Made by a program: the position numbers and the translations under genes. The notes beneath the pieces were generated by a model. The model saw nothing but the letters and a program-made list of their open reading frames with translations. It searched no databases and was not told where the DNA came from. From the NCBI GenBank assembly GCA_947169105.1, contig CAMVOL010000010.1, positions 1 to 64,000 of the forward strand: DNA of 64,000 bases, read 5' to 3'. The DNA is from an uncultured Bacteroidales bacterium. Its GTDB lineage: Bacteria > Bacteroidota > Bacteroidia > Bacteroidales > WCHB1-69. Shown piece after piece: positions 1 to 64,000 of this stretch (positions are counted from its first letter, which is position 1; the number at the start of each line of letters is the position of its first letter).

Positions 1-54
1 CTTCTCTGCCTTCTTCTCTGCCTTCTTCTCTGCCTTCTTCTCTGCCTTCTTCAC
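1..54. repeat. 12-bp tandem repeat (CTTCTCTGCCTT)n encoding (EEGR)n at the C-terminus of the Rpn-like protein
   Basis: Four near-perfect copies of cttctctgcctt at the extreme left edge; may continue outside the window. Confidence 0.9.
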
Positions 55-808
55 GCCCTTTCTCAAAAAACGCCTTAGCAGCCGTCTCCCGGGCGTACTC
101 CACTGCACGCTTCACGTCCTCATATTCCAAAACACTTTTCTGATAATTGTCTTTTTCCATAGCTGTCAATTTTGAGATTCTACATTCGTCCAGCAACTCT
201 TGAAAGAAAGCAGGCTGCTTTTCGTAATCGCTCTCATCCATATCGGGCATATTCTTCAGCACGTTCAGCCAGTTCAGCATCTCTTCCGTCAGGTCGGATT
301 GTCGGGCGGCAAAATTACACAATTTTATGAAAAATATTCCCACCTTCTGCGTCAATATTTCATTGTTCTGGTCTTTCAAAAAAACGGCGTGGAAAAACTG
401 GTCTCTTTTTCGGTATTCCTGTAAGTCGAAATCAAGGATGTTGACCGAGTAACTCGGAAGAATTTGGTAGTTCAGCTGACCACGTTCCAGGCTAGCACTG
501 ATGGCACGACTGAGGTAGAAGATGCTCCGTTCGGCATAGTCCGGCTGCGGCGCTTTCTGCATCTCGATGATGAACTGCCTATCCTCCTTATCTTTGCAGA
601 GGAGGTCGAAAACCGCCTTCTTCTCCGCTTCAACCATACCATAGTATTCTGTGGGCAAATATGTTACATCCACAATCTCGCCCGTATATTTTGATACGAA
701 GCAGTTGAGGAAGCGGATGAGGAACCGTTTGTTCTGCTCGGTTCCGAAAATCTTCTTGAAGGAAAAATCCGTCGTGGGGATTTGGAAAATATTTTTTCTC
801 TGTTCCAT
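1..808 (-). CDS. Rpn family recombination-promoting nuclease / PD-(D/E)XK putative transposase, truncated by the window edge
   Basis: Open reverse frame from ATG at 808 to position 1: MEQRKNIFQIPTTDFSFKKIFGTEQNKRFLIRFLN...AEKKAVFDLLCKDKEDRQFIIEMQKAPQPDYAERSIFYLSRAIS...EKGREEGREEGREEGREEGRE. Not in the ORF track because it lacks a stop in the window. Confidence 0.85.
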   Translation of the reverse strand, partial: MEQRKNIFQIPTTDFSFKKIFGTEQNKRFLIRFLNCFVSKYTGEIVDVTYLPTEYYGMVEAEKKAVFDLLCKDKEDRQFIIEMQKAPQPDYAERSIFYLSRAISASLERGQLNYQILPSYSVNILDFDLQEYRKRDQFFHAVFLKDQNNEILTQKVGIFFIKLCNFAARQSDLTEEMLNWLNVLKNMPDMDESDYEKQPAFFQELLDECRISKLTAMEKDNYQKSVLEYEDVKRAVEYARETAAKAFFEKGREEGREEGREEGREEGRE

Positions 809-1071
809 ATTTGTAGAATAATTTGATGTATTAATTTTCTACAAAGATACGACATCCACCACCCCTTTGTCAAGAGGTCAAATTTCTGACAAACAAGTAG
901 TTGAAAAGTTGCAGTTTTACATCTAAAAGTGGTAGAATTCCGGCGATAAAAAGCAAAAGCACTGCCCCGACAAGGCAGTTGATAAATTGTTGAAAAAAAA
1001 TTAGTGACCGCGAATTACAACAATTGCGCGAAATTCCTGTAACCATTTGATCCAGAAAAAAAATAAAGACG

Positions 1072-1539
1072 TTATTTAGGGCTATTTTTCTTATTCCTAT
1101 TTGCAAAGTCTCTTTTTATGATATTGTTGATGACCCGTTGCAATTCTTCATCATACAGCACACATCGTCCATTTTTTTCCATAGCACTTCTCCCATCAGA
1201 AAAAATCATATCATATTCTTGGCTATGGGGCTTTAAAACCACAATTTTTTGTGTAACTTCTGGAAATTTACAACTATCCGAGGCATTTGCATAAACAAGA
1301 GAATCTATGTGTGAGGAGATAAAATTATATGTTGATGAATCTGAGACATACACCCATATAGATCTCCTATGATTAAACATATAACCCTGAACTGCACATG
1401 GTGTCAATACGATTTCTTGAGGGTCATAATAATAAATATAGATATGCTGTGCTTTTAAAGCATTCAGTGTCATCAGTTCCATTATGACAATACATAACAA
1501 CTTTGCAATATTATGTTTTTTCAACATTTTGATTGACAT
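1072..1539 (-). CDS. Hypothetical secreted protein (signal-peptide-like N-terminus)
   Basis: 155-aa ORF with hydrophobic leader ...IAKLLCIVIMELMTLNALKAQ. Confidence 0.5.
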   Translation of the reverse strand: MSIKMLKKHNIAKLLCIVIMELMTLNALKAQHIYIYYYDPQEIVLTPCAVQGYMFNHRRSIWVYVSDSSTYNFISSHIDSLVYANASDSCKFPEVTQKIVVLKPHSQEYDMIFSDGRSAMEKNGRCVLYDEELQRVINNIIKRDFANRNKKNSPK

Positions 1540-1687
1540 TTTTTTATTCAGTGCGAGTAATTACCATTTCCCATTTTGTCCGATTAGTCCCGAAATTTTC
1601 AAAGCGATTTCACCTTAAGTCAACATTTTTTTCTTTTGGGAATACCCATGAATGAACATAGGTGAGGAGTTTGTCACTGCACTTGCG

Positions 1688-2174
1688 TCATTTCCTCTCG
1701 ATCATCTTGACATCTTTCCGCCCTTTTAGCTCACGTACTTTGCATGGGTATCCAACAAAATTTTTACGGGCAAAACGTAGTACGGTTTCAATGATTTTCT
1801 CCATTTCAACAGTATCTGTAGATGGAATTTTATCGCCATAGCACATCCATTTACCTGAAAAGTATCGGGTGAATGGGAATCTCGTTCCTGATGTGTCTAT
1901 AATTTCTGCCCATATTGAACTGGCTTGACGAACACGCGCATGACACCATCCGGCGGTATCCGCTTGTTTTTGGTTATATTCAATGTCAAGGTCTATTGTT
2001 AAAGTAATTTCTACAGGATTTGATATTTCCATCCAAATGGTATCAGGTGATCTTTCCTTTACAAGGCAAAAAGTCCAGAAATCTCTCCCGTCACAAGTAG
2101 TATCTAAATCTTACCCTATTAGAACAAATGGCGTCGCAATAATGACGAATAAAACTAATACTATTTTTTTTCAT
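1688..2174 (-). pseudogene. Probable decayed secreted/membrane hypothetical protein (frameshift in A8 plus in-frame TAA)
   Basis: ORF 1688..2032 continues upstream in frame as ..DLDTTCDGRDFWTFCLVKERSPDTIW|MEIS.. to a TAA at 2111-2113, beyond which the same frame reads IVLVLFVIIATPFVLIG. The ATG at 2174 (MKK) is one base out of frame across an A8 run. Confidence 0.45.
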
Positions 2175-2195
2175 GGCTGTTTCTCCGACTGTCCG

Positions 2196-2873
2196 CTAGG
2201 TTGTCCGTTCCCAATGTATCGGTTCCTGGCCGTTTTGCACCAGAATCTGGTTTGTCTGGGAGAAGTGGCGGCAGCCGAAGAAGCCGCGGTAGGCCGACAG
2301 TGGCGACGGGTGCGGGGCGGTGAGAATATAATGTTTGGAAGCGTCAATAAGCTGGACCTTCGCCTGCGCGTACGAACCCCACAGCAGAAAGACGATGCCG
2401 CTCCGCTTTTCCGAAAGGCGCGAAATCGCGGCGTCGGTGAAGGTTTCCCAGCCGTGCCGCTGGTGCGAACCCGCCTGATGCGCCCGCACCGTCAGCGTGG
2501 CGTTCAACAGCAGCACCCCCTGACGCGCCCAACCCTCCAAGTTGCCCGTCGGCGGCACCGGAACCCCGAGGTCCGACTGCAACTCCTGGAAGATGTTCAT
2601 CAGCGAAGGCGGAAACTTCGTACCCGGCATCACCGAAAAACACAATCCGTGTGCCTGCCCCGGCTCGTGGTAAGGATCCTGCCCGAGGATCACCACCTTC
2701 ACCTTGTCAAACGGGGTCAGATCGAACGCATTGAAAATCAACGGTCCCGGAGGATAAACCGGAAACTGCCGCTTCTCCGCAATCAGAAACCGCTTCAGCT
2801 CCTCAAAATAGGGCGCCGCAAACTGATCCGCCAGCTCCCGTTTCCAAGACTCCTCAATCACCGGATTAATCAT
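2196..2873 (-). CDS. ung: Uracil-DNA glycosylase (family 1)
   Basis: GQDPYHEPGQAHGLCFSV and HPSPLSAYRGFFGCRHFSQTN motifs. Confidence 0.97.
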   Translation of the reverse strand: MINPVIEESWKRELADQFAAPYFEELKRFLIAEKRQFPVYPPGPLIFNAFDLTPFDKVKVVILGQDPYHEPGQAHGLCFSVMPGTKFPPSLMNIFQELQSDLGVPVPPTGNLEGWARQGVLLLNATLTVRAHQAGSHQRHGWETFTDAAISRLSEKRSGIVFLLWGSYAQAKVQLIDASKHYILTAPHPSPLSAYRGFFGCRHFSQTNQILVQNGQEPIHWERTT

Positions 2874-2874
2874 A

Positions 2875-2934
2875 GTTACAAGTTCATCAAGTTTATCAAG
2901 TTACAAGTTCATCAAGTTTATCAAGTTACAAGTT
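2875..2934. repeat. Short tandem repeat AAGTTYATC/AAGTTACAAG, copy 1 of a dispersed intergenic family
   Basis: gttacaagttcatcaagtttatcaagttacaagttcatcaagtttatcaagttacaagttt. Confidence 0.85.
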
Positions 2935-3082
2935 TAGAGTTAAGATGTGAAGTGATAAATGTTTGTTTATCCCTTTTTAGTTTCTTCGTTTCTTAACTTC
3001 TTAGTTTATTTACTCCTTTCATCTTTTCATCCCTTCATCTTATAATCGTATCCTCACTTCTCACTTTTTCAATTTTCCGTTT

Positions 3083-4402
3083 TCAGTTTTCAATTTTCCG
3101 TTCGTGTTTATACCGGAAGCAGACGGCGAACAGGATGGCGACGACGAGGGCGAAGCCAGCGAAGATCAGCCACGCGCTGCGCCAGTCACCGACAAGGTAA
3201 CCGTTTTCCCAATGGCAGAAATTATGAATCACCTTACCGGCAGCGAGAGTACCGATAGTAGCACCTAACCCATTTGTCATCAGCATAAAAAGTCCTTGCG
3301 CCGAAGCTTTTATGTTCGGGTCACATTCCTGATCCACAAACATCGCCCCCGACACATTGAAAAAGTCAAAGGCCACCCCGTAAACGATACAGGAGAGGAC
3401 GAATAGCAGCACACCCGGCATGGCAGGACTTCCGATGCCAAAGAAGCCGAATCGGAGCACCCACGCGAACATGGCAATCAGCATCACCACCTTGATGCCA
3501 TAGCGGCGCAGGAAGAAGGGGATCAGCAAAATACACAGTGCTTCAGCAATTTGCGAAAGCGACACCAGCATAGTGGCGTTGTTGGCTGCGAACGTATCGG
3601 CCAGCATCGGATCGCTCTTGAAGTGGGTGAGGAACGGCGTGGCAAATCCGTTGGTCACCTGCAGCGACATACCCAGCAGCATCGAAAAGATGAAAAACAG
3701 AGCCATCTTTTTGGTCTTGAACAATTTGAAAGCGTTCAGACCCAAAGTTTCCACCAGCGATTCGGATTCTTTCTTCACGATTTTGCATTGCGGCAAAGTC
3801 AGGCAATAGAGGAAAAGCACCAAGCTCACAATGCCAGATACAAGGAACTGGTAATAAGTATATTGGAATTTCCCGGGATTGGCCTCCAGCGTGAATCCGA
3901 AACTGCCGTCGTTCAGGAAGGCACAGTTGACGAACCACATGGTGGCAATGAAACCGACAGTGCCGAAAACACGAATGGGCGGGAAGTCCTTGACCGTATC
4001 CATCCCATTGTCTTTCAGGATGGTAAATGCCGTCGTATTGGACAGTGCCAGCGTCGGCATATAGAAAGCCACACTCAGTGTGTATAGCGCCATAAAGGCG
4101 GCTTGGTCCGGCACAACGCCCGCCACATCAGCCTGCCAGCCCATATAGAACAGCCCCACCATCGTGGCACCGGCAATCAGATGACAGATGCCGAGCAACC
4201 GCTGGGGCTGCACCCATTTGTCACCCACAATACCCAAAAGGGTGGGCATAAAAATCGAAACAAATCCTTGGATAGCGTAGAACCACGGGATGGCATGTCC
4301 CATTTCCGCACTTCCCAAATAGTTGCCCATACAGGTCAGATAAGCCCCCCAAGCAGCAAACTCGAGGAAGTTCATAATAATCAGTCTGATTTTCAGTTGC
4401 AT
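3083..4402 (-). CDS. MFS nucleoside permease (NupG/XapB-like)
   Basis: MKIRLIIMNFLEFAAWGAYLTCMGNYL N-terminus, about 12 TM segments, typical NHS-family signature. Confidence 0.85.
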   Translation of the reverse strand: MQLKIRLIIMNFLEFAAWGAYLTCMGNYLGSAEMGHAIPWFYAIQGFVSIFMPTLLGIVGDKWVQPQRLLGICHLIAGATMVGLFYMGWQADVAGVVPDQAAFMALYTLSVAFYMPTLALSNTTAFTILKDNGMDTVKDFPPIRVFGTVGFIATMWFVNCAFLNDGSFGFTLEANPGKFQYTYYQFLVSGIVSLVLFLYCLTLPQCKIVKKESESLVETLGLNAFKLFKTKKMALFFIFSMLLGMSLQVTNGFATPFLTHFKSDPMLADTFAANNATMLVSLSQIAEALCILLIPFFLRRYGIKVVMLIAMFAWVLRFGFFGIGSPAMPGVLLFVLSCIVYGVAFDFFNVSGAMFVDQECDPNIKASAQGLFMLMTNGLGATIGTLAAGKVIHNFCHWENGYLVGDWRSAWLIFAGFALVVAILFAVCFRYKHERKIEN

Positions 4403-4410
4403 AACAACGG

Positions 4411-4454
4411 GTTTATAAAGTTTGTCAAGTTACAAGTTTATCAAGTTACAAGTT
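4411..4454. repeat. Intergenic AAGTTYATC-type repeat, copy 2
   Basis: gggtttataaagtttgtcaagttacaagtttatcaagttacaagtt. Confidence 0.8.
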
Positions 4455-4469
4455 AAAAGTAATAGGTAA

Positions 4470-5081
4470 TTATTTGATTTTGAAATCTAGCAGTTTCCGG
4501 CCTTCGAGAAACCCTTCCAGACGGTCGTTGATGGCCACCTTGCCGACCCCTTTCGGCGTGCCGGTGAAAAGGACATCGCCCGCCTCCAGCGTAAGGAACT
4601 GCGACACATGGGCGATGATTCTGTCAATGGAGAATAGCATTTCGCCGCTGTTGCCGCTTTGGACGGTCGTGCCGTTCAAATCCAGATGGAAGTTCAGATT
4701 GTTGAGGTCGGTAAACTGGTCTTTTTCAATAAATTGGCTAATGACAGCGGAGCCGTCGAAGGCTTTGGCGATTTCCCACGGGTCGCCGCGTTCGATGCAC
4801 TTTTTCTGCAAGTCTCGCGCCGTGAAGTCGATACCGAGTCCAATTTCATGGTAATAGGTGTGGGCTTCCGTCTCCCGGATGTTTTTCCCTACCTTGTCGA
4901 TACGGACGAGAATCTCCACCTCATACTCCACCTGCTGCGAAAAGTCGGGCAAGGGGAACGGACGGTTATCCGTAATCACCGAAGTATCGGGCTTCAGGAA
5001 AAAAGTCGGATTTTCCGGCACCTGATGTCCCAATTCTTTGATGTGTGGGAGGTAGTTCCGACCGATACAGATGATTTTCAT
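4470..5081 (-). CDS. Fumarylacetoacetate hydrolase family protein
   Basis: MKIICIGRNYLPHIKELG..PTFFLKPDTSVI..EVEILVRI..GLGIDFTARDLQ..LFTGTPKGVG. Confidence 0.92.
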   Translation of the reverse strand: MKIICIGRNYLPHIKELGHQVPENPTFFLKPDTSVITDNRPFPLPDFSQQVEYEVEILVRIDKVGKNIRETEAHTYYHEIGLGIDFTARDLQKKCIERGDPWEIAKAFDGSAVISQFIEKDQFTDLNNLNFHLDLNGTTVQSGNSGEMLFSIDRIIAHVSQFLTLEAGDVLFTGTPKGVGKVAINDRLEGFLEGRKLLDFKIK

Positions 5082-5092
5082 TGCGTTATGAT

Positions 5093-5893
5093 TTAAAAAC
5101 AGATGCCGACCATAAACTCCACATTACCTGCGGTGGCACGCATGGCCTTCCCCGAGAGAAGGTTCGGTTCCGCCTTCTTGCCAAAGAAATTGACAAACGT
5201 ATGATCGTAGGTGGCATAGAAATAGACCCGGAAATCGTCCTTGATGACATATTCCAGTCCCAGCCCGATAAAGCCGGCCTCACGGAACCATGCCGTCTGT
5301 TTGGTGTACATATATTTATCCGTAGTCACTTTCCTTTCGGATGTCTCGTAGGTGTCGGAGGCTTTTGCCGTAAGACGGAAGCTGTGGAGGAAGCCGAACT
5401 GCGCCGCCACCACAACCCCCTTCATGCTGGGGGTTTTCAGCTTGATACCAGTCGGCAGAGAGAGATAGATGGCATTGTACTTGCGGACGACTTCCCCAAT
5501 ACCCACATTCTCAATAACATCCACAAAACGAAGTTTGCCGCCGGAGTGGGAAAAGAAGACACCGGTGGTGAAGTAGTAGTTGTTCTTGGTGGTGAAGTTG
5601 ATGTCGAGCGGGATGCCGTACCGCATGGTATTGACGATGCCGGCGCGGGTGACGGAGTCAGTGCGCGGGTTCAGCCAGCCAGGACCGATGCCGAAGGCGA
5701 CACCGAGCGTGACACGCTTTCCAAAGTCGGCATCGTGCGGACGGTGCGGGCGCGGATGACGGGGTTCACGGGGCGGACGGTCGCGGTAAACGCCCGTCCA
5801 CTGGTCGCCGCCGCCACCATTATCCGCTATCGGTGAAGCATTCACCCCACCAGCGAACAGCAGCAGTGCCATTAATAAAATCAGTTTTCTCAT
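5093..5893 (-). CDS. Outer-membrane beta-barrel protein (PorT-like)
   Basis: Signal peptide MRKLILLMALLLFAGGVNA and amphipathic strands with terminal F; internal ATG at 5893 preferred because the upstream start overlaps a -7 element. Confidence 0.65.
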   Translation of the reverse strand: MRKLILLMALLLFAGGVNASPIADNGGGGDQWTGVYRDRPPREPRHPRPHRPHDADFGKRVTLGVAFGIGPGWLNPRTDSVTRAGIVNTMRYGIPLDINFTTKNNYYFTTGVFFSHSGGKLRFVDVIENVGIGEVVRKYNAIYLSLPTGIKLKTPSMKGVVVAAQFGFLHSFRLTAKASDTYETSERKVTTDKYMYTKQTAWFREAGFIGLGLEYVIKDDFRVYFYATYDHTFVNFFGKKAEPNLLSGKAMRATAGNVEFMVGICF

Positions 5894-5911
5894 ACGATAA
5901 GAATTGAGCCG

Positions 5912-5919
5912 CAAAAGTA
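5912..5919 (-). promoter_or_regulatory. Bacteroidota -7 element TACTTTTG upstream of the beta-barrel gene
   Basis: Forward CAAAAGTA is reverse TACTTTTG, matching TAnnTTTG. Confidence 0.6.
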
Positions 5920-5963
5920 GTAATTTTTATAGAATGATTACATTTATCTGACGCTTTTGCATA

Positions 5964-5995
5964 GATTCCGCCGACCTGAAAGTCGGCGGAATGGT
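5964..5995. repeat. Palindromic hairpin GATTCCGCCGACC-N-GGTCGGCGGAATGGTG, copy A
   Basis: gattccgccgacctgaaagtcggcggaatggtg; matching element at 16108. Confidence 0.8.
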
Positions 5996-5998
5996 GTC

Positions 5999-6886
5999 CT
6001 ACGCCTCCGCTTTCTCCTTCAGCGAGGCGAAGCCGTTGCCCAAAACCTCGGAAGCCTCCAGCACCGACAGGAACGCCGCCGGGTCCGTTTCATGCACGTA
6101 GTGGATCAGCTGCGGGAGTTGCTTGCGGGAAACCGTCGTGTAGATGATTTTCTTGTCGGAATGGTTGTACATGCCTTCACCCTTGATGAAGGTGCCGCCA
6201 CGCTGCAGCTTCTGAAGGATGCAGTCCTTGATCTCCTCCGGCTTTTCGGAGATGATCATCACGGCCTTGCCCGACTGACCGCCGGCCACCACTTTGTCGA
6301 TGATGATGCCTTCGATGTAAATCACCAGCCACGAATAAAGCGGAATGGTCCAGTCTTTGAAAGCCACCAACGAAAGGAGGACGACGGTGGAGTCCACGAT
6401 GATGACCAGCTTGCCGACAGAGACGTGCTTCACGTACTTGGCGATAATCATGGCGATGATGTCGGTGCCGCCGGAAGTGGCTCGGGTCTTGAAGATGATG
6501 CCGAGTCCCAAGCCGATGAGGACCGAGCCGAACAGCACCAGAATCACGGTGGCGGCAGGATCGGAGACCAGCGGCTCGTAACCGTAAAAGTACTCAAGGA
6601 CGGAGATGAAGGCGGGCAGTGCCAGCACGCTCGCCACCGTCTTGGCCCCGAACTTCGGACCGAGCCACAATGTGCCTATGAGCAACAGCGGCAGGTCCAG
6701 ACAGAGACCCGACAAACCGATCGGGAAGTTGAACAAGTGGTGCAGGATGATAGCGATACCATACACGCCACCCGGCGCTAATTTCAGCGGAGACACGAAC
6801 ACTACGTATCCCACCGCCATAATGGCCGTGCCCAGTAATATCATACAGTAGTCTTTGACCAGTTCTTTTATTTTTGCTTTTTCCAT
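5999..6886 (-). CDS. YitT family membrane protein (DUF161/DUF2179)
   Basis: GTAIMAVGYVVFVSPLKLAPGGVYGIAIILHHL...ATSGGTDIIAMIIAKY...SGKAVMIISEKPEEI. Confidence 0.93.
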   Translation of the reverse strand: MEKAKIKELVKDYCMILLGTAIMAVGYVVFVSPLKLAPGGVYGIAIILHHLFNFPIGLSGLCLDLPLLLIGTLWLGPKFGAKTVASVLALPAFISVLEYFYGYEPLVSDPAATVILVLFGSVLIGLGLGIIFKTRATSGGTDIIAMIIAKYVKHVSVGKLVIIVDSTVVLLSLVAFKDWTIPLYSWLVIYIEGIIIDKVVAGGQSGKAVMIISEKPEEIKDCILQKLQRGGTFIKGEGMYNHSDKKIIYTTVSRKQLPQLIHYVHETDPAAFLSVLEASEVLGNGFASLKEKAEA

Positions 6887-6924
6887 AATCTGCCGGAATT
6901 TTGTAATCTATTGCTTTTTTTCAC

Positions 6925-6957
6925 CAAAAAAAGGCATTTTTTCAAATGCCTTTTTTC
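6925..6957 (-). terminator. Intrinsic terminator downstream of the OmpA/TPR lipoprotein
   Basis: aaaaaaggcattttttcaaatgccttttttc: perfect stem with T-tracts on both strands. Confidence 0.85.
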
Positions 6958-6979
6958 TATAATTTGGAAATCTAAAAGA

Positions 6980-8797
6980 TTATTTTACGATTTCCTGGAA
7001 TTTGGACTGGTTCTTATATTTCTTGAACTCAGCGTCCTTTTTGGCCTTGGCTTTGTAGGAAGCATCAAGTTTCACTGCCTCGGCGAGGTTGGAATAGACC
7101 TGTGCCTCTTTCTTGGTGCGGGCGGCGAGGACAGCGGCCAGATAGTAGGTCTTGGCGTCCTTCTGGGCAATGCACTCCAACGTGTTCTGGGCGGCAGTGT
7201 AGTTTTTGTCCAGCATCTGGACGAGGGCCATGTTGTAGTCGCAAGTCTTGTTGTTCATGGATTTGGCAGCGCCTGCATAATCACCCGACTGGATCTGGTT
7301 CATAGCGAGGTTGTAGTCCTGACCGACGGGGTTGGTAGTAGCCTTGGCGGCTTCGGCGAACTTCTGCATGGCTTCGGCTTTCTTGCCCTGCAGGAACAGG
7401 CCAACACCCTGATTGTTGAGGATGATGCCGTTGCTCGGGGAGATGGCAGCAGCCTTGTCAAGGTTCTTCATGCCTTCGGTAAGACCGTCTTTGTCACCGT
7501 TTTCAATGTACTTGTTGATTTCGAGGATGGCAGCATTGTTGTAAGCGCGCCAGTCGCCCTCTTCCTTGTCCATAGTCACTTTATAGATAGCCTCTTTCTT
7601 GTTGAGGTCTTTCTCCATGTAGGCGGCATAAAGCTTCTCGTTCACGGAAAGTTTGTCAGGATCCGTTGTCATGTATTCGGCAATCTGCTCGTCGTTGTAC
7701 ATGTTCTTGTTGCAGACCATAGAAACTTCCACGCGGCGGAGCGGAGGAAGGATGATGTCGGCGATGGTGGGATAGATGTCGGTCATATTGCGAATCTTCT
7801 CCTCTTTCATCGCACCGTTGGGCTGTGAACGCACCACATTGAGAATCTGGTTCTTCTCGGCGATGTTGGAAGCCTGAAGGTCTCTTTCAAAACCGCTCCA
7901 GTCCTCACCCGGGGAGGTGACGTCGAACACGATTTCGGGTTTCTGCAAATCTTTGTATTTGATTTTGTTATCCTTCGCATACTGGCGGAGGTATTTGTCG
8001 AACTCGTTGTCGAACCACTTTTTGCCCTGTTCGGCGCGTTTTTGGGAAAGACCCTGATTCAAGCTCTCTTCGCCTTCGGGAGAAGCCCAGCCAGTGATGA
8101 TGATCTTGTCGATGACACGGCCCTCTTTCATAAAGGCGGCGAAGTCGGCGACAGCCTTCTTGGCGGCATCGCTCTTATTGAGCTTGAGGTTCATGTTCAG
8201 ATCTGCCTTGTTGAGGTCAAAATAGATGATAGCGGTGTTGGTGAGGAACTCAGCCTTATAACCGTGCTCGGCATAGAGGAGCTGGGTGCCGTTGCCGGCC
8301 TTTTCCGAAAGTTCCGGATTGATATCCATCAAAGCGGCGGAGTTGCAGATACCTTCACAAAGCATCACATCGGGGAAAGTATGGGAAGCTTTCTTCTTTT
8401 GGGCAGTGGAGGAAGCCACGAGGTTGGCCTCTTCATAACCATCCTTGAACTCGAAAGAACCAGTGGCGGAGAAATTACCACCCTGCTTGTAGTTGATGAC
8501 CGTGCCTTTAGCCTTGGCCTTCTGTCCCTGAAGTTCAATCGGGGCGAGGGCGATGCGCTGTCCGTTGTACTCGATGGTGGGCGTCACCGTCATCGTAGCT
8601 TTCTTCTTCATATATTTTGGAGGAATGGTGCCCTTCACCTGATAAGCCACCTGACCACCCCTGTTTTCGAGGTTCTCATTGTCAAGTTTGATGCTCACTT
8701 CCGGATAACGCGGAACCATTTTTCCGAGGCCGCAGCCCGCAACAAGCAGGCCGACAAAGCATGCCAAAAGAATAACTCTAAAATTTTTCTTCATCAT
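6980..8797 (-). CDS. Lipoprotein with OmpA-like region and TPR repeats
   Basis: Lipobox VGLLVAGCG; OmpA-like IIITGWASPEGEESLNQGLSQKRAEQ; C-terminal TPR-like ILNNQGVGLFLQGKKAEAMQKFAEA. Confidence 0.8.
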   Translation of the reverse strand: MMKKNFRVILLACFVGLLVAGCGLGKMVPRYPEVSIKLDNENLENRGGQVAYQVKGTIPPKYMKKKATMTVTPTIEYNGQRIALAPIELQGQKAKAKGTVINYKQGGNFSATGSFEFKDGYEEANLVASSTAQKKKASHTFPDVMLCEGICNSAALMDINPELSEKAGNGTQLLYAEHGYKAEFLTNTAIIYFDLNKADLNMNLKLNKSDAAKKAVADFAAFMKEGRVIDKIIITGWASPEGEESLNQGLSQKRAEQGKKWFDNEFDKYLRQYAKDNKIKYKDLQKPEIVFDVTSPGEDWSGFERDLQASNIAEKNQILNVVRSQPNGAMKEEKIRNMTDIYPTIADIILPPLRRVEVSMVCNKNMYNDEQIAEYMTTDPDKLSVNEKLYAAYMEKDLNKKEAIYKVTMDKEEGDWRAYNNAAILEINKYIENGDKDGLTEGMKNLDKAAAISPSNGIILNNQGVGLFLQGKKAEAMQKFAEAAKATTNPVGQDYNLAMNQIQSGDYAGAAKSMNNKTCDYNMALVQMLDKNYTAAQNTLECIAQKDAKTYYLAAVLAARTKKEAQVYSNLAEAVKLDASYKAKAKKDAEFKKYKNQSKFQEIVK

Positions 8798-8852
8798 ATC
8801 TTTTTGTTTTAAATTGATTTACAATTATTTATACTTTCTTTCAAAAAGCAGG

Positions 8853-8860
8853 CAAAAATA
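8853..8860 (-). promoter_or_regulatory. -7 element TATTTTTG for the OmpA/TPR lipoprotein
   Basis: Forward CAAAAATA. Confidence 0.6.
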
Positions 8861-8897
8861 CAAATATTTCTTTAAATAAAGAAAAATATTATTGTCG

Positions 8898-8905
8898 TAT
8901 TTTTG
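8898..8905 (+). promoter_or_regulatory. -7 element TATTTTTG upstream of the RluA-family gene
   Basis: gtcgtatttttgcacc about 30 nt before the start codon. Confidence 0.7.
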
Positions 8906-8928
8906 CACCCCGAATTGAAGCCATTTTA

Positions 8929-10020
8929 ATGCTTATGACAGAAAATGACGAAACTTTGGAAATGTCCTCCGAAGAGAAGGAGGAACTATACGAACATTTC
9001 CGTTTCAAGGTCGATCCAGGCACGGAGCTGCTGCGGATGGACCGCTACCTTACCAATCTGATAGCCAACGTGTCGCGGCACCGCATACAGGAAGCTGCAA
9101 AAGCAGGCTGTATCCTCGTGAACGGACGGCCCGAAAAGTCGAACTACCGCGTACACCCCAACGATGTCATCTCCATCCTGCTGCCCCGCCCGCCCCGCGA
9201 TTTCGAGATCATCCCCCAAGACATCCCGCTCGACATCATGTACGAGGACGATGACCTCATCATCATCAACAAACCCGCCGGCATGGTGGTACACCCCGCC
9301 TTCGGCAACTACGACGGCACGCTCGTCAATGCCCTCACCTATCATTTTCAGGGACAGAAAGATAAAAATGGCGAAGAGATCAAGCCGCTGCTGCTGCACC
9401 GTATTGACAAGAACACCTCCGGCATTCTGGTCGTGGCCAAGTCGGAGGAGGCGCAGATCAAATTGGCCGCCAACTTTTTCGACCACACCATCGACCGCAA
9501 GTACCGCGCCCTCGTGTGGGGCGACTTCAAGGAGGACGAAGGCACCGTCATCGGGAACGTGGGACGCAACCCCCTCAACCGCCTCGTCATGACCGTCTTC
9601 CCCGACGGGGAACAGGGCAAGCACGCCGTCACTCACTACCGCGTGGTAGAACGGTTCGGCTACGTCACCCTCATCGAGTGCCAGCTCGAAACCGGCCGCA
9701 CCCACCAGATCCGCGTCCACATGAAGTATATCGGTCACCCCCTTTTCAACGACGAATCCTACGGCGGCGACCAGATCCTGAAAGGCACCACCTTCACCAA
9801 GTACAAACAGTTCATCAGCAACTGTTTCAAGCTGATGCCACGGCAGGCCCTCCACGCCAAGTCGCTCGGCTTCACCCACCCCATCACCGGAAAATATATG
9901 CTGTTCGACTCCGAAATGCCCGCTGACTTCGCCGCCGTGCTCGACAAATGGCGTACCTACGCCAAGCACCGCGAACTCGACGAAGAGGACTTTGGCGACG
10001 ACACCGACATCACCCCATAA
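8929..10020 (+). CDS. RluA/RluD family 23S rRNA pseudouridine synthase
   Basis: S4-like N-terminus; LLLHRIDKNTSGILVVAKS; ETGRTHQIRVHMKYIGHPLFND. Confidence 0.96.
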   Translation: MLMTENDETLEMSSEEKEELYEHFRFKVDPGTELLRMDRYLTNLIANVSRHRIQEAAKAGCILVNGRPEKSNYRVHPNDVISILLPRPPRDFEIIPQDIPLDIMYEDDDLIIINKPAGMVVHPAFGNYDGTLVNALTYHFQGQKDKNGEEIKPLLLHRIDKNTSGILVVAKSEEAQIKLAANFFDHTIDRKYRALVWGDFKEDEGTVIGNVGRNPLNRLVMTVFPDGEQGKHAVTHYRVVERFGYVTLIECQLETGRTHQIRVHMKYIGHPLFNDESYGGDQILKGTTFTKYKQFISNCFKLMPRQALHAKSLGFTHPITGKYMLFDSEMPADFAAVLDKWRTYAKHRELDEEDFGDDTDITP

Positions 10021-10026
10021 ATTATT

Positions 10027-11217
10027 ATGAAGAAAATCACACTCCAAAGAGGAAAAGAGAAATCTCTGCTGCGATACCACCCGTGGGTCTTCTCCGGCGC
10101 CATCGCCCGAAAAGACAAAGATATCGCCGAAGGTGACATAGTAGAAGTATATAGTTCTGACAATCAGTATCTTGCAACTGGACACTACCACAACAGCTCC
10201 ACCTGTGTCAAGGTATTCAGCTTCGAGCAGGTGGAACCCGATGAGCTGTTCTGGACGGAAAAACTCGCCAACGCCTTCGAATACCGACGCAGCCTCGGCC
10301 TCACCGACAACTTTGAGACCAACGCCTTCCGCCTCGTGAACGGCGAGGGCGACTACCTGCCCGGCCTCATCATCGACTGGTACAACGGGCACGTGGTGCT
10401 GCAGTTCCACTCATACGGCATGTACCGTCTGCGCAACACATTCGTGAAAGCGTTGCTCAACATTTTCGACAACAGGGTGAAGTCGATTTACGACAAGAGT
10501 TCGGCGACACTTCCGGAAATTCCTGGTTTTCAATCAACTGACCAGCTTCTGTACGGCAGTTTCGATGAGGTACTCATCCGCGAGAACGGCGTGCCTTTCT
10601 ACATTGATATAATAAACGGGCAGAAGACCGGCTTCTTCCTTGACCAGCGTGAAAACCGCGACCTCGTCCGCCAATATGCCGCCGGCAACGACGTGCTCAA
10701 CCTTTTCTGCTACTCCGGCGGCTTTTCGGCCTACGCCCTGATGGGCGGCGCCCGCCGTGTCGATTCGGTCGATATCTCCAAAAAGGCCATCGAGCTGACC
10801 GAAAAGAACATCGCCGAGTTAGGCGCATCCTACGTGGAAAAGCACAACGCTTTCGCCGAAAACGTTTTCGATTTTCTCGAAATGATGTCCCCCGACTATG
10901 GGTACGAAGTGGTCATCCTTGACCCGCCCGCCTTCGCCAAACACCACAAGGTGAAAGACCAGGGCATCAAAGGATACCGCAATCTTAACCGACTGGCAAT
11001 GAGAAAGGTGGCGAAAGGCGGCTTCCTGTTCACCTTCTCCTGCTCGCAGGCCATCTCCAAGGACGACTTCCAGACCATCGTCTTTTCCGCCGCCGCCATC
11101 GAAGGGATTCCCTTCCGTGTGGTGCGTCATCTCGAAGCGGGTGCTGACCACCCCGTCGATATCTTCCACCCCGAAGGGAGCTACCTCAAGGGGATGCTGC
11201 TCCAGTTAGCCGAATAA
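10027..11217 (+). CDS. Class I SAM-dependent rRNA methyltransferase (RlmI-like, PUA N-terminus)
   Basis: HPWVFSGAI; KTGFFLDQRENR; VLNLFCYSGGFSAYA; VILDPPAFAK. Confidence 0.95.
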   Translation: MKKITLQRGKEKSLLRYHPWVFSGAIARKDKDIAEGDIVEVYSSDNQYLATGHYHNSSTCVKVFSFEQVEPDELFWTEKLANAFEYRRSLGLTDNFETNAFRLVNGEGDYLPGLIIDWYNGHVVLQFHSYGMYRLRNTFVKALLNIFDNRVKSIYDKSSATLPEIPGFQSTDQLLYGSFDEVLIRENGVPFYIDIINGQKTGFFLDQRENRDLVRQYAAGNDVLNLFCYSGGFSAYALMGGARRVDSVDISKKAIELTEKNIAELGASYVEKHNAFAENVFDFLEMMSPDYGYEVVILDPPAFAKHHKVKDQGIKGYRNLNRLAMRKVAKGGFLFTFSCSQAISKDDFQTIVFSAAAIEGIPFRVVRHLEAGADHPVDIFHPEGSYLKGMLLQLAE

Positions 11218-11223
11218 CACGCC

Positions 11224-11937
11224 ATGCACATCCGCACCCGTGCCATCGTCCTGAACAAGACCAAGTACTCCGACAGCAGCCTCATCGCGCGTGTCTTCAC
11301 GCGGGAGGCGGGGGTGCAAAGTTTCATTTTGAAAGGCGCTTTTTCTAAAAAGAACAAGGGGAAACTGGCCCTACTGGAAAATCTTTCGATGGTGGAACTC
11401 ACTTTCGACGACCACCACGAAGGTATCAAATACCTGAATGACATTGCGTTATACCATCCCTACTCTCTCATTCCTTTCGATATGGTGCGTCGCGCGCTTT
11501 TCATCTTCTATAATGAAATCCTGTACAAGACGCTGACGGACTATTCCACCGATGCTGAACTCTTTGATTTCGTGGAAAATGCGCTGCTGGAATTGGACGA
11601 GGAAGACACCCGTCTTGCCGACATACACCTCCGTTTTTTGGTGGCTTTTTCAAAAATTCTGGGCTTTTTTCCGAAGGACAATTTTTCGGCACAAAACTGC
11701 CATTTTTTCATCGAAGATTCCTCTTTTGTACCTGATTATTTCGACTATCCCGACTACCTGTCGCAGGATGCCTCGGCCTATCTTGCCGACCTGATGCACG
11801 AAAAAGCCACGGAACTGCCGCCGAAAATCGTCCGTAACGAACTGTTATACGGATTGATACGCTATTTCGAGCGACACAATGAGCAGATTCACCATATCGA
11901 GTCGGTGCAGATTTTGTCGGCACTTTTGGCGAAATGA
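11224..11937 (+). CDS. recO: DNA repair protein RecO
   Basis: Bacteroidota RecO-like ALVLNKTKYSDSSLIARVFTREAGVQSFILKGAFSKK.. Confidence 0.85.
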   Translation: MHIRTRAIVLNKTKYSDSSLIARVFTREAGVQSFILKGAFSKKNKGKLALLENLSMVELTFDDHHEGIKYLNDIALYHPYSLIPFDMVRRALFIFYNEILYKTLTDYSTDAELFDFVENALLELDEEDTRLADIHLRFLVAFSKILGFFPKDNFSAQNCHFFIEDSSFVPDYFDYPDYLSQDASAYLADLMHEKATELPPKIVRNELLYGLIRYFERHNEQIHHIESVQILSALLAK

Positions 11938-11977
11938 AAAAAATGCACTTTTCAAAGCAAAATATACAAAAAAAATG

Positions 11978-11985
11978 TATTTTTG
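11978..11985 (+). promoter_or_regulatory. -7 element TATTTTTG upstream of the T9SS protein at 12024
   Basis: aaaaatgtatttttgcagcc. Confidence 0.7.
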
Positions 11986-12023
11986 CAGCCAAATGTTCTA
12001 TTATTAACCAAAACCTATTTATT

Positions 12024-12887
12024 ATGAAAAAACTTTTATCCTTTGTTGCAGTTTTATTCGCTGTTGTGGCAGTGAATGCACAGATCACTGACGATTTTGA
12101 AGGCTATGCAGCTTTCAGCGTTGACCCCACTGACGGTTTTTGGACTTTCTACGATGGGGACGGAGGCGGCACATACGGCTTCCAAGGCATTTCATTTGAA
12201 AATGCATATTATACTGGAGCGGCTATCATTCTGAACACAAACGATGTAGCTGAAATCGGTGAAAACTATCCCGCACATTCCGGCAACCAATTTGTGGCCA
12301 TGTTCAATGCAGTTCCTGAATCTGCAGGTGGTACAGAAGGTGTTACCAATTCTAACGACTGGATGATTTCTGGGGAACTCACGAATGCCACCAACTTTTC
12401 TTTCTATGCAAGAGAGCTTACTACCAACTATGGTCCTGAAACCATGCGTGTTCTCTATTCCACTACAACGAATGATCCCAGCGCTTTCCAGCTGATTCAG
12501 CAAGAGAGTGTTAATGTAGCTGAATGGACTGAGTACTCTTACAATCTTCCTGCTGGCACCAAATATGTAGCCATCAACTGCACTTCCAATGACGTTTTCG
12601 CTCTGTTTATTGATGATGTTACCATTTCTGCAGAAGGTGGCCAAACCGCTATCGCCGAGAACAGCACTTCCATCTCCATCTACCCGAACCCCGCCACCAC
12701 TATCCTGAATGTGGAAGCCACAGGTTTCAGCACCATCGAAATGGTGAACGTGCTTGGTCAGGTTGTTTACAGCGCCAACGCTACCAGCAACATGCAGATC
12801 AATGTCAGCAACCTCGACAACGGCGTCTATTTCGTCCGTCTGAACGGTGCCAACGGCACTACCACCCAGAAATTCATCAAGAAATAA
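12024..12887 (+). CDS. Choice-of-anchor J domain protein with T9SS type A sorting domain
   Basis: Signal peptide MKKLLSFVAVLFAVVAVNAQ; ITDDFEGYAAF...NDWMISG; CTD SIYPNPATTILNVEA...GVYFVRLNGANGTTTQKFIKK. Track start 11934 rejected in favour of the signal-peptide ATG. Confidence 0.88.
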   Translation: MKKLLSFVAVLFAVVAVNAQITDDFEGYAAFSVDPTDGFWTFYDGDGGGTYGFQGISFENAYYTGAAIILNTNDVAEIGENYPAHSGNQFVAMFNAVPESAGGTEGVTNSNDWMISGELTNATNFSFYARELTTNYGPETMRVLYSTTTNDPSAFQLIQQESVNVAEWTEYSYNLPAGTKYVAINCTSNDVFALFIDDVTISAEGGQTAIAENSTSISIYPNPATTILNVEATGFSTIEMVNVLGQVVYSANATSNMQINVSNLDNGVYFVRLNGANGTTTQKFIKK

Positions 12888-12906
12888 GGATTTCTTTTAA
12901 GCAATA

Positions 12907-12937
12907 CGAAAGGGAGGTGAAAAGCCTCCCTTTTTTT
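12907..12937 (+). terminator. Intrinsic terminator
   Basis: aaagggaggtgaaaagcctcccttttttt. Confidence 0.9.
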
Positions 12938-12961
12938 ATATGTATAAATTAAAAAATTATG

Positions 12962-12969
12962 TATTTTTG
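12962..12969 (+). promoter_or_regulatory. -7 element TATTTTTG upstream of 13007 CDS
   Basis: gtatttttgcgccgtc. Confidence 0.7.
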
Positions 12970-13006
12970 CGCCGTCGTTTGAAGTATTAACCAAATCAAA
13001 ATAATT

Positions 13007-16000
13007 ATGAAAAAATTTTTCATCCTGATTTTTGCACTGCTGGCTTGCACTTTTTTGGCGAAAGCGCAAACCATCACGGACAATTTTGAAAGCTACGACG
13101 CTTTCACCGTGAATCCGACTGGCATCTGGACCTATTACGACGGGGACGGGGCCGAGACACACCATTACTCCAGTGTCACGGTCTCCAACCTTCCCTATAC
13201 GGGAAGCTGCATCGTGATGAACCCGTCCATGACAGATCCGGACATCACCACCACCCAAGGGGCCCACAGCGGGAGCCAGTACCTCGCCATCTTCAACGCC
13301 AATCCCGAAAATTTGGCGACCGGCGCTACCACCAACGACTGGGTCATCTCCCCCCAAATGGCTTTCACAAACGGCGGAACACTGACCTTATGGGCAAGGG
13401 AACTCACCGAACAATACGGCGCGGAGACCATGCGCATCCTCTACTCCACCACCGACAACAGTCCCAGCAGCTTCATCCTGATCCAAGAGGAGAGCGTTTC
13501 CACCACTACGTGGACGCAGTACAGCTACGCCATTCCCGCCGGTGCGAAATACGTGGCCATCAACTGCACTTCCGACGACATTTTCGCCCTGTTTATCGAT
13601 GACATCGATTTGCAGATCATCACCTCCGACCCCACTATCGTTGCCATCCCCAATACCATCGACTTTGGAACCGTGATGCTGCCCGGGACGGAAACCGCCA
13701 CCGTGACCGTCACCGGCTACAACCTCACGGGGAACATCAACGCCAACACGTCCGCGCCTTTCTCCATTTCGGCCGACGGCACCAATTTCAGCACCAACAT
13801 CAGCCTTCCCTCCACAGGAGGCACCCTGTATGTGAAGTACACGCCCACCACTGAAAATACCGTCAACGGCACCCTCACCCTGTTCAGCGGCACCAGCATT
13901 GCCACCGTTTCCCTGACCGGAAGCGCACTTGACTGCGGATCAGCCCGCCAGCTTCCCTATTCCTGCACCTTTGCCGCCAACGACCCCGACCTCAACTGCT
14001 GGGAGAGCATCGACCAGGACGGGGATGCCTATGCCGACGACCTTGCCGACCACCACGGAGAGTTTGCTTTCAACGGCACCTTCAGTTCCGACAATGACGG
14101 CATTGCACAATATGTTTACAATACAAATCAAGCTGCCGACGACTGGCTGATCTCCCCACTCATCGCCCTCGGCTACCACTCACGGGCCTCTTTCGACTAC
14201 CTTGTCGCCAGTGCGAGTTACCCCGAAATCTTCAGTGTTTATATCATCCCGGAAGGTGCGACCTACACAAGCTCCATACAGGTCCTTGCGAGCCAGACCG
14301 TCACCAACACCGAGTGGGTTACACAAAACATCGATCTCTCCGCCTACGACTACCAGACCATACGCCTTGCCTTCCGCGTCAACTCCGCCGCTGATATGTG
14401 GTACATCGCTTTCGACAATTTGCTGGTTGAAGGAGACGTCCCGCCGACACTGGTCTCCAATGTGGACATGATTGATTTTGGCAGAGTGCGCATCGGCGAC
14501 TACCATGACGAGATTGCCGTGCTTACCAGCACCCACATGAACGAGCCCCTCAACATTGTGACAGACGCCCCGTTCACCCTTTCTATTGACGGGATCAACT
14601 TCTTCAACCCCCTCACCATTCCCGCCAACCCCGCCATCAATGTGGATGACACCCTCTACATCCGGTTCACCCCCGAAACCGCCGGTTCCTATTTCGGCAC
14701 CACCACTGCCACGCCGCAATATTCCCCACTTTCCGTCTCTTTCGCTATGAAAGGCACCGGCTTCGTATGCGACACCATCACAAACTTCACCTTCACAGAG
14801 AGTTTCGACAACGTCTCCTCCACCCGCGAATGCTGGGACATCAATGATGCCAACAACGACGAAAGCACCTTCGACTTTGTGGGCGACGTTGCACAATACG
14901 CAGGAAACGCCACCCACGTCGCCGACGATTGGCTGCTCTCCCCGGAAGTCGCACTGACTGGGAACCAGCTGCTCACTTTCGAGTACCGCACCCCTTCCAC
15001 CCAAGCCCCCGGCAAGTTCACCGTGGCCGCCGTCAGCAGCGACACGACCTTGACCCTCACCGAAATCATTGAAGCCACCAGCGACATTTACACCTCACAG
15101 TCCATTGACCTGCGGAGCCTTGACGGCATCTGGCGGCTCGCCATCCATTGCGTCTCCGATTCCGGTGCCGCCTCATTGGAAATCGAAAATTTCACCATCC
15201 GCGAAATGGACGCTCCTTTCCTCGAAGCCAACCCCAACACTATGACCTTTGCCACGCGGTTGGAAGAAGCCCCCGTAGCACAGACCGCCACTGTTACAGG
15301 CTGGGCGCTGACGGAGAATATCACCATCAGCACTACGGCACCTTTCGAAATCTCCACCGACGGTAACAGCTACAGCACCGATGCCACTATCACCGTCGAG
15401 GGGCTCGAAACCAACGCCACCCTCCATGTCCGCTACAGCCCCACCACCGAAGGCACCCACAGCGGTACGGTGATTCTGACCAGCGGCGTCTATACCGACA
15501 CTATCGTCCTGAACGGCACGGTGGTGGTCGACAACCCAACCCTCGAAGCCACTCCCAACACCATGACTTTCACCGGCACTGTGGGAGAAGCCACCGCAGC
15601 ACAAACCACCACAATCACCGGCAGCAACCTCACGGAAGATGTCAATGTACGTGTGGCGGAGCCTTTCGAGATTTCCACTGACGGCAGCAGTTTCGGCTCC
15701 GAAGCCACCCTTACCGTCACAGGCACCGACCTCAACACCACCCTCTATGTACGTTACAACCCCGTCACCGAGGGCAGCCACAGCGGCACCGCCATCCTGA
15801 ACAGCGGCAATGCCAACTGCACCATCACACTGAACGGCACGGCTGAAACCGTCGGCATCATGGAAATGTGCTGCAACACCGTCAGCATCTACCCGAACCC
15901 CGCCACCACCATCCTGAATGTGGTTGCCGAAGGATACGACAATTTACAGATTGTCAATATATTCGGGCAGATTGTTCACGAAGCCACCGTCAGCGAACGT

Positions 16001-16096
16001 ATGCAGATTGATGTCAGCGAACTCAGCAACGGCGTCTATTTCGTCCGTCTGAACGGCACCAACGGCACGACCACCCAGAAATTCATCAAGAAGTAA
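13007..16096 (+). CDS. Multidomain secreted protein: choice-of-anchor J domains, Ig-like/ASH-type repeats, T9SS type A sorting domain
   Basis: Three DxWLISP-type J-domain motifs, four ~100-aa repeats (..NTMTF..G.....T.T.TG..LT..I....PFEISTDG..), CTD SIYPNPATTILNVVAEGY..KFIKK. Confidence 0.88.
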   Translation: MKKFFILIFALLACTFLAKAQTITDNFESYDAFTVNPTGIWTYYDGDGAETHHYSSVTVSNLPYTGSCIVMNPSMTDPDITTTQGAHSGSQYLAIFNANPENLATGATTNDWVISPQMAFTNGGTLTLWARELTEQYGAETMRILYSTTDNSPSSFILIQEESVSTTTWTQYSYAIPAGAKYVAINCTSDDIFALFIDDIDLQIITSDPTIVAIPNTIDFGTVMLPGTETATVTVTGYNLTGNINANTSAPFSISADGTNFSTNISLPSTGGTLYVKYTPTTENTVNGTLTLFSGTSIATVSLTGSALDCGSARQLPYSCTFAANDPDLNCWESIDQDGDAYADDLADHHGEFAFNGTFSSDNDGIAQYVYNTNQAADDWLISPLIALGYHSRASFDYLVASASYPEIFSVYIIPEGATYTSSIQVLASQTVTNTEWVTQNIDLSAYDYQTIRLAFRVNSAADMWYIAFDNLLVEGDVPPTLVSNVDMIDFGRVRIGDYHDEIAVLTSTHMNEPLNIVTDAPFTLSIDGINFFNPLTIPANPAINVDDTLYIRFTPETAGSYFGTTTATPQYSPLSVSFAMKGTGFVCDTITNFTFTESFDNVSSTRECWDINDANNDESTFDFVGDVAQYAGNATHVADDWLLSPEVALTGNQLLTFEYRTPSTQAPGKFTVAAVSSDTTLTLTEIIEATSDIYTSQSIDLRSLDGIWRLAIHCVSDSGAASLEIENFTIREMDAPFLEANPNTMTFATRLEEAPVAQTATVTGWALTENITISTTAPFEISTDGNSYSTDATITVEGLETNATLHVRYSPTTEGTHSGTVILTSGVYTDTIVLNGTVVVDNPTLEATPNTMTFTGTVGEATAAQTTTITGSNLTEDVNVRVAEPFEISTDGSSFGSEATLTVTGTDLNTTLYVRYNPVTEGSHSGTAILNSGNANCTITLNGTAETVGIMEMCCNTVSIYPNPATTILNVVAEGYDNLQIVNIFGQIVHEATVSERMQIDVSELSNGVYFVRLNGTNGTTTQKFIKK

Positions 16097-16105
16097 CCCA
16101 CGCAT

Positions 16106-16139
16106 ATAGCGATTCCGCCGACCATCAGGTCGGCGGAAT
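16106..16139. repeat. Palindromic hairpin GATTCCGCCGACC-N-GGTCGGCGGAATGGTG, copy B
   Basis: gcgattccgccgaccatcaggtcggcggaatggtg; cf. 5964. Confidence 0.8.
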
Positions 16140-16174
16140 GGTGCAGTACCACAACAAATATATGGATTCCCTAT

Positions 16175-16205
16175 TCCGCCAGCACTTGCTGGCGGATTTT
16201 TTGAG
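16175..16205 (+). terminator. Intrinsic terminator for the 13007 CDS
   Basis: tccgccagcacttgctggcggatttttt. Confidence 0.85.
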
Positions 16206-16231
16206 ACGCGCCACGGCACGTTTCTACAATT

Positions 16232-17704
16232 TTACTTTTTCCGTACTGGCTCGCAGGTAAGGCCAATTCCCAATTTCTTGAAAATCTTACGGTCCACCTC
16301 ATTCAGCATGGTTGTGCTATGCACCTGACAACCCTTCAGCTGCGGCAGCGTGGCAAGCGCATTGCGGCAATTCTCGTCGTTGAGACTCAACATGGAGAGG
16401 GCCACCAAAACCTCATCGGTGTGCAGCCGCGGATTGTTGCCGTGCAGCAACGACACTTTCATCCTTTGGATAGGCTCGATCATCTCCTGCGGGATCAGAT
16501 TGATATTATGGTCGATGTGGGCAAGGTACTTGGTGGCGTTGAGCAACAAGGCGGCACTGGGGCCGAGAAGGGGACTTGTTTTGGCTGTGATAATCGTGCC
16601 GTCCGCCAACTCAATGGCAGAGGAAGCCACGCCCGACTGCTCCTTTTTGAGACGGGCCGCCACGACCACACGACGATCTTCGGGCTCGATCTTGGCCATC
16701 TTCATCAGCAAGGCGATTTTGTTCACCTCCTTTTCCGTGGCCTTTCCCTCCACCACGCCGCAGCGGGTGGTGAAGTAGCGACGGATAATCTCCGCACGGG
16801 ATGCCTCACAGCACACCTCGTCATCGCAAATGCAGAAACCCGCCATATTCACCCCCATATCCGTCGGTGACTTATAGGGATTTTCTCCGTAAATACCTTC
16901 AAATATGGCATTTAAGACAGGAAAGATTTCAATGTCACGGTTATAGTTGACGGCGGTTTCACCGTATGCGTCCAAGTGGAACGGGTCAATCATATTGACA
17001 TCGTTGAGGTCGGCGGTCGCCGCCTCGTAGGCCATATTCACCGGATGTTTGAGGGGGATGCTCCAGATGGGAAAGGTTTCAAACTTGGCATAACCGGCCC
17101 GTACTCCGTGCTTGTTTTCCTGATATAACTGACTGAGGCACACGGCCATCTTGCCACTTCCGGGGCCGGGAGCGGTGACCACCACCAAAGGACGCGTAGT
17201 CTGCACATAATCGTTCTTTCCGAAGCCGTCCTCAGAATCAATCAGATTCACATTATTGGGATAATCAACGATATTATATAGGTAATAAACCTTGAGCCCG
17301 AGGCGTTCGAGGCGTTCACGATACGCTTTGGCGCTGGCCTGACCGTTGAACTTGGTGATGACCACAGACTGGCAAAGGAGTCCCCGCTGGGTGAAGATAT
17401 CCTGAAGGCGCAGGACATCCTCATCGTAAGTGATACCGAGATCGGCCCGAATCTTGCTCTTTTCAATATCGACCGCACTGATGGCGATGATAATTTCCGC
17501 ATCATCCTTCAGCTGCATCAGCATTCGGAGCTTGCTATCCGGCTGGAAACCAGGCAAAACACGGCTGGCGTGGTAGTCATCGTACAACTTGCCGCCGAAT
17601 TCCATGTACAATTTGTCTCCAAACTGTGAAATTCTTTCTTTGATGTGTTCCGATTGGATCTTCAAATACTTTTCATTGTCAAAACCGATTTTTTGCATAC
17701 TCAA
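16232..17704 (-). CDS. DUF1846 domain-containing protein
   Basis: MQKIGFDNEKYLKIQSEHIKERI..GDKLYMEFGGKLYDDYHASRVLPGFQPDSK..TAPGPGSGKMAVCLSQLY. Confidence 0.92.
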   Translation of the reverse strand: MSMQKIGFDNEKYLKIQSEHIKERISQFGDKLYMEFGGKLYDDYHASRVLPGFQPDSKLRMLMQLKDDAEIIIAISAVDIEKSKIRADLGITYDEDVLRLQDIFTQRGLLCQSVVITKFNGQASAKAYRERLERLGLKVYYLYNIVDYPNNVNLIDSEDGFGKNDYVQTTRPLVVVTAPGPGSGKMAVCLSQLYQENKHGVRAGYAKFETFPIWSIPLKHPVNMAYEAATADLNDVNMIDPFHLDAYGETAVNYNRDIEIFPVLNAIFEGIYGENPYKSPTDMGVNMAGFCICDDEVCCEASRAEIIRRYFTTRCGVVEGKATEKEVNKIALLMKMAKIEPEDRRVVVAARLKKEQSGVASSAIELADGTIITAKTSPLLGPSAALLLNATKYLAHIDHNINLIPQEMIEPIQRMKVSLLHGNNPRLHTDEVLVALSMLSLNDENCRNALATLPQLKGCQVHSTTMLNEVDRKIFKKLGIGLTCEPVRKK

Positions 17705-17979
17705 TAAAGATTTAAGTCAACAATAAAGTAATTGATAACTGCCTGATTCTTAAATAAATATCCAAGAGAGACCGATTTTCAATCGGGAAGCGAAAATACA
17801 AAAAAATTAGAATGGTTCAGCAGTGGGACTGAAATTCTTGATAAAATCATAGCATAACTATGAATATCTCTCACTTCGTTATATGTTTAACACACTAAAC
17901 ACTTTTATACAAAATCTGTTTCATACACTAAACACTTGTTCTCCCGCATCCATCCTCCCACACGATAAACGTTCACCAT

Positions 17980-18300
17980 TTACCGGATCACCATCTCTCT
18001 GATCACGAGTTCGTCGTAGCCCTCGTTCAGCTGCGCCATCAGCTCCGAGCGGCGGTTGGTGAGCTCGAACTTTAGGCCGGCGCTGTCGCAATTCACGAAC
18101 AAGACACCATTCTCCGCCCGAACCTTCTGGATATGGGAACGGTACTCCTCGGGGATCAGTTCCTGGAAACGAACAACGGCAGTCTGCTCGTTGAAAGCAG
18201 CCTCCTTGTGGTTACGCTTCAGAAACTCATCCAATAATGAGGACAACGGCACATCGGTCATAATACGGTGATTTTTCTGCAACATAACGTGGTTTTCCAA
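17980..18300 (-). CDS. DUF721 (DciA-like) domain protein
   Basis: SLLDEFLKRNHKEAAFNEQTAVVRFQELIPEEYRSHIQKVRAENGVLFVNCDSAGLKFELTNRRSELMAQLNE. Confidence 0.7.
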   Translation of the reverse strand: MENHVMLQKNHRIMTDVPLSSLLDEFLKRNHKEAAFNEQTAVVRFQELIPEEYRSHIQKVRAENGVLFVNCDSAGLKFELTNRRSELMAQLNEGYDELVIREMVIR

Positions 18301-18336
18301 AAGTTAGTACACAAAACAGCAAATCTTCCTGACAAA

Positions 18337-20394
18337 TCAGAAGTGGAACAGCACCTGCGCCCTCAGCTCGCTCTTGGTACGCCCGTCAATCTGCGACGGC
18401 CCCGAACTTATCGTGGTACGGTCATCGTAATAGGTTTGTGAGAACCGCAGTTGGATATCAAAGAAAGCATAACCGTAGCTCACCACCAAATAGTAGCGGA
18501 GTCCTTTACCGTAGTAGCTGTTGATGGTGAACGTGTAGAGCAGGTCGCTCTCGTAAGCGTACAGCCGTTCGTCGTAGCTGTCGGTCTGGAAGAAGGCAAC
18601 CCGCGCTTTCACAGCGAAGTCCCACTTCTCGATTTTGACCGCAACATCCTGAAACAGGAGCAGTCCGTTCCAGGCTTTGGCCGAACCCGCCGCATTCACG
18701 GCATAGTCCGCCTCCGTTTTCAGCTTCAGCCACGCCGCCGGTGCACACTCCACCATACATCGGAACCGGTGCTTCCGTATCCGCTCCACCGACTGGTAGT
18801 AGTCCGTGAGTCGGTGGTTCTGTTCCCGCTCTGTAAACCGGTACTTCAGACTCAGGGACAGGTACTTGGAGGCGCTGACGGAGAAAACCGCACCGAAGTC
18901 GAAGCCTCCCGACGGGCTGTCGAGGCGGTAGCGGAGCCACGGGAAACGGTAGTAGTCGGCGAAGAGGTTAAGGGCCGTACGGCGACCCGTCACAAAGTCG
19001 GCGGCAACGTAAGCGCCCCACTCGTTGCTGCCGCCACCCGCCCCAAACCCGGAGCCTTGCAGGGCGACGTAGGATCGGTCATAATAGCGAAACAGCACCG
19101 ACAGCTTGCTGCGCGGGTCGGGGTCGAAGACGGCGCCCTGCACGACCGCAAGCCCCGGCCGAGTCCCGCAGACACTCACCGCTGCCTCCCCGAACAGGAT
19201 GGTCTTGTGCAGAATCATTTTGTAATCCACGCTGCCGTTGAAGACGGACTTCCCCGAAAACCCGTACCTGCGGTACAGCTCGGTGGCGGGTGAGACAGCC
19301 GTTACGAACTGCGTGTTCACCGCCGTTACACCCAGCTCAAAAATCCGCTGGCGGGTGCGGAAATGTGCGCCATAAATACGGTTACGGGTCGCGCCTTTGG
19401 CTGCTATCTCAGAGACGGTGCGGTGATAGCCCGTTGGTGACAAGGAACCCTCGAACCATTCCATCCCGTCGTCGTCCACCGACACCTTGCCGTCGAAGAA
19501 ACGGTGAGAGTAGAAAACGGTGCCTGAGTACGACGCATTTCCCAAGGTGACGGCCGCGCCCCGCAGGAAGCTGCCTTCATTCATCGGGGCGGAGGCACGC
19601 AGTAGCGGCGTGAACTTGCGGATTTGCGCCGCCCCTCCCCCACGGCTCCCCATCGCACGTCCGCCCATCACCAGACCTTGTCCGAAGCCGAGCGTGTAAT
19701 CCCCTATCACACAGTTCCGTAAAACGCCGACATTTTTCACATTCACAAAAAAAGAGTAGTGGTCGAAGCCCTGTTTCTGGCTGCCTCGGAAGAACTCCTC
19801 GCCCGCATCCTTCTCCGCGGCCAACGCCAAGGCAAAATGCTCCCCCGTCTGGAACGAGTACTTGAAGGTGAGGCGCGGCTGACTTCCGGCATAGCCGTTT
19901 CGCGCCGAAGTGTCATAGCCCGCCTGCCTCTCCAGCACCTGACCGTAACGTAACAACAAGTTACTCTTTGACTTACGGAAGAAATCGGCAAATAGTTTCC
20001 TCCCCTTTCGGGTCGGTTGCACCTCCACCCTATCCCAAACCCGCTCCACGTCGGCGCGAGTGAAGCCCTCCACCGCCGCCAGCTCATACACCGTGACCAA
20101 CTCACCATACATTTCTATATATAGCTGCAACTGGTAGTACTGGTAATCCGAAAATCCCAACAACGTGTATGCCACCTCAGCGGGCATATCGTTCAGGTTT
20201 ATCTTTTGCGACTGATACTGAAGAAGTTGTTCCAATTCATCGGTAAAATCAGCCGCACCCTCCTCTTCCGTCATACGCTCCTCGTACGATTCCAGCAGAA
20301 GCTCTTCCACCATCGGTGCAATCGAATCCAACTGTGCTGAAGCCACCCACGGGACGACAACCCACCAAACGAAAATCAACAGTTTTTTCATCAT
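18337..20394 (-). CDS. Helix-hairpin-helix-containing predicted outer-membrane beta-barrel protein
   Basis: Signal peptide, HhH-like INLNDMPAEVAYTLLGFSDYQYYQLQLYIEMYGELVTVYELAAVEGFTRADVERV, then long aromatic/glycine beta-strand region. Confidence 0.7.
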   Translation of the reverse strand: MMKKLLIFVWWVVVPWVASAQLDSIAPMVEELLLESYEERMTEEEGAADFTDELEQLLQYQSQKINLNDMPAEVAYTLLGFSDYQYYQLQLYIEMYGELVTVYELAAVEGFTRADVERVWDRVEVQPTRKGRKLFADFFRKSKSNLLLRYGQVLERQAGYDTSARNGYAGSQPRLTFKYSFQTGEHFALALAAEKDAGEEFFRGSQKQGFDHYSFFVNVKNVGVLRNCVIGDYTLGFGQGLVMGGRAMGSRGGGAAQIRKFTPLLRASAPMNEGSFLRGAAVTLGNASYSGTVFYSHRFFDGKVSVDDDGMEWFEGSLSPTGYHRTVSEIAAKGATRNRIYGAHFRTRQRIFELGVTAVNTQFVTAVSPATELYRRYGFSGKSVFNGSVDYKMILHKTILFGEAAVSVCGTRPGLAVVQGAVFDPDPRSKLSVLFRYYDRSYVALQGSGFGAGGGSNEWGAYVAADFVTGRRTALNLFADYYRFPWLRYRLDSPSGGFDFGAVFSVSASKYLSLSLKYRFTEREQNHRLTDYYQSVERIRKHRFRCMVECAPAAWLKLKTEADYAVNAAGSAKAWNGLLLFQDVAVKIEKWDFAVKARVAFFQTDSYDERLYAYESDLLYTFTINSYYGKGLRYYLVVSYGYAFFDIQLRFSQTYYDDRTTISSGPSQIDGRTKSELRAQVLFHF

Positions 20395-20401
20395 TCACAC
20401 A

Positions 20402-21211
20402 TTATAACAATATTGTAATCCCGGCTCGTGGGACAAAGCCCAGCGGGTGCAGATACCGGCACGACACGCCGAACAGGAAACGCCTATATATCAAGTCGAT
20501 ACAAATCTCCCCCGACGGATCGGGCAAACGTGCCATTGCTGTAAGTATCAGACACTTCACCTTATATTTCACGCCAGCGGAAAAAACGATACGGCTCTTC
20601 AGTTCCCAATCTGCCATTGAAAGCAGCAGGACATTTTGCCCAATCTGGTAGCTAAAGTCCAGATGGAGGCGCACAGGCAGAGGCACCTTCCCCACAATCC
20701 CGTATTTCAGCCGCGCCGGATTATAGACGGAAAAACCGATTCCACAGTTCTTTCCGACCCGTGCATAAAGAGAGACATCGAAGGTAAAGGAGTGTATTGG
20801 CGCACATTCGGAGGCATACGACACAAGATAGTGCGACCGCAGCCCCACTGCGACATGCTTCCCGAAGCTCCGTGCATAACCCACCGACACCGTCACTTCA
20901 CCATAGTGGCGATATCCCGCGCTGGTCACGCCCAACGAAAAGGCATTTTCACGGTATCGGAAAACGGCATCCAACTCTTCCGACATCAGCTCCTTCAAAC
21001 AGAAACGGTTTTCAAACGAGACAGACAGAAAAGAACGCTCCAAAAAAGGGCAAGCCGCCAAATTGTCCAAACCGGACAAACGCAATCCATCGTCTTTTAA
21101 CGAATATTTAATAGGATTATCACTATACGGGACAGTATCGCCATAAACAGTTACAATAAACTGTAAACAAGATAAAAGCAATAGTATTCTTGCTGCGATT
21201 TTAAAAAACAT
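20402..21211 (-). CDS. Hypothetical predicted outer-membrane protein downstream-coupled to the HhH barrel
   Basis: Leader FFKIAARILLLLSCLQFIVTVYG and strand-rich sequence; 7 bp from the next gene on the same strand. Confidence 0.55.
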   Translation of the reverse strand: MFFKIAARILLLLSCLQFIVTVYGDTVPYSDNPIKYSLKDDGLRLSGLDNLAACPFLERSFLSVSFENRFCLKELMSEELDAVFRYRENAFSLGVTSAGYRHYGEVTVSVGYARSFGKHVAVGLRSHYLVSYASECAPIHSFTFDVSLYARVGKNCGIGFSVYNPARLKYGIVGKVPLPVRLHLDFSYQIGQNVLLLSMADWELKSRIVFSAGVKYKVKCLILTAMARLPDPSGEICIDLIYRRFLFGVSCRYLHPLGFVPRAGITILL

Positions 21212-21331
21212 AATGGTTAATTTTAACAGCACAAAGATACTATAACGGAGTTGGCAATTTCAAGGGGTGTTGATAACTTTTTTTATTTTTCCTATTCTAC
21301 TGATTTTGAGAAGATATTAGAAATTTTGGTG

Positions 21332-21339
21332 TACTTTTG
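21332..21339 (+). promoter_or_regulatory. -7 element TACTTTTG upstream of NfeD-like gene
   Basis: gtacttttgccgcgc; overlaps the TTG that the ORF track uses as a start. Confidence 0.7.
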
Positions 21340-21357
21340 CCGCGCAAAATCGCGATT

Positions 21358-22707
21358 ATGAAAAAAATTGTTATCTCATTTTTCGGAGTTTTATCCCTCC
21401 TTCTCGGAACTTTCCGTGCAACCGCACAAGAGAACATCTACTATTATAAAATTGACGAAGAGATTGCCAAACCGGCGCTTCGCAAGACCCAGCTGGCATT
21501 AAAGGAGGCTACCGAAGGAAATTTCAATTACATATTCTTGGAAATGAATACGTTTGGAGGCGAATTAGCATCCGCTGATGAGATTCGGACTTTGCTTTTG
21601 GACGCACCGATGCCGGTAATTGCCTTCATCAACAACAACGCAGCCTCGGCGGGCGCACTGATCACCATCGCGTGCGACAGCATCTATATGGCACCCGGAG
21701 CCTCCATTGGAGCGGCTTCCGTAGTGAACCAAGCGGGCGAAATCATGCCCGACAAGTACCAGTCATATATGCGGTCGCTGATGCGGGCGACAGCGGAACG
21801 CAACGGCCGCAACCCGCAGATTGCGGAAGCGATGGTGGACCCCGACACCTACGTAGAGGACGTTTCTGAAGCTGGTAAAGTACTGACTTTCACCACAAAT
21901 GAAGCCATCGAAAACGGTTTTTGCGAAGGTGAAGCTTCCACCCGTGAAGCCGCCATTCGTGCCGCCGGCATCTCCGATTACAGCATCACGGAACAGAACC
22001 TCAGCTGGATTGAAAAGGTCATCAACTTTTTGGTCAGTCCCGTAGTCAGCAGCATTCTGATCATGATGATGGTCGGAGGCATCTACTTTGAGTTGCAGTC
22101 GCCCGGACTGGGACTGCCCATCATCATCGCTCTCATTGGTGCGGTGCTGTTTTTTGCGCCGCACTACCTGCAAGGGCTGGCCGACCACTGGGAAATCCTG
22201 CTGTTCATCGGCGGGTTGGCATTGCTCATCCTTGAAATATTCGTCATTCCGGGCTTCGGTGTGGCGGGCATCAGCGGCATCGTCCTGATGGTGACCTCGC
22301 TCGTCTTCGCCATGATCTTCAACATCGGCTTCGACTTCCATTTCGCGCCAAAGGGTTCCATTGTTTCCAACTTCTTCTATGTCGTTTCCGCCCTCATCAT
22401 CGGATTCTTTATCTCGTTGTGGCTCAGCAAGAAAGTTTTTCTAATGAAGACCAAATATGGTGTACTTGCCTTGGACACCGAACTGAAAGAGACCGACGGA
22501 TTCACCTCCGTTGACAACCATCTTTCGGAATTGGTCGGCAAGGAGGGCACGGCGCTGACCTTCATGCGTCCGGCAGGGAAAGTGGAGATTGACGGGGAAA
22601 TTTACGATGCGGTCACGGATATGGGCGTGGTGGAGCAAGGCACGACCGTGCGGGTGGTAAAGTTCGAGAACGCCCAGCTGGTGGTGGAAAAGGAAACGAA
22701 TGTTTAA
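21358..22707 (+). CDS. NfeD family protein (membrane-bound ClpP-class serine protease)
   Basis: NNNAASAGALITIACDSIYMAPGASIGAASVV; C-terminal NfeD/OB region. Confidence 0.93.
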   Translation: MKKIVISFFGVLSLLLGTFRATAQENIYYYKIDEEIAKPALRKTQLALKEATEGNFNYIFLEMNTFGGELASADEIRTLLLDAPMPVIAFINNNAASAGALITIACDSIYMAPGASIGAASVVNQAGEIMPDKYQSYMRSLMRATAERNGRNPQIAEAMVDPDTYVEDVSEAGKVLTFTTNEAIENGFCEGEASTREAAIRAAGISDYSITEQNLSWIEKVINFLVSPVVSSILIMMMVGGIYFELQSPGLGLPIIIALIGAVLFFAPHYLQGLADHWEILLFIGGLALLILEIFVIPGFGVAGISGIVLMVTSLVFAMIFNIGFDFHFAPKGSIVSNFFYVVSALIIGFFISLWLSKKVFLMKTKYGVLALDTELKETDGFTSVDNHLSELVGKEGTALTFMRPAGKVEIDGEIYDAVTDMGVVEQGTTVRVVKFENAQLVVEKETNV

Positions 22708-22714
22708 GTCCCCC

Positions 22715-23611
22715 TTATTTGTGCTTCTTCATCGCACTTGACTTGCTGTACTGAGGATGGCCGCCATTACCCAAATTGGAGCGGTTGCGCATTTTCTTGT
22801 ACTTGCGAGTGACACCGTCGTCCTTGAGGGCATCGTTGGCAGTGGCGTAACGCGGGTTAGCACCACGGCGTGGGATAAAGTCAAATTGGTAACTCACCCC
22901 TATCATCGTATTCCAAACACCTTCAAATGAAGGCTTTGGCGAAGCGTATGCGTCCAAATAGTCATTGGCGACCCACGTGATGCCCGTCTCGAAAAAGACC
23001 CGCAGCTCCGGCAGTGGACGGAAGCCGACCCCAAGCGCAACGGGCAGTGCAAAAGCGCAACGGTAGCCCGCCGCCTTGCTGACGGTGCCGTCGGCAGCGA
23101 GATCCGCCGTCGGGAAACAATGCACCACATCACCGGTAACCGCATTGCGAAGCGTGGAGCGAAAAGCATAAATGCCCAAACCGAATTTCGGATACAGAGA
23201 CCAGTTAGTGCTGAGGTTGGCCATTGACAATACATCCAACGAGTTGGAAATCACCACTTCCGTGTTCCACGAAGTGCGAAAAGCAAGATTCTCATATTTG
23301 TCGGCACCCGACACACGCCCAAACTTGAAGTCCAAAGCCAAGGTCCAGAACGGGGTCATCCGTTTTCCGAAATAGCCCCCAACCACAACATGCCGGTCCT
23401 TATAGAAGGAACGTTGGAACGGCGTGGCGGGAAAAATCTTGTTGGTATTGTCATTCACATCGCCATAAAAAGAATTCACGCCGATAGACAAGCCACCCTC
23501 CCACGACTCATAATCGTTATAAAAATAATAGTTATCTGTTTGAGAATCTGCCGTATAGAATAGGGTGAACAACAAAAGGGTTACGGCGATTCCTCGAATA
23601 GTTTTAAACAT
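22715..23611 (-). CDS. Predicted outer-membrane beta-barrel protein
   Basis: Signal peptide and repeated amphipathic strands. Confidence 0.55.
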   Translation of the reverse strand: MFKTIRGIAVTLLLFTLFYTADSQTDNYYFYNDYESWEGGLSIGVNSFYGDVNDNTNKIFPATPFQRSFYKDRHVVVGGYFGKRMTPFWTLALDFKFGRVSGADKYENLAFRTSWNTEVVISNSLDVLSMANLSTNWSLYPKFGLGIYAFRSTLRNAVTGDVVHCFPTADLAADGTVSKAAGYRCAFALPVALGVGFRPLPELRVFFETGITWVANDYLDAYASPKPSFEGVWNTMIGVSYQFDFIPRRGANPRYATANDALKDDGVTRKYKKMRNRSNLGNGGHPQYSKSSAMKKHK

Positions 23612-23613
23612 TG

Positions 23614-25221
23614 TCAGAATCCATTAAAGGTTAGAAAAATGGTCGGCAAAAGTAATAAAAATCCAATAATAATTAGAGCCAGAATAAACGGAAAAATAAA
23701 TTTCGCCCACTTTGCGTATGGGATGCGGGCAATGCCCAATGCGCCGATGAGCACGCCGGAGGTCGGGGTGATCATATTGGTGAAGCCGTCGCCGAATTGG
23801 AAAGCCAGCACGTTCACCTGACGGGAGACACCGACCAGGTCGGAAAATTCGGCCATCATCGGGATGGTGAGCGCGGCTTTGGCCGAACCCGACGGAATTA
23901 TCAAGTTCAACAGGTTCTGTATCACATACATCCCGCCCACAGCACCCACTTTGCCGCTGTCGGCCACCAACTGCGAAGCACTATATAATATAGTATCAAT
24001 AATCCGGCCCTCCTGCAGCACGACGATGATACCGCCCGCCATCCCGACCACTAACGCCGCGGTCATAATGTCCTTGCAGCCATCCAAGAACTGCCGGATG
24101 ATCTGGTCGAACCGGGTGCCGAAGGCAAAGCCCGCCGCCAAGCCCATCGCGAGGAACAGCCCGGCAATCTCGCCCACATACCAGCCGTAGCCAAGCACCC
24201 CGACCACCAGAATCACGATGGTGAGGAAGAGCAGCATCAGCACCGACCCGTGGACGGAACGGTAGGTGGCGTATGCGCCCAATGCTATGTAAACGAAGGC
24301 GATAACGGGAAACAGCACCATACTGTGCGTGCCGCCGCCCACGGTGATTTCCGTCTGCGGGAAACGGACGGACAAATAGACCAGCAGCAGCGAAACCAGC
24401 CCGAAGACCACCCACGCGGCAACGCCCGACTTCTGCGTCTGCTGCTCGGTGGACTGCACGGCCGTATTGCGCCAGTAGGCGTCCTCCTCATACATAAACG
24501 AACTATGCGGATTGCGTTTCACCTTTGCCGCATAGATGAGCGTGAAGGTGATGGCAATGACCGTCAGCAGGATCCAGCAGAAGAAGCGGTACTCCATCCC
24601 TGAAAAGGGCTGGAGTCCGGAAAGTCCTTGCGCGATGCCGATGGTGAAGGGATTGAAGAGGGCGCCGGCAAACCCGACATGGGCGGCCACATAGCACATC
24701 AGCAGGCCCGTCACCGAGTCGTAGCCCATGGAGATGGCCAACGGCACGAAGATGACCACGAAGGCGAGTGTCTCCTCGCTCATTCCAAAGATGGCCCCGA
24801 ACGAACTGAACAACAGCATTATAAGGATGATAACGAGATTGTTGACGCCGATTTTTTGGAAAAACTTCCGTTTTTGCAGCCGGTTCGTGAAGTTCAGGAA
24901 CGAATAGATGCCGACATTGACGGCATTGGTGGTGTTCAGGACCCAGAAGGCGCCGCCGATCATCAGGATGAAGACGATGATGTTGGCGCTTTTCTTGAAG
25001 CCCTCGTAGAAGGCGGTGAAAATCTGCCACGTCTGGGGCTGGTGGTCCACCGCGTGGTAGGAGTCGGCGACGACCACATCCTTGGTGGCGCCGTCCACCA
25101 CGACGGTCTGCCGCTCGAACTCGCCGCCGGGCACGAACCAGGTGAGGGCGGCGCAAGCAACCACGATAGCAAAAACAATGGTGAAGGTATGGGGAATCTT
25201 GAACTTTGAAGCCATAAGCAT
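23614..25221 (-). CDS. YfcC family (C4-dicarboxylate/basic amino acid antiporter-like) membrane transporter
   Basis: KIPHTFTIVFAIVVACAALTWFVPGGEFER; NLLNLIIPSGSAKAALTIPMMAEFSDLVGVSRQ. Confidence 0.85.
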   Translation of the reverse strand: MLMASKFKIPHTFTIVFAIVVACAALTWFVPGGEFERQTVVVDGATKDVVVADSYHAVDHQPQTWQIFTAFYEGFKKSANIIVFILMIGGAFWVLNTTNAVNVGIYSFLNFTNRLQKRKFFQKIGVNNLVIILIMLLFSSFGAIFGMSEETLAFVVIFVPLAISMGYDSVTGLLMCYVAAHVGFAGALFNPFTIGIAQGLSGLQPFSGMEYRFFCWILLTVIAITFTLIYAAKVKRNPHSSFMYEEDAYWRNTAVQSTEQQTQKSGVAAWVVFGLVSLLLVYLSVRFPQTEITVGGGTHSMVLFPVIAFVYIALGAYATYRSVHGSVLMLLFLTIVILVVGVLGYGWYVGEIAGLFLAMGLAAGFAFGTRFDQIIRQFLDGCKDIMTAALVVGMAGGIIVVLQEGRIIDTILYSASQLVADSGKVGAVGGMYVIQNLLNLIIPSGSAKAALTIPMMAEFSDLVGVSRQVNVLAFQFGDGFTNMITPTSGVLIGALGIARIPYAKWAKFIFPFILALIIIGFLLLLPTIFLTFNGF

Positions 25222-25272
25222 TCGGAATTGAAACAGGCCGCAAAGGTACAACTAAATTTCCAACTAAAGTCG

Positions 25273-25280
25273 TATCTTTG
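25273..25280 (+). promoter_or_regulatory. -7 element TATCTTTG
   Basis: gtcgtatctttgccgcc, 26 nt upstream of an in-frame GTG. Confidence 0.65.
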
Positions 25281-25305
25281 CCGCCCATTTGTAAACTGCG
25301 AAATA

Positions 25306-28300
25306 GTGTCTTCATATACACATACGACCAACCGTTTTTCAGCTGTCCTCGCGGCGGTGCTCGCCACGTGCCTGCTGCTGTCGGTGGGCACGTCCAACGC
25401 GCAGTTCTACAACGGCTCGCAACTCTCCTTCGGGAAAAACCGCGTGCAGTACCAGAAACAGAACTGGCAGTACTACCGCACCACCCAGTTCGATGTCTAT
25501 TTCTATCCGACGGGAAAACAGCTGGCGGAATACACGCTGGAGGAAGCACCAAAGGTGATTGACGAAATCGAACGGATGTTCAACTTTACCGCCACCAAGA
25601 AAATCCAGTTCATCGTTTACAATACCCAATCCGATTTTCGGGAATCGAATTTCGCTTACGACAACGACGATTTTTACAACCAAGGCGGAATCACAAATAT
25701 TTACGGCACAAAGATTTATCTCTATTTCGACGGAAACCGCACCCACTTTGACAAGATGATACAGGCGGGCGTGACGAACCTGTACGCACACTGGATCATC
25801 AACGGGAGTTCAGTCGGGGCCAACATCTCCAGCGACTACCTTCTGGATGTGCCAAACTGGTATTTTTCGGGATTATCTTCTTATATTTCAGAAAATTGGA
25901 GCAGTGAGACTGACGCTTACGTCAAAAACGGCATCTTGTCGCAGCGGTACGCCGACTTCGACGAGCTGACACCCGTAGAGGCGACTTACGCCGGCCATTC
26001 GCTGTGGAAGTATGTCGCTGACATGTTCGGCGAGAGCGCCATCCCTGCCATTTTGTATGCCACCCGCTCCGCACGCAGCCACGAACGGGGGTTCTATAAC
26101 GTCACCAGCCGCCCTTTCAAACAGTTGCTAATCGACTGGTACCGGCATTATTACGTCATTTACAAGAAGGACATCAAGCGCGAAAAGCCCGAGGACGACG
26201 GACTCCTCGCACGCGCCAAACGGAGCAGGGACTACCGCCAGTTCCGGCTCGCGCCCGACGGCAAAAGTTACGCCTACGTCACCAACGAGGCTGGCAAGGT
26301 CATCATTTGGCTCAAGACGGAGAACGACAAGAAACCGCGCCGCATTTTCAGCCGCTACCAGAAGACAGAGGACAAGCCGGACCTCACCTTCCCGCTGCTC
26401 GCATGGCACCCTAACGGCGACGTGCTCGCCTTCACCCTCGAGGATGCCGGCCGCTGCTACTACTACCCGTACAAAGTCAGCGAACGGAAGCACGATAAGA
26501 GAATCCTGATTGATGTGGAGAAAATCACCGACTTCGCCTTCTCGCCCGACGGAAAACTCATCGCTTTCTCCGGATTCCTGAAGGGGCAGTCCGACATCTT
26601 TGTCTATAGTCTCCGCGCCCGCTCGTTCCAGAACATCACCAACGACTTCTACGACGACTACGCGCCGCGCTTTTTCAACGGGAGCAAGCAGATCGTCTTC
26701 TCCTCCAACCGCCCCGACAACCGCCTGCACCCCAAGGAGAACTTCCGGAACCTCTCCCCACAAAAGACCTACGACCTGTTCGTCTATAACTATGCCGACA
26801 AGGACACGACGCTGCTGCGGGTCACCTACACGCCCGACGCGAACGAGACGGGAGCACGCGCCATTGACGGACGTACGCTCACCTTCCTGAGCGACGCCAA
26901 CGGGATCAACAACCGCTACACCGCCCGTTTCGACAGCGCCATCAGCACCATCGACACCGCCATCCACTACGCTTATTACGCACAGAACCAGCCGAATACG
27001 GACTACGCCTACAGCATTTTCGAGCAGGACTACAATCCGGCGACGGGCGAAGTGGCGGAAATTATTTTGCGGAAGGGTGCGAAACGGCTCCATATCAAAC
27101 CGTTCCAGCCAGAGACGACGATAGCGACTCCGTCCGATGCTCCCTATATAGAGAAGATGCGGCACGACAAGGCACGGAAGGACAGCATTGCGGCGGCGAA
27201 CCGGCTGAAGTTCGGCAGCAGCACCGCCCCACGGCACCGTTTCCGCCAGCTGCACCTCAGCGACCTGAAACGTTCCAGTGCGCCCAACGCAGAAGTTAAC
27301 GACGACCGTCCATTTACGTCCGACACCGCCGCTGTCGAACACTACGCCGCCCGCAACTACTACACCCAGTTCACTGTCAACAAACTGATTACGCAGGCCG
27401 ACTTCAGCTTCTTGAACACGACGTACCAGCAGTTCACCGGCGGCACCTCACCCGTCTATCTCAACACGGGCATCAACGCCCTCGTGATGGTCGGCATCAA
27501 CGACCTGTTCGAGGATTACCGCATCACCGGCGGCTTCCGTCTCTCCTTCGACCTCAAGAGCAACGAGGTGATGGTCAGCTACGAGGATCTCCACCGCCGG
27601 CTCGACCATCAGGTGGTCTTCTACCGACAGAGCATCAAGGACATCATTGATTATTATTACTATAAACAATATTCCAACAGCCTCTTTTACATTATAAAAT
27701 ACCCGTTTGACAAGCTGAACAGCCTGCGTCTCACACTGACGGGACGGTACGAGAAGTTCGTGATGGCGGGACTGAACGACTATTCGTTAGCGGCGGCGGA
27801 CGAGCGGCACTTCTGGGGGGGAGCCAAGCTGGAATACGTTTTCGATTCCTCCAAAGAGCTGTGTACCAACCTGTGGCGCGGCAGCAAAATCAAGGTTTTC
27901 GGCGAGTATCAGCACCGCATTGACCGCGACAACATGCACCTTTTTGTGGTGGGGTTCGATGCCCGCAAGTCGGTGAAGGTCTATCGCAACATGACGTGGG
28001 CAACGCGCATTGCCGCCAGCACCAACTTCGGCACCAGCCGCCTCGTCTATTACATGGGCGGCGTGGACAACTGGATTTTCGCCAAATTCAACAGTGACAT
28101 CTGGGTGGATCTCAGCAAGAACTACGCCTACCAGACGTTGGCGACGAATATGCGCGGCTTCCAGCAGAACATCCGCAACGGCACTTCTTTCATATTGATT
28201 AGCACGGAGTTGCGAATCCCATTTGTACAGCTGATTGCCCGTCGGCAGTTGGCGAACCAGCTGCTCAATTCGCTACAATTGGTAGCTTTCGGCGACTTTG

Positions 28301-28548
28301 GAACGGCGTGGACGGGACTCACTCCCTATTCGGAGGACAACTGTCTCTATACGAGGTGGGTGACTGCCGGCGACATCACCGCGATGGTGAAGCGGCAAGT
28401 GGAGCCGTTTGTCGGCGGGTTCGGCCTCGGGCTGCGGGCAAAACTGTTCGGTTATTTCCTGCGCCTTGATTATGCTTGGGGCGTGGAAGATTACAAAATC
28501 AAGGAAAAACGGGGGATGCTTCTCTTCTCCATTGGCCTTGATTTTTAA
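25306..28548 (+). CDS. Large secreted protein with PD40/TolB-like beta-propeller and C-terminal beta-barrel-like region
   Basis: GTG start gives signal peptide (M)SSYTHTTNRFSAVLAAVLATCLLLSVGTSNAQ; propeller repeats LAPDGKSYAYV, FSPDGKLIAFSG, IVFSSNRPDNRL; C-terminal strands ending SIGLDF. Confidence 0.75.
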   Translation: MSSYTHTTNRFSAVLAAVLATCLLLSVGTSNAQFYNGSQLSFGKNRVQYQKQNWQYYRTTQFDVYFYPTGKQLAEYTLEEAPKVIDEIERMFNFTATKKIQFIVYNTQSDFRESNFAYDNDDFYNQGGITNIYGTKIYLYFDGNRTHFDKMIQAGVTNLYAHWIINGSSVGANISSDYLLDVPNWYFSGLSSYISENWSSETDAYVKNGILSQRYADFDELTPVEATYAGHSLWKYVADMFGESAIPAILYATRSARSHERGFYNVTSRPFKQLLIDWYRHYYVIYKKDIKREKPEDDGLLARAKRSRDYRQFRLAPDGKSYAYVTNEAGKVIIWLKTENDKKPRRIFSRYQKTEDKPDLTFPLLAWHPNGDVLAFTLEDAGRCYYYPYKVSERKHDKRILIDVEKITDFAFSPDGKLIAFSGFLKGQSDIFVYSLRARSFQNITNDFYDDYAPRFFNGSKQIVFSSNRPDNRLHPKENFRNLSPQKTYDLFVYNYADKDTTLLRVTYTPDANETGARAIDGRTLTFLSDANGINNRYTARFDSAISTIDTAIHYAYYAQNQPNTDYAYSIFEQDYNPATGEVAEIILRKGAKRLHIKPFQPETTIATPSDAPYIEKMRHDKARKDSIAAANRLKFGSSTAPRHRFRQLHLSDLKRSSAPNAEVNDDRPFTSDTAAVEHYAARNYYTQFTVNKLITQADFSFLNTTYQQFTGGTSPVYLNTGINALVMVGINDLFEDYRITGGFRLSFDLKSNEVMVSYEDLHRRLDHQVVFYRQSIKDIIDYYYYKQYSNSLFYIIKYPFDKLNSLRLTLTGRYEKFVMAGLNDYSLAAADERHFWGGAKLEYVFDSSKELCTNLWRGSKIKVFGEYQHRIDRDNMHLFVVGFDARKSVKVYRNMTWATRIAASTNFGTSRLVYYMGGVDNWIFAKFNSDIWVDLSKNYAYQTLATNMRGFQQNIRNGTSFILISTELRIPFVQLIARRQLANQLLNSLQLVAFGDFGTAWTGLTPYSEDNCLYTRWVTAGDITAMVKRQVEPFVGGFGLGLRAKLFGYFLRLDYAWGVEDYKIKEKRGMLLFSIGLDF

Positions 28549-28617
28549 TGGAAAACCCTCAAAATCATAATTTTTCAAAAAATAATCAGACCCAATCCAT
28601 TATTCGCAAGAATTTTG

Positions 28618-28625
28618 TATTTTTG
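28618..28625 (+). promoter_or_regulatory. -7 element TATTTTTG upstream of C10 peptidase
   Basis: ttttgtatttttgcccgc. Confidence 0.7.
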
Positions 28626-28663
28626 CCCGCTTAATTTGCAATTAGTAATTTAAACAATATTGT

Positions 28664-31150
28664 ATGAAAAAAACATTCTTACTTGCACTTTTATGCTGCC
28701 TGTTCTCCCTCGGATTTGCAGGCAACGTGGTTCCCGTTGATGATGCACGGACGGCTTCGGTGAACTTCATCAAGGCGGTTTATCCCGACATGAACGTGAC
28801 GGCATCCGATTTCGTCCTCAAGCACACGGAATTGGACGAGAATGGCGACGCTATTTTCTATCAGTTCGCTATTCGGGAGCAGGGCTTCATCCTCGTTTCC
28901 GCCAATGATGCGGTGGATCCGATTCTGGCCTATTCCGTCACCAACAACTTCAACAGGAACATTCCCAATTATGCGGTTTCAGCGTATCGCGAAGAAATCA
29001 AGGCCGCCAAAAACACCGTAAACCCTGTCGCGTTGAAAGCATGGAACAAATTAGTGAGCACCCGTGCCACCCGTGAGGTTATCGGTCAGTACATTTCTGA
29101 AGAGGTGAAACCTTTCGTCACCTCCAAATGGAACCAGGGCGAATATTTCAACTATCTGTGTCCTGCTCAGGAAAATGCCACACAGTACCAGCAGAACATC
29201 AACTGTGACAACCATGTGCCGGCCGGCTGCGTAGCGACCGCCATGTCACAACTTATGTTCTACTACCGTTATCCGGAATACGGCACTGGCGGCGTAGGTT
29301 ACATCCCCATCCATTACGAATACGATGCCGAGAACAACCCCACTGACACTTTCCGGTATCCGATGCAGGCCCAGCGTTTCGACAATCTTCACGAGTATGA
29401 TGTGATGCCCAGCGAGGTGGACTTCTACGCCGGTGAAGTAGCCAAACTAATGTGGCACAACGGCCTTTCTGTACGCATGGACTACGGTCCGAGCAGTTCC
29501 GGCGCACAATCCGCTGAAGCACTCACCGCCTTCAAGAACTACTGGGGCTACAACCGTACCGCACAAATGTACAGCCGTAACGACTTCTCCGATTCAAGGT
29601 GGACTGACACCCTCACCACAGAATTGAGAAAACTCCATCCCATCTACTACTCCGGTGCTGATGCAGACGGCGGACACGCTTTCATACTGGATGGTTTCCA
29701 AGCTTTCAACGATGTGAACCAGACGGTCCATTACGGGGACACCATTCTGCACATTGACACCATAAGCTCCGACACTACTTATATTTATGAATATTTCGAT
29801 TCAGTCCAGCATCTCGCGTATGATTCTGTCATGGTGATTGACTCCGTCTCGTCCCACTACATCGACACTGTCCTTGTATATGACACCACGTACCATTATA
29901 ATTACTTTGACTCTACTTATTATTATACCTACGACTCCACCGTCGTGGATTCTTCCATCACCTACAACACGACCTCCTACACTACCCATACCGACAGCCT
30001 GACCACCTACACGCTGGACACTACCTATTCCTACACAGCCGTCCATATCAATTGGGGATGGGGTGGCTACAACGACGGCTATTTCAAAATCACCGGTGCC
30101 AGACACATGGGCGGCTACACGCAGAATGAGTCGGCGATGATTGGGGTTTACCCAGCCGACCAAGCGCCAAAAGACACTACCGGCCACAAACGGATAATTG
30201 GTTCCCGCGGCTCCATTAGCGATGGCTCAGGCAACATCAACTACCGTCCGAACACCGACCGCACATGGACTATCTACGCCAACGGCGCCACGCAATACAC
30301 CTTCGAGTTCCTCCGTTTGGCTACCGAAGCAAACAACGACGTGATTATTTTCTACAAAAACGGTGACATGACCAATGAAGCGAAACGTGTTTCCGGTACG
30401 ACCCTCCCCTCCGCCTTCTCCATCAGCGCTGACAGTGTGACCGTCCGCTTCCTCACCAACGCCGACAGCATCACTGACAAAGGTTTCATCTTCGACTTTG
30501 TCGCCACCGTCGCCTCTCCTTATTGCAACGAAAACTATGTCACCCTCAACGATGGAATGGGGATCATCAGCGACAAGAGCGGTTCCGACGACGTGGATCC
30601 GTCAGAGCCCTACCGTCCCGACGGCATCTGCAAATGGGAAATCACCGGCGCCAACACCACCTACTTCTCCTATCCCAAAATCGACCTCGGCCATGGTGAC
30701 TATGTGGACATCTATGAATACAAGGGCCTCCAGAGATACGAACTTCTCAAACGTATCGACATCTATAACTGGCCGACTGAAGATGTGTTCGTCTCCCACT
30801 CCCGCAGAATCAGAATCCATTTTGTGACTGACAACTACGATGAAAAGACCGGTTTCGAACTTACGTACCAGATTGTCACCGATGTGAAAGAGAACGGTAT
30901 CACCGACCTGAACATTTTCCCGAATCCCGCCAGCAGCACGCTGAATGTGCTCCTGAACACCGAAGAGGCCGGACAACTCACCTTCCGTATTTCTGACATG
31001 ACCGGCCGCACCATTTCCACCGAAAGCGTCGAGAACTACGGCGGAGAAATGATGCACACCCTCAACGTCAGCAATCTCTCCAAAGGTCTCTACCTCCTCA
31101 GCATTGAAGGCAAACAGGTCAAGACCGTCCACAAATTCATCGTTGAATAA
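28664..31150 (+). CDS. C10 family (streptopain/SpeB-like) cysteine peptidase with T9SS type A sorting domain
   Basis: VPAGCVATAMSQLMFYYRYPEYG (Cys), GGHAFILDGF (His), HINWGWGGYNDGYF; C-terminal IFPNPASSTLNVLL...GLYLLSIEGKQVKTVHKFIVE. Confidence 0.92.
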   Translation: MKKTFLLALLCCLFSLGFAGNVVPVDDARTASVNFIKAVYPDMNVTASDFVLKHTELDENGDAIFYQFAIREQGFILVSANDAVDPILAYSVTNNFNRNIPNYAVSAYREEIKAAKNTVNPVALKAWNKLVSTRATREVIGQYISEEVKPFVTSKWNQGEYFNYLCPAQENATQYQQNINCDNHVPAGCVATAMSQLMFYYRYPEYGTGGVGYIPIHYEYDAENNPTDTFRYPMQAQRFDNLHEYDVMPSEVDFYAGEVAKLMWHNGLSVRMDYGPSSSGAQSAEALTAFKNYWGYNRTAQMYSRNDFSDSRWTDTLTTELRKLHPIYYSGADADGGHAFILDGFQAFNDVNQTVHYGDTILHIDTISSDTTYIYEYFDSVQHLAYDSVMVIDSVSSHYIDTVLVYDTTYHYNYFDSTYYYTYDSTVVDSSITYNTTSYTTHTDSLTTYTLDTTYSYTAVHINWGWGGYNDGYFKITGARHMGGYTQNESAMIGVYPADQAPKDTTGHKRIIGSRGSISDGSGNINYRPNTDRTWTIYANGATQYTFEFLRLATEANNDVIIFYKNGDMTNEAKRVSGTTLPSAFSISADSVTVRFLTNADSITDKGFIFDFVATVASPYCNENYVTLNDGMGIISDKSGSDDVDPSEPYRPDGICKWEITGANTTYFSYPKIDLGHGDYVDIYEYKGLQRYELLKRIDIYNWPTEDVFVSHSRRIRIHFVTDNYDEKTGFELTYQIVTDVKENGITDLNIFPNPASSTLNVLLNTEEAGQLTFRISDMTGRTISTESVENYGGEMMHTLNVSNLSKGLYLLSIEGKQVKTVHKFIVE

Positions 31151-31166
31151 CGCTCTGTTTAAGCAT

Positions 31167-31200
31167 AGAAAAAGAGGTTCTGACGAACCTCTTTTTTTTT
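31167..31200 (+). terminator. Intrinsic terminator
   Basis: aaaaagaggttctgacgaacctctttttttt. Confidence 0.9.
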
Positions 31201-31223
31201 GCCTGACAAAGAAAAAATGATGA

Positions 31224-31254
31224 TTTGACGATTAAAAAAAAATTGCTATTTTTG
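31224..31254 (+). promoter_or_regulatory. Consensus Bacteroidota promoter TTTG-N19-TATTTTTG
   Basis: tttgacgattaaaaaaaaattgctatttttg, 32 nt before the start codon. Confidence 0.8.
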
Positions 31255-31285
31255 CGCCTCGTTTTTTTGAACAAAATTTATTAGT

Positions 31286-33058
31286 ATGAAAATATTCCGT
31301 TTTCTTTTTATTGCAGCAGCATTGCAGCTTTCATTAGGCCTTTTCACGTCGCTCAATGCGCAGAAACTCAAGACCGACGATGTCCCTGGCGACGTAACCC
31401 AGTCTTTCACATCGGAATACCCGAGCGCCAAACTTTCCTCTTGGATGTTGGAAGGCGACCAGTATGTCGCAATTTTTAAGGATGACGGCTCAAACGGGAA
31501 AGCCTACTTCACCAATGACGGTACTTGGGTAAAAACGACTTACGACATCCCCACCTCAGAAATCCCGCTCAGCATTTCCAAATATGTTACAGAAAACTAT
31601 CCGAATTATGAGATTTCCGTCTGCAATCTCCGCGAGATGCCAAAGGTGAACACCCACTACTATCTGGAAGTCCGCTTCCCCGAAGTGGGCGGCAAGGAAG
31701 AGCCCTCCGTCCTCACTTTCGACTATGTAGGCAACCTCCTCAACCGCGAGGATCCCGTGGGATTCGTACTCCGTACTGAAGAACCCGCACACGCCGCCGC
31801 AAACCAAAAACCGGCGAAGACCCCTGCAAAAGCAGACCGAGAAGAGGTGTCACGCAACAACAAGGAAAAGGATGACGATTACGAGAAACCGGAAAAGATA
31901 GAGAAAGCAAAAGCTGAACCTGCCAAGAAAGGCAAGAAGGGCAAAAAAGAGGCCGCCGAACCTTTCGACCCGTGGGCAAAATACGCCATAGCCGAGAGCC
32001 AGGTGCCCACCGTCGTCCAGAAGATGTTCAAAAAGAAGGCCACCAAGCCCGAAAACACCAAATGGTTCCTCGTCGGCGAAACCTATATCGGCAAATGCGT
32101 TGTGCGCGAGCTTCCCGTTGAAGTCTATATTTCCAAAAAAGGTGCATGGAAAAAGACCTACTCCTACATGCTCCAAGAACGCATCACCAGCGCCATGGTC
32201 AAGCACATCGAAACCTACTACAAGGGCTACAAGTTCATCAAGGCCTTCAAGGAACTCCGCGCCGACAAAAAGAACAAAGTTTATATCGAGTTCTACGAAA
32301 AGAAGAACTACAAGAAGAAACTCCCCACCGGTATCTGGTTTGACGAGAAGACCCGCAAGATGATCCGCACCGTCGATCCGAACTTCGAGGATCCGTTCAA
32401 CGATCCCGACCTGTTCACCAACACCGCTCCGTCACAGGAGGACATCCAAGCCGCCATTGACGAGCTGCCGGCTGCCGTCAAATCGTACATCTCCACCAAC
32501 TACCCGCCGTACAAAATCCGTGAGGCCGACACCGAAAACGACCCCGACCTCGGTGACATCTACCGCGTGGAAATCACCTCCGGCGGCAGCAGCTACATCA
32601 CCCTCTTCTTCGACAAGAGCGGCAAATTCCTGAAAAAGGAAATGAGTGACGGAATGAAAACTGTGAAATCTTACGGCGACTATGATGAAATCGAAGTGCC
32701 CGAAGTGGTAATCAACGCCTTCAAGGCCAAATTCCCGCGCATAGACAACCCCGTCTGGGATGAGGACGAAAACGAGAACTTCGACGTGCAGTTCACCGGC
32801 ACCAAAGGCAAAGAGATGTGCATCTTCTCCCCCGACGGCCAGCTTTTGGAAGACCTCTTCTTCCTTGATGAGACCAAAGTGATTCCCGAAATCGAAAATT
32901 ACCTCAAATCTAACTACGGCAAATACGAAATCCTGAACTACTTCTCCGTCAAAAAAGACAACACCAACCACTACAAACTGATTATCATGCCCAACAAGGC
33001 AAAATACTCCAAGTATCTGTGGTTCTCCGCCAAGGGCGAATTTGAACGGGAAGAATAA
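31286..33058 (+). CDS. Secreted protein with multiple PepSY-like (beta-lactamase-inhibitor-like) domains
   Basis: Signal peptide; repeated pattern [DV]P..V...F...YP..K...W with YF/F..DG..V. Confidence 0.78.
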   Translation: MKIFRFLFIAAALQLSLGLFTSLNAQKLKTDDVPGDVTQSFTSEYPSAKLSSWMLEGDQYVAIFKDDGSNGKAYFTNDGTWVKTTYDIPTSEIPLSISKYVTENYPNYEISVCNLREMPKVNTHYYLEVRFPEVGGKEEPSVLTFDYVGNLLNREDPVGFVLRTEEPAHAAANQKPAKTPAKADREEVSRNNKEKDDDYEKPEKIEKAKAEPAKKGKKGKKEAAEPFDPWAKYAIAESQVPTVVQKMFKKKATKPENTKWFLVGETYIGKCVVRELPVEVYISKKGAWKKTYSYMLQERITSAMVKHIETYYKGYKFIKAFKELRADKKNKVYIEFYEKKNYKKKLPTGIWFDEKTRKMIRTVDPNFEDPFNDPDLFTNTAPSQEDIQAAIDELPAAVKSYISTNYPPYKIREADTENDPDLGDIYRVEITSGGSSYITLFFDKSGKFLKKEMSDGMKTVKSYGDYDEIEVPEVVINAFKAKFPRIDNPVWDEDENENFDVQFTGTKGKEMCIFSPDGQLLEDLFFLDETKVIPEIENYLKSNYGKYEILNYFSVKKDNTNHYKLIIMPNKAKYSKYLWFSAKGEFEREE

Positions 33059-33136
33059 CCCACCCATCTATTAGCATCCAATAGGCGCGTGCCCGCGAGC
33101 TTCGGCTTCGACACGCGCTTTTTAATAAAATAAAGT

Positions 33137-33997
33137 ATGGCTTTTATCGAAATCAAACTGACCTTAGCACAAGCGGATCCGTGGAAGGACGTCTTCACCT
33201 CCCTCCTTGCCGATGCGGGCTGCGACAGCTTTATGGACGGCGAGTCCGAGAACATCCTTCTCGCCTACATCAAAGAGGAGCTTTATGACGCGGAAACTAT
33301 TAAGCAACTCCTTCAAAATCACGGATTTGACGCAGACATAGCGTTCACTGTCAGCCGTATTGAAGAGCAGGACTGGAATGCCGTATGGGAAGCCAGTTAC
33401 GAGCCCGTGACGATTGCCGGACGCTGCCACATCCGTGCCCCGTTCCACGAACCATGTCCCGATGCGGAGTACGAAATTATCATTGAGCCGAAAATGTCAT
33501 TTGGAACGGCACACCACGAGACCACTTCCCTGATGATTGAATACATTCTGGAAGAGGACTTTACGGGCAAATCGGTATTGGATATGGGCTCCGGAACGGG
33601 CGTTCTGGCCATCCTCACCCGAAAACGCGGCGCCACCCCCGTCATCGCCATCGACAACGACCCGTGGGCTTACGAAAACAACATTGAGAACAACGCCCGC
33701 AACAGCATCAACGACATCACCGTGAAACTGGGAGACGCGTCCGCCATCGGCGAACAAGTTTTCGATGTCATCATCGCCAATATCAACCGCAACATCCTGC
33801 TCAACGACATGCACCTGTACGCCAAGTCGATGCACCCCGGCTCCATCATCTTCTTCAGCGGTTTCTACCAAGGCCACGACCTCGACACCATCAAAGCCAA
33901 AGCTGCCACCCTCGGACTGGAGTTCGTCTCCAACAAGGTCCGAAACGAATGGACCGCCGCAAAATTTATCAAAGTGACAAGTTCATCAAGTTTATAA
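33137..33997 (+). CDS. prmA: Ribosomal protein L11 methyltransferase
   Basis: DWNAVWEASYEPVTIAGRCHIRAPFH; SFGTAHHETTSLMIEYILE; VLDMGSGTGVLAILTRKRGA; VIIANINRNILL. Confidence 0.95.
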   Translation: MAFIEIKLTLAQADPWKDVFTSLLADAGCDSFMDGESENILLAYIKEELYDAETIKQLLQNHGFDADIAFTVSRIEEQDWNAVWEASYEPVTIAGRCHIRAPFHEPCPDAEYEIIIEPKMSFGTAHHETTSLMIEYILEEDFTGKSVLDMGSGTGVLAILTRKRGATPVIAIDNDPWAYENNIENNARNSINDITVKLGDASAIGEQVFDVIIANINRNILLNDMHLYAKSMHPGSIIFFSGFYQGHDLDTIKAKAATLGLEFVSNKVRNEWTAAKFIKVTSSSSL

Positions 33998-34018
33998 AGT
34001 TTATTAAGTTCATAAAGA
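33965..34018. repeat. AAGTTYATC-type repeat, copy 3, overlapping the 3' end of prmA
   Basis: aaagtgacaagttcatcaagtttataaagtttattaagttcataaag. Confidence 0.8.
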
Positions 34019-34049
34019 TATAGGGTATAGTAATTTAAAATATATGGTT

Positions 34050-35015
34050 ATGAAAAAAATATTCATTTTGTGTATGGCAATGATGATGGTGGCGACCTCC
34101 TGCAAGAAGGCGTTCACCGTAAAAGTGGATAACGCCTCCGTGGGCATCGCCAGTGAGGTGTTGGTAATTATGGACAAATCGGTATGGCCGCAGGAGATTC
34201 AGGACAGTGTCCGCAAGCTGCTGAGCGTGCCGCAGCCATGTCTGAATCAGGACGAGCCGATGTTCGACGTGCTGCTGTTGGACGAGCAGTTCTTCCAGGC
34301 CGACAAGCAGCGCCATTATAACATCGTCCGCTTCGAAGTCACGCAGGACGATTCCGCCACCTGCGAAATTTCAAAGGGAATCTATGCCAATCCGCAGGTT
34401 ATCGTTGAGGTGAAAGGAAAAGACCTATACGAATGTCTCCAATGTTTTGCAAATCAACAAGATGAAATACGTACTGCCTTGTACGAAAATGACATACAGA
34501 AAATTTCGTCCGCTTACGAGACCATCCTCAATGTGGAGTTGCAACGCCGCATCAAGGACAAGTTCGGAATTCTGCTCACCGTGCCGAAGGACTACAGTGT
34601 GGCCCGCGAAGGCGACGACTTCCTTTGGATTGCCTACCGCACCTACGTTAACGACCGTTTCGTGATGATTTACCGTTCCGACAGCACGGTCATCACGAGG
34701 GAGAGCATGATCAATGACCGCAACAACTTCTGCCGCAAATTCATTGAAGGGGAAAAAGAAAGCGTCCATCCCGTCGTCACCCGCTTGGCCGGTCTTCCCG
34801 ATGCGCGTCCGATGCAGCTCGGCAGCAAAATCGGCATGGAGATGCGCGGCCTCTGGGAGACGGAAAACGACTATATGGGCGGTCCCTTCTACCATTTTTC
34901 CTACGTGAATGCACAAAACAAGTGCATCAGTGTGGACGGTTTTGTCTATGCGCCCAACGAGCCGAAGCGCAATTACCTCCGTCAGGTGGAGGCCATTGTA
35001 AAATCTGTAAAATAA
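34050..35015 (+). CDS. DUF4837 family lipoprotein
   Basis: MKKIFILCMAMMMVATSCKK; EVLVIMDKSVW...LLSVPQPCLNQDEPMFDVLLL. Confidence 0.85.
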   Translation: MKKIFILCMAMMMVATSCKKAFTVKVDNASVGIASEVLVIMDKSVWPQEIQDSVRKLLSVPQPCLNQDEPMFDVLLLDEQFFQADKQRHYNIVRFEVTQDDSATCEISKGIYANPQVIVEVKGKDLYECLQCFANQQDEIRTALYENDIQKISSAYETILNVELQRRIKDKFGILLTVPKDYSVAREGDDFLWIAYRTYVNDRFVMIYRSDSTVITRESMINDRNNFCRKFIEGEKESVHPVVTRLAGLPDARPMQLGSKIGMEMRGLWETENDYMGGPFYHFSYVNAQNKCISVDGFVYAPNEPKRNYLRQVEAIVKSVK

Positions 35016-35054
35016 TTTTGCAACATTTCCGAATTTCCCGCGTCTTGCCCTTTT

Positions 35055-35588
35055 GTGAAACCGATGGATGAAAAAGAACTTGTCGAAAAGTGCCTTGTAA
35101 ACGACAAAAGCGCCCAAAAGCTACTCTACGACACCTATTCATCGCAAATGATGGGGTTGTGCATGCGGTATGCCAATTCGCGGGAGGAAGGTGAAGATAT
35201 TCTGATAGAAGGATTTACAAAGATATTTTCCAACCTGCAAAACTTCCGTTTCGATTGCAGCCTCGGCACGTGGATGCGAAGGATTCTGGTGAACACAGCC
35301 ATCAGCCACTTCCGGATGCACCACAAGCATCACAACACGCTGCCGCTCGAAAATGCCGAAAGCGAGCTCAGAGTCACGCACGAACTGCCCTCTGACCACA
35401 TTCAGGAGAAGGAGCTGCTGGCACTCATCCAACGGATGCCCGAGACCTACCGCGTCATTTTCAACCTCGCGGTGATTGAAGGCTACTCACACCAAGAGAT
35501 CGGCGCGATGCTCGATATTCAGGAAAGCACCTCGCGCTCGCAACTGACACGGGCACGCAACTGGTTGAAGGAACGACTACAACGATGA
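35055..35588 (+). CDS. ECF-type RNA polymerase sigma factor
   Basis: Region 2 QKLLYDTYSSQMMGLCMRYANSREEGEDILIEGFTKIFSNLQNF; region 4 PETYRVIFNLAVIEGYSHQEIGAMLDIQESTSRSQLTRARNWLKERL. Confidence 0.95.
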   Translation: MKPMDEKELVEKCLVNDKSAQKLLYDTYSSQMMGLCMRYANSREEGEDILIEGFTKIFSNLQNFRFDCSLGTWMRRILVNTAISHFRMHHKHHNTLPLENAESELRVTHELPSDHIQEKELLALIQRMPETYRVIFNLAVIEGYSHQEIGAMLDIQESTSRSQLTRARNWLKERLQR

Positions 35589-35606
35589 TATCTCACCATT
35601 TTTAAT

Positions 35607-36551
35607 ATGAACGACGAAGAAATAAAACGGCTATTGGAAAATGTGGAAGTGCAGCCCTCGGCGCACTGCTGGGAAGCTATTTCCAGCAATATTGCCGCCG
35701 GGACGGGTGCAGCAGCCACCACTGCGGCAAAAGTAGCGGGCCACGCACTCTCTACCACTGCCAAGGTTATCATCGGAGCTGTCGGTGCCGCCGCAGTCGC
35801 TACCACCGCCGTCATCCTCGCCGTCACTGGAGCCTTTTCTCCGGAAGAAACAGTAACTCCTGAAAAACAGATTGTGGTAGTAGAACCGACCCGCACGGAC
35901 GAAACTATGCCGGTTATCGAAGAAAACGTTTCTTCCGTCAGTCCCGCCCAACCTGCCGAAAAAACGGCCACGCCTGCAACGGCACTTCCGTCCGCAGCCA
36001 CTGCCGATGAAAGTCCCGTCGCAGCCACTGCCAGCTCCCCTGCCCCAGCGGAGCCCGCCCCGAAAACTGCGGTAAGTCCGGCGAAACCCACTCCAACTCC
36101 TGCCTCATCCACCCCGAAAGCTACGTCATCTGCCACACCCGCGAGTGCATCGGAGGCTTCGTCCACGCCCAAAGCGACACCGAAACCTACGGCAACCACC
36201 AAACCAGCCCAAACCTCCTCCCTCACCGACCTTTCCGATCCCGTTTTGGAAGATGCCGAAACCTTCAGCAGCATCGACTTCGCGCCGCCAGTGGCATTGG
36301 TCATCCCCAACATCATCACCCCCAACGGCGACGGCTCCAACGACGTCTTCATCATCCAGGGGATTGAACAGACCGAGCGCAACCGCCTCATAATCAGAAA
36401 TAATAACGGCAGCATCGTCTTCCAGACCGTGAACTACCGGAACGACTGGGGTGCCCCGCATCTCCCCGACGGTACCTACTTCTACCAATTCGTTTACACC
36501 CTTCACGGAATTGACGAAACACGCACCGGAACACTGACGATTATGCGGTAA
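35607..36551 (+). CDS. Anti-sigma-like single-pass membrane protein with gliding-motility-associated C-terminal (CHU_C, T9SS type B) domain
   Basis: MNDEEIKRLLENVEVQPSAHCWEAISSNI; TM IIGAVGAAAVATTAVILAVTGAF; Pro/Ala/Thr linker; PNIITPNGDGSNDVFIIQGI..NDWGAPHLPDGTYFYQFVYTL..GTLTIMR. Confidence 0.82.
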   Translation: MNDEEIKRLLENVEVQPSAHCWEAISSNIAAGTGAAATTAAKVAGHALSTTAKVIIGAVGAAAVATTAVILAVTGAFSPEETVTPEKQIVVVEPTRTDETMPVIEENVSSVSPAQPAEKTATPATALPSAATADESPVAATASSPAPAEPAPKTAVSPAKPTPTPASSTPKATSSATPASASEASSTPKATPKPTATTKPAQTSSLTDLSDPVLEDAETFSSIDFAPPVALVIPNIITPNGDGSNDVFIIQGIEQTERNRLIIRNNNGSIVFQTVNYRNDWGAPHLPDGTYFYQFVYTLHGIDETRTGTLTIMR

Positions 36552-36559
36552 AAAATCGT

Positions 36560-36567
36560 ACCTTTGC
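36560..36567 (+). promoter_or_regulatory. -7 element TACCTTTG
   Basis: atcgtacctttgccaac, 18 nt before the 36585 start. Confidence 0.6.
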
Positions 36568-36584
36568 CAACTTATTTTTAGCAA

Positions 36585-37625
36585 ATGGAACAGAGTACAA
36601 ATAAGTTCGGCGAAATCGTCAAAAAGATACTTAAATTCATTCTTTTCTTCGGCATCGGAGCTTTCTTTATCTGGCTGTCTGTCAGAAAATTATCTCCTGA
36701 CGATGTAGAAAATCTGAAAGAAAGTGCGGCACAGGTGACACGCGGTTCGGCGTGGATTTTCCTCTTCCTTGCCTTCTTGGTGGGCGCCATTTCCAACTAC
36801 ATCCGTGCGCTTCGGAACCGGCAGTTGCTGCAACCGCTCGGCTACGAAACGCGCACCAGCATGGTCTTTTACTCCGTGATGGTGATGTACCTCGCCAACT
36901 ACGCCTTCCCGCGCTTGGGCGAAGTGTTGCGCTGCACCTTCCTGCAACGGTACGAGAAAGTGCCCTTCGAAAAATCGTTGGGAACCGTAGTAACGGAACG
37001 GGCGGTGGACCTCATCTGTCTTATCATCGTGTTTATCAGCGCTTTCGCCATCAACACGGGGCTGCTTGACACCCTCAAAATTGGAGATGTCACCCTGCGG
37101 GAAAGCATGAACGCCAAGTTTTCCGGCATGGCCCACAACTACACGATGTTCATCCTTATCGGAGCCATCGTCGCCTTCATTGTCATTGCCGTTCTGACCA
37201 AGAAATGGTGGTCGAAAATCAACTTTTTCGTCAAAATCAAGAACTTTTTCGTAGGCATCTGGCAAGGACTGGTTTCCATCAAAGACCTGAAAAACCCGGG
37301 GCTTTTCCTCGTTTACACCGTTTCCATCTGGATTCTGTGGATCTTTGAAACGGTCTTCTGCTTTCAGGCGTTCGATTTCCTGTCGGGCATGAGCTTCACG
37401 GTGATGTTCAGTGTGTTTGCCATCGGAAACCTTGGTTTCCTGATCGGACCTGGCGGCATCGGGGCATACCCGCTGATTGTGGCGGCAATGCTCGTTCTGT
37501 ACGGTGTGGACTACAGCGCGGGGCTGGCTGCCGGCTGGATCGGCTGGGGCGTACAAACCTTGCAAGTGCTCGTTTTAGGAGTTTTCTCCCTGATTGCCAC
37601 CTCTTTTGTCAAACGGAAAGAATAG
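36585..37625 (+). CDS. Lysylphosphatidylglycerol synthase TM region / flippase-like membrane protein
   Basis: Multi-TM; YIRALRNRQLLQPLGYETRTSMVFYSVMVMYLANYAFPRLGEVLRC; GPGGIGAYPLIVAAML. Confidence 0.87.
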   Translation: MEQSTNKFGEIVKKILKFILFFGIGAFFIWLSVRKLSPDDVENLKESAAQVTRGSAWIFLFLAFLVGAISNYIRALRNRQLLQPLGYETRTSMVFYSVMVMYLANYAFPRLGEVLRCTFLQRYEKVPFEKSLGTVVTERAVDLICLIIVFISAFAINTGLLDTLKIGDVTLRESMNAKFSGMAHNYTMFILIGAIVAFIVIAVLTKKWWSKINFFVKIKNFFVGIWQGLVSIKDLKNPGLFLVYTVSIWILWIFETVFCFQAFDFLSGMSFTVMFSVFAIGNLGFLIGPGGIGAYPLIVAAMLVLYGVDYSAGLAAGWIGWGVQTLQVLVLGVFSLIATSFVKRKE

Positions 37626-37631
37626 TTGCAA

Positions 37632-38102
37632 ATGTCTATCATACAATCTATTGAGTCAAAAATCATCCCAATCGGCCGCTGGCAGGAACTTCACGGGCAG
37701 TATCGGAAGGTGGTCTTCACCAACGGCTGTTTCGATGTGCTTCACCGCGGCCACGTCACCTACTTGGCACAGACCCGCGAACTCGGCGACTGCCTTGTGG
37801 TGGGGCTGAACAGCGATGCCTCCGTGAAACGTCTCAAAGGCGACAGCCGACCCATCAACAGCGAAAACGACCGCGCTTTCGTCTTGGCCGCACTTTCTTC
37901 CATTGACTATATTATTCTTTTTGAAGAAGATACCCCCAAAAATCTGATAGAACAGGTGAACCCCGACATTCTCGTCAAAGGCGGCGACTATCAGATTGAC
38001 CATATTGTCGGTGCGGACTTTGTCCTGAAAAACGGCGGCCAGGTCCTTACCATTCCTTTTGTAGATGGTTACTCCTCCACCAAAATCATCCAAGCATTAT
38101 GA
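37632..38102 (+). CDS. D-glycero-beta-D-manno-heptose 1-phosphate adenylyltransferase (RfaE2/HldE C-terminal-like)
   Basis: [50 protein letters not shown]. Confidence 0.92.
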
Positions 38103-38992
38103 AGAAAATCTCTTTTCTGCTTTTTCTAACCCTTCTTATTGGCAATCAATCGTTTGCACAAAAAGATAGTACCAATTTCATACGGGAGGATTACGAAATT
38201 CCCGCCCATAACCTGTACGTACAGGATTGGAGTGCGGAGTTTGTGGTGGGACGGGAGCTTCCTCTGCCCTTTGGCTACAATAATGACCTGAAAATCATAC
38301 TGGTGGACGGAGCCAACACACCTTTTGTAATGCCTTGCGAACCGGAAAAGGTGCTGTCGAAATACGGTCCGCGTAACAAGCAGATGCACACCGGCATTGA
38401 CCTGAAACTGGCGTTGGGGGCACCTGTCCGCTGCTGCTTTGACGGGGTGGTGCGCTTGGTCAAGAATTCGCCGAGTTACGGAAAGGTGGTGGTGGTTCGC
38501 CACTACAACGGGCTGGAGACCCTTTACGCCCACTTGGATTCCATCTGTGTCGGACGGGACGAAATCGTCAAATCGGGACAACTGGTGGGTTTGGCGGGAC
38601 GTACCGGCCGCGCCTCCACCGAGCACCTGCATTTCGAGACACGCTTCCTTTACACCCACTTCGACCCCTCCAAGATGATCGACTTTGACGAGGAGGAGCT
38701 GGTCAGCAATATCCTTGTACTCAGCAAGTCGGACCTCCGTGTGGAGGAGGAATACCCCGAAGAGAATGCCGTGACGCCCGAACCCGTGCCAGAAGTCAAT
38801 AAACCGCAGGCTCCGGCTGCGCCAACGAAGCCAGCAGCCCCGACCAACGGCGACTATCACATTGTGAAACAAGGGGATACCTTATACCGAATCGCCCTCA
38901 ACAACCACACGACGGTGGAGAAACTCTGCCGTTTGAACAACATCGACGAGAACGCCACGCTGCAATTAGGGCAGAAGATAAGGGTACGATAA
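38099..38992 (+). CDS. M23 (LytM) family metallopeptidase with C-terminal LysM domain
   Basis: [48 protein letters not shown]. Confidence 0.93.
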
Positions 38993-39049
38993 TTATCTAT
39001 GAAAAGAAAACAATACAAAAATCATCATTAGTCTAAAAATCAAACTATT

Positions 39050-39604
39050 ATGAAAAAAGTAGTATCCATTTTAGTGATTCTGTGCGGCCTCTTGGGCTTC
39101 ACCAACCACACAATCCATGCGCAGGCACCCTACCAGCACAGTATCGGTGTCACTGTCGGCAATTTTCAAGCTTTTTCCTACAAAACCTTTGTGCTCGACC
39201 ACTTTGCCATCCAAGTGGATCTCGGTACAAAAATCCTCTGCACCGATGGAGAAGACTTCAACGGTTTGGTCTCATTGGATTTGGAAGTGAATCCGAATTT
39301 TATGTATGAGGGCAATTTTACGGGCGGTTTGTATGGTTTTGCTGGCGGCGGTGTCAGTTTGGGCTACAGCTGGAGTATCTGGGATCATAGATATGTCGGT
39401 CGCCCTGACACTCACAATTGGGATGTGGGGAAATTCGGGATTAACGCCATACTGGGACTGGAGTACAAATTAAACATCCCTCTCACTTTGCAGTTTGACT
39501 TCCGTCCTGGATACGGCATGTGGTTTGCCGAAGGTTATCGCAGAAACAATGTCGTCAACTTCTTTGACTGGAGTGTGAATGCGGGTGTGAGATACACCTT
39601 CTAA
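39050..39604 (+). CDS. Hypothetical secreted/outer-membrane protein
   Basis: Signal peptide MKKVVSILVILCGLLGFTNHTIHAQ and strand-rich sequence ending SVNAGVRYTF. Confidence 0.6.
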   Translation: MKKVVSILVILCGLLGFTNHTIHAQAPYQHSIGVTVGNFQAFSYKTFVLDHFAIQVDLGTKILCTDGEDFNGLVSLDLEVNPNFMYEGNFTGGLYGFAGGGVSLGYSWSIWDHRYVGRPDTHNWDVGKFGINAILGLEYKLNIPLTLQFDFRPGYGMWFAEGYRRNNVVNFFDWSVNAGVRYTF

Positions 39605-39670
39605 ATCTAAAATATTGGGCAAAAGGAGGTTACCAAAATAGGTAGCTTTCTGAATTCTACTGAGAAAATG

Positions 39671-39698
39671 ATGGGGACAACAAGTGTGTTGTCCCCAT
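39671..39698. terminator. Strong hairpin between convergent genes
   Basis: ATGGGGACAACA-agtg-TGTTGTCCCCAT, perfect 12-bp stem; no clean T-tract. Confidence 0.6.
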
Positions 39699-39745
39699 CG
39701 CGGTAGTCGAAAGTTACAGAAGTTCTGCCATTTGGTATAATGAGC

Positions 39746-42025
39746 TTACTTGATATTCCAGAAATTCTTGTAAAACACGCCATACCACAAGCCGACTCCA
39801 CTGATCCGCAATGCGTGAACTTGAAATGCTCTGATGATAGTGGCAACAAGGGGGAGGCCCAATCGGGAGGACAATCTCTTCTCAAATGTTTGTGCTGCTT
39901 CTCCCTTTTCGTTTAAAATCTCAACAATTTCTTCTATGGACTTTGCAGACAGTTCCTCTGTGCGGTTTTGGATAGACTCATTAATGGCGGACATGGTGAG
40001 GAGCCGATTGTGCACACGGCGACTTGTCTTACCACCGGGACCCAATGCTGCTGTTACTGGTGTTCCCACGCAAATGCAGAGCGTTTCCTCTTTGATTTCG
40101 GGGATGTTTGCATCAAACAGTTCTTCAACCAGCTGATCGTGGTACTTTTTGTCAGTGATTTCCAGCCGTTCCACTACACTCCCTCTATCCTGGCCCAGAA
40201 AATAATTCTTCAATGCGGTTGTCCCGACTTTAAAACTATGACTGAACGTCTTTTTTTGATCTTGGAATAAAGTGACTTCAGTGGAGCCCCCTCCCATATC
40301 AATTAACAGTATATTGCGCACGTTTTTGATTTCACCACTATTATCCGCGCACAAATACCCCCAAAGCGTGCATTCTGCCTCCTGATTTTTAGACAATACA
40401 CATACCTCCAGACCTGTTTCCGATTTGATCAGATCCATGATTTCCTGCCGGTTTGTGGCATTGCGGTACGCAGCGGAAGCAACACAATGGACGACATCCA
40501 CCCCGTTATTTTTGACTTCGCGCGCCGCCCGTCTTATGGTAGGCATCACCTTTTTCTTGAAATAGGCCATATTCATCACATTGTCCTTGTCCAAGCCATT
40601 CCCTGTTTCCGTCTTTACTGCTTGCGGAATAAAGTGGTCAAAACTGAAACTTTTACGGATTGTCTCATTATCAACTTTGGGGATCAGCCATTTGACTGCT
40701 TTTGTAGATAACTCTATCACAGCTCTTTTGGGGTCTTCACGGTTGGGTGACAGCCAGTTTTCGCCAGTTGTGCTATCGCTCTCAATCACATCCACAGCAT
40801 TCAGATTGAGTGACTTGTTCTGGTAGCGGATATGGCTTCCGAATGTTTGCGGCTGAGAACATTGTTCCGAATTATCGTCAAGCTGTTCGGACAACGACTC
40901 GTCCTTGTCCATCCGTTCGTCATAAGAGTCCAGCTTCCGGGAAATTTTCTTGTTGTTTTTTTCTTGCTCATATTCTGAAAGCCACTCGAGGAATGAAGTG
41001 CCGATTTCATCGTCCGAAGCGTGGTATCTGTCAAAAAGCACGTCAAATTCAAAGCTTTTCAATGCCCGATTCTGTTTTGGCTTTTTCTTTAAAGTCGAGA
41101 CTCCCAACACAATCAGGTTCTTTGAACGGACAAGCCATATTCCATAAAACCTATATATGTCCGTATCAATAGACATATAGATTTTTTTCTCATCCTTACT
41201 TCTGCGAAAATTGCAAAAACGGGGTTTCGCAGAATTCATATTCGACCAATATTCATCTCCAATTTTTGTCAAATTTGCACGGATATATCCGATGTGATCG
41301 GCAAAGCAGATCCGTTTCGCAAAATTGACGACCTCGTTCCAAGTGGGCCTTCTGGCCGGATCTTCTGCCAACAACCTTTCCCGAAGATAGCACTGGTCGC
41401 TCTCCGACAAAGTATATATTGTCGAGGATTCAAACACCCATTCTATGATTTTGCCAAAAGAATAGATATCTGCTTGATAGGGGAAGCCCCCTTTAACTTT
41501 TGCAAATTTCTCGGGTGCGGCAAATTCCGGGTCAAAAGGAGACAAGCTGTCTCCCTTTCCGAGCGTTTTTGCGATGTCTGCCAGCCCGAAATTCATCAGA
41601 TGAAATCCATAGTAGCTGTCAATCAGAATGTTGTCAGGGGTCAGATTGCCATGCGATATGACATTTTTCGTATGCAAGGCACACAGGCAGTCGGCTACAG
41701 CAACCAGCCCCGATAATAATATGTTGTGGTTGTCAGAGCCATAGTCCTTCAAGGTATAATGTCCGATATACTCGTACACAATTGCGTAGGTGTCTTCCTC
41801 CTCATCATATCCATACTGCACAATTTGGGGGAGCAACGGATGAACCGCCTTTTGCAGATGCCGGAGCTTGTCCGACAAGATTTTCGATTTCTGTGAATCC
41901 TTTGGGATATCCAAGATCCACTTTGCCAGGAAGAGAGTCCCGTCCTCGTCTTTTACAACTCCAGTTTGGAAATAATCATTTTTGGTGATTTCGCTTTTGT
42001 CGTATTGAAATTTATTGAACAACAT
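39746..42025 (-). CDS. Hanks-type pseudokinase fused to a Ppx/GppA-like phosphatase domain
   Basis: Kinase-fold motifs LFLAKWIL, HGNLTPDNILI, NFGLAD, FAAPEKF, QADIYSFGKI; C-terminal ASAAYRNATNRQEIMDLIKSETGLEVCVLSKNQEAECTLWGYL and NILLIDMGGGSTEVTLF. Confidence 0.85.
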   Translation of the reverse strand: MLFNKFQYDKSEITKNDYFQTGVVKDEDGTLFLAKWILDIPKDSQKSKILSDKLRHLQKAVHPLLPQIVQYGYDEEEDTYAIVYEYIGHYTLKDYGSDNHNILLSGLVAVADCLCALHTKNVISHGNLTPDNILIDSYYGFHLMNFGLADIAKTLGKGDSLSPFDPEFAAPEKFAKVKGGFPYQADIYSFGKIIEWVFESSTIYTLSESDQCYLRERLLAEDPARRPTWNEVVNFAKRICFADHIGYIRANLTKIGDEYWSNMNSAKPRFCNFRRSKDEKKIYMSIDTDIYRFYGIWLVRSKNLIVLGVSTLKKKPKQNRALKSFEFDVLFDRYHASDDEIGTSFLEWLSEYEQEKNNKKISRKLDSYDERMDKDESLSEQLDDNSEQCSQPQTFGSHIRYQNKSLNLNAVDVIESDSTTGENWLSPNREDPKRAVIELSTKAVKWLIPKVDNETIRKSFSFDHFIPQAVKTETGNGLDKDNVMNMAYFKKKVMPTIRRAAREVKNNGVDVVHCVASAAYRNATNRQEIMDLIKSETGLEVCVLSKNQEAECTLWGYLCADNSGEIKNVRNILLIDMGGGSTEVTLFQDQKKTFSHSFKVGTTALKNYFLGQDRGSVVERLEITDKKYHDQLVEELFDANIPEIKEETLCICVGTPVTAALGPGGKTSRRVHNRLLTMSAINESIQNRTEELSAKSIEEIVEILNEKGEAAQTFEKRLSSRLGLPLVATIIRAFQVHALRISGVGLWYGVFYKNFWNIK

Positions 42026-42082
42026 GGCTTTTAATTTTTAGGGTTAATAAAAAATTGGGGTAATAGAAAATTTTTGTTTGTG

Positions 42083-42111
42083 AAAGGTAGGAGGAGTTTC
42101 CCCCTACCTTT
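42083..42111. promoter_or_regulatory. Hairpin between the 32-aa ORF and the pseudokinase gene
   Basis: AAAGGTAGG-aggagtttcccc-CCTACCTTT. Confidence 0.6.
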
Positions 42112-42122
42112 GGATTAGAGTG

Positions 42123-42221
42123 TTACCTCTTGGGCGGGTTGTTGGTTCGGCCGCCTCCTGACGGATGGTTTGTGCCGTTTTTGGTGGGCCAACCTCCTTT
42201 CCCTTTTGATTTCGTTACCAT
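42123..42221 (-). CDS. Small ORF (32 aa) MVTKSKGKGGWPTKNGTNHPSGGGRTNNPPKR
   Basis: ATG at 42221, TAA at 42123-42125; perfect Shine-Dalgarno AAAGGAGGT 8 nt upstream; 60 nt downstream of a -7 promoter element. Not in the supplied ORF track, whose shortest entries are about 60 aa. Confidence 0.6.
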   Translation of the reverse strand: MVTKSKGKGGWPTKNGTNHPSGGGRTNNPPKR

Positions 42222-42281
42222 AAAAAATACCTCCTTTCAATTGGTGTTTTTTTTGTTTTTTTTCTTTCATTGTTTATGCAG

Positions 42282-42289
42282 CAAAAATA
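42282..42289 (-). promoter_or_regulatory. -7 element TATTTTTG for the small ORF / pseudokinase unit
   Basis: Forward CAAAAATA; no TTTG at the expected -33 position. Confidence 0.6.
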
Positions 42290-42316
42290 TAGGGGGCCAT
42301 CAGCTTTACATAATTT

Positions 42317-42430
42317 TGCCAATGAACAGTTGAAAAAAGCAATGAAAGGGGTAAAATGTGCAATGAGAGCCCTGCCCGTTTTACAACAAGACCGCTCAAA
42401 CAAGGAAGTCGGCACAATATTGCCAATGAA
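42317..42430. repeat. Phased GC(C)AATGA direct repeats (candidate regulator binding sites)
   Basis: AATGA cores at about 42321, 42341, 42362 and 42425 (spacings 20, 21, 63 = 3x21). Confidence 0.55.
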
Positions 42431-42438
42431 ATAAAACA

Positions 42439-42474
42439 GAAACGGCATCCGTTTCGTGCCACGGATGCCGTTTC
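42439..42474 (-). terminator. Terminator hairpin downstream of the LytTR regulator
   Basis: GAAACGGCATCCG-tttcgtgcca-CGGATGCCGTTTC, 13-bp perfect stem; on the minus strand followed by TGTTTTATTTC. Confidence 0.75.
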
Positions 42475-42509
42475 TATATTGTTTTCGGAAAAAATTTGAA
42501 AAAAAGGCG

Positions 42510-43265
42510 CTATTTCAGATTTTTCCTATAATTTTCAGACACAGGAATGGACTTCTGGAAGTCGCGTTTTAACTGACCTCTTTCATCCTTGAGACAGCCA
42601 CGCACGACCACCTCATCCTTTGACTCCGAAACGATGCGGTTCTTATTGACCATATAGGATTTATGAACACGTCTGAACAGGTTGTTGTATTGTACGTTCC
42701 ATCCCTCGATATCGGCAAAAGGAGTACGCGGGAGGGTAATGGGTTCATCCTCTGTAAAATAAATCATTTTGTCATTGCCCACATCCTTCTCTGCACTAAT
42801 CAGTACGATATTATTGACATTGATGGTTTTATGTAAGCCATCGGCTGTCTTTACTTTCATTTCCCCATTGCCCTTTTTCAACCGGGAGACATTTTCGCAA
42901 AAACGGAGAATCATCTTCCTGAATTTTTCCGGATCTGTCACCAACTCCTTGGGCATCGGTTGCGAGATTCCCGTCTTTTCTTCGAGCTCCACTATCTTAT
43001 TTAAATGTTTATCCGCAAAACTGCTGGTGAAAAGCACGGGCTTGCAAACCTCTTCTGCAATCAGCAACCCCGCCTTTGGAGAATCCATCTCAATATCCAA
43101 AATCAGGGCATCAATGTTCCGATCCTTCTCATACTGGTCAAAGAAATTATCATACGATGTGGCAGTGAACGCCACCTCTACGCAAGGTATTTCCTGTAAT
43201 AACTGACTAAATCTGTTCAATATCCGCAGGGTGTCGTCCGCAAGGGCAATACGTATCTTATTCAT
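42510..43265 (-). CDS. LytTR-type response regulator (REC + LytTR)
   Basis: IRIALADDTLRILNRFSQLL..IDALILDIEM; LytTR FRRVHKSYMVNKNRIV. Confidence 0.9.
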   Translation of the reverse strand: MNKIRIALADDTLRILNRFSQLLQEIPCVEVAFTATSYDNFFDQYEKDRNIDALILDIEMDSPKAGLLIAEEVCKPVLFTSSFADKHLNKIVELEEKTGISQPMPKELVTDPEKFRKMILRFCENVSRLKKGNGEMKVKTADGLHKTINVNNIVLISAEKDVGNDKMIYFTEDEPITLPRTPFADIEGWNVQYNNLFRRVHKSYMVNKNRIVSESKDEVVVRGCLKDERGQLKRDFQKSIPVSENYRKNLK

Positions 43266-44247
43266 TGTCTATGAACTTTATTCGTAATATGGAATTGTAA
43301 TAAGGTTCAGTAATTTCGGATTTCAAGTCGTACTTAAACCCGCTTGCCCGTAAGCGATATTTCAGGTTTTCAAGCCCTTTCCCATGTTCTGAATTATCTA
43401 CTACAGTCTTTTTCGCCAACTTGTTTGTCATAGCAAACACAAGTTCATCATTCTGGAGTGAGATGTCAATTTTCAAGAAATCCGAAACACTCTTGTCTCC
43501 ATAACGGATAGCGTTTTCGAGCAAGTTAAGTGTAATTCCCGTCGGTAATGCGGGAGCATAATAATAATAGTTGCTCTGATCAATATTTTCCTCATTTATC
43601 AAATAATGATCCTGTGGCACACTATAGGCTTTCAGGAATTTTTTGAGCAACTCAATCTCCTGCCATAACGGGATTTGGGGATGATAAATCAGGTCTTCCA
43701 AAACATCGAAATAGCAACTCAGTTCATTTTCTATCTCTTCAATCTCTTCGGATGCATCACCGCTTACACTCAACGAGATATCATTTCGTATCTCATTTAA
43801 ATGCAGTTGTTTGTCAATCAAAAAATTGCGGATATTATGCCGCAAAAAATGCTGGTCGGCAGTAGTGGTTATAAGGACTGCATCCTCTTGCACAACTTTT
43901 TCAAGAACCGCCTTAATCTGTTCAAGTTCCGCATTCCGCGAGGAACTCAAGGCCGTCTGCTCCAAATACTGGTCAAGCAGCTTTCGTGCGTGCATATTCA
44001 TTTCCTTGCTTTTCGCCAATTCCACAACAAGATACTCATTTTCCTTCTGCAACTTACTGATAATCCCCATCTTGTCGTTATTTGCACTATCCAGATCCAA
44101 AAGTAAAGGATCTTTTTTTTGTTCTTCATTCGGGGAATGCTCGTTCTCCGGATGTTCTGGGGATTCATTGTCTTCATCCTTACCAAAAAGCCATCCGATT
44201 AAACTGAATAACAAGAAAACTCCTACAATAATAAGAAATGTAATCAT
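43258..44247 (-). CDS. LytS-like sensor histidine kinase with one N-terminal TM and coiled coil
   Basis: ITFLIIVGVFLLFSLIGWLFG; QHFLRHNIRNFL; ITLNLLENAIRYGD; HGKGLENLKYRLR. Overlaps the regulator by 8 bp. Confidence 0.8.
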   Translation of the reverse strand: MITFLIIVGVFLLFSLIGWLFGKDEDNESPEHPENEHSPNEEQKKDPLLLDLDSANNDKMGIISKLQKENEYLVVELAKSKEMNMHARKLLDQYLEQTALSSSRNAELEQIKAVLEKVVQEDAVLITTTADQHFLRHNIRNFLIDKQLHLNEIRNDISLSVSGDASEEIEEIENELSCYFDVLEDLIYHPQIPLWQEIELLKKFLKAYSVPQDHYLINEENIDQSNYYYYAPALPTGITLNLLENAIRYGDKSVSDFLKIDISLQNDELVFAMTNKLAKKTVVDNSEHGKGLENLKYRLRASGFKYDLKSEITEPYYNSILRIKFIDNE

Positions 44248-44286
44248 CTTTTACAGAAAATTGAAGAGAGTATACAACGTCCAATA

Positions 44287-45981
44287 CTATCCCAGCTGTT
44301 TGTCAACTAGTTTGATCAGGCGGCTCTTGATACGGTTGGCACGAACCACATAGTCGTGGGCTTCGGCCACAATCTTGTTGGCAAACTCCTTGTCGTCCAG
44401 GGAGGAAGCGTTGATCTTCACATTGAGGTACGCGCCCGTGACGGCCGCTTCGGCACAAAGCACACCCACCGCGCCGTCGGTGACGGAGTTGGGATTGCCC
44501 TTCTTGATCATCAGCTCGCAGATTTCAAACACCTCGAAGGAACGCTGCACCGTGCGGAACGGCACCTCCGTAGCATACTTGGTGGCCTCCTGGATGGCCC
44601 GCTTGCGGGCGGCTTTCTCTTCGTCCGTACCCTTCGGCAAACCAAAGGCGTTCATGATCTTGTTGAAGGCGTTGGTGTCTTCGTCCACCAAGTGGATGAG
44701 CTCGTCTTTCAGACGTTGGCCCTTTTCGGCCACATCGGAGAAGTAGCGCCACTTGGCATCCCAGCCGGGTTTATGGGAGGAGAGGTTGGCGACCATCGTG
44801 CCGAGGGCGGCACCGAGCGAACCCATATAGGCAGCGATGGAACCGCCGCCAGGAGCCGGGCTTTCCGAAGCCGTCTCGTTGGCAAAGCCCTCACAGGTCA
44901 TATCGACCAGACGGTTTGCGGTCTTGTCGGCAATCATGTATTCAATGACTTTTTCCTCCGGATTGAACGGTTTGAGGTCGTCCAAGCCCATCGACTTGAT
45001 GGCGATCTTCATTTTTTCGGCCTCGTCGATACCGAGGGAGCGCTGCTGCTTGGCGAGGTAGTAGTCGGCGGCGTCGATGAGGACGGATTTCGGCACGAGG
45101 CCGACGATTTCGGTGCCGGTGACGCGGATGCCGCGGGCGGCGGCCTTCTTGCACACCTCCTCGAAAGCGACGTGCAGCGGAGTCTCACGGATGCTGGTGA
45201 TGTTCATCGAAACCTGTGCGATGCCGTACTCCTTGATGAACCAGCCGATGGCCTTCGTCCCCTTCAGGGTTCCGGGAATCATCACAGGATTGCCGTTGGC
45301 ATCCTTGACAATCTTGCCAGTGATGGGGTTGCCTTCGCGCTTCGGACGGCCCTTCTCGCGCACGTCGAAAGCGATGGCGTTGGCACGGCGGGTGGAAGTG
45401 GTATTGAGATTGTAGTTCACAGCGATGAGGAAGTCGCGGGCACCGATGGCACTGGCACCGCTCTTGGCCACACTTTCTGTGAACTTGTTGGGACCGAAGT
45501 CGGGCTTCCACTCCTTGGTGACGATACGCTCCTTCAGGGCTTCGTACTCACCCTGACGGCAGTTGGCAAGGTTGCGACGTTCCGGCTTGAAAGCAGAATT
45601 TTCGTAGCAGAAGACGGGAATGGAGAGTTCCTTGCCGACACGTTCCGCCAGCTTGCGGGCGTATTCAGCCGTCTCTTCCATCGTGATACCGGCGACGGGC
45701 ACGAGGGGGCACACGTCGGTGGCGCCGAAACGCGGGTGGTCGCCGTGGTGGTTGCGCATGTCGATGAGCTCCTGCGCCTTGCGGATGCCGCGGAAGGCGG
45801 CTTCCAGCACGTCGGCCGGCTCGCCCACGAAGGTGACGACCGTACGGTTGGTGGAGGCACCCGGATCCACATCCAGCAGCTTGATGCCCTCAACGGCTTC
45901 TATCTCGTTCGTGATTTGTTTGATGACTTCGAGGTTCCGCCCCTCGCTAAAATTCGGTACACATTCGATTAACTGTTTCAT
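44287..45981 (-). CDS. ftcD: Bifunctional glutamate formimidoyltransferase / formimidoyltetrahydrofolate cyclodeaminase
   Basis: LIECVPNFSEGRNLEVI..HHGDHPRFGATDVCPLVPV; cyclodeaminase SESPAPGGGSIAAYMGSLGAALGTMVANL. Confidence 0.97.
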   Translation of the reverse strand: MKQLIECVPNFSEGRNLEVIKQITNEIEAVEGIKLLDVDPGASTNRTVVTFVGEPADVLEAAFRGIRKAQELIDMRNHHGDHPRFGATDVCPLVPVAGITMEETAEYARKLAERVGKELSIPVFCYENSAFKPERRNLANCRQGEYEALKERIVTKEWKPDFGPNKFTESVAKSGASAIGARDFLIAVNYNLNTTSTRRANAIAFDVREKGRPKREGNPITGKIVKDANGNPVMIPGTLKGTKAIGWFIKEYGIAQVSMNITSIRETPLHVAFEEVCKKAAARGIRVTGTEIVGLVPKSVLIDAADYYLAKQQRSLGIDEAEKMKIAIKSMGLDDLKPFNPEEKVIEYMIADKTANRLVDMTCEGFANETASESPAPGGGSIAAYMGSLGAALGTMVANLSSHKPGWDAKWRYFSDVAEKGQRLKDELIHLVDEDTNAFNKIMNAFGLPKGTDEEKAARKRAIQEATKYATEVPFRTVQRSFEVFEICELMIKKGNPNSVTDGAVGVLCAEAAVTGAYLNVKINASSLDDKEFANKIVAEAHDYVVRANRIKSRLIKLVDKQLG

Positions 45982-45998
45982 TATGATAGTTTTATATA

Positions 45999-47765
45999 TT
46001 ATTCAAACAACTTTTCAATTTTATCAGCGAATTTCTCCCCGATGAACTTCCGCTTGAGCTTGAGAGTGGCGGTGAGCTCGCCCGTCGGCACGCCCCACTC
46101 GTAGTCGATGAGGGCGAACCGCATCACACGCTCCGTCTCACCGAGCTGGGCGTTGCAGCGGTCCTGTATTTTCTTATATTTTTTCAGAACGTCAGGATGC
46201 TTGATCATCTCCTCGTTGGTGGTGTAATGGATGCCCTTGCGGGTACACCACGAGCGGAGGTCCGAGAAGTTGGGGACAATGAGCGCCGCCGCAAACTTCT
46301 TGTTCTCGCCCACCACCATGATGTTGTCGATGAGGGAGTCCTCCATGAACTTTCCCTCCACGAGTGTGGGGACGACGTACTTGCCGAAGGCCGTCTTGAA
46401 CATCTCCTTTTTACGTCCAGTGATGCGCAGCTGCCCTTCGGGTTCGAACGCCCCGATGTCACCCGTATGGAGCCACCCATCCTCGTCGATGGTCTCGCGA
46501 GTGATGTCGTCGGCCTTGTAGTAGCCCGGGGTGACACAGTGCCCGCGGGTGAGGATTTCGCCATCGTCGGCCAGCTTGACCTCGATGCCGGGCAGCGGCT
46601 GTCCCACCGTACCGAACTTGAACCCTTTCTTGAAGAAGCTGCCGACTGCTATGACGGGGGAGGTCTCCGTCATGCCGTATCCTTCGAGCACGGTGATACC
46701 CATCGCCCAGAAGATGCGGCAGAGGCGCGTCTGCATGGCGGCGCCACCTGAGACGATTACTTCCAGACGGCCGCCGAGGGCTTCGTACCACTTGTTGAGT
46801 ACGAGGGCGCGGGCGCGCTTCAGCTGGCGGCGGTAGCGTTTGCTCTGCTCCGGCTCCAGCTCGTAGTTGCTGGCCACCTCGTCGGCCCAGAAGAAGAGTT
46901 TCTTCTTCACCTTGGGCATCTTGCGGCCCGTGGCGATGATGCGGTCATAGAACTTCTCCAGCAGGCGCGGCACCGTCGTGAAGATGGTGGGCTTGATTTC
47001 GCGCAGGTTGTCGGCAATCGTGCCTAAACTTTCGGCATAATAGATGGGAATGCCGAGGTACTGCCACGCGTAGTTCATCATACGTTCGTAGATGTGGCAC
47101 AGTGGCAAGTAGCTCAGCACGCGGGTTTGCGGATGTACAGGCACAATAGGCAGGATGGCCTTGAAGTTACTGATGATATTGCGGTGGGTGAGCTGCACGC
47201 CCTTCATCGTACCAGTGGTGCCCGACGTGTAAATCATGGTCATCACGTCGTCGGGGGAGATGCGGTCCCGTATCTCCTTGAGGTACTGCGGGCTCGGGTT
47301 GGCCGCACCGATTTCAATGACTTCGTTCAGGTGGTGATAACCACGGAGATTTCGGAAGGTATAGACGTTGTCCTTCAGGTTCGGGATCTCGGCGATGAGG
47401 TTCTCGATTTTGCGCAGCACGTCCCAGCCGGAGACGAAAACCATTTTCACGTCAGCGTGATGCAGGATGTACTTGTAGTCGCTTTCGCTGATGGTGGGAT
47501 AGATTGGCACATGGATGGCGCCCAGCTGGATGATGGCCATGTCCAAGAAGTTCCATTCGGGCCGGCCCGCACTGATAGAGGCGATCTTGTCGCCCTTCTT
47601 CACCCCCAACTGCATCAACCCGTAGCTGATGTTATTGACGATGTTCACGTACTGGGTGGTGCTATAATGCTTCCAAACACCATTTTCCTTTCCACAAAGG
47701 GCGTCATCCCTTTGCAGATGGATGGCATAATGTGGAAGAATGTCAAATATACGGGTTACTTCCAT
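45999..47765 (-). CDS. AMP-dependent synthetase / long-chain fatty acid-CoA ligase
   Basis: MTMIYTSGTTGTMKGVQLTHRN; EGYGMTETSPVIAV; GWLHTGDIGAFEPEGQLRITGRKKEMFKTAFGKYV. Confidence 0.96.
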   Translation of the reverse strand: MEVTRIFDILPHYAIHLQRDDALCGKENGVWKHYSTTQYVNIVNNISYGLMQLGVKKGDKIASISAGRPEWNFLDMAIIQLGAIHVPIYPTISESDYKYILHHADVKMVFVSGWDVLRKIENLIAEIPNLKDNVYTFRNLRGYHHLNEVIEIGAANPSPQYLKEIRDRISPDDVMTMIYTSGTTGTMKGVQLTHRNIISNFKAILPIVPVHPQTRVLSYLPLCHIYERMMNYAWQYLGIPIYYAESLGTIADNLREIKPTIFTTVPRLLEKFYDRIIATGRKMPKVKKKLFFWADEVASNYELEPEQSKRYRRQLKRARALVLNKWYEALGGRLEVIVSGGAAMQTRLCRIFWAMGITVLEGYGMTETSPVIAVGSFFKKGFKFGTVGQPLPGIEVKLADDGEILTRGHCVTPGYYKADDITRETIDEDGWLHTGDIGAFEPEGQLRITGRKKEMFKTAFGKYVVPTLVEGKFMEDSLIDNIMVVGENKKFAAALIVPNFSDLRSWCTRKGIHYTTNEEMIKHPDVLKKYKKIQDRCNAQLGETERVMRFALIDYEWGVPTGELTATLKLKRKFIGEKFADKIEKLFE

Positions 47766-47788
47766 TCCGAAAAGAAATTATCAAAGAA

Positions 47789-48505
47789 TTACTTTACTAT
47801 CAGTTTCTTGGTGGAGATAATTCTGCTGCCGGACTCAATGGAGTAAAAGTAGATGCCCGCATCAAGACCGGAAACATCCATACTCACTTTCCCGGAGGTG
47901 CCGGCGATCGGACGTTCGGCCACCTTGCTGCCGACAAGGTTGGTGATGACCAAGCTGGCATCACTACCTGTGCTTAAACCCGACAGGTCGTAGGCGACCG
48001 TCACACTGGTGGTGGCGGGGTTCGGATAGGCGGTGAGACTGTTCACTCGGACAACAGCCTCCTCAATGCCAGTGGGATCATAGATGTAGTTGACCGTCAC
48101 GGAATCCTTGAAACTGCCGGAGGTAAACACATATTTCACTGTAGTGGTGCCAGCCATACCACTGGGATTGTACAGCAGATGGAATGAGCGTCCGTCGGAA
48201 CTCTCGCCCGGCAGAAGAATCAGAGGTTCGGTTGAAGCTGTGACATCCGGCTCACTGCACTCTCCAATACAGAAAGTGTTGTAAGAGCCCTCCACTTCCG
48301 CAAGGACATGCTTGACCAGATAGATGGTATCAACCTCTTGGGAATTGTTCGTAAGCACAAGAACCAACTCGTTGTCATCGTCAGGTGATTCTGCTATAAA
48401 GTCCAATGATTCACCCACTTGTTCCCCTCTATAGGAGATTTGAAAACTCTGGGCATAGACAGCTATAACTGCTGAAAACAATATGAAAGCAACAATTTTT
48501 TTCAT
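47789..48505 (-). CDS. Secreted protein with T9SS type A sorting domain
   Basis: Signal peptide; CTD LTAYPNPATTSVTVAYDL..GIYFYSIESGSRIISTKKLIVK. Confidence 0.88.
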   Translation of the reverse strand: MKKIVAFILFSAVIAVYAQSFQISYRGEQVGESLDFIAESPDDDNELVLVLTNNSQEVDTIYLVKHVLAEVEGSYNTFCIGECSEPDVTASTEPLILLPGESSDGRSFHLLYNPSGMAGTTTVKYVFTSGSFKDSVTVNYIYDPTGIEEAVVRVNSLTAYPNPATTSVTVAYDLSGLSTGSDASLVITNLVGSKVAERPIAGTSGKVSMDVSGLDAGIYFYSIESGSRIISTKKLIVK

Positions 48506-48556
48506 TTTTCTATTGGTTTGAAAATGGGATGCAAAAATACAATAAAATACGTCCTT

Positions 48557-50557
48557 TTATTTCACACTCTCTATAATATTGTCATCCACGAGGTTGGGAA
48601 GGGTGACTTTCAGTTCCGGACAGATGGCCATCGCACGCTTGATGGCGAACATGGCGCCTTCGTTGCGGGCCCAGCTGCGGCGCGAAATGCCATTGTTGAC
48701 ATCCCAGTGGAGCATCATCCTGAGCCGGCGGTCGCACTCGGCACTGCCGTCCAGCACCATGCCGAAGCCGCCGTTCATCACCTCACCCCAGCCGACACCG
48801 CCGCCGTTGTGGATGCTCACCCACGTGGCACCCCGGAAGCTGTCGCCGATGACGTTCTGCACCGCCATGTCGGCACAGCGGTTGCTACCGTCGTAGATGT
48901 TGCTGGTTTCACGGAACGGGCTGTCGGTGCCGCTCACATCGTGGTGGTCACGGCCGAGCACGATGGGCGCGCTGATCTCGCCCTTGCGGATGGCCTCGTT
49001 GAAACGGGCGGCAATCTTCGTACGCCCCTCACAATCAGCATAGAGGATACGGGCCTGGCTGCCCACCACCAAGTGGTTCTCCTTGGCACCCTTGATCCAC
49101 TGGATGTTGTCGTGCATCTGCTGCTGTATTTCGGCGGGTGCCGTAGCAGCGATTTCCGCCAACACCTCCATCGCGATATGGTCGCTCTTGTCGAGGTCTT
49201 CGGGCTTGCCGCTGGTGCACACCCAACGGAACGGACCGAAACCGTAGTCGAAACACATCGGTCCCATAATATCCTGAACATAAGATGGATAGCGGAAGGC
49301 TGTCTTGTCATCGTTCCAGATGTCGGCACCGGCGCGGCTGCTTTCCAACAGGAAGGCATTGCCATAGTCGAAGAAATACATCCCCTTGGCCGTCAGCTTG
49401 TTGATGGCAGCCACATGACGGCGCAAACTCTCCTGCACGGCCGCCTTGAACTTTTCGGGTTCTTCCGCCATCATCACCTTGGCATCCTCGAAGGAGATCC
49501 CCACGGGATAGTAACCGCCCGCCCACGGGTTGTGGAGCGAGGTCTGGTCACTTCCGAGATCGACCTGGATGTTATTGGCGGCGCAGTACTCCCAAAGATC
49601 AACCACATTGCCCTGATAGGCGAAGGAGCGGGCGATCTTCTTGGCGCGGGCTTCGTTCACGGCGGCGAACAGCTCGTCGAGGTTTTCGTGAACTTCGTCC
49701 ACCCAACCTTGGGTATAGCGCTTCTGCGTAGCGCTCGGGTTGATTTCGGCGGTGATGGAGACCACCCCGGCGATGTCACCGGCTTTGGGCTGGGCTCCGC
49801 TCATGCCGCCGAGGCCGGCGGTGACGAACAGCTTGCCGGCGGTGCCGCCACCGAGCTTGCGGGCGGCGTTCAGCACCGTGATGGTGGTGCCGTGCACAAT
49901 GCCCTGCGGTCCAATGTACATATAACTGCCGGCGGTCATCTGGCCGTACTGCGTCACACCGAGGGCGTTGTAGCGCTCCCAGTCGTCGGGCTTGCTGTAG
50001 TTGGGGATCATCATACCGTTGGTGACGACCACGCGCGGAGCATCCTTGTGCGACGGGAACAGTCCCAGCGGGTGACCGGAGTACATCACGAGGGTTTGCT
50101 CATCGGTCATCTCCGACAGATACTTCATCACGAGGCGGTATTGTGCCCAGTTCTGAAAGACGGCGCCGTTGCCGCCGTAGGTAATCAGTTCGTGCGGGTG
50201 CTGGGCGACGGCGGGATCCAGATTGTTCTGAATCATCAGCATGATAGCTGCGGCCTGCCGGCACTTGGCGGGGTACTGGTCGATGGGGCGGGCGTACATC
50301 TCGTAGTCGGGACGGTAGCGGTACATATAGATGCGGCCGTATTTGTGCAGTTCCTCCATAAATTCCGGCGCGAGGGCGGCGTGGAGGGAGGGGTCGAAGT
50401 AGCGGAGCGCGTTGCGCAGGGCCAGCTTCTTCTCTGCGGGAGTCAGAATATCCTTGCGCTTCGGGGCGTGATTGACAGTCGTGTCATACGGTTTCAAAGC
50501 GGGCAGTTTTGAAGGGATGCCCTGCATAATGTCTTGTTGAAAATCCTGTAAAGTCAT
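48557..50557 (-). CDS. hutU: Urocanate hydratase
   Basis: LITYGGNGAVFQNWAQYRLVMKYLSEMTDEQTLVMYSGHPLGLFP; GGLGGMSGAQPKA; NGGGVGWGEVMNGGFGMVLDG. Confidence 0.95.
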   Translation of the reverse strand: MTLQDFQQDIMQGIPSKLPALKPYDTTVNHAPKRKDILTPAEKKLALRNALRYFDPSLHAALAPEFMEELHKYGRIYMYRYRPDYEMYARPIDQYPAKCRQAAAIMLMIQNNLDPAVAQHPHELITYGGNGAVFQNWAQYRLVMKYLSEMTDEQTLVMYSGHPLGLFPSHKDAPRVVVTNGMMIPNYSKPDDWERYNALGVTQYGQMTAGSYMYIGPQGIVHGTTITVLNAARKLGGGTAGKLFVTAGLGGMSGAQPKAGDIAGVVSITAEINPSATQKRYTQGWVDEVHENLDELFAAVNEARAKKIARSFAYQGNVVDLWEYCAANNIQVDLGSDQTSLHNPWAGGYYPVGISFEDAKVMMAEEPEKFKAAVQESLRRHVAAINKLTAKGMYFFDYGNAFLLESSRAGADIWNDDKTAFRYPSYVQDIMGPMCFDYGFGPFRWVCTSGKPEDLDKSDHIAMEVLAEIAATAPAEIQQQMHDNIQWIKGAKENHLVVGSQARILYADCEGRTKIAARFNEAIRKGEISAPIVLGRDHHDVSGTDSPFRETSNIYDGSNRCADMAVQNVIGDSFRGATWVSIHNGGGVGWGEVMNGGFGMVLDGSAECDRRLRMMLHWDVNNGISRRSWARNEGAMFAIKRAMAICPELKVTLPNLVDDNIIESVK

Positions 50558-50605
50558 ATATACAATATTTTAATATTACCACAAAAGGGCTGCAAAGATA
50601 CAAAT

Positions 50606-50692
50606 TAGTTCATCAAGTTCATCAAGTTTGTAAAGTTAAAAGTAGGGACGCATTGCATGTGTCCGAAATAAATTGCATGCGTCCGAAATAGG
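50606..50692. repeat. Composite intergenic repeat: AAGTTCATC units plus GGACGCATTGCATGTGTCC palindrome and TTGCATGYGTCCGAAATA direct repeat
   Basis: ttagttcatcaagttcatcaagtttgtaaagtt...gggacgcattgcatgtgtccgaaataaattgcatgcgtccgaaata. Confidence 0.8.
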
Positions 50693-50709
50693 AGACCTTC
50701 CCCACCCGC

Positions 50710-53004
50710 CTATTTCACCGGCCGGTTGTCCAGCAGCCGCACGGTTCCGTCGCCGTTGACCACATGTGTGTTTTCCTCTTGGAGCAGCAGATTGTCGATA
50801 TAGACGGGGTTATCCTTTTCACGGAGGCGGTTGCGGACGGACACTACGATACGGTCAGTGGCGGAAACATTCGGTATCCCGTAACCCACACGCGCCCATC
50901 CGTTGAAAACATGAGAAACGTACCCATCAAGGGCTGACTGATCGTGGTAGATTTTTCTGCCATCGGGTAAGAATCTTTCCACACGGTACTGGTAGTAGCC
51001 GGAGCGATTGTCAAGATAGTCGCTGAGGAGAAAGGAGACTACCACCGTACCTGAAAGGTTCGGGCAGCCGTCGTAAACAGTTTCCCAGAAAGTGACATAG
51101 TGCTCGGCAGCACCTTCACCAACAAAGGCGGTTTGGGTGGGCGTGTCATCAAAAGTGTGAAGGACGAAGCGTGCGGCGGAATCGCTACAAAAGATTCCAT
51201 GTGCTGTTTCATAAAGGGAACATGAATCGGCGAAAAGGGACATCTTTTTCTGAAATTCCGATTCATAACGGTGGAAATCAGCAATTTCCATTTTGTAAAA
51301 GTCGATGCCATTGGCAGAAAAGAGCGGTTCGGCATACTCCAGCAACTGTCGTTCCTCACCGCAAATCCACCCGTCGGTCGGGGCCGTCAGCAGAATCGGG
51401 CGTTGGTCGGGAAGGTCGGAAAGTACCGGGAACGAAAGGTACGGAGGTCTCACCAAGGCCAAGTTGTTGTAAACCTGCGCAATGACGGAACGGCTGGCAT
51501 TGATGGCGTGCATCGGCAGCCCCGTCTTGGCAGATAGGTAGAACGCCCGACCGAAATCCTCATTGGCAACGGTATGGGACAAATGCTCCGAACCGACACT
51601 GAAATAGGGCAACGGCAATAATGACTGATATTGAGACGCATCCAGTTGCTTGAGCCACTGGTTTTTAGGAAGCCGATTATCCACATCCGTAAAAATCGAA
51701 TTAGGGTTAACACAAACCCATCGAAACCAGTACAAAGTATAGATTCCCACCACATTCGCCACAAAAGCGGACACAATGAGCGTGGAAACAACCATCTTTC
51801 CAAAAGGGCGCAGGATCCTTATGTACTTGCCGGCGGCATAAACGGCAACGATATTCATCACAAAAAAGAACAGCCAGCCGAAACGGCCGAGAGCGCGGAG
51901 CTGCCCTATCGGGCCCAAATGGGCAAGGAAGCGCAAAGGGAACCACAACAACGGGATACCAAAGGAAAAGAGCAGTACGATCACCGAGGTCCAGAACATC
52001 AGATTGAGGAACTCGTGGTCCGTGACCCGCAACAATTCACCCCATTGTCGGTGACAAGCTTTTACAATGGTTTTTACCATGCCCACAATAAAGACCGCCA
52101 TTGCCACAAAGCCAATCCAGACCTGAGCTTCCCAACCGCATAAAAAAGGCAGATAGGCAAAATTTCCATTCGGGAAAAAAACACCTGCCAAACTGCCGCC
52201 GTATTTGTAAAAACCAGTCGGAAGCAAGGCACGCACACCGCCATTTCCGCCTGTCTGCACCAGCAAACCGAACAGAGCCATCGGCACCACCATCTGAAGA
52301 AGACACTGGCATACAGATTTCCAGATCGGCACTTCACCGCTCTTTTTTGAAAAGAGCAGATAAAGCCATACCATTGCCCATATCGCACCGATGAAGATGA
52401 TGTAATAGGGATGGGCCAGTATCGCAAAAAAGGCGAGAAGGGCAATCCATACGCAATAACAGGTTCTTCGTGTCATCCACCACTGGAAAAACAGGTAAAG
52501 GGCACAAGGAATGATGAAAAGATAGGCCAACGTAAGATGCGCTCCTATCCTCCCCATTTGTGGAGAGAAAAAGGTGATGGCCACGGCAGCACCAATGGCC
52601 AGCCACTCCGGCACTTTCAGTTCATGGAATATCAGATAAAGGAAAAGAGGACAAAGCAGAATGCTCACAACGAGCACCAGATTCATCAACAGCAGAGTGT
52701 ATTCGGAAAAATCGCCGATGCCTGCCCGGCGGAGCCATTGCAGCGGCGCCGACACAAACGTCTGGCAACCCGTATAGGTGGTTTCCTCCCCGTAAGGGTA
52801 GTTCATGCTTCCGCAATGATGGACCGAATTATCGTACTTTGCCTGCCAATAGGTGTTGAAGATATCTTTTTGGATGTCGCCGCCTCCGCCGAACATATTG
52901 GTTCTCAGATGCAGGAACGGCTCCGTCCCGAAAAGGGCGAGAAGCACCGCCGTCGATGCTACAAACGTCAGCAGAAGCCCGACGGCTTTCGGATGCCTTC
53001 TCAT
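50710..53004 (-). CDS. Large multi-TM GT-C-like membrane protein (DUF6311-like)
   Basis: Many TM segments, GDIQKDIFNTYWQAKYDNSV..MNYPYGE loop, C-terminal soluble domain; 4-bp overlap with the upstream GT2. Confidence 0.6.
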   Translation of the reverse strand: MRRHPKAVGLLLTFVASTAVLLALFGTEPFLHLRTNMFGGGGDIQKDIFNTYWQAKYDNSVHHCGSMNYPYGEETTYTGCQTFVSAPLQWLRRAGIGDFSEYTLLLMNLVLVVSILLCPLFLYLIFHELKVPEWLAIGAAVAITFFSPQMGRIGAHLTLAYLFIIPCALYLFFQWWMTRRTCYCVWIALLAFFAILAHPYYIIFIGAIWAMVWLYLLFSKKSGEVPIWKSVCQCLLQMVVPMALFGLLVQTGGNGGVRALLPTGFYKYGGSLAGVFFPNGNFAYLPFLCGWEAQVWIGFVAMAVFIVGMVKTIVKACHRQWGELLRVTDHEFLNLMFWTSVIVLLFSFGIPLLWFPLRFLAHLGPIGQLRALGRFGWLFFFVMNIVAVYAAGKYIRILRPFGKMVVSTLIVSAFVANVVGIYTLYWFRWVCVNPNSIFTDVDNRLPKNQWLKQLDASQYQSLLPLPYFSVGSEHLSHTVANEDFGRAFYLSAKTGLPMHAINASRSVIAQVYNNLALVRPPYLSFPVLSDLPDQRPILLTAPTDGWICGEERQLLEYAEPLFSANGIDFYKMEIADFHRYESEFQKKMSLFADSCSLYETAHGIFCSDSAARFVLHTFDDTPTQTAFVGEGAAEHYVTFWETVYDGCPNLSGTVVVSFLLSDYLDNRSGYYQYRVERFLPDGRKIYHDQSALDGYVSHVFNGWARVGYGIPNVSATDRIVVSVRNRLREKDNPVYIDNLLLQEENTHVVNGDGTVRLLDNRPVK

Positions 53005-53933
53005 TCCACTACCTCCTTCACGATGTAAATGGGACGGCCTTTCACCTCATCGAAAATATAGCCGATGTATTGCCCGATGATGCCGATGACAAACATCTGG
53101 ATGCTGGCGAAGGCACTCATAAACACGACCAAGGTGGTATAGCCGGATACGGGGGTTTCGAAAATCCACATCACCAAGGAATAGATGATGAGTATCAAGC
53201 TGATAAGTCCAAAAAGGATGCCGGTGAAAATGCCTAGGCGCAAAGGGGCTTTTGAAAAGGAGGAGATGGCGGAAAAGGAGAGTTTCACCAACTTAAAAAA
53301 GGAGTATTTGCTGTGTCCTGCCTTGCGCTCCTCCGCCTTGTATTCGAGGGTGGTCTTGGGGAAACCCACCAATTGGACAATGCCGCGCAGGAAGCGGGTG
53401 CGTTCACGGAAATCGGTTTTCAGAACTGCCGCCACGCGCTTGGAAATCAGGAAGAAGTCGGAAGCGTTTTCCGCTAATTGAACGTCAGAAATCAGGTTTG
53501 TGAAGCGGTAAAAAAGCCGTGAGTTGCTCTTTTGGAGGAAGTTGGCATCGGCGCGGTCGGTGCGCACCATATTCACCACGTCGAAGCCGTCGCGCCAGCG
53601 GGCCAGCATCTCCGGGATTTTCGCCGGTGGGTGCTGCAAGTCGCTGTCAAGGCAAATCACCGCTTCCCCGCGGCTGTAGTCGATGCCGGCCAGCATCGCC
53701 GCCTCGTGTCCGAAATTTTTCGAAAAAGAGATGAGCCGCACATTGGGGTCTTCTTCTGCAATCGGATGCAAAATGTCACCGGAGCCGTCGGAGCTTCCGT
53801 CATCCACGAAAATCAGTTCGTAAGTCTCTGGCATCTGCCGCAGCACACGGGTCATTTCTTCGTATGCGTGACGAATCCCTTCCGCCTCATTATAAACAGA
53901 AACGACAACCGACAAAACAGGAGAATCTTCCAT
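53001..53933 (-). CDS. Family 2 glycosyltransferase (DPM/ArnC/GtrB-like) with two C-terminal TM segments
   Basis: SVVVSVYNEAEGIRHAYEEMTRVL..ELIFVDDGSSDGS..LISFSKNFGHEAAMLAGIDYSRGEAVICLDSDLQHPP. Confidence 0.95.
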   Translation of the reverse strand: MEDSPVLSVVVSVYNEAEGIRHAYEEMTRVLRQMPETYELIFVDDGSSDGSGDILHPIAEEDPNVRLISFSKNFGHEAAMLAGIDYSRGEAVICLDSDLQHPPAKIPEMLARWRDGFDVVNMVRTDRADANFLQKSNSRLFYRFTNLISDVQLAENASDFFLISKRVAAVLKTDFRERTRFLRGIVQLVGFPKTTLEYKAEERKAGHSKYSFFKLVKLSFSAISSFSKAPLRLGIFTGILFGLISLILIIYSLVMWIFETPVSGYTTLVVFMSAFASIQMFVIGIIGQYIGYIFDEVKGRPIYIVKEVVE

Positions 53934-53978
53934 ATTCCTATCTTTTTTATTAATAGAAAAGAGGCGGCAAAAATACGA

Positions 53979-54018
53979 ATTAGTTCATCAAGTTCATCGG
54001 GTTTGTAAAGTTTATCAC
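53979..54018. repeat. AAGTTCATC-type repeat, copy 5
   Basis: ttagttcatcaagttcatcgggtttgtaaagttta. Confidence 0.8.
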
Positions 54019-54021
54019 GTA

Positions 54022-54043
54022 GAGACACACGGCCGTGTGTCTC
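54022..54043. repeat. 22-bp perfect palindrome GAGACACACGGCCGTGTGTCTC
   Basis: Self-complementary over its whole length. Confidence 0.9.
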
Positions 54044-54138
54044 AAAAAGAACCGTGTATTTTTAAATTTCACTGCACGTGCAATAAGTGACCGTTTTATT
54101 TCGTTAAAAAAATCACACAAAATCCAAAAGAAGTTTCT

Positions 54139-55098
54139 ATGAAGAAAATCTTATTCTTTTTCCTCATCAACATACTGTTGCTCAATATCTTTGCTCAAGA
54201 GCAGGAAACTTACCCACTCGATACCCTCAATACCAAGGACAAATACACCAAGGTGGTCCTTTTCAGCGATAATACGTGGACTTATTTGGAACTTGACCGT
54301 CCTGAAATAGACATGGACGCTTTGTCGGATCACTGGGATACGGAGGCCATCCATGCCTTCAAGGATGTGGAGATTGCCTCGCTGCCGGATACGGTATTGT
54401 TGACATTGGTGGACCAGAGCCATCCGTTCGTATTGCCTATCAAAGGATACGTCTATTCCCGTTACGGGTACCGGCGCAAGCGTCCGCACCGTGGCATTGA
54501 CATCCCGCTTAACACGGGTGATTCGGTACGTTCGGCGTTCAACGGTGTGGTGCGCGTGGCGGAAGGAAGCAGCAAAACCGGCGGCTACGGCAACCTCGTC
54601 ATCGTACGGCACGACAACGGTCTGGAGACTTACTATGGGCACCTTTCCAAGATTCTGGTCAAGGAGAATGAGCCGGTGCGAGCCGGTGAGGTGATTGGCT
54701 TGGGCGGCAGCACCGGACGGAGCACGGGGCCGCACCTCCACTTCGAGACCCGCTACATGGGCAAAGCCTTCGACCCCGAGCGTGTGGTGGATTGGCCCAA
54801 CAGCTGCCTGCGTGACACGTGCCTCACCATCCGCAAGAACTATTACAACATCAATTCCCGTTACGGACAGGCCGACCGGACTGTTGCACAAACCTCCTCC
54901 TCGCAGAGTTCGTCAAAAAGCACTGCCAGCACTTCCTCCAGTGGGTCCGGTTCGCCACAGTATTATACGGTACGGAAGGGCGACACACTCGGCAAGATTG
55001 CCGGCCGCTACCATACTACCGTCTCCAAACTGTGCAAGCTCAACAAAATTAAGGAGACCACCATTTTGCAAATCGGACGCAAATTGCGGGTACGGTAA
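54139..55098 (+). CDS. M23 (LytM) family metallopeptidase with C-terminal LysM domain (paralog of 38099)
   Basis: PHRGIDIPLNTG..GPHLHFETRY; YYTVRKGDTLGKIAGRYHTTVSKLCKLNKI. Confidence 0.94.
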   Translation: MKKILFFFLINILLLNIFAQEQETYPLDTLNTKDKYTKVVLFSDNTWTYLELDRPEIDMDALSDHWDTEAIHAFKDVEIASLPDTVLLTLVDQSHPFVLPIKGYVYSRYGYRRKRPHRGIDIPLNTGDSVRSAFNGVVRVAEGSSKTGGYGNLVIVRHDNGLETYYGHLSKILVKENEPVRAGEVIGLGGSTGRSTGPHLHFETRYMGKAFDPERVVDWPNSCLRDTCLTIRKNYYNINSRYGQADRTVAQTSSSQSSSKSTASTSSSGSGSPQYYTVRKGDTLGKIAGRYHTTVSKLCKLNKIKETTILQIGRKLRVR

Positions 55099-55107
55099 GC
55101 CAGAAAT

Positions 55108-55818
55108 ATGATAATTGGTTTTATATCAATATTTTCAAGAAACAACCCTGCCGCAATTTCGGACAGGATGGTTCCTATTTCCGCCTATGCCGACATCGCA
55201 ACCTTTGTGTTCTGTCTGGCGTTGTTGGTGCTGACCCTCAATGTGGCCAACAACCGCCGCAATTTCAAGGCCACTTTGCAGGCGTTGTTCCTACCCCGTG
55301 TGCGGTCACAGTTCTTCCGCGAAAGCAAGCTCTACAATGAATGGTGCTTTTACCTCGGTGCATTATTCAACATACTCATACAGAGCTTATTGGTTTTTTA
55401 TCTGATCGTACTATTGCTCCCCGCTTTTGCCAGCAGTATCAATCTGAAACTACTGTATGTCCTTTGCTTCGCTGCCGTGCTGTTCGACTTTTTCTTCAAA
55501 TGGGGAAACAGCACCCTCCTCGGCAAACTTTTCGAGTGCAGCAACGACGCGGCCATTTTCAACCACGGCAAATTTTTCTATCTTTCCGACAGCTCTGTCG
55601 TACTTCTGCCGATTTTGGCCATCGCCATTTACCTTGGCGCGCCCGCCGTCCTGTTTGTCTATCTGCCCCTCTTCCTCACAGCCTACGCAATGATGATCAT
55701 TCGCACCTTAACGTTAAAATCTTCCGCATTAAGTTTGTTTCAATTTTTTTTGTACTTTTGCACCCTTGAAATTTTACCCTATCTCGTTATCTTGAAATTG
55801 CTTGCAATGCTTAGATGA
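55108..55818 (+). CDS. DUF4271 domain-containing membrane protein
   Basis: Multi-TM protein immediately upstream of hemD, as commonly annotated in Bacteroidota. Confidence 0.75.
   Translation: MIIGFISIFSRNNPAAISDRMVPISAYADIATFVFCLALLVLTLNVANNRRNFKATLQALFLPRVRSQFFRESKLYNEWCFYLGALFNILIQSLLVFYLIVLLLPAFASSINLKLLYVLCFAAVLFDFFFKWGNSTLLGKLFECSNDAAIFNHGKFFYLSDSSVVLLPILAIAIYLGAPAVLFVYLPLFLTAYAMMIIRTLTLKSSALSLFQFFLYFCTLEILPYLVILKLLAMLR
55753..55760 (+). promoter_or_regulatory. -7 element TACTTTTG inside the 3' end of DUF4271, candidate hemD promoter
   Basis: ttttgtacttttgcaccc about 100 nt upstream of 55861. Confidence 0.45.
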
Positions 55819-55860
55819 ATAAGGTTTTCCGATAGTGAATGCAATTAATGTTTTTGCGCA

Positions 55861-56625
55861 ATGAAGATTAAAAATATCCTGATTTCCCAGAATCCGCCTG
55901 CCGATTTCGACAAGTCGCCCTACGCTGAATTGAAAAGAAAGTACAGTATCAATATCGACTTTTACAAATTCTTCCGGGTGGAGGCGCTTACATCCCGCGA
56001 GTTCCGTGAGGAGAAAATCAACATTCTCGACCACACGGCAGTCGTCTTCTCCAGCAAAAATACCGTTGATTACTTTTTCAGCCTTCTGAAAGACCTCCGC
56101 GTGGAGCTTCCGGAAGACACCAAGTATATCTGCACTACCGACGCCACGGCGTTCTACCTCCAGAACTACATCCAGTTCCGTAAGCGCAAGGTGTTCTTCA
56201 ACAAGAACAACGATCCGAAAGGTCTTTATGACCTCATCCTGAAAAATCAGGACTGCAAGTTCCTGATCCCCTGCGGCAGCGACATGCCCGCCACGGGTCT
56301 CGCCACCTTCTGCGACGAACACAACATCGCCTATACGCAGGCCGTGATCTTCAAAAACGTGCCCGCCAACCTCAAGGACGAGGTCGATATCTCAAAGTAT
56401 GACATGATCATCTTCTTCAGCCCGTCGGGAATCCAGTCGCTGAAACAGAACTTCCCCGATTTCGAGCAGGGCGAGGTGGCCTTCGGCGTCCTCGGCGATG
56501 CCGCGGCCAAGGCCGTCACCGACGCCGGTTTCACATTGCACGTGAAGGCCCCGACCAAAGAAGCCCCCTCCATCACCGCGGCAATGGATGTTTTCTTGAA
56601 GGAATATGCAACCAGAAGACGCTAA
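55861..56625 (+). CDS. hemD: Uroporphyrinogen-III synthase
   Basis: KIKNILISQNPPADFDKSPYAEL..HTAVVFSSKNTVDYFFSLL..IIFFSPSGIQSLKQNFPDF. Confidence 0.9.
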   Translation: MKIKNILISQNPPADFDKSPYAELKRKYSINIDFYKFFRVEALTSREFREEKINILDHTAVVFSSKNTVDYFFSLLKDLRVELPEDTKYICTTDATAFYLQNYIQFRKRKVFFNKNNDPKGLYDLILKNQDCKFLIPCGSDMPATGLATFCDEHNIAYTQAVIFKNVPANLKDEVDISKYDMIIFFSPSGIQSLKQNFPDFEQGEVAFGVLGDAAAKAVTDAGFTLHVKAPTKEAPSITAAMDVFLKEYATRRR

Positions 56626-57019
56626 CAAACAGCATCTTACTTTCCTAAAAGAGGAACGCATCTGCTCCAAGCGGACCATTGAGCGGCTGCTTGACAAACA
56701 ACAGAAGGTTTTTGTCTATCCTTACAAGTGCTTTTACGACTTCACCCCCGTTTCCGACGAAGCGAGGGTGAACCGCATTTTGGTGAGCGTGCCAAAACGG
56801 TCGTTCAAGCACGCCGTGGACCGCAACCGTCTCAAACGTCTCACCCGTGAGGCATGGCGGCTTCACCACCGGCAAGAGTTCGACCCACACCTCCCCGACG
56901 GCATCCGCGCCGACTTGATGTTCTACTTTGTCGGGCGCGACCTTTTGCCTTATAATTCGATTGAAAGCAAAATAATTGAGATTCTTCATCGTTTAACAAA
57001 GGTTGCAGAATCACGATGA
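56606..57019 (+). CDS. rnpA: Ribonuclease P protein component
   Basis: [29 protein letters not shown]. Confidence 0.95.
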
Positions 57020-57270
57020 AGCATTTTCTGAAAACCATCTGGAACTATTTGAAAAAAGGCCTTGCCGCCATCCTGATTGCCCTCATCAAGGTCTATCAGT
57101 GGACGTTGTCGCCCCTCATCGGACGCAGCTGCCGCTATACGCCCACCTGCTCCAATTATGGTCTGGAAGCGATACAGAAACACGGTCCCTTCAAAGGCTC
57201 GTGGCTCACCTTCAAGCGCGTCCTCTCCTGCAACCCATGGGGCGGCAGCGGCTACGACCCCGTTCCTTAA
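57016..57270 (+). CDS. yidD: Membrane protein insertion efficiency factor YidD
   Basis: [62 protein letters not shown]. Confidence 0.98.
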
Positions 57271-57303
57271 CTGAAAATTGAAAACTGAAAATTGAAAATT
57301 ATA
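57271..57303. repeat. AAAACTGAAAATTG simple repeat (also at about 3064-3105 in reverse orientation)
   Basis: ctgaaaattgaaaactgaaaattgaaaatt versus tttttcaattttccgttttcagttttcaattttccgtt. Confidence 0.75.
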
Positions 57304-57306
57304 TAA

Positions 57307-58950
57307 ATGAAACACATCAAACATATATTTGCCATCGTTGTTTTGTGCGGCGCGATGTTGGTGCCGGCCAAGGCCCAGAATGATTTTGAAATCGCCAAAA
57401 ATGTTGATATTTTCATCACGGTGCTGCGTGAGCTGAACGCCAAGTACGCCGACGAAATCACGCCGGGTGACCTCACCGAAACCGCCATCAACGCGATGTT
57501 GGAAAGCCTCGACCCCTACACCGTCTATTATCCCGAAAACAAGATTGAGGATGTGAAGATGATGACGGCGGGCCAGTACGGCGGAATAGGTGCCCTTATC
57601 CACCAACGTGACAAACAGGTGATTATATCCGAACTTTACGAAGGTTGGCCTGCACAGAAGTCGGGACTGCTGGCCGGCGACGTCATCCTGAAGATTGACG
57701 GGAAGACGACCGAAGGGAAAACATCCTCCGATGTCAGCGCCATCCTGAAGGGGCAGCCGGGCAGCACCCTCGCCATCGAGGTGTTCCGTCCCACCAAGAA
57801 CAAGAAGCTGTCGTTCAACATCAAACGTGAGGAGGTGAAACTTCCGAACCTCCCGTATTACGGGATGTTGGACAGCGAAATCGGCTACATCAAGCTCGAT
57901 CAGTTCACCGAAAATGCCGGCAAAGAGGTGAAGGATGCCTTCCTCGACCTCAAGAAGCAGGGAATGACCAAGCTGGTGTTCGACCTCCGCAACAACGGCG
58001 GCGGTCTGCTGCAGGAGGCCGTCAAGATCATGAACATCTTTGTGGATCAAGGGACTACGATTGTGACGACCAAGGGCAAGATTAAGGAGCAGAACAACAC
58101 GTTCCGCACGCCCGTCGCCGTCACCGACAAGGAGATACCGGTGGTGGTATTGGTGAACGAGATGAGTGCCTCTGCCTCCGAAATCGTGTCAGGTTCCTTC
58201 CAGGACCTCGACCGCGGCGTGATTGTCGGCAAGAAGACGTTTGGCAAGGGACTGGTACAGAACGTGGTGCCGCTCAGCTACAACTCCACGATGAAGATTA
58301 CGGTGTCAAAGTACTACATCCCCAGCGGCCGCTGCGTGCAGAACATCGACTATTTCGGCAAGGACTCCACCCAGAAGCCTGTCCACATCCCGGATTCGCT
58401 GGCGGTGGCATTCAAGACCAAGAACGGGCGTACGGTCTATGACAAGGGTGGTGTGGAACCCGACGTGACGACTCCCGACGTGGAGGCCAGCAACGTGCTG
58501 GTGTCGCTCGTGCTCAACAACCTCATCTTCGACTTCGCCAACCAGTACCACGCCGACCATGCGGAAATTCCGCCTGCGGCCGAATTCAAGGTGAACGACA
58601 ACCTCTACAACGAGTTCGTCAACTTCCTCAAGAACAAGGACTACCAGTACAAGACGGAAACCGAATACGTGCTGGAAGACATGAAGGAAGCGGCTGAAGC
58701 CGACCACTACTGGGAGAAAATCGAATCGCTTTGCAACGCCATCTCCGAGAAAATCAAGCAGGAAAAATCCGCTGACTTGCAAACCTATAAGAAGGAGATT
58801 GCCGAATACTTGGCTTCCGAGATTGCGGTTCGCTACTACTACCAGAAAGGCCGCATCTGCAGCCAGCTCTCCATCGACCCCGACATCGCCACGGCAAAGG
58901 AAATTCTGAACGACAACGCTCGCTACCGCTCGATTCTGAAGCTGAAGTAA
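57307..58950 (+). CDS. S41 family carboxyl-terminal processing peptidase
   Basis: PDZ GWPAQKSGLLAGDVILKIDGK; LVFDLRNNGGGLLQEAVKI; VVLVNEMSASASEIVSGSFQD; GKKTFGKGLVQ. Confidence 0.96.
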   Translation: MKHIKHIFAIVVLCGAMLVPAKAQNDFEIAKNVDIFITVLRELNAKYADEITPGDLTETAINAMLESLDPYTVYYPENKIEDVKMMTAGQYGGIGALIHQRDKQVIISELYEGWPAQKSGLLAGDVILKIDGKTTEGKTSSDVSAILKGQPGSTLAIEVFRPTKNKKLSFNIKREEVKLPNLPYYGMLDSEIGYIKLDQFTENAGKEVKDAFLDLKKQGMTKLVFDLRNNGGGLLQEAVKIMNIFVDQGTTIVTTKGKIKEQNNTFRTPVAVTDKEIPVVVLVNEMSASASEIVSGSFQDLDRGVIVGKKTFGKGLVQNVVPLSYNSTMKITVSKYYIPSGRCVQNIDYFGKDSTQKPVHIPDSLAVAFKTKNGRTVYDKGGVEPDVTTPDVEASNVLVSLVLNNLIFDFANQYHADHAEIPPAAEFKVNDNLYNEFVNFLKNKDYQYKTETEYVLEDMKEAAEADHYWEKIESLCNAISEKIKQEKSADLQTYKKEIAEYLASEIAVRYYYQKGRICSQLSIDPDIATAKEILNDNARYRSILKLK

Positions 58951-59049
58951 GGGAATCGCGTCCTTGCAGTTATAATTGTAGGCCGCGAATTACGGTGATT
59001 TTGCAAAAACAGTTAGTGACAAAATTATTGGTTTTGTCAGCCCCTAAAT

Positions 59050-59470
59050 CGTGCATTTAACCTTCGGTTATGTTTGTCCATTTTCTTTGCTCGCGCCCAA
59101 AGAAAATAGACGAAAAGAAATGCGCTTTGCCGCTGCGCAAATTCCGGCTAAAATCGGAGTTCACTCACTAAACGGCGAAAACTTGCACCGCTCCACTCCG
59201 TTTCGCGCTGCTTCAAACAGTTCGCCGTTCTTCACGTTCGTTCGCACCGATTTCTTCACGCCTCCATTTGCAAGGCGGCGTGCGACTTCGGCACTGCACC
59301 ATATTTCAGAAAATGATGGTTTGCTTGCTTCACCTCGTAGAGGTGATATTTCAATAACCCCAGATAAGCGGAACGTACAGTGGAGCGCAATCTGGGGGCG
59401 AGGAGACCCCGTGTGGCAGCCCGCGGTACGGGCGGCAGATACGGAAGAACACTGCAGGTGATGCCGCGGA
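59050..59470. repeat. Non-coding element with several inverted repeats (possible degenerate mobile/repeat unit)
   Basis: TTTTCTTTG..CAAAGAAAA (59081-59106), TCACCTC-gta-GAGGTGA (59330-59346), CCCCAGAT..ATCTGGGG (59358-59397); ORFs across it look compositionally spurious. Confidence 0.4.
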
Positions 59471-59479
59471 AAAGAAAAT

Positions 59480-59513
59480 AAGAGGGCGGACAAAACCTGC
59501 TTGCCCGCCCTCT
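59480..59513 (-). terminator. Terminator hairpin
   Basis: AAGAGGGCGG..CCGCCCTCTT. Confidence 0.7.
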
Positions 59514-59537
59514 TCATAATTTGTTGTATTAAGTAAA

Positions 59538-59978
59538 TTATTTCCTTTCAAGTTCATAAGAAATTTTTGGTCGGGATGGGGAAAGATTCCCGGGGTAAAC
59601 ATCCGTGAAATAAAGCTCACCCGATACTGCCATTTCATTCTTATTGAATTCGTCTATGTCAAGATCTCCAGAAAGAGTATAGTGCCAATTTTCCCATTTC
59701 CACTCAACGTCAATTGTCAGTGTATTCTTTGTAATAGAGTATTCACCATACCATTCATATCCACCCATCATATTTAGTATGCATTTTCCATTTTCCTTAA
59801 AAGTCCATGATTCGCCTTTGTCATCTCCTCCATAATCATAGCCCTCGTCAATGTACTTGGCTTTTGTGATTTTCCATTTTCCGATAATTTGCTTTTCAGG
59901 TTTAGAGCAAGAAGAAAAAGCTACCATTGCTGCCAAAACGAGGCAAACAATTCCGATAAATTTGAAATTTTTGAACAT
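59538..59978 (-). CDS. Lipocalin-like small lipoprotein
   Basis: MFKNFKFIGIVCLVLAAMVAFSSCSKPEKQIIGKWKITKA..SWTFKENGKCIL. Confidence 0.7.
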   Translation of the reverse strand: MFKNFKFIGIVCLVLAAMVAFSSCSKPEKQIIGKWKITKAKYIDEGYDYGGDDKGESWTFKENGKCILNMMGGYEWYGEYSITKNTLTIDVEWKWENWHYTLSGDLDIDEFNKNEMAVSGELYFTDVYPGNLSPSRPKISYELERK

Positions 59979-60047
59979 ATTGTTTTGTGTTTCATTTCCT
60001 GCGGATTCCCTGCGCAAGGTAATACTTTGATTTTCAGAAAAACACAT

Positions 60048-60312
60048 AAAAAAGCGCGGGAATCAGAGTTTCATCGCTCATCCCGCTGCTTAGGCCTTCG
60101 CATGCCTATCTTCCGAGGATAAGCAATGCCGAAGCCCACGCTGTGTATCATTACAAGAAATACACAAACCAATGGACATTGAACATTGCCTTACCGTGCG
60201 GAAGATTAGAAGTTGCGAAGTTCAAGCAGCCGCAGATAAGACGTTGACTCAACGCCTTTTATATATGTCTATTGTCCGCCTTCTGCCTATTCAGACTTTG
60301 GTACGGATAATG
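60048..60312 (-). ncRNA. Candidate structured ncRNA (multi-hairpin, own promoter and terminator; class unassigned, 6S-like rod is one possibility)
   Basis: Reverse-strand -7 TACTTTTG at 60317-60324; hairpins TGTGTAT..ATACACA and GGCTTCG-GCAT..ATGC-GAAGGCC; terminator GCGGGA..TCCCGCGCTTTTTT at 60048-60087; no credible ORF. Confidence 0.4.
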
Positions 60313-60449
60313 GCAGCAAAAGTAGCGATTTTTTCTAAATGTTGAAGCAAAGATTAAAAAAATTGGAAATTACTGGAGATAGTTGGATTTGCGTGTATCT
60401 GTGAAATTCGCGGTTTTTATTAAATTGTTGGTATTTGTCGGAAAAGTTG

Positions 60450-60457
60450 TACTTTTG
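60450..60457 (+). promoter_or_regulatory. -7 element TACTTTTG upstream of MNT/HEPN pair
   Basis: aaaagttgtacttttgcgg. Confidence 0.65.
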
Positions 60458-60478
60458 CGGACTTGAAAAAGTTCGGTT

Positions 60479-60793
60479 ATGAAAAGTGTCCTTTCTGACA
60501 TTAAGCATCTTGCTTTATCCGTGGTTCCTACGGGCAGTTCGGCCTTGCTCTATGGGTCACGTGCACGAGGAACAGCCCATAGACATTCCGACTGGGATAT
60601 TTTGCTTATATTGAACAAAGATTCGCTTACTCAGGATGATTACGATACTGTAAGTTACCCTTTTGTATTGCTCGGTTGCGAATTGGGTGAAGAAATTAAT
60701 CCCATTCTATACACGAAAAAGGAGTGGCAAACCTATCAGGCAACCCCTTTCTATGAAAATGTCGAGCACGACGCTATCAATCTTTTGTCATGA
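60479..60793 (+). CDS. MNT-type nucleotidyltransferase domain protein (putative antitoxin)
   Basis: LLYGSRARGTAHRHSDWDILLIL. Confidence 0.9.
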   Translation: MKSVLSDIKHLALSVVPTGSSALLYGSRARGTAHRHSDWDILLILNKDSLTQDDYDTVSYPFVLLGCELGEEINPILYTKKEWQTYQATPFYENVEHDAINLLS

Positions 60794-61188
60794 AACAGGA
60801 AGAGAGACAATTACTGATCCGCCGGCAGGTTGAGAAAGCGCATCATTTTCTTCTTCAAGCAGATGAAATGATGACACTGGGACACACAGACTTGGCTGTC
60901 AATAGATTCTATTATGCTTGCTATCATATTGTGCAAGCCTTGTTTTTGCAAAAACAGATTTCCGTTCGCACTCATTCGGGGATTATTTCACAGTTTAGTC
61001 TGCACTTTGTAAAAACAGAGATCGTTTCTATGGAAGACGGCAGCTTGTTGGCACGTCTGTTCCAACTTAGGCAAAAAGCTGATTACAATTGTGCTTACGA
61101 TGTTTCTGATGAGGAAGCACGGAGTCTTGTTGAACCATCACATCATTTTGTAGAGAAGATTACAGAGGTTATCGGAATATCACTCTGA
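60790..61188 (+). CDS. HEPN domain protein (putative toxin partner)
   Basis: AVNRFYYACYHIVQALFLQK; LFQLRQKADYNC; 4-bp ATGA overlap with the MNT gene. Confidence 0.88.
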   Translation: MKQEERQLLIRRQVEKAHHFLLQADEMMTLGHTDLAVNRFYYACYHIVQALFLQKQISVRTHSGIISQFSLHFVKTEIVSMEDGSLLARLFQLRQKADYNCAYDVSDEEARSLVEPSHHFVEKITEVIGISL

Positions 61189-61221
61189 TTCTCTCATCTG
61201 CTGACAGTTTTAGCAGAAATA

Positions 61222-61234
61222 TGACATTTTGTCA
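61222..61234. promoter_or_regulatory. Inverted repeat TGACATTTTGTCA, candidate enhancer-binding protein site
   Basis: Perfect TGACA-ttt-TGTCA 12 nt upstream of a sigma-54 -24 element. Confidence 0.5.
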
Positions 61235-61245
61235 CCTCCAGCGGT

Positions 61246-61261
61246 TGGCACGATGTTTGCA
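61246..61261 (+). promoter_or_regulatory. Sigma-54 (RpoN) promoter TGGCACGATGTTTGCA for htpG
   Basis: Exact match to the TGGCAC-N5-TTGCA -24/-12 consensus. Confidence 0.75.
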
Positions 61262-61328
61262 TAAAACAGGCGCCAACCGCTTTTTGTTGGCATTTTCTTC
61301 TATTGTCAAAATCAAAAATTGAAATATC

Positions 61329-63209
61329 ATGCAAAAAGGACAGATTAACGTACAAACCGAGAACATCTTCCCGGTAATCAAAAAATTCCTCTATTCCGAA
61401 CACGACATCTTTATCAGAGAACTGATTTCCAACGCGGTGGACGCCACGCAGAAGCTGAAAACGCTGGTGCAGATCGGCAAGGCTGACTGCGAACTGGGCG
61501 ACCTGACCATCCACGTGAAGGTGGACAAGGATGCCAAAACCATCACCGTTTCCGACCGCGGCATCGGCATGACGGCGGACGAGGTGGATCGCTATATCAA
61601 CCAGATTGCCTTCTCCGGCGCAGAGGAGTTCTTGGAGAAGTTCAAGAGCGAAGGCGCCAACATCATCGGCCACTTCGGACTGGGCTTCTACTCCGCCTTT
61701 ATGGTGGCGGAAAGGGTCGATATCATCACCAAATCGTATCTTCCTGATACAAAGGCTGTGAAGTGGAGCTGCACCGGCTCGCCCGACTACGAGATGGAGG
61801 AGACGGAAAAGGCGGAACGCGGCACCGACATCGTGCTGCACATCGCCGAGGACTCGATGGAGTTCTGCGACGAGCCGCGCATCGTGTCCCTTCTCCGCAA
61901 GTATTGCCGCTTCCTGCCCGTGGAAATCCAGTGCGGCGAGGAGAGCAAATGGGAGAAGCCCGAAAAAGCAGCCGACAGCGATGAAGAACCCAAGGAGGTG
62001 GAGGTCAAGGTGCCGCGCATCATCAACAACACCAACCCGTTGTGGAAACAGAACCCCTCGGAAATCACACAGGAACAATATGTTGAATTCTACCGCGAAC
62101 TCTACCCGATGACCTTCGACGAGCCGCTGTTCCAAATCCACCTCAATGTGGACTACCCCTTCAACCTCACCGGCATCCTCTATTTCCCGAAGGTCCGCAA
62201 CCAGATGGAAATCCAGAAAAACAAGGTGCAGCTTTATTGCAACCAAGTGTTTATCACCGACCAGCTGGAGGGCGTCATCCCGGAATTCATGATGCTGCTC
62301 CACGGCGTCATCGACTCGCCCGACATCCCGCTGAACGTCTCCCGTTCGTACCTGCAGTCGGACGCGAACGTCAAGAAAATCTCTTCCCACATCACCAAGA
62401 AGGTGGCCGACAAACTGGAGGAGATGTTCAAGAACAACCGCGAGGACTTCGAGAAAAAGTGGGACGACATCAAGGTTTTCATCGAGTACGGCTGTGTGAC
62501 GGACGAGAAGTTCTTCGAGCGTGCCAAGAGTTTCATCCTTTTCAAAAATATTGAAGGAAAGTATTTTACAATGGATGAATACCGCACGCACATCGAAACG
62601 TTGCAGAAAGACAAGAACGACATCACCGTTTATCTGTACGCCCACGACACGGCGACACAGCATGTCTATATCCAGGCCGCCAAGGAACGCGGCTACGACA
62701 TCCTGCTGATGGACGGTTTCTTGGACACGCACTTCATCAACCTTTTGGAACAGAAGCTCGAAAAGAGCCGTTTCGCCCGCGTCGATGCCGACACCATCGA
62801 CCGTCTCATCGAGAAGGACGAGCCCGCTCCCGCCAAACTCTCCGATGAGGAGCAAAAGACCCTGAAGGACGTTTTCGAGAACATCGTGGACAAAGACAAG
62901 TTCATGGTGCAGATTGCCAACCTCAGCGAAACAGATCTTCCGATTATGATCACGCAGAACGAGTTCATGCGCCGGTTCCAAGATATGGAGAAGTTGTCTG
63001 GACAAAAGGGATTCTACGGCAACATGGAGCACTACAACCTCGTGGTGAACGGCAACCACCCGCTGGCCTCCCGGATTCTGGAGGAGACGGACGAAGCCAA
63101 GAAGACGAGCCTCACCCAACAGCTGGTGGACCTCGCCCTCCTGTCGCAGAACATCCTAAAAGGCGAGAAGTTGAGCGAGTTCATCAAGCGGAGCGTGGAG
63201 CTGCTGTAA
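61329..63209 (+). CDS. htpG: Molecular chaperone HtpG (Hsp90)
   Basis: FIRELISNAVDATQKLK; ITVSDRGIGMTADEVDRYINQIAFSGAEEFLEKF; IIGHFGLGFYSAFMVAERVDI. Confidence 0.99.
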   Translation: MQKGQINVQTENIFPVIKKFLYSEHDIFIRELISNAVDATQKLKTLVQIGKADCELGDLTIHVKVDKDAKTITVSDRGIGMTADEVDRYINQIAFSGAEEFLEKFKSEGANIIGHFGLGFYSAFMVAERVDIITKSYLPDTKAVKWSCTGSPDYEMEETEKAERGTDIVLHIAEDSMEFCDEPRIVSLLRKYCRFLPVEIQCGEESKWEKPEKAADSDEEPKEVEVKVPRIINNTNPLWKQNPSEITQEQYVEFYRELYPMTFDEPLFQIHLNVDYPFNLTGILYFPKVRNQMEIQKNKVQLYCNQVFITDQLEGVIPEFMMLLHGVIDSPDIPLNVSRSYLQSDANVKKISSHITKKVADKLEEMFKNNREDFEKKWDDIKVFIEYGCVTDEKFFERAKSFILFKNIEGKYFTMDEYRTHIETLQKDKNDITVYLYAHDTATQHVYIQAAKERGYDILLMDGFLDTHFINLLEQKLEKSRFARVDADTIDRLIEKDEPAPAKLSDEEQKTLKDVFENIVDKDKFMVQIANLSETDLPIMITQNEFMRRFQDMEKLSGQKGFYGNMEHYNLVVNGNHPLASRILEETDEAKKTSLTQQLVDLALLSQNILKGEKLSEFIKRSVELL

Positions 63210-63337
63210 TACATTGTTTTAGCCATATTTTCACCCATCACATAATAAAATTTACCTTTGCCCGTTTTTCTCAAATGAAATTCGGGCTTTTTACATATTG
63301 TAAATAAGAGGGTTAGATTATTCTGCAAGAATTGAGG

Positions 63338-64000
63338 ATGCTGAAAAAAATCATTTTCTCCACTATCCTGTTCTGGGCGGCAACTACGTCAGTCGCCCAA
63401 ACTGTTGTATTCAAGGGAATTATCACTGACCCCGCAAAACAGCCCGTCGATAATGTGGTGGTGGCCTCCACCCACGACGAAGACCTCACCACCATCTCCA
63501 CCGAGAAGGGGGAGTTCTCCATAAAAATTCCGGCAAACAAACGCATTGACTTTTTGTTCCGGCGCGTCTCCTACCGCGACACCATCATCGCCATCCGCAT
63601 TTCCAAAGGCAGCGACACCACCTTCCGCATCCAGATGACCCCGTCGGGACAGGTGCTGGAGGCCGTTTCCGTAACCGAGTCATACAATGACTCTTACACC
63701 CGCATCAATCCGCAACTTTCCTACAAGATGCCCTCCCCCACCGGCGGCGTGGAGGCCCTTATCAAGTCGATGCCAGGGACCTCATCCACCAACGAGTTGA
63801 GCAGTCAGTACAACGTGCGCGGCGGCAACTACGACGAAAACCTCATCTTTGTCAATGACATACAGATTTACCGTCCCTTCCTCGTGCGCAGCGCCCAACA
63901 GGAGGGGCTCAGCTTCGTCAACCTCGACCTCACCCGCAGCGTGAAGTTCTCGGCGGGCGGCTTCGAAGCCAAGTACGGCGACAAGATGTCGTCTGTGCTG
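63338..64000 (+). CDS. TonB-dependent receptor with carboxypeptidase-like regulatory N-domain, truncated by the window edge
   Basis: Open frame from ATG at 63338: MLKKIIFSTILFWAATTSVAQTVVFKGIITDPAKQPVDNVVV..PSPTGGVEALIKSMPGTSSTNELSSQYNVRGGNYDENLIFVNDIQIYRPFLV. Confidence 0.92.
   Translation, partial: MLKKIIFSTILFWAATTSVAQTVVFKGIITDPAKQPVDNVVVASTHDEDLTTISTEKGEFSIKIPANKRIDFLFRRVSYRDTIIAIRISKGSDTTFRIQMTPSGQVLEAVSVTESYNDSYTRINPQLSYKMPSPTGGVEALIKSMPGTSSTNELSSQYNVRGGNYDENLIFVNDIQIYRPFLVRSAQQEGLSFVNLDLTRSVKFSAGGFEAKYGDKMSSVL

Follow-up and report, generated by a model that had tools for sequence, protein, structure and literature searches.

Several described systems share features with a locus in the window (the whole stretch of 64,000 nucleotides analysed here, from an uncultured Bacteroidales bacterium), where a basic mini-protein of 32 residues is encoded beside a pseudokinase fused to a Ppx/GppA domain. 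As in prokaryotic viperin (pVip) loci, members of the mini-protein's family adjoin viperin or NERD genes, and the motif of a second, acidic family is once fused to viperin; unlike pVip loci, the window contains neither viperin nor NERD (no viperin gene was found in its genome), and the mini-protein is absent from PADLOC output for pVip/NERD systems. We know of no description of it from pVip work. The kinase part of the neighbouring protein resembles MkoA of Mokosh, and a full MkoA lies near another family member (L059), but the window protein ends in Ppx/GppA rather than a helicase and its kinase is degenerate. With its small peptide gene next to genes for a sensor kinase and a LytTR protein, the locus also recalls the AgrD/ComC quorum systems (GHKL kinase, LytTR regulator); here, however, the 32 residues hold no leader or hydrophobic segment, and the core is constant rather than variable. 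No exporter was seen near the mini-gene. In Proteobacteria, where the small gene stands beside a protein of 350-415 aa predicted to be helical, the arrangement is reminiscent of RRNPP and AimR-AimP systems, although the peptide has no export signal and the putative partner no fold match.

The mini-protein is also small, glycine-rich and very hydrophilic, like hydrophilins and SMP- or LEA-like proteins: its glycine content of 22% exceeds the 6% that defines hydrophilins, its GRAVY of -1.69 corresponds to a hydrophilicity above the defining value of 1, and two members have a sub-threshold SMP-like N-terminus. Hydrophilins are further marked by induction under water stress and by protection of enzymes. 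What sets the mini-protein's family apart from these proteins is a strictly conserved 18-residue core, a conflict-locus context and the pairing with an acidic mini-protein. Judged by sequence comparison, the novelty would lie in two families of proteins and in the way they are paired, for which nothing tested gave a match; the mechanism is not part of that claim. If this is true, antiviral loci hold a layer of tiny proteins missed by gene callers, which turn up across defence systems and phyla and in viral contigs as well. A single core, conserved next to genes of the viperin, Mokosh-like, NERD, restriction and RtcR types, would then offer a way to approach what these systems have in common.

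The mini-gene and its surroundings in the window

The locus comprises the following features.

39746-42025, minus strand: pseudokinase-Ppx/GppA fusion with HGN and NFG motifs; MkoA-like in its kinase part (E 1e-22)
42083-42111, minus strand: perfect 13-bp hairpin just 3' of the mini-gene (-19.6 kcal/mol, z -5.3)
42123-42221, minus strand: 32-aa mini-protein MVTKSKGKGGWPTKNGTNHPSGGGRTNNPPKR with stop codon, identified by relatives and purifying selection
42229-42237, minus strand: Shine-Dalgarno AAAGGAGGT, 7 nt before the ATG
42282-42289, minus strand: TATTTTTG, candidate Bacteroidota -7 promoter element, from sequence and consensus
42436-42477, minus strand: strong terminator-like hairpin between response regulator and mini-gene
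42510-43265, minus strand: response regulator carrying a LytTR domain, scored weakly by Pfam
43258-44247, minus strand: putative LytS-like sensor kinase (GHKL E 0.04; one N-terminal membrane segment predicted by eye)

The open reading frame runs on the minus strand from an ATG through 32 codons to a TAA at 42123, with the sequence, frame, start and stop given in a preliminary description of this DNA. That it is a real gene, as proposed there, is virtually certain. Its closest relative comes from the same genus (G012; 82% identity over 28 residues, E 1e-11, 99 relatives searched), and start, stop and coding pattern are conserved in relatives. The substitution check that the description had called for gave pN/pS of about 0.12 in frame versus 2.3 in the +1 frame (25 pairs, several lineages). 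Between the window and its nearest relative the ratio is 0.15, with synonymous change (0.91) near saturation and non-synonymous change at 0.14. At fixed core positions each of the six serine codons and each of the six arginine codons occurs, and selection therefore acts on the protein. Because the loci were collected through similarity at the protein level, part of the core's conservation is built into these comparisons; the synonymous saturation is not. The reading frame is under strong purifying selection at the protein level.

The reported Shine-Dalgarno is present, at 42237-42229, with a spacer (ATTTTTT) of 7 nt instead of the 8 given previously. It had been presented as notable, but AAAGGAGGT-N4-9-ATG has 8 matches in the genome versus 6 for the reversed control pattern, and plausible genes follow only a few of these matches; the site is real, yet alone not above chance, and is the weakest part of the case. 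The same AAAGGAGGT stands upstream of further members (G012, L058, L061, L043, L054 and L096). Its reported repeat inside codons 8-10 exists but is unconserved (the closest relative reads AAAGGCGGC), and we rejected it as a meaningful feature. The Bacteroidota -7 consensus is TAnnTTTG, and the -7-like TATTTTTG lies 60 nt upstream of the mini-gene at 42289-42282, as described. The terminator-like hairpin at 42436-42477 suggests that the mini-gene may have its own transcript start, and the hairpins on both sides would fit a short, separate transcript. The downstream hairpin (42083-42111) has no T run after it, and its CUCCUCC arm might in addition base-pair with the Shine-Dalgarno.

The mini-protein has a calculated charge of +6.6 and is probably intrinsically disordered. 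No acidic partner was found within the window. The next gene, whose start at 42025 lies 97 nt away (previously about 98), was correctly described as a pseudokinase-Ppx: HGN and NFG replace HRD and DFG, leaving it without the catalytic Asp, and the MkoA profile (PADLOC) matches the kinase part only. The combination of pseudokinase and Ppx/GppA is apparently an unusual domain swap. On the other side, homologues of the response regulator adjoin family members with viperin in other Bacteroidota, and a kinase/LytTR pair like that of the window recurs in Bacteroidota at L058, L061, L062, L071 and L072 and, by sequence, at L136 and L138.

Two mini-protein families and their neighbours

Relatives of the window protein share the core GWPS[TK]TGNPSGGGRDNNPPK, which in the family alignment (A4) reads G-W-P-[ST]-x-[TN]-G-x-P-S-G-[GK]-G-R-[DGTN]-N-N-P-P with variable ends. 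The family spans phyla, occurring in Bacteroidota, Proteobacteria, Campylobacterota, archaeal and Chloroflexota MAGs, plasmids and viral contigs. It was found at 56 GTDB loci (Moraxellaceae, Vibrionaceae, Pseudomonadaceae, Campylobacterota, Bacteroidota, Chloroflexota and archaeal MAGs), in 9 viral contigs and in 20 of 393 Bacteroidales genomes, and relatives on Acinetobacter and Photobacterium plasmids lie in stretches with no listed gene. Weaker genome matches (L002, L004, L005, L007-L019) were rejected as members. No match was found in Pfam, NCBIfam or PHROGs profiles, no match above gathering score in Rfam, no convincing match in the PDB (the sole match was a 27-residue chain, E 0.73), and no paper in a full-text search of an open-access collection for the motif strings. 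The family is apparently undescribed.

In a few members the motif is part of a longer frame. At L033 (8091-8519, plus strand) a frame of 143 aa that directly follows a free-standing copy (AGWPSKTGNPSGSGRYNNV) has the motif as its C-terminal tail, and in Pseudomonadaceae (L070, L073, near 7863-8075, plus strand) the motif is C-terminal in a protein of 67 aa whose N-terminus is SMP (seed maturation protein)-like. That N-terminus scores E 0.0014 in L070, below the Pfam cut-off; the SMP/LEA profiles of Pfam match L070/L073 weakly there and do not match the window protein. On a Phycisphaeraceae MAG contig (L038, 6537-8654, plus strand) the motif lies inside a long open frame, of high GC and uncertain as a frame.

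Listing small reading frames with Shine-Dalgarno sites near members brought up a second, acidic mini-protein, DNHANQLNPNNDAYWxSRG, which is apparently undescribed as well. It stands beside the basic family at L066/L025 (G012), L052, L058, L062, L138, L146, L079, L080 and L026, and at many loci lies about 100-500 nt from it, the distances being about 85-470 nt in G012, L052, L058, L062, L061, G086, G536, G508, G623, Vibrio ezurae and Crocinitomix; the partner in Acinetobacter is a basic QLNPNH variant, not an acidic protein. Among the 393 Bacteroidales genomes, 10 carry the acidic family, and 6 of these also carry the basic one, against an expected overlap of 0.5 (Fisher p 1.5e-6, or 1.6e-4 with one genus collapsed). 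In G654 (L183 from 5725, the same as L104) the acidic motif MKNSSYDYFQEELDNHANQLNQ is the N-terminus of viperin itself. On viral contigs L091 and L092 an unrelated acidic frame (calculated charge -7.5 and -5.4) overlaps the basic one by ATGA and is translationally coupled to it. The acidic family was also seen on plasmids of Vibrio, Treponema, Thioclava, Cereibacter and Pseudomonas (L157-L162) and in viral contigs (L173-L178). In G726 (L180, 5307-5576) an RtcR-like gene and a glycosyltransferase gene flank two mini-genes, one for a basic GNRGKQLNPN protein and one for an acidic protein, and in G647 the window's family fills the equivalent slot, the RtcR assignment being by PADLOC in G647 and by likeness of sequence in G726. 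A sigma-54-like site (TGGCACGGGTATTGA) before the L180 mini-genes is suggestive, but it was set aside as not above the 95% level of shuffles.

Conflict genes recur around the basic family. Prokaryotic viperin (NF038283) adjoins members in L057, L058, L061, L062 and L097, and in G587 viperin is 220 nt from a member. Of the 393 genomes, 8 have viperin, and 4 of the 8 have one or both mini-proteins near it or fused to it (p 6e-4; 3 of 7 with one genus collapsed, p 4e-3), p-values that are at genome level and from few genomes. In L059 (Bacteroidales), a kinase N-domain related to that of the window (34% identity, E 4e-58) is fused to a helicase about 1 kb from a member, and the fusion scores as MkoA of Mokosh (PADLOC, E 1e-130). 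PADLOC further assigned a viperin-associated NERD nuclease beside the G012 copy (E 7e-23; no kinase there), type IIG restriction beside L133, type I restriction and a McrB-like ATPase in Psychrobacter, and an RtcR-type CARF-AAA-HTH protein beside L135 (G647). Because some copies sit by groEL, tsf/rpsB, ileS or glyA, the link to defence is frequent, not universal, among the loci inspected. We consider it very probable that this is a new family tied to conflict loci. By sequence, small DnaJ-domain-like proteins lie near members in three Bacteroidales genomes (L133, L137, L026).

Possible roles of the mini-proteins

The preliminary description had proposed that the mini-protein is a small regulator, ligand or substrate of the adjacent enzyme; on this reading the kinase domain would bind or modify the peptide to control the phosphatase. 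The shared strand and 97-nt spacing are consistent with this, as is the related kinase N-domain near the L059 member, but the proposal does not hold in general: the same-genus copy (G012) has a NERD-type nuclease and no kinase beside it, most copies lack a kinase neighbour (other genes stand at more than 60 loci), the co-occurrence check suggested earlier found in G442 the kinase without the peptide, and the window kinase lacks its catalytic Asp. A dedicated partner of the kinase-Ppx protein is thus very unlikely. A regulatory leader frame or RNA element, whose translation would control the downstream gene, is more improbable still; the short frame, its strong Shine-Dalgarno and the stable hairpin ahead of the kinase gene would suit such a role, but selection acts at the protein level, Rfam gave no match above gathering score, and for many members the next gene is convergent, which leaves nothing downstream on their strand. 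A general stress protein of the hydrophilin or LEA-like kind, without a particular part in defence and present in islands through mobile DNA, would accord with the composition of the window protein, the sub-threshold SMP-like N-terminus of two Pseudomonadaceae members and the housekeeping neighbours in some genomes. We find this doubtful, given that a nearly fixed 18-residue core would be unusual if hydrophilicity were all that is selected, and that both the acidic family and viperin pair with it non-randomly.

It is also rather unlikely that the mini-protein serves inside the cell as the peptide ligand, or as the antitoxin, of a regulator encoded next to it (RRNPP-like or toxin-antitoxin-like), the regulator being the kinase/LytTR pair in Bacteroidota and a rapidly diverging helical protein of 350-415 aa in Proteobacteria. 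Such a role would fit the kinase and response regulator that adjoin the mini-gene in the window, L058, L071, L136 and L138, and a convergent gene of 340-416 aa that comes right after it in Psychrobacter, Acinetobacter, Vibrio and Photobacterium. On plasmids of Pseudomonas, Thioclava and Cereibacter and in viral contigs, such a gene comes after the acidic-family genes as well (unclassified convergent genes of 350-415 aa stand at L020, L034-L036, L041-L050, L079 and L085-L088, and at L159-L162, L173 and L175). Yet these neighbours are mostly unalignable while the core is constant (exceptions being Psychrobacter-Acinetobacter, E 3e-6, two Pseudomonas proteins, and L173-L175), and many loci have no such neighbour. 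RRNPP receptors combine an HTH with a TPR fold; for the convergent proteins AlphaFold gave low-confidence, all-helical models (pLDDT 61.6 for Moraxellaceae, 54.8 for Vibrio), and Foldseek found no match in the PDB for the Moraxellaceae and Vibrio models. An HTH-like 'W..G...PS' motif common to the convergent proteins was seen by eye and is unproven.

We give an even chance to the reading in which conflict loci carry the disordered basic mini-protein as a portable accessory, frequently together with an acidic partner. Such a protein would travel as a small self-contained cassette in conflict or antiviral loci. The strong Shine-Dalgarno and the candidate promoter of its own suggest that it may be made in quantity, and the lack of a signal or membrane segment that it is cytoplasmic, where it could act in trans via its conserved core. 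Since the core is constant while the neighbours change, the target would rather be a common cell component (ribosome, RNA, chaperone) or a partner mini-protein than an adjacent enzyme. A joint action of the basic and acidic types is suggested by their opposite charges, their arrangement in tandem and the translational coupling; the presence of only the basic type in the window counts against an obligatory pair.

Our working mechanism, which we think unlikely in this exact form, is that the two disordered proteins would be induced by infection or stress along with the locus, associate with one another as well as with RNA, ribosomes or a chaperone, and so assist or restrain the neighbouring effector. 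We also propose, tentatively and at well under even confidence, that these proteins represent a new class in immune loci that spans phyla: interchangeable, oppositely charged disordered mini-proteins, paired, acting on a universal target and present in viral contigs too. Its pairs would join a basic type (WPSTTG/GRDNNPP or GNRGKQLNPN) with the acidic DNHANQLNPNN under regulators that sense infection or RNA damage (HK/LytTR, RtcR-type CARF), and would aid diverse antiviral effectors. Both families are short enough for direct synthesis and testing.
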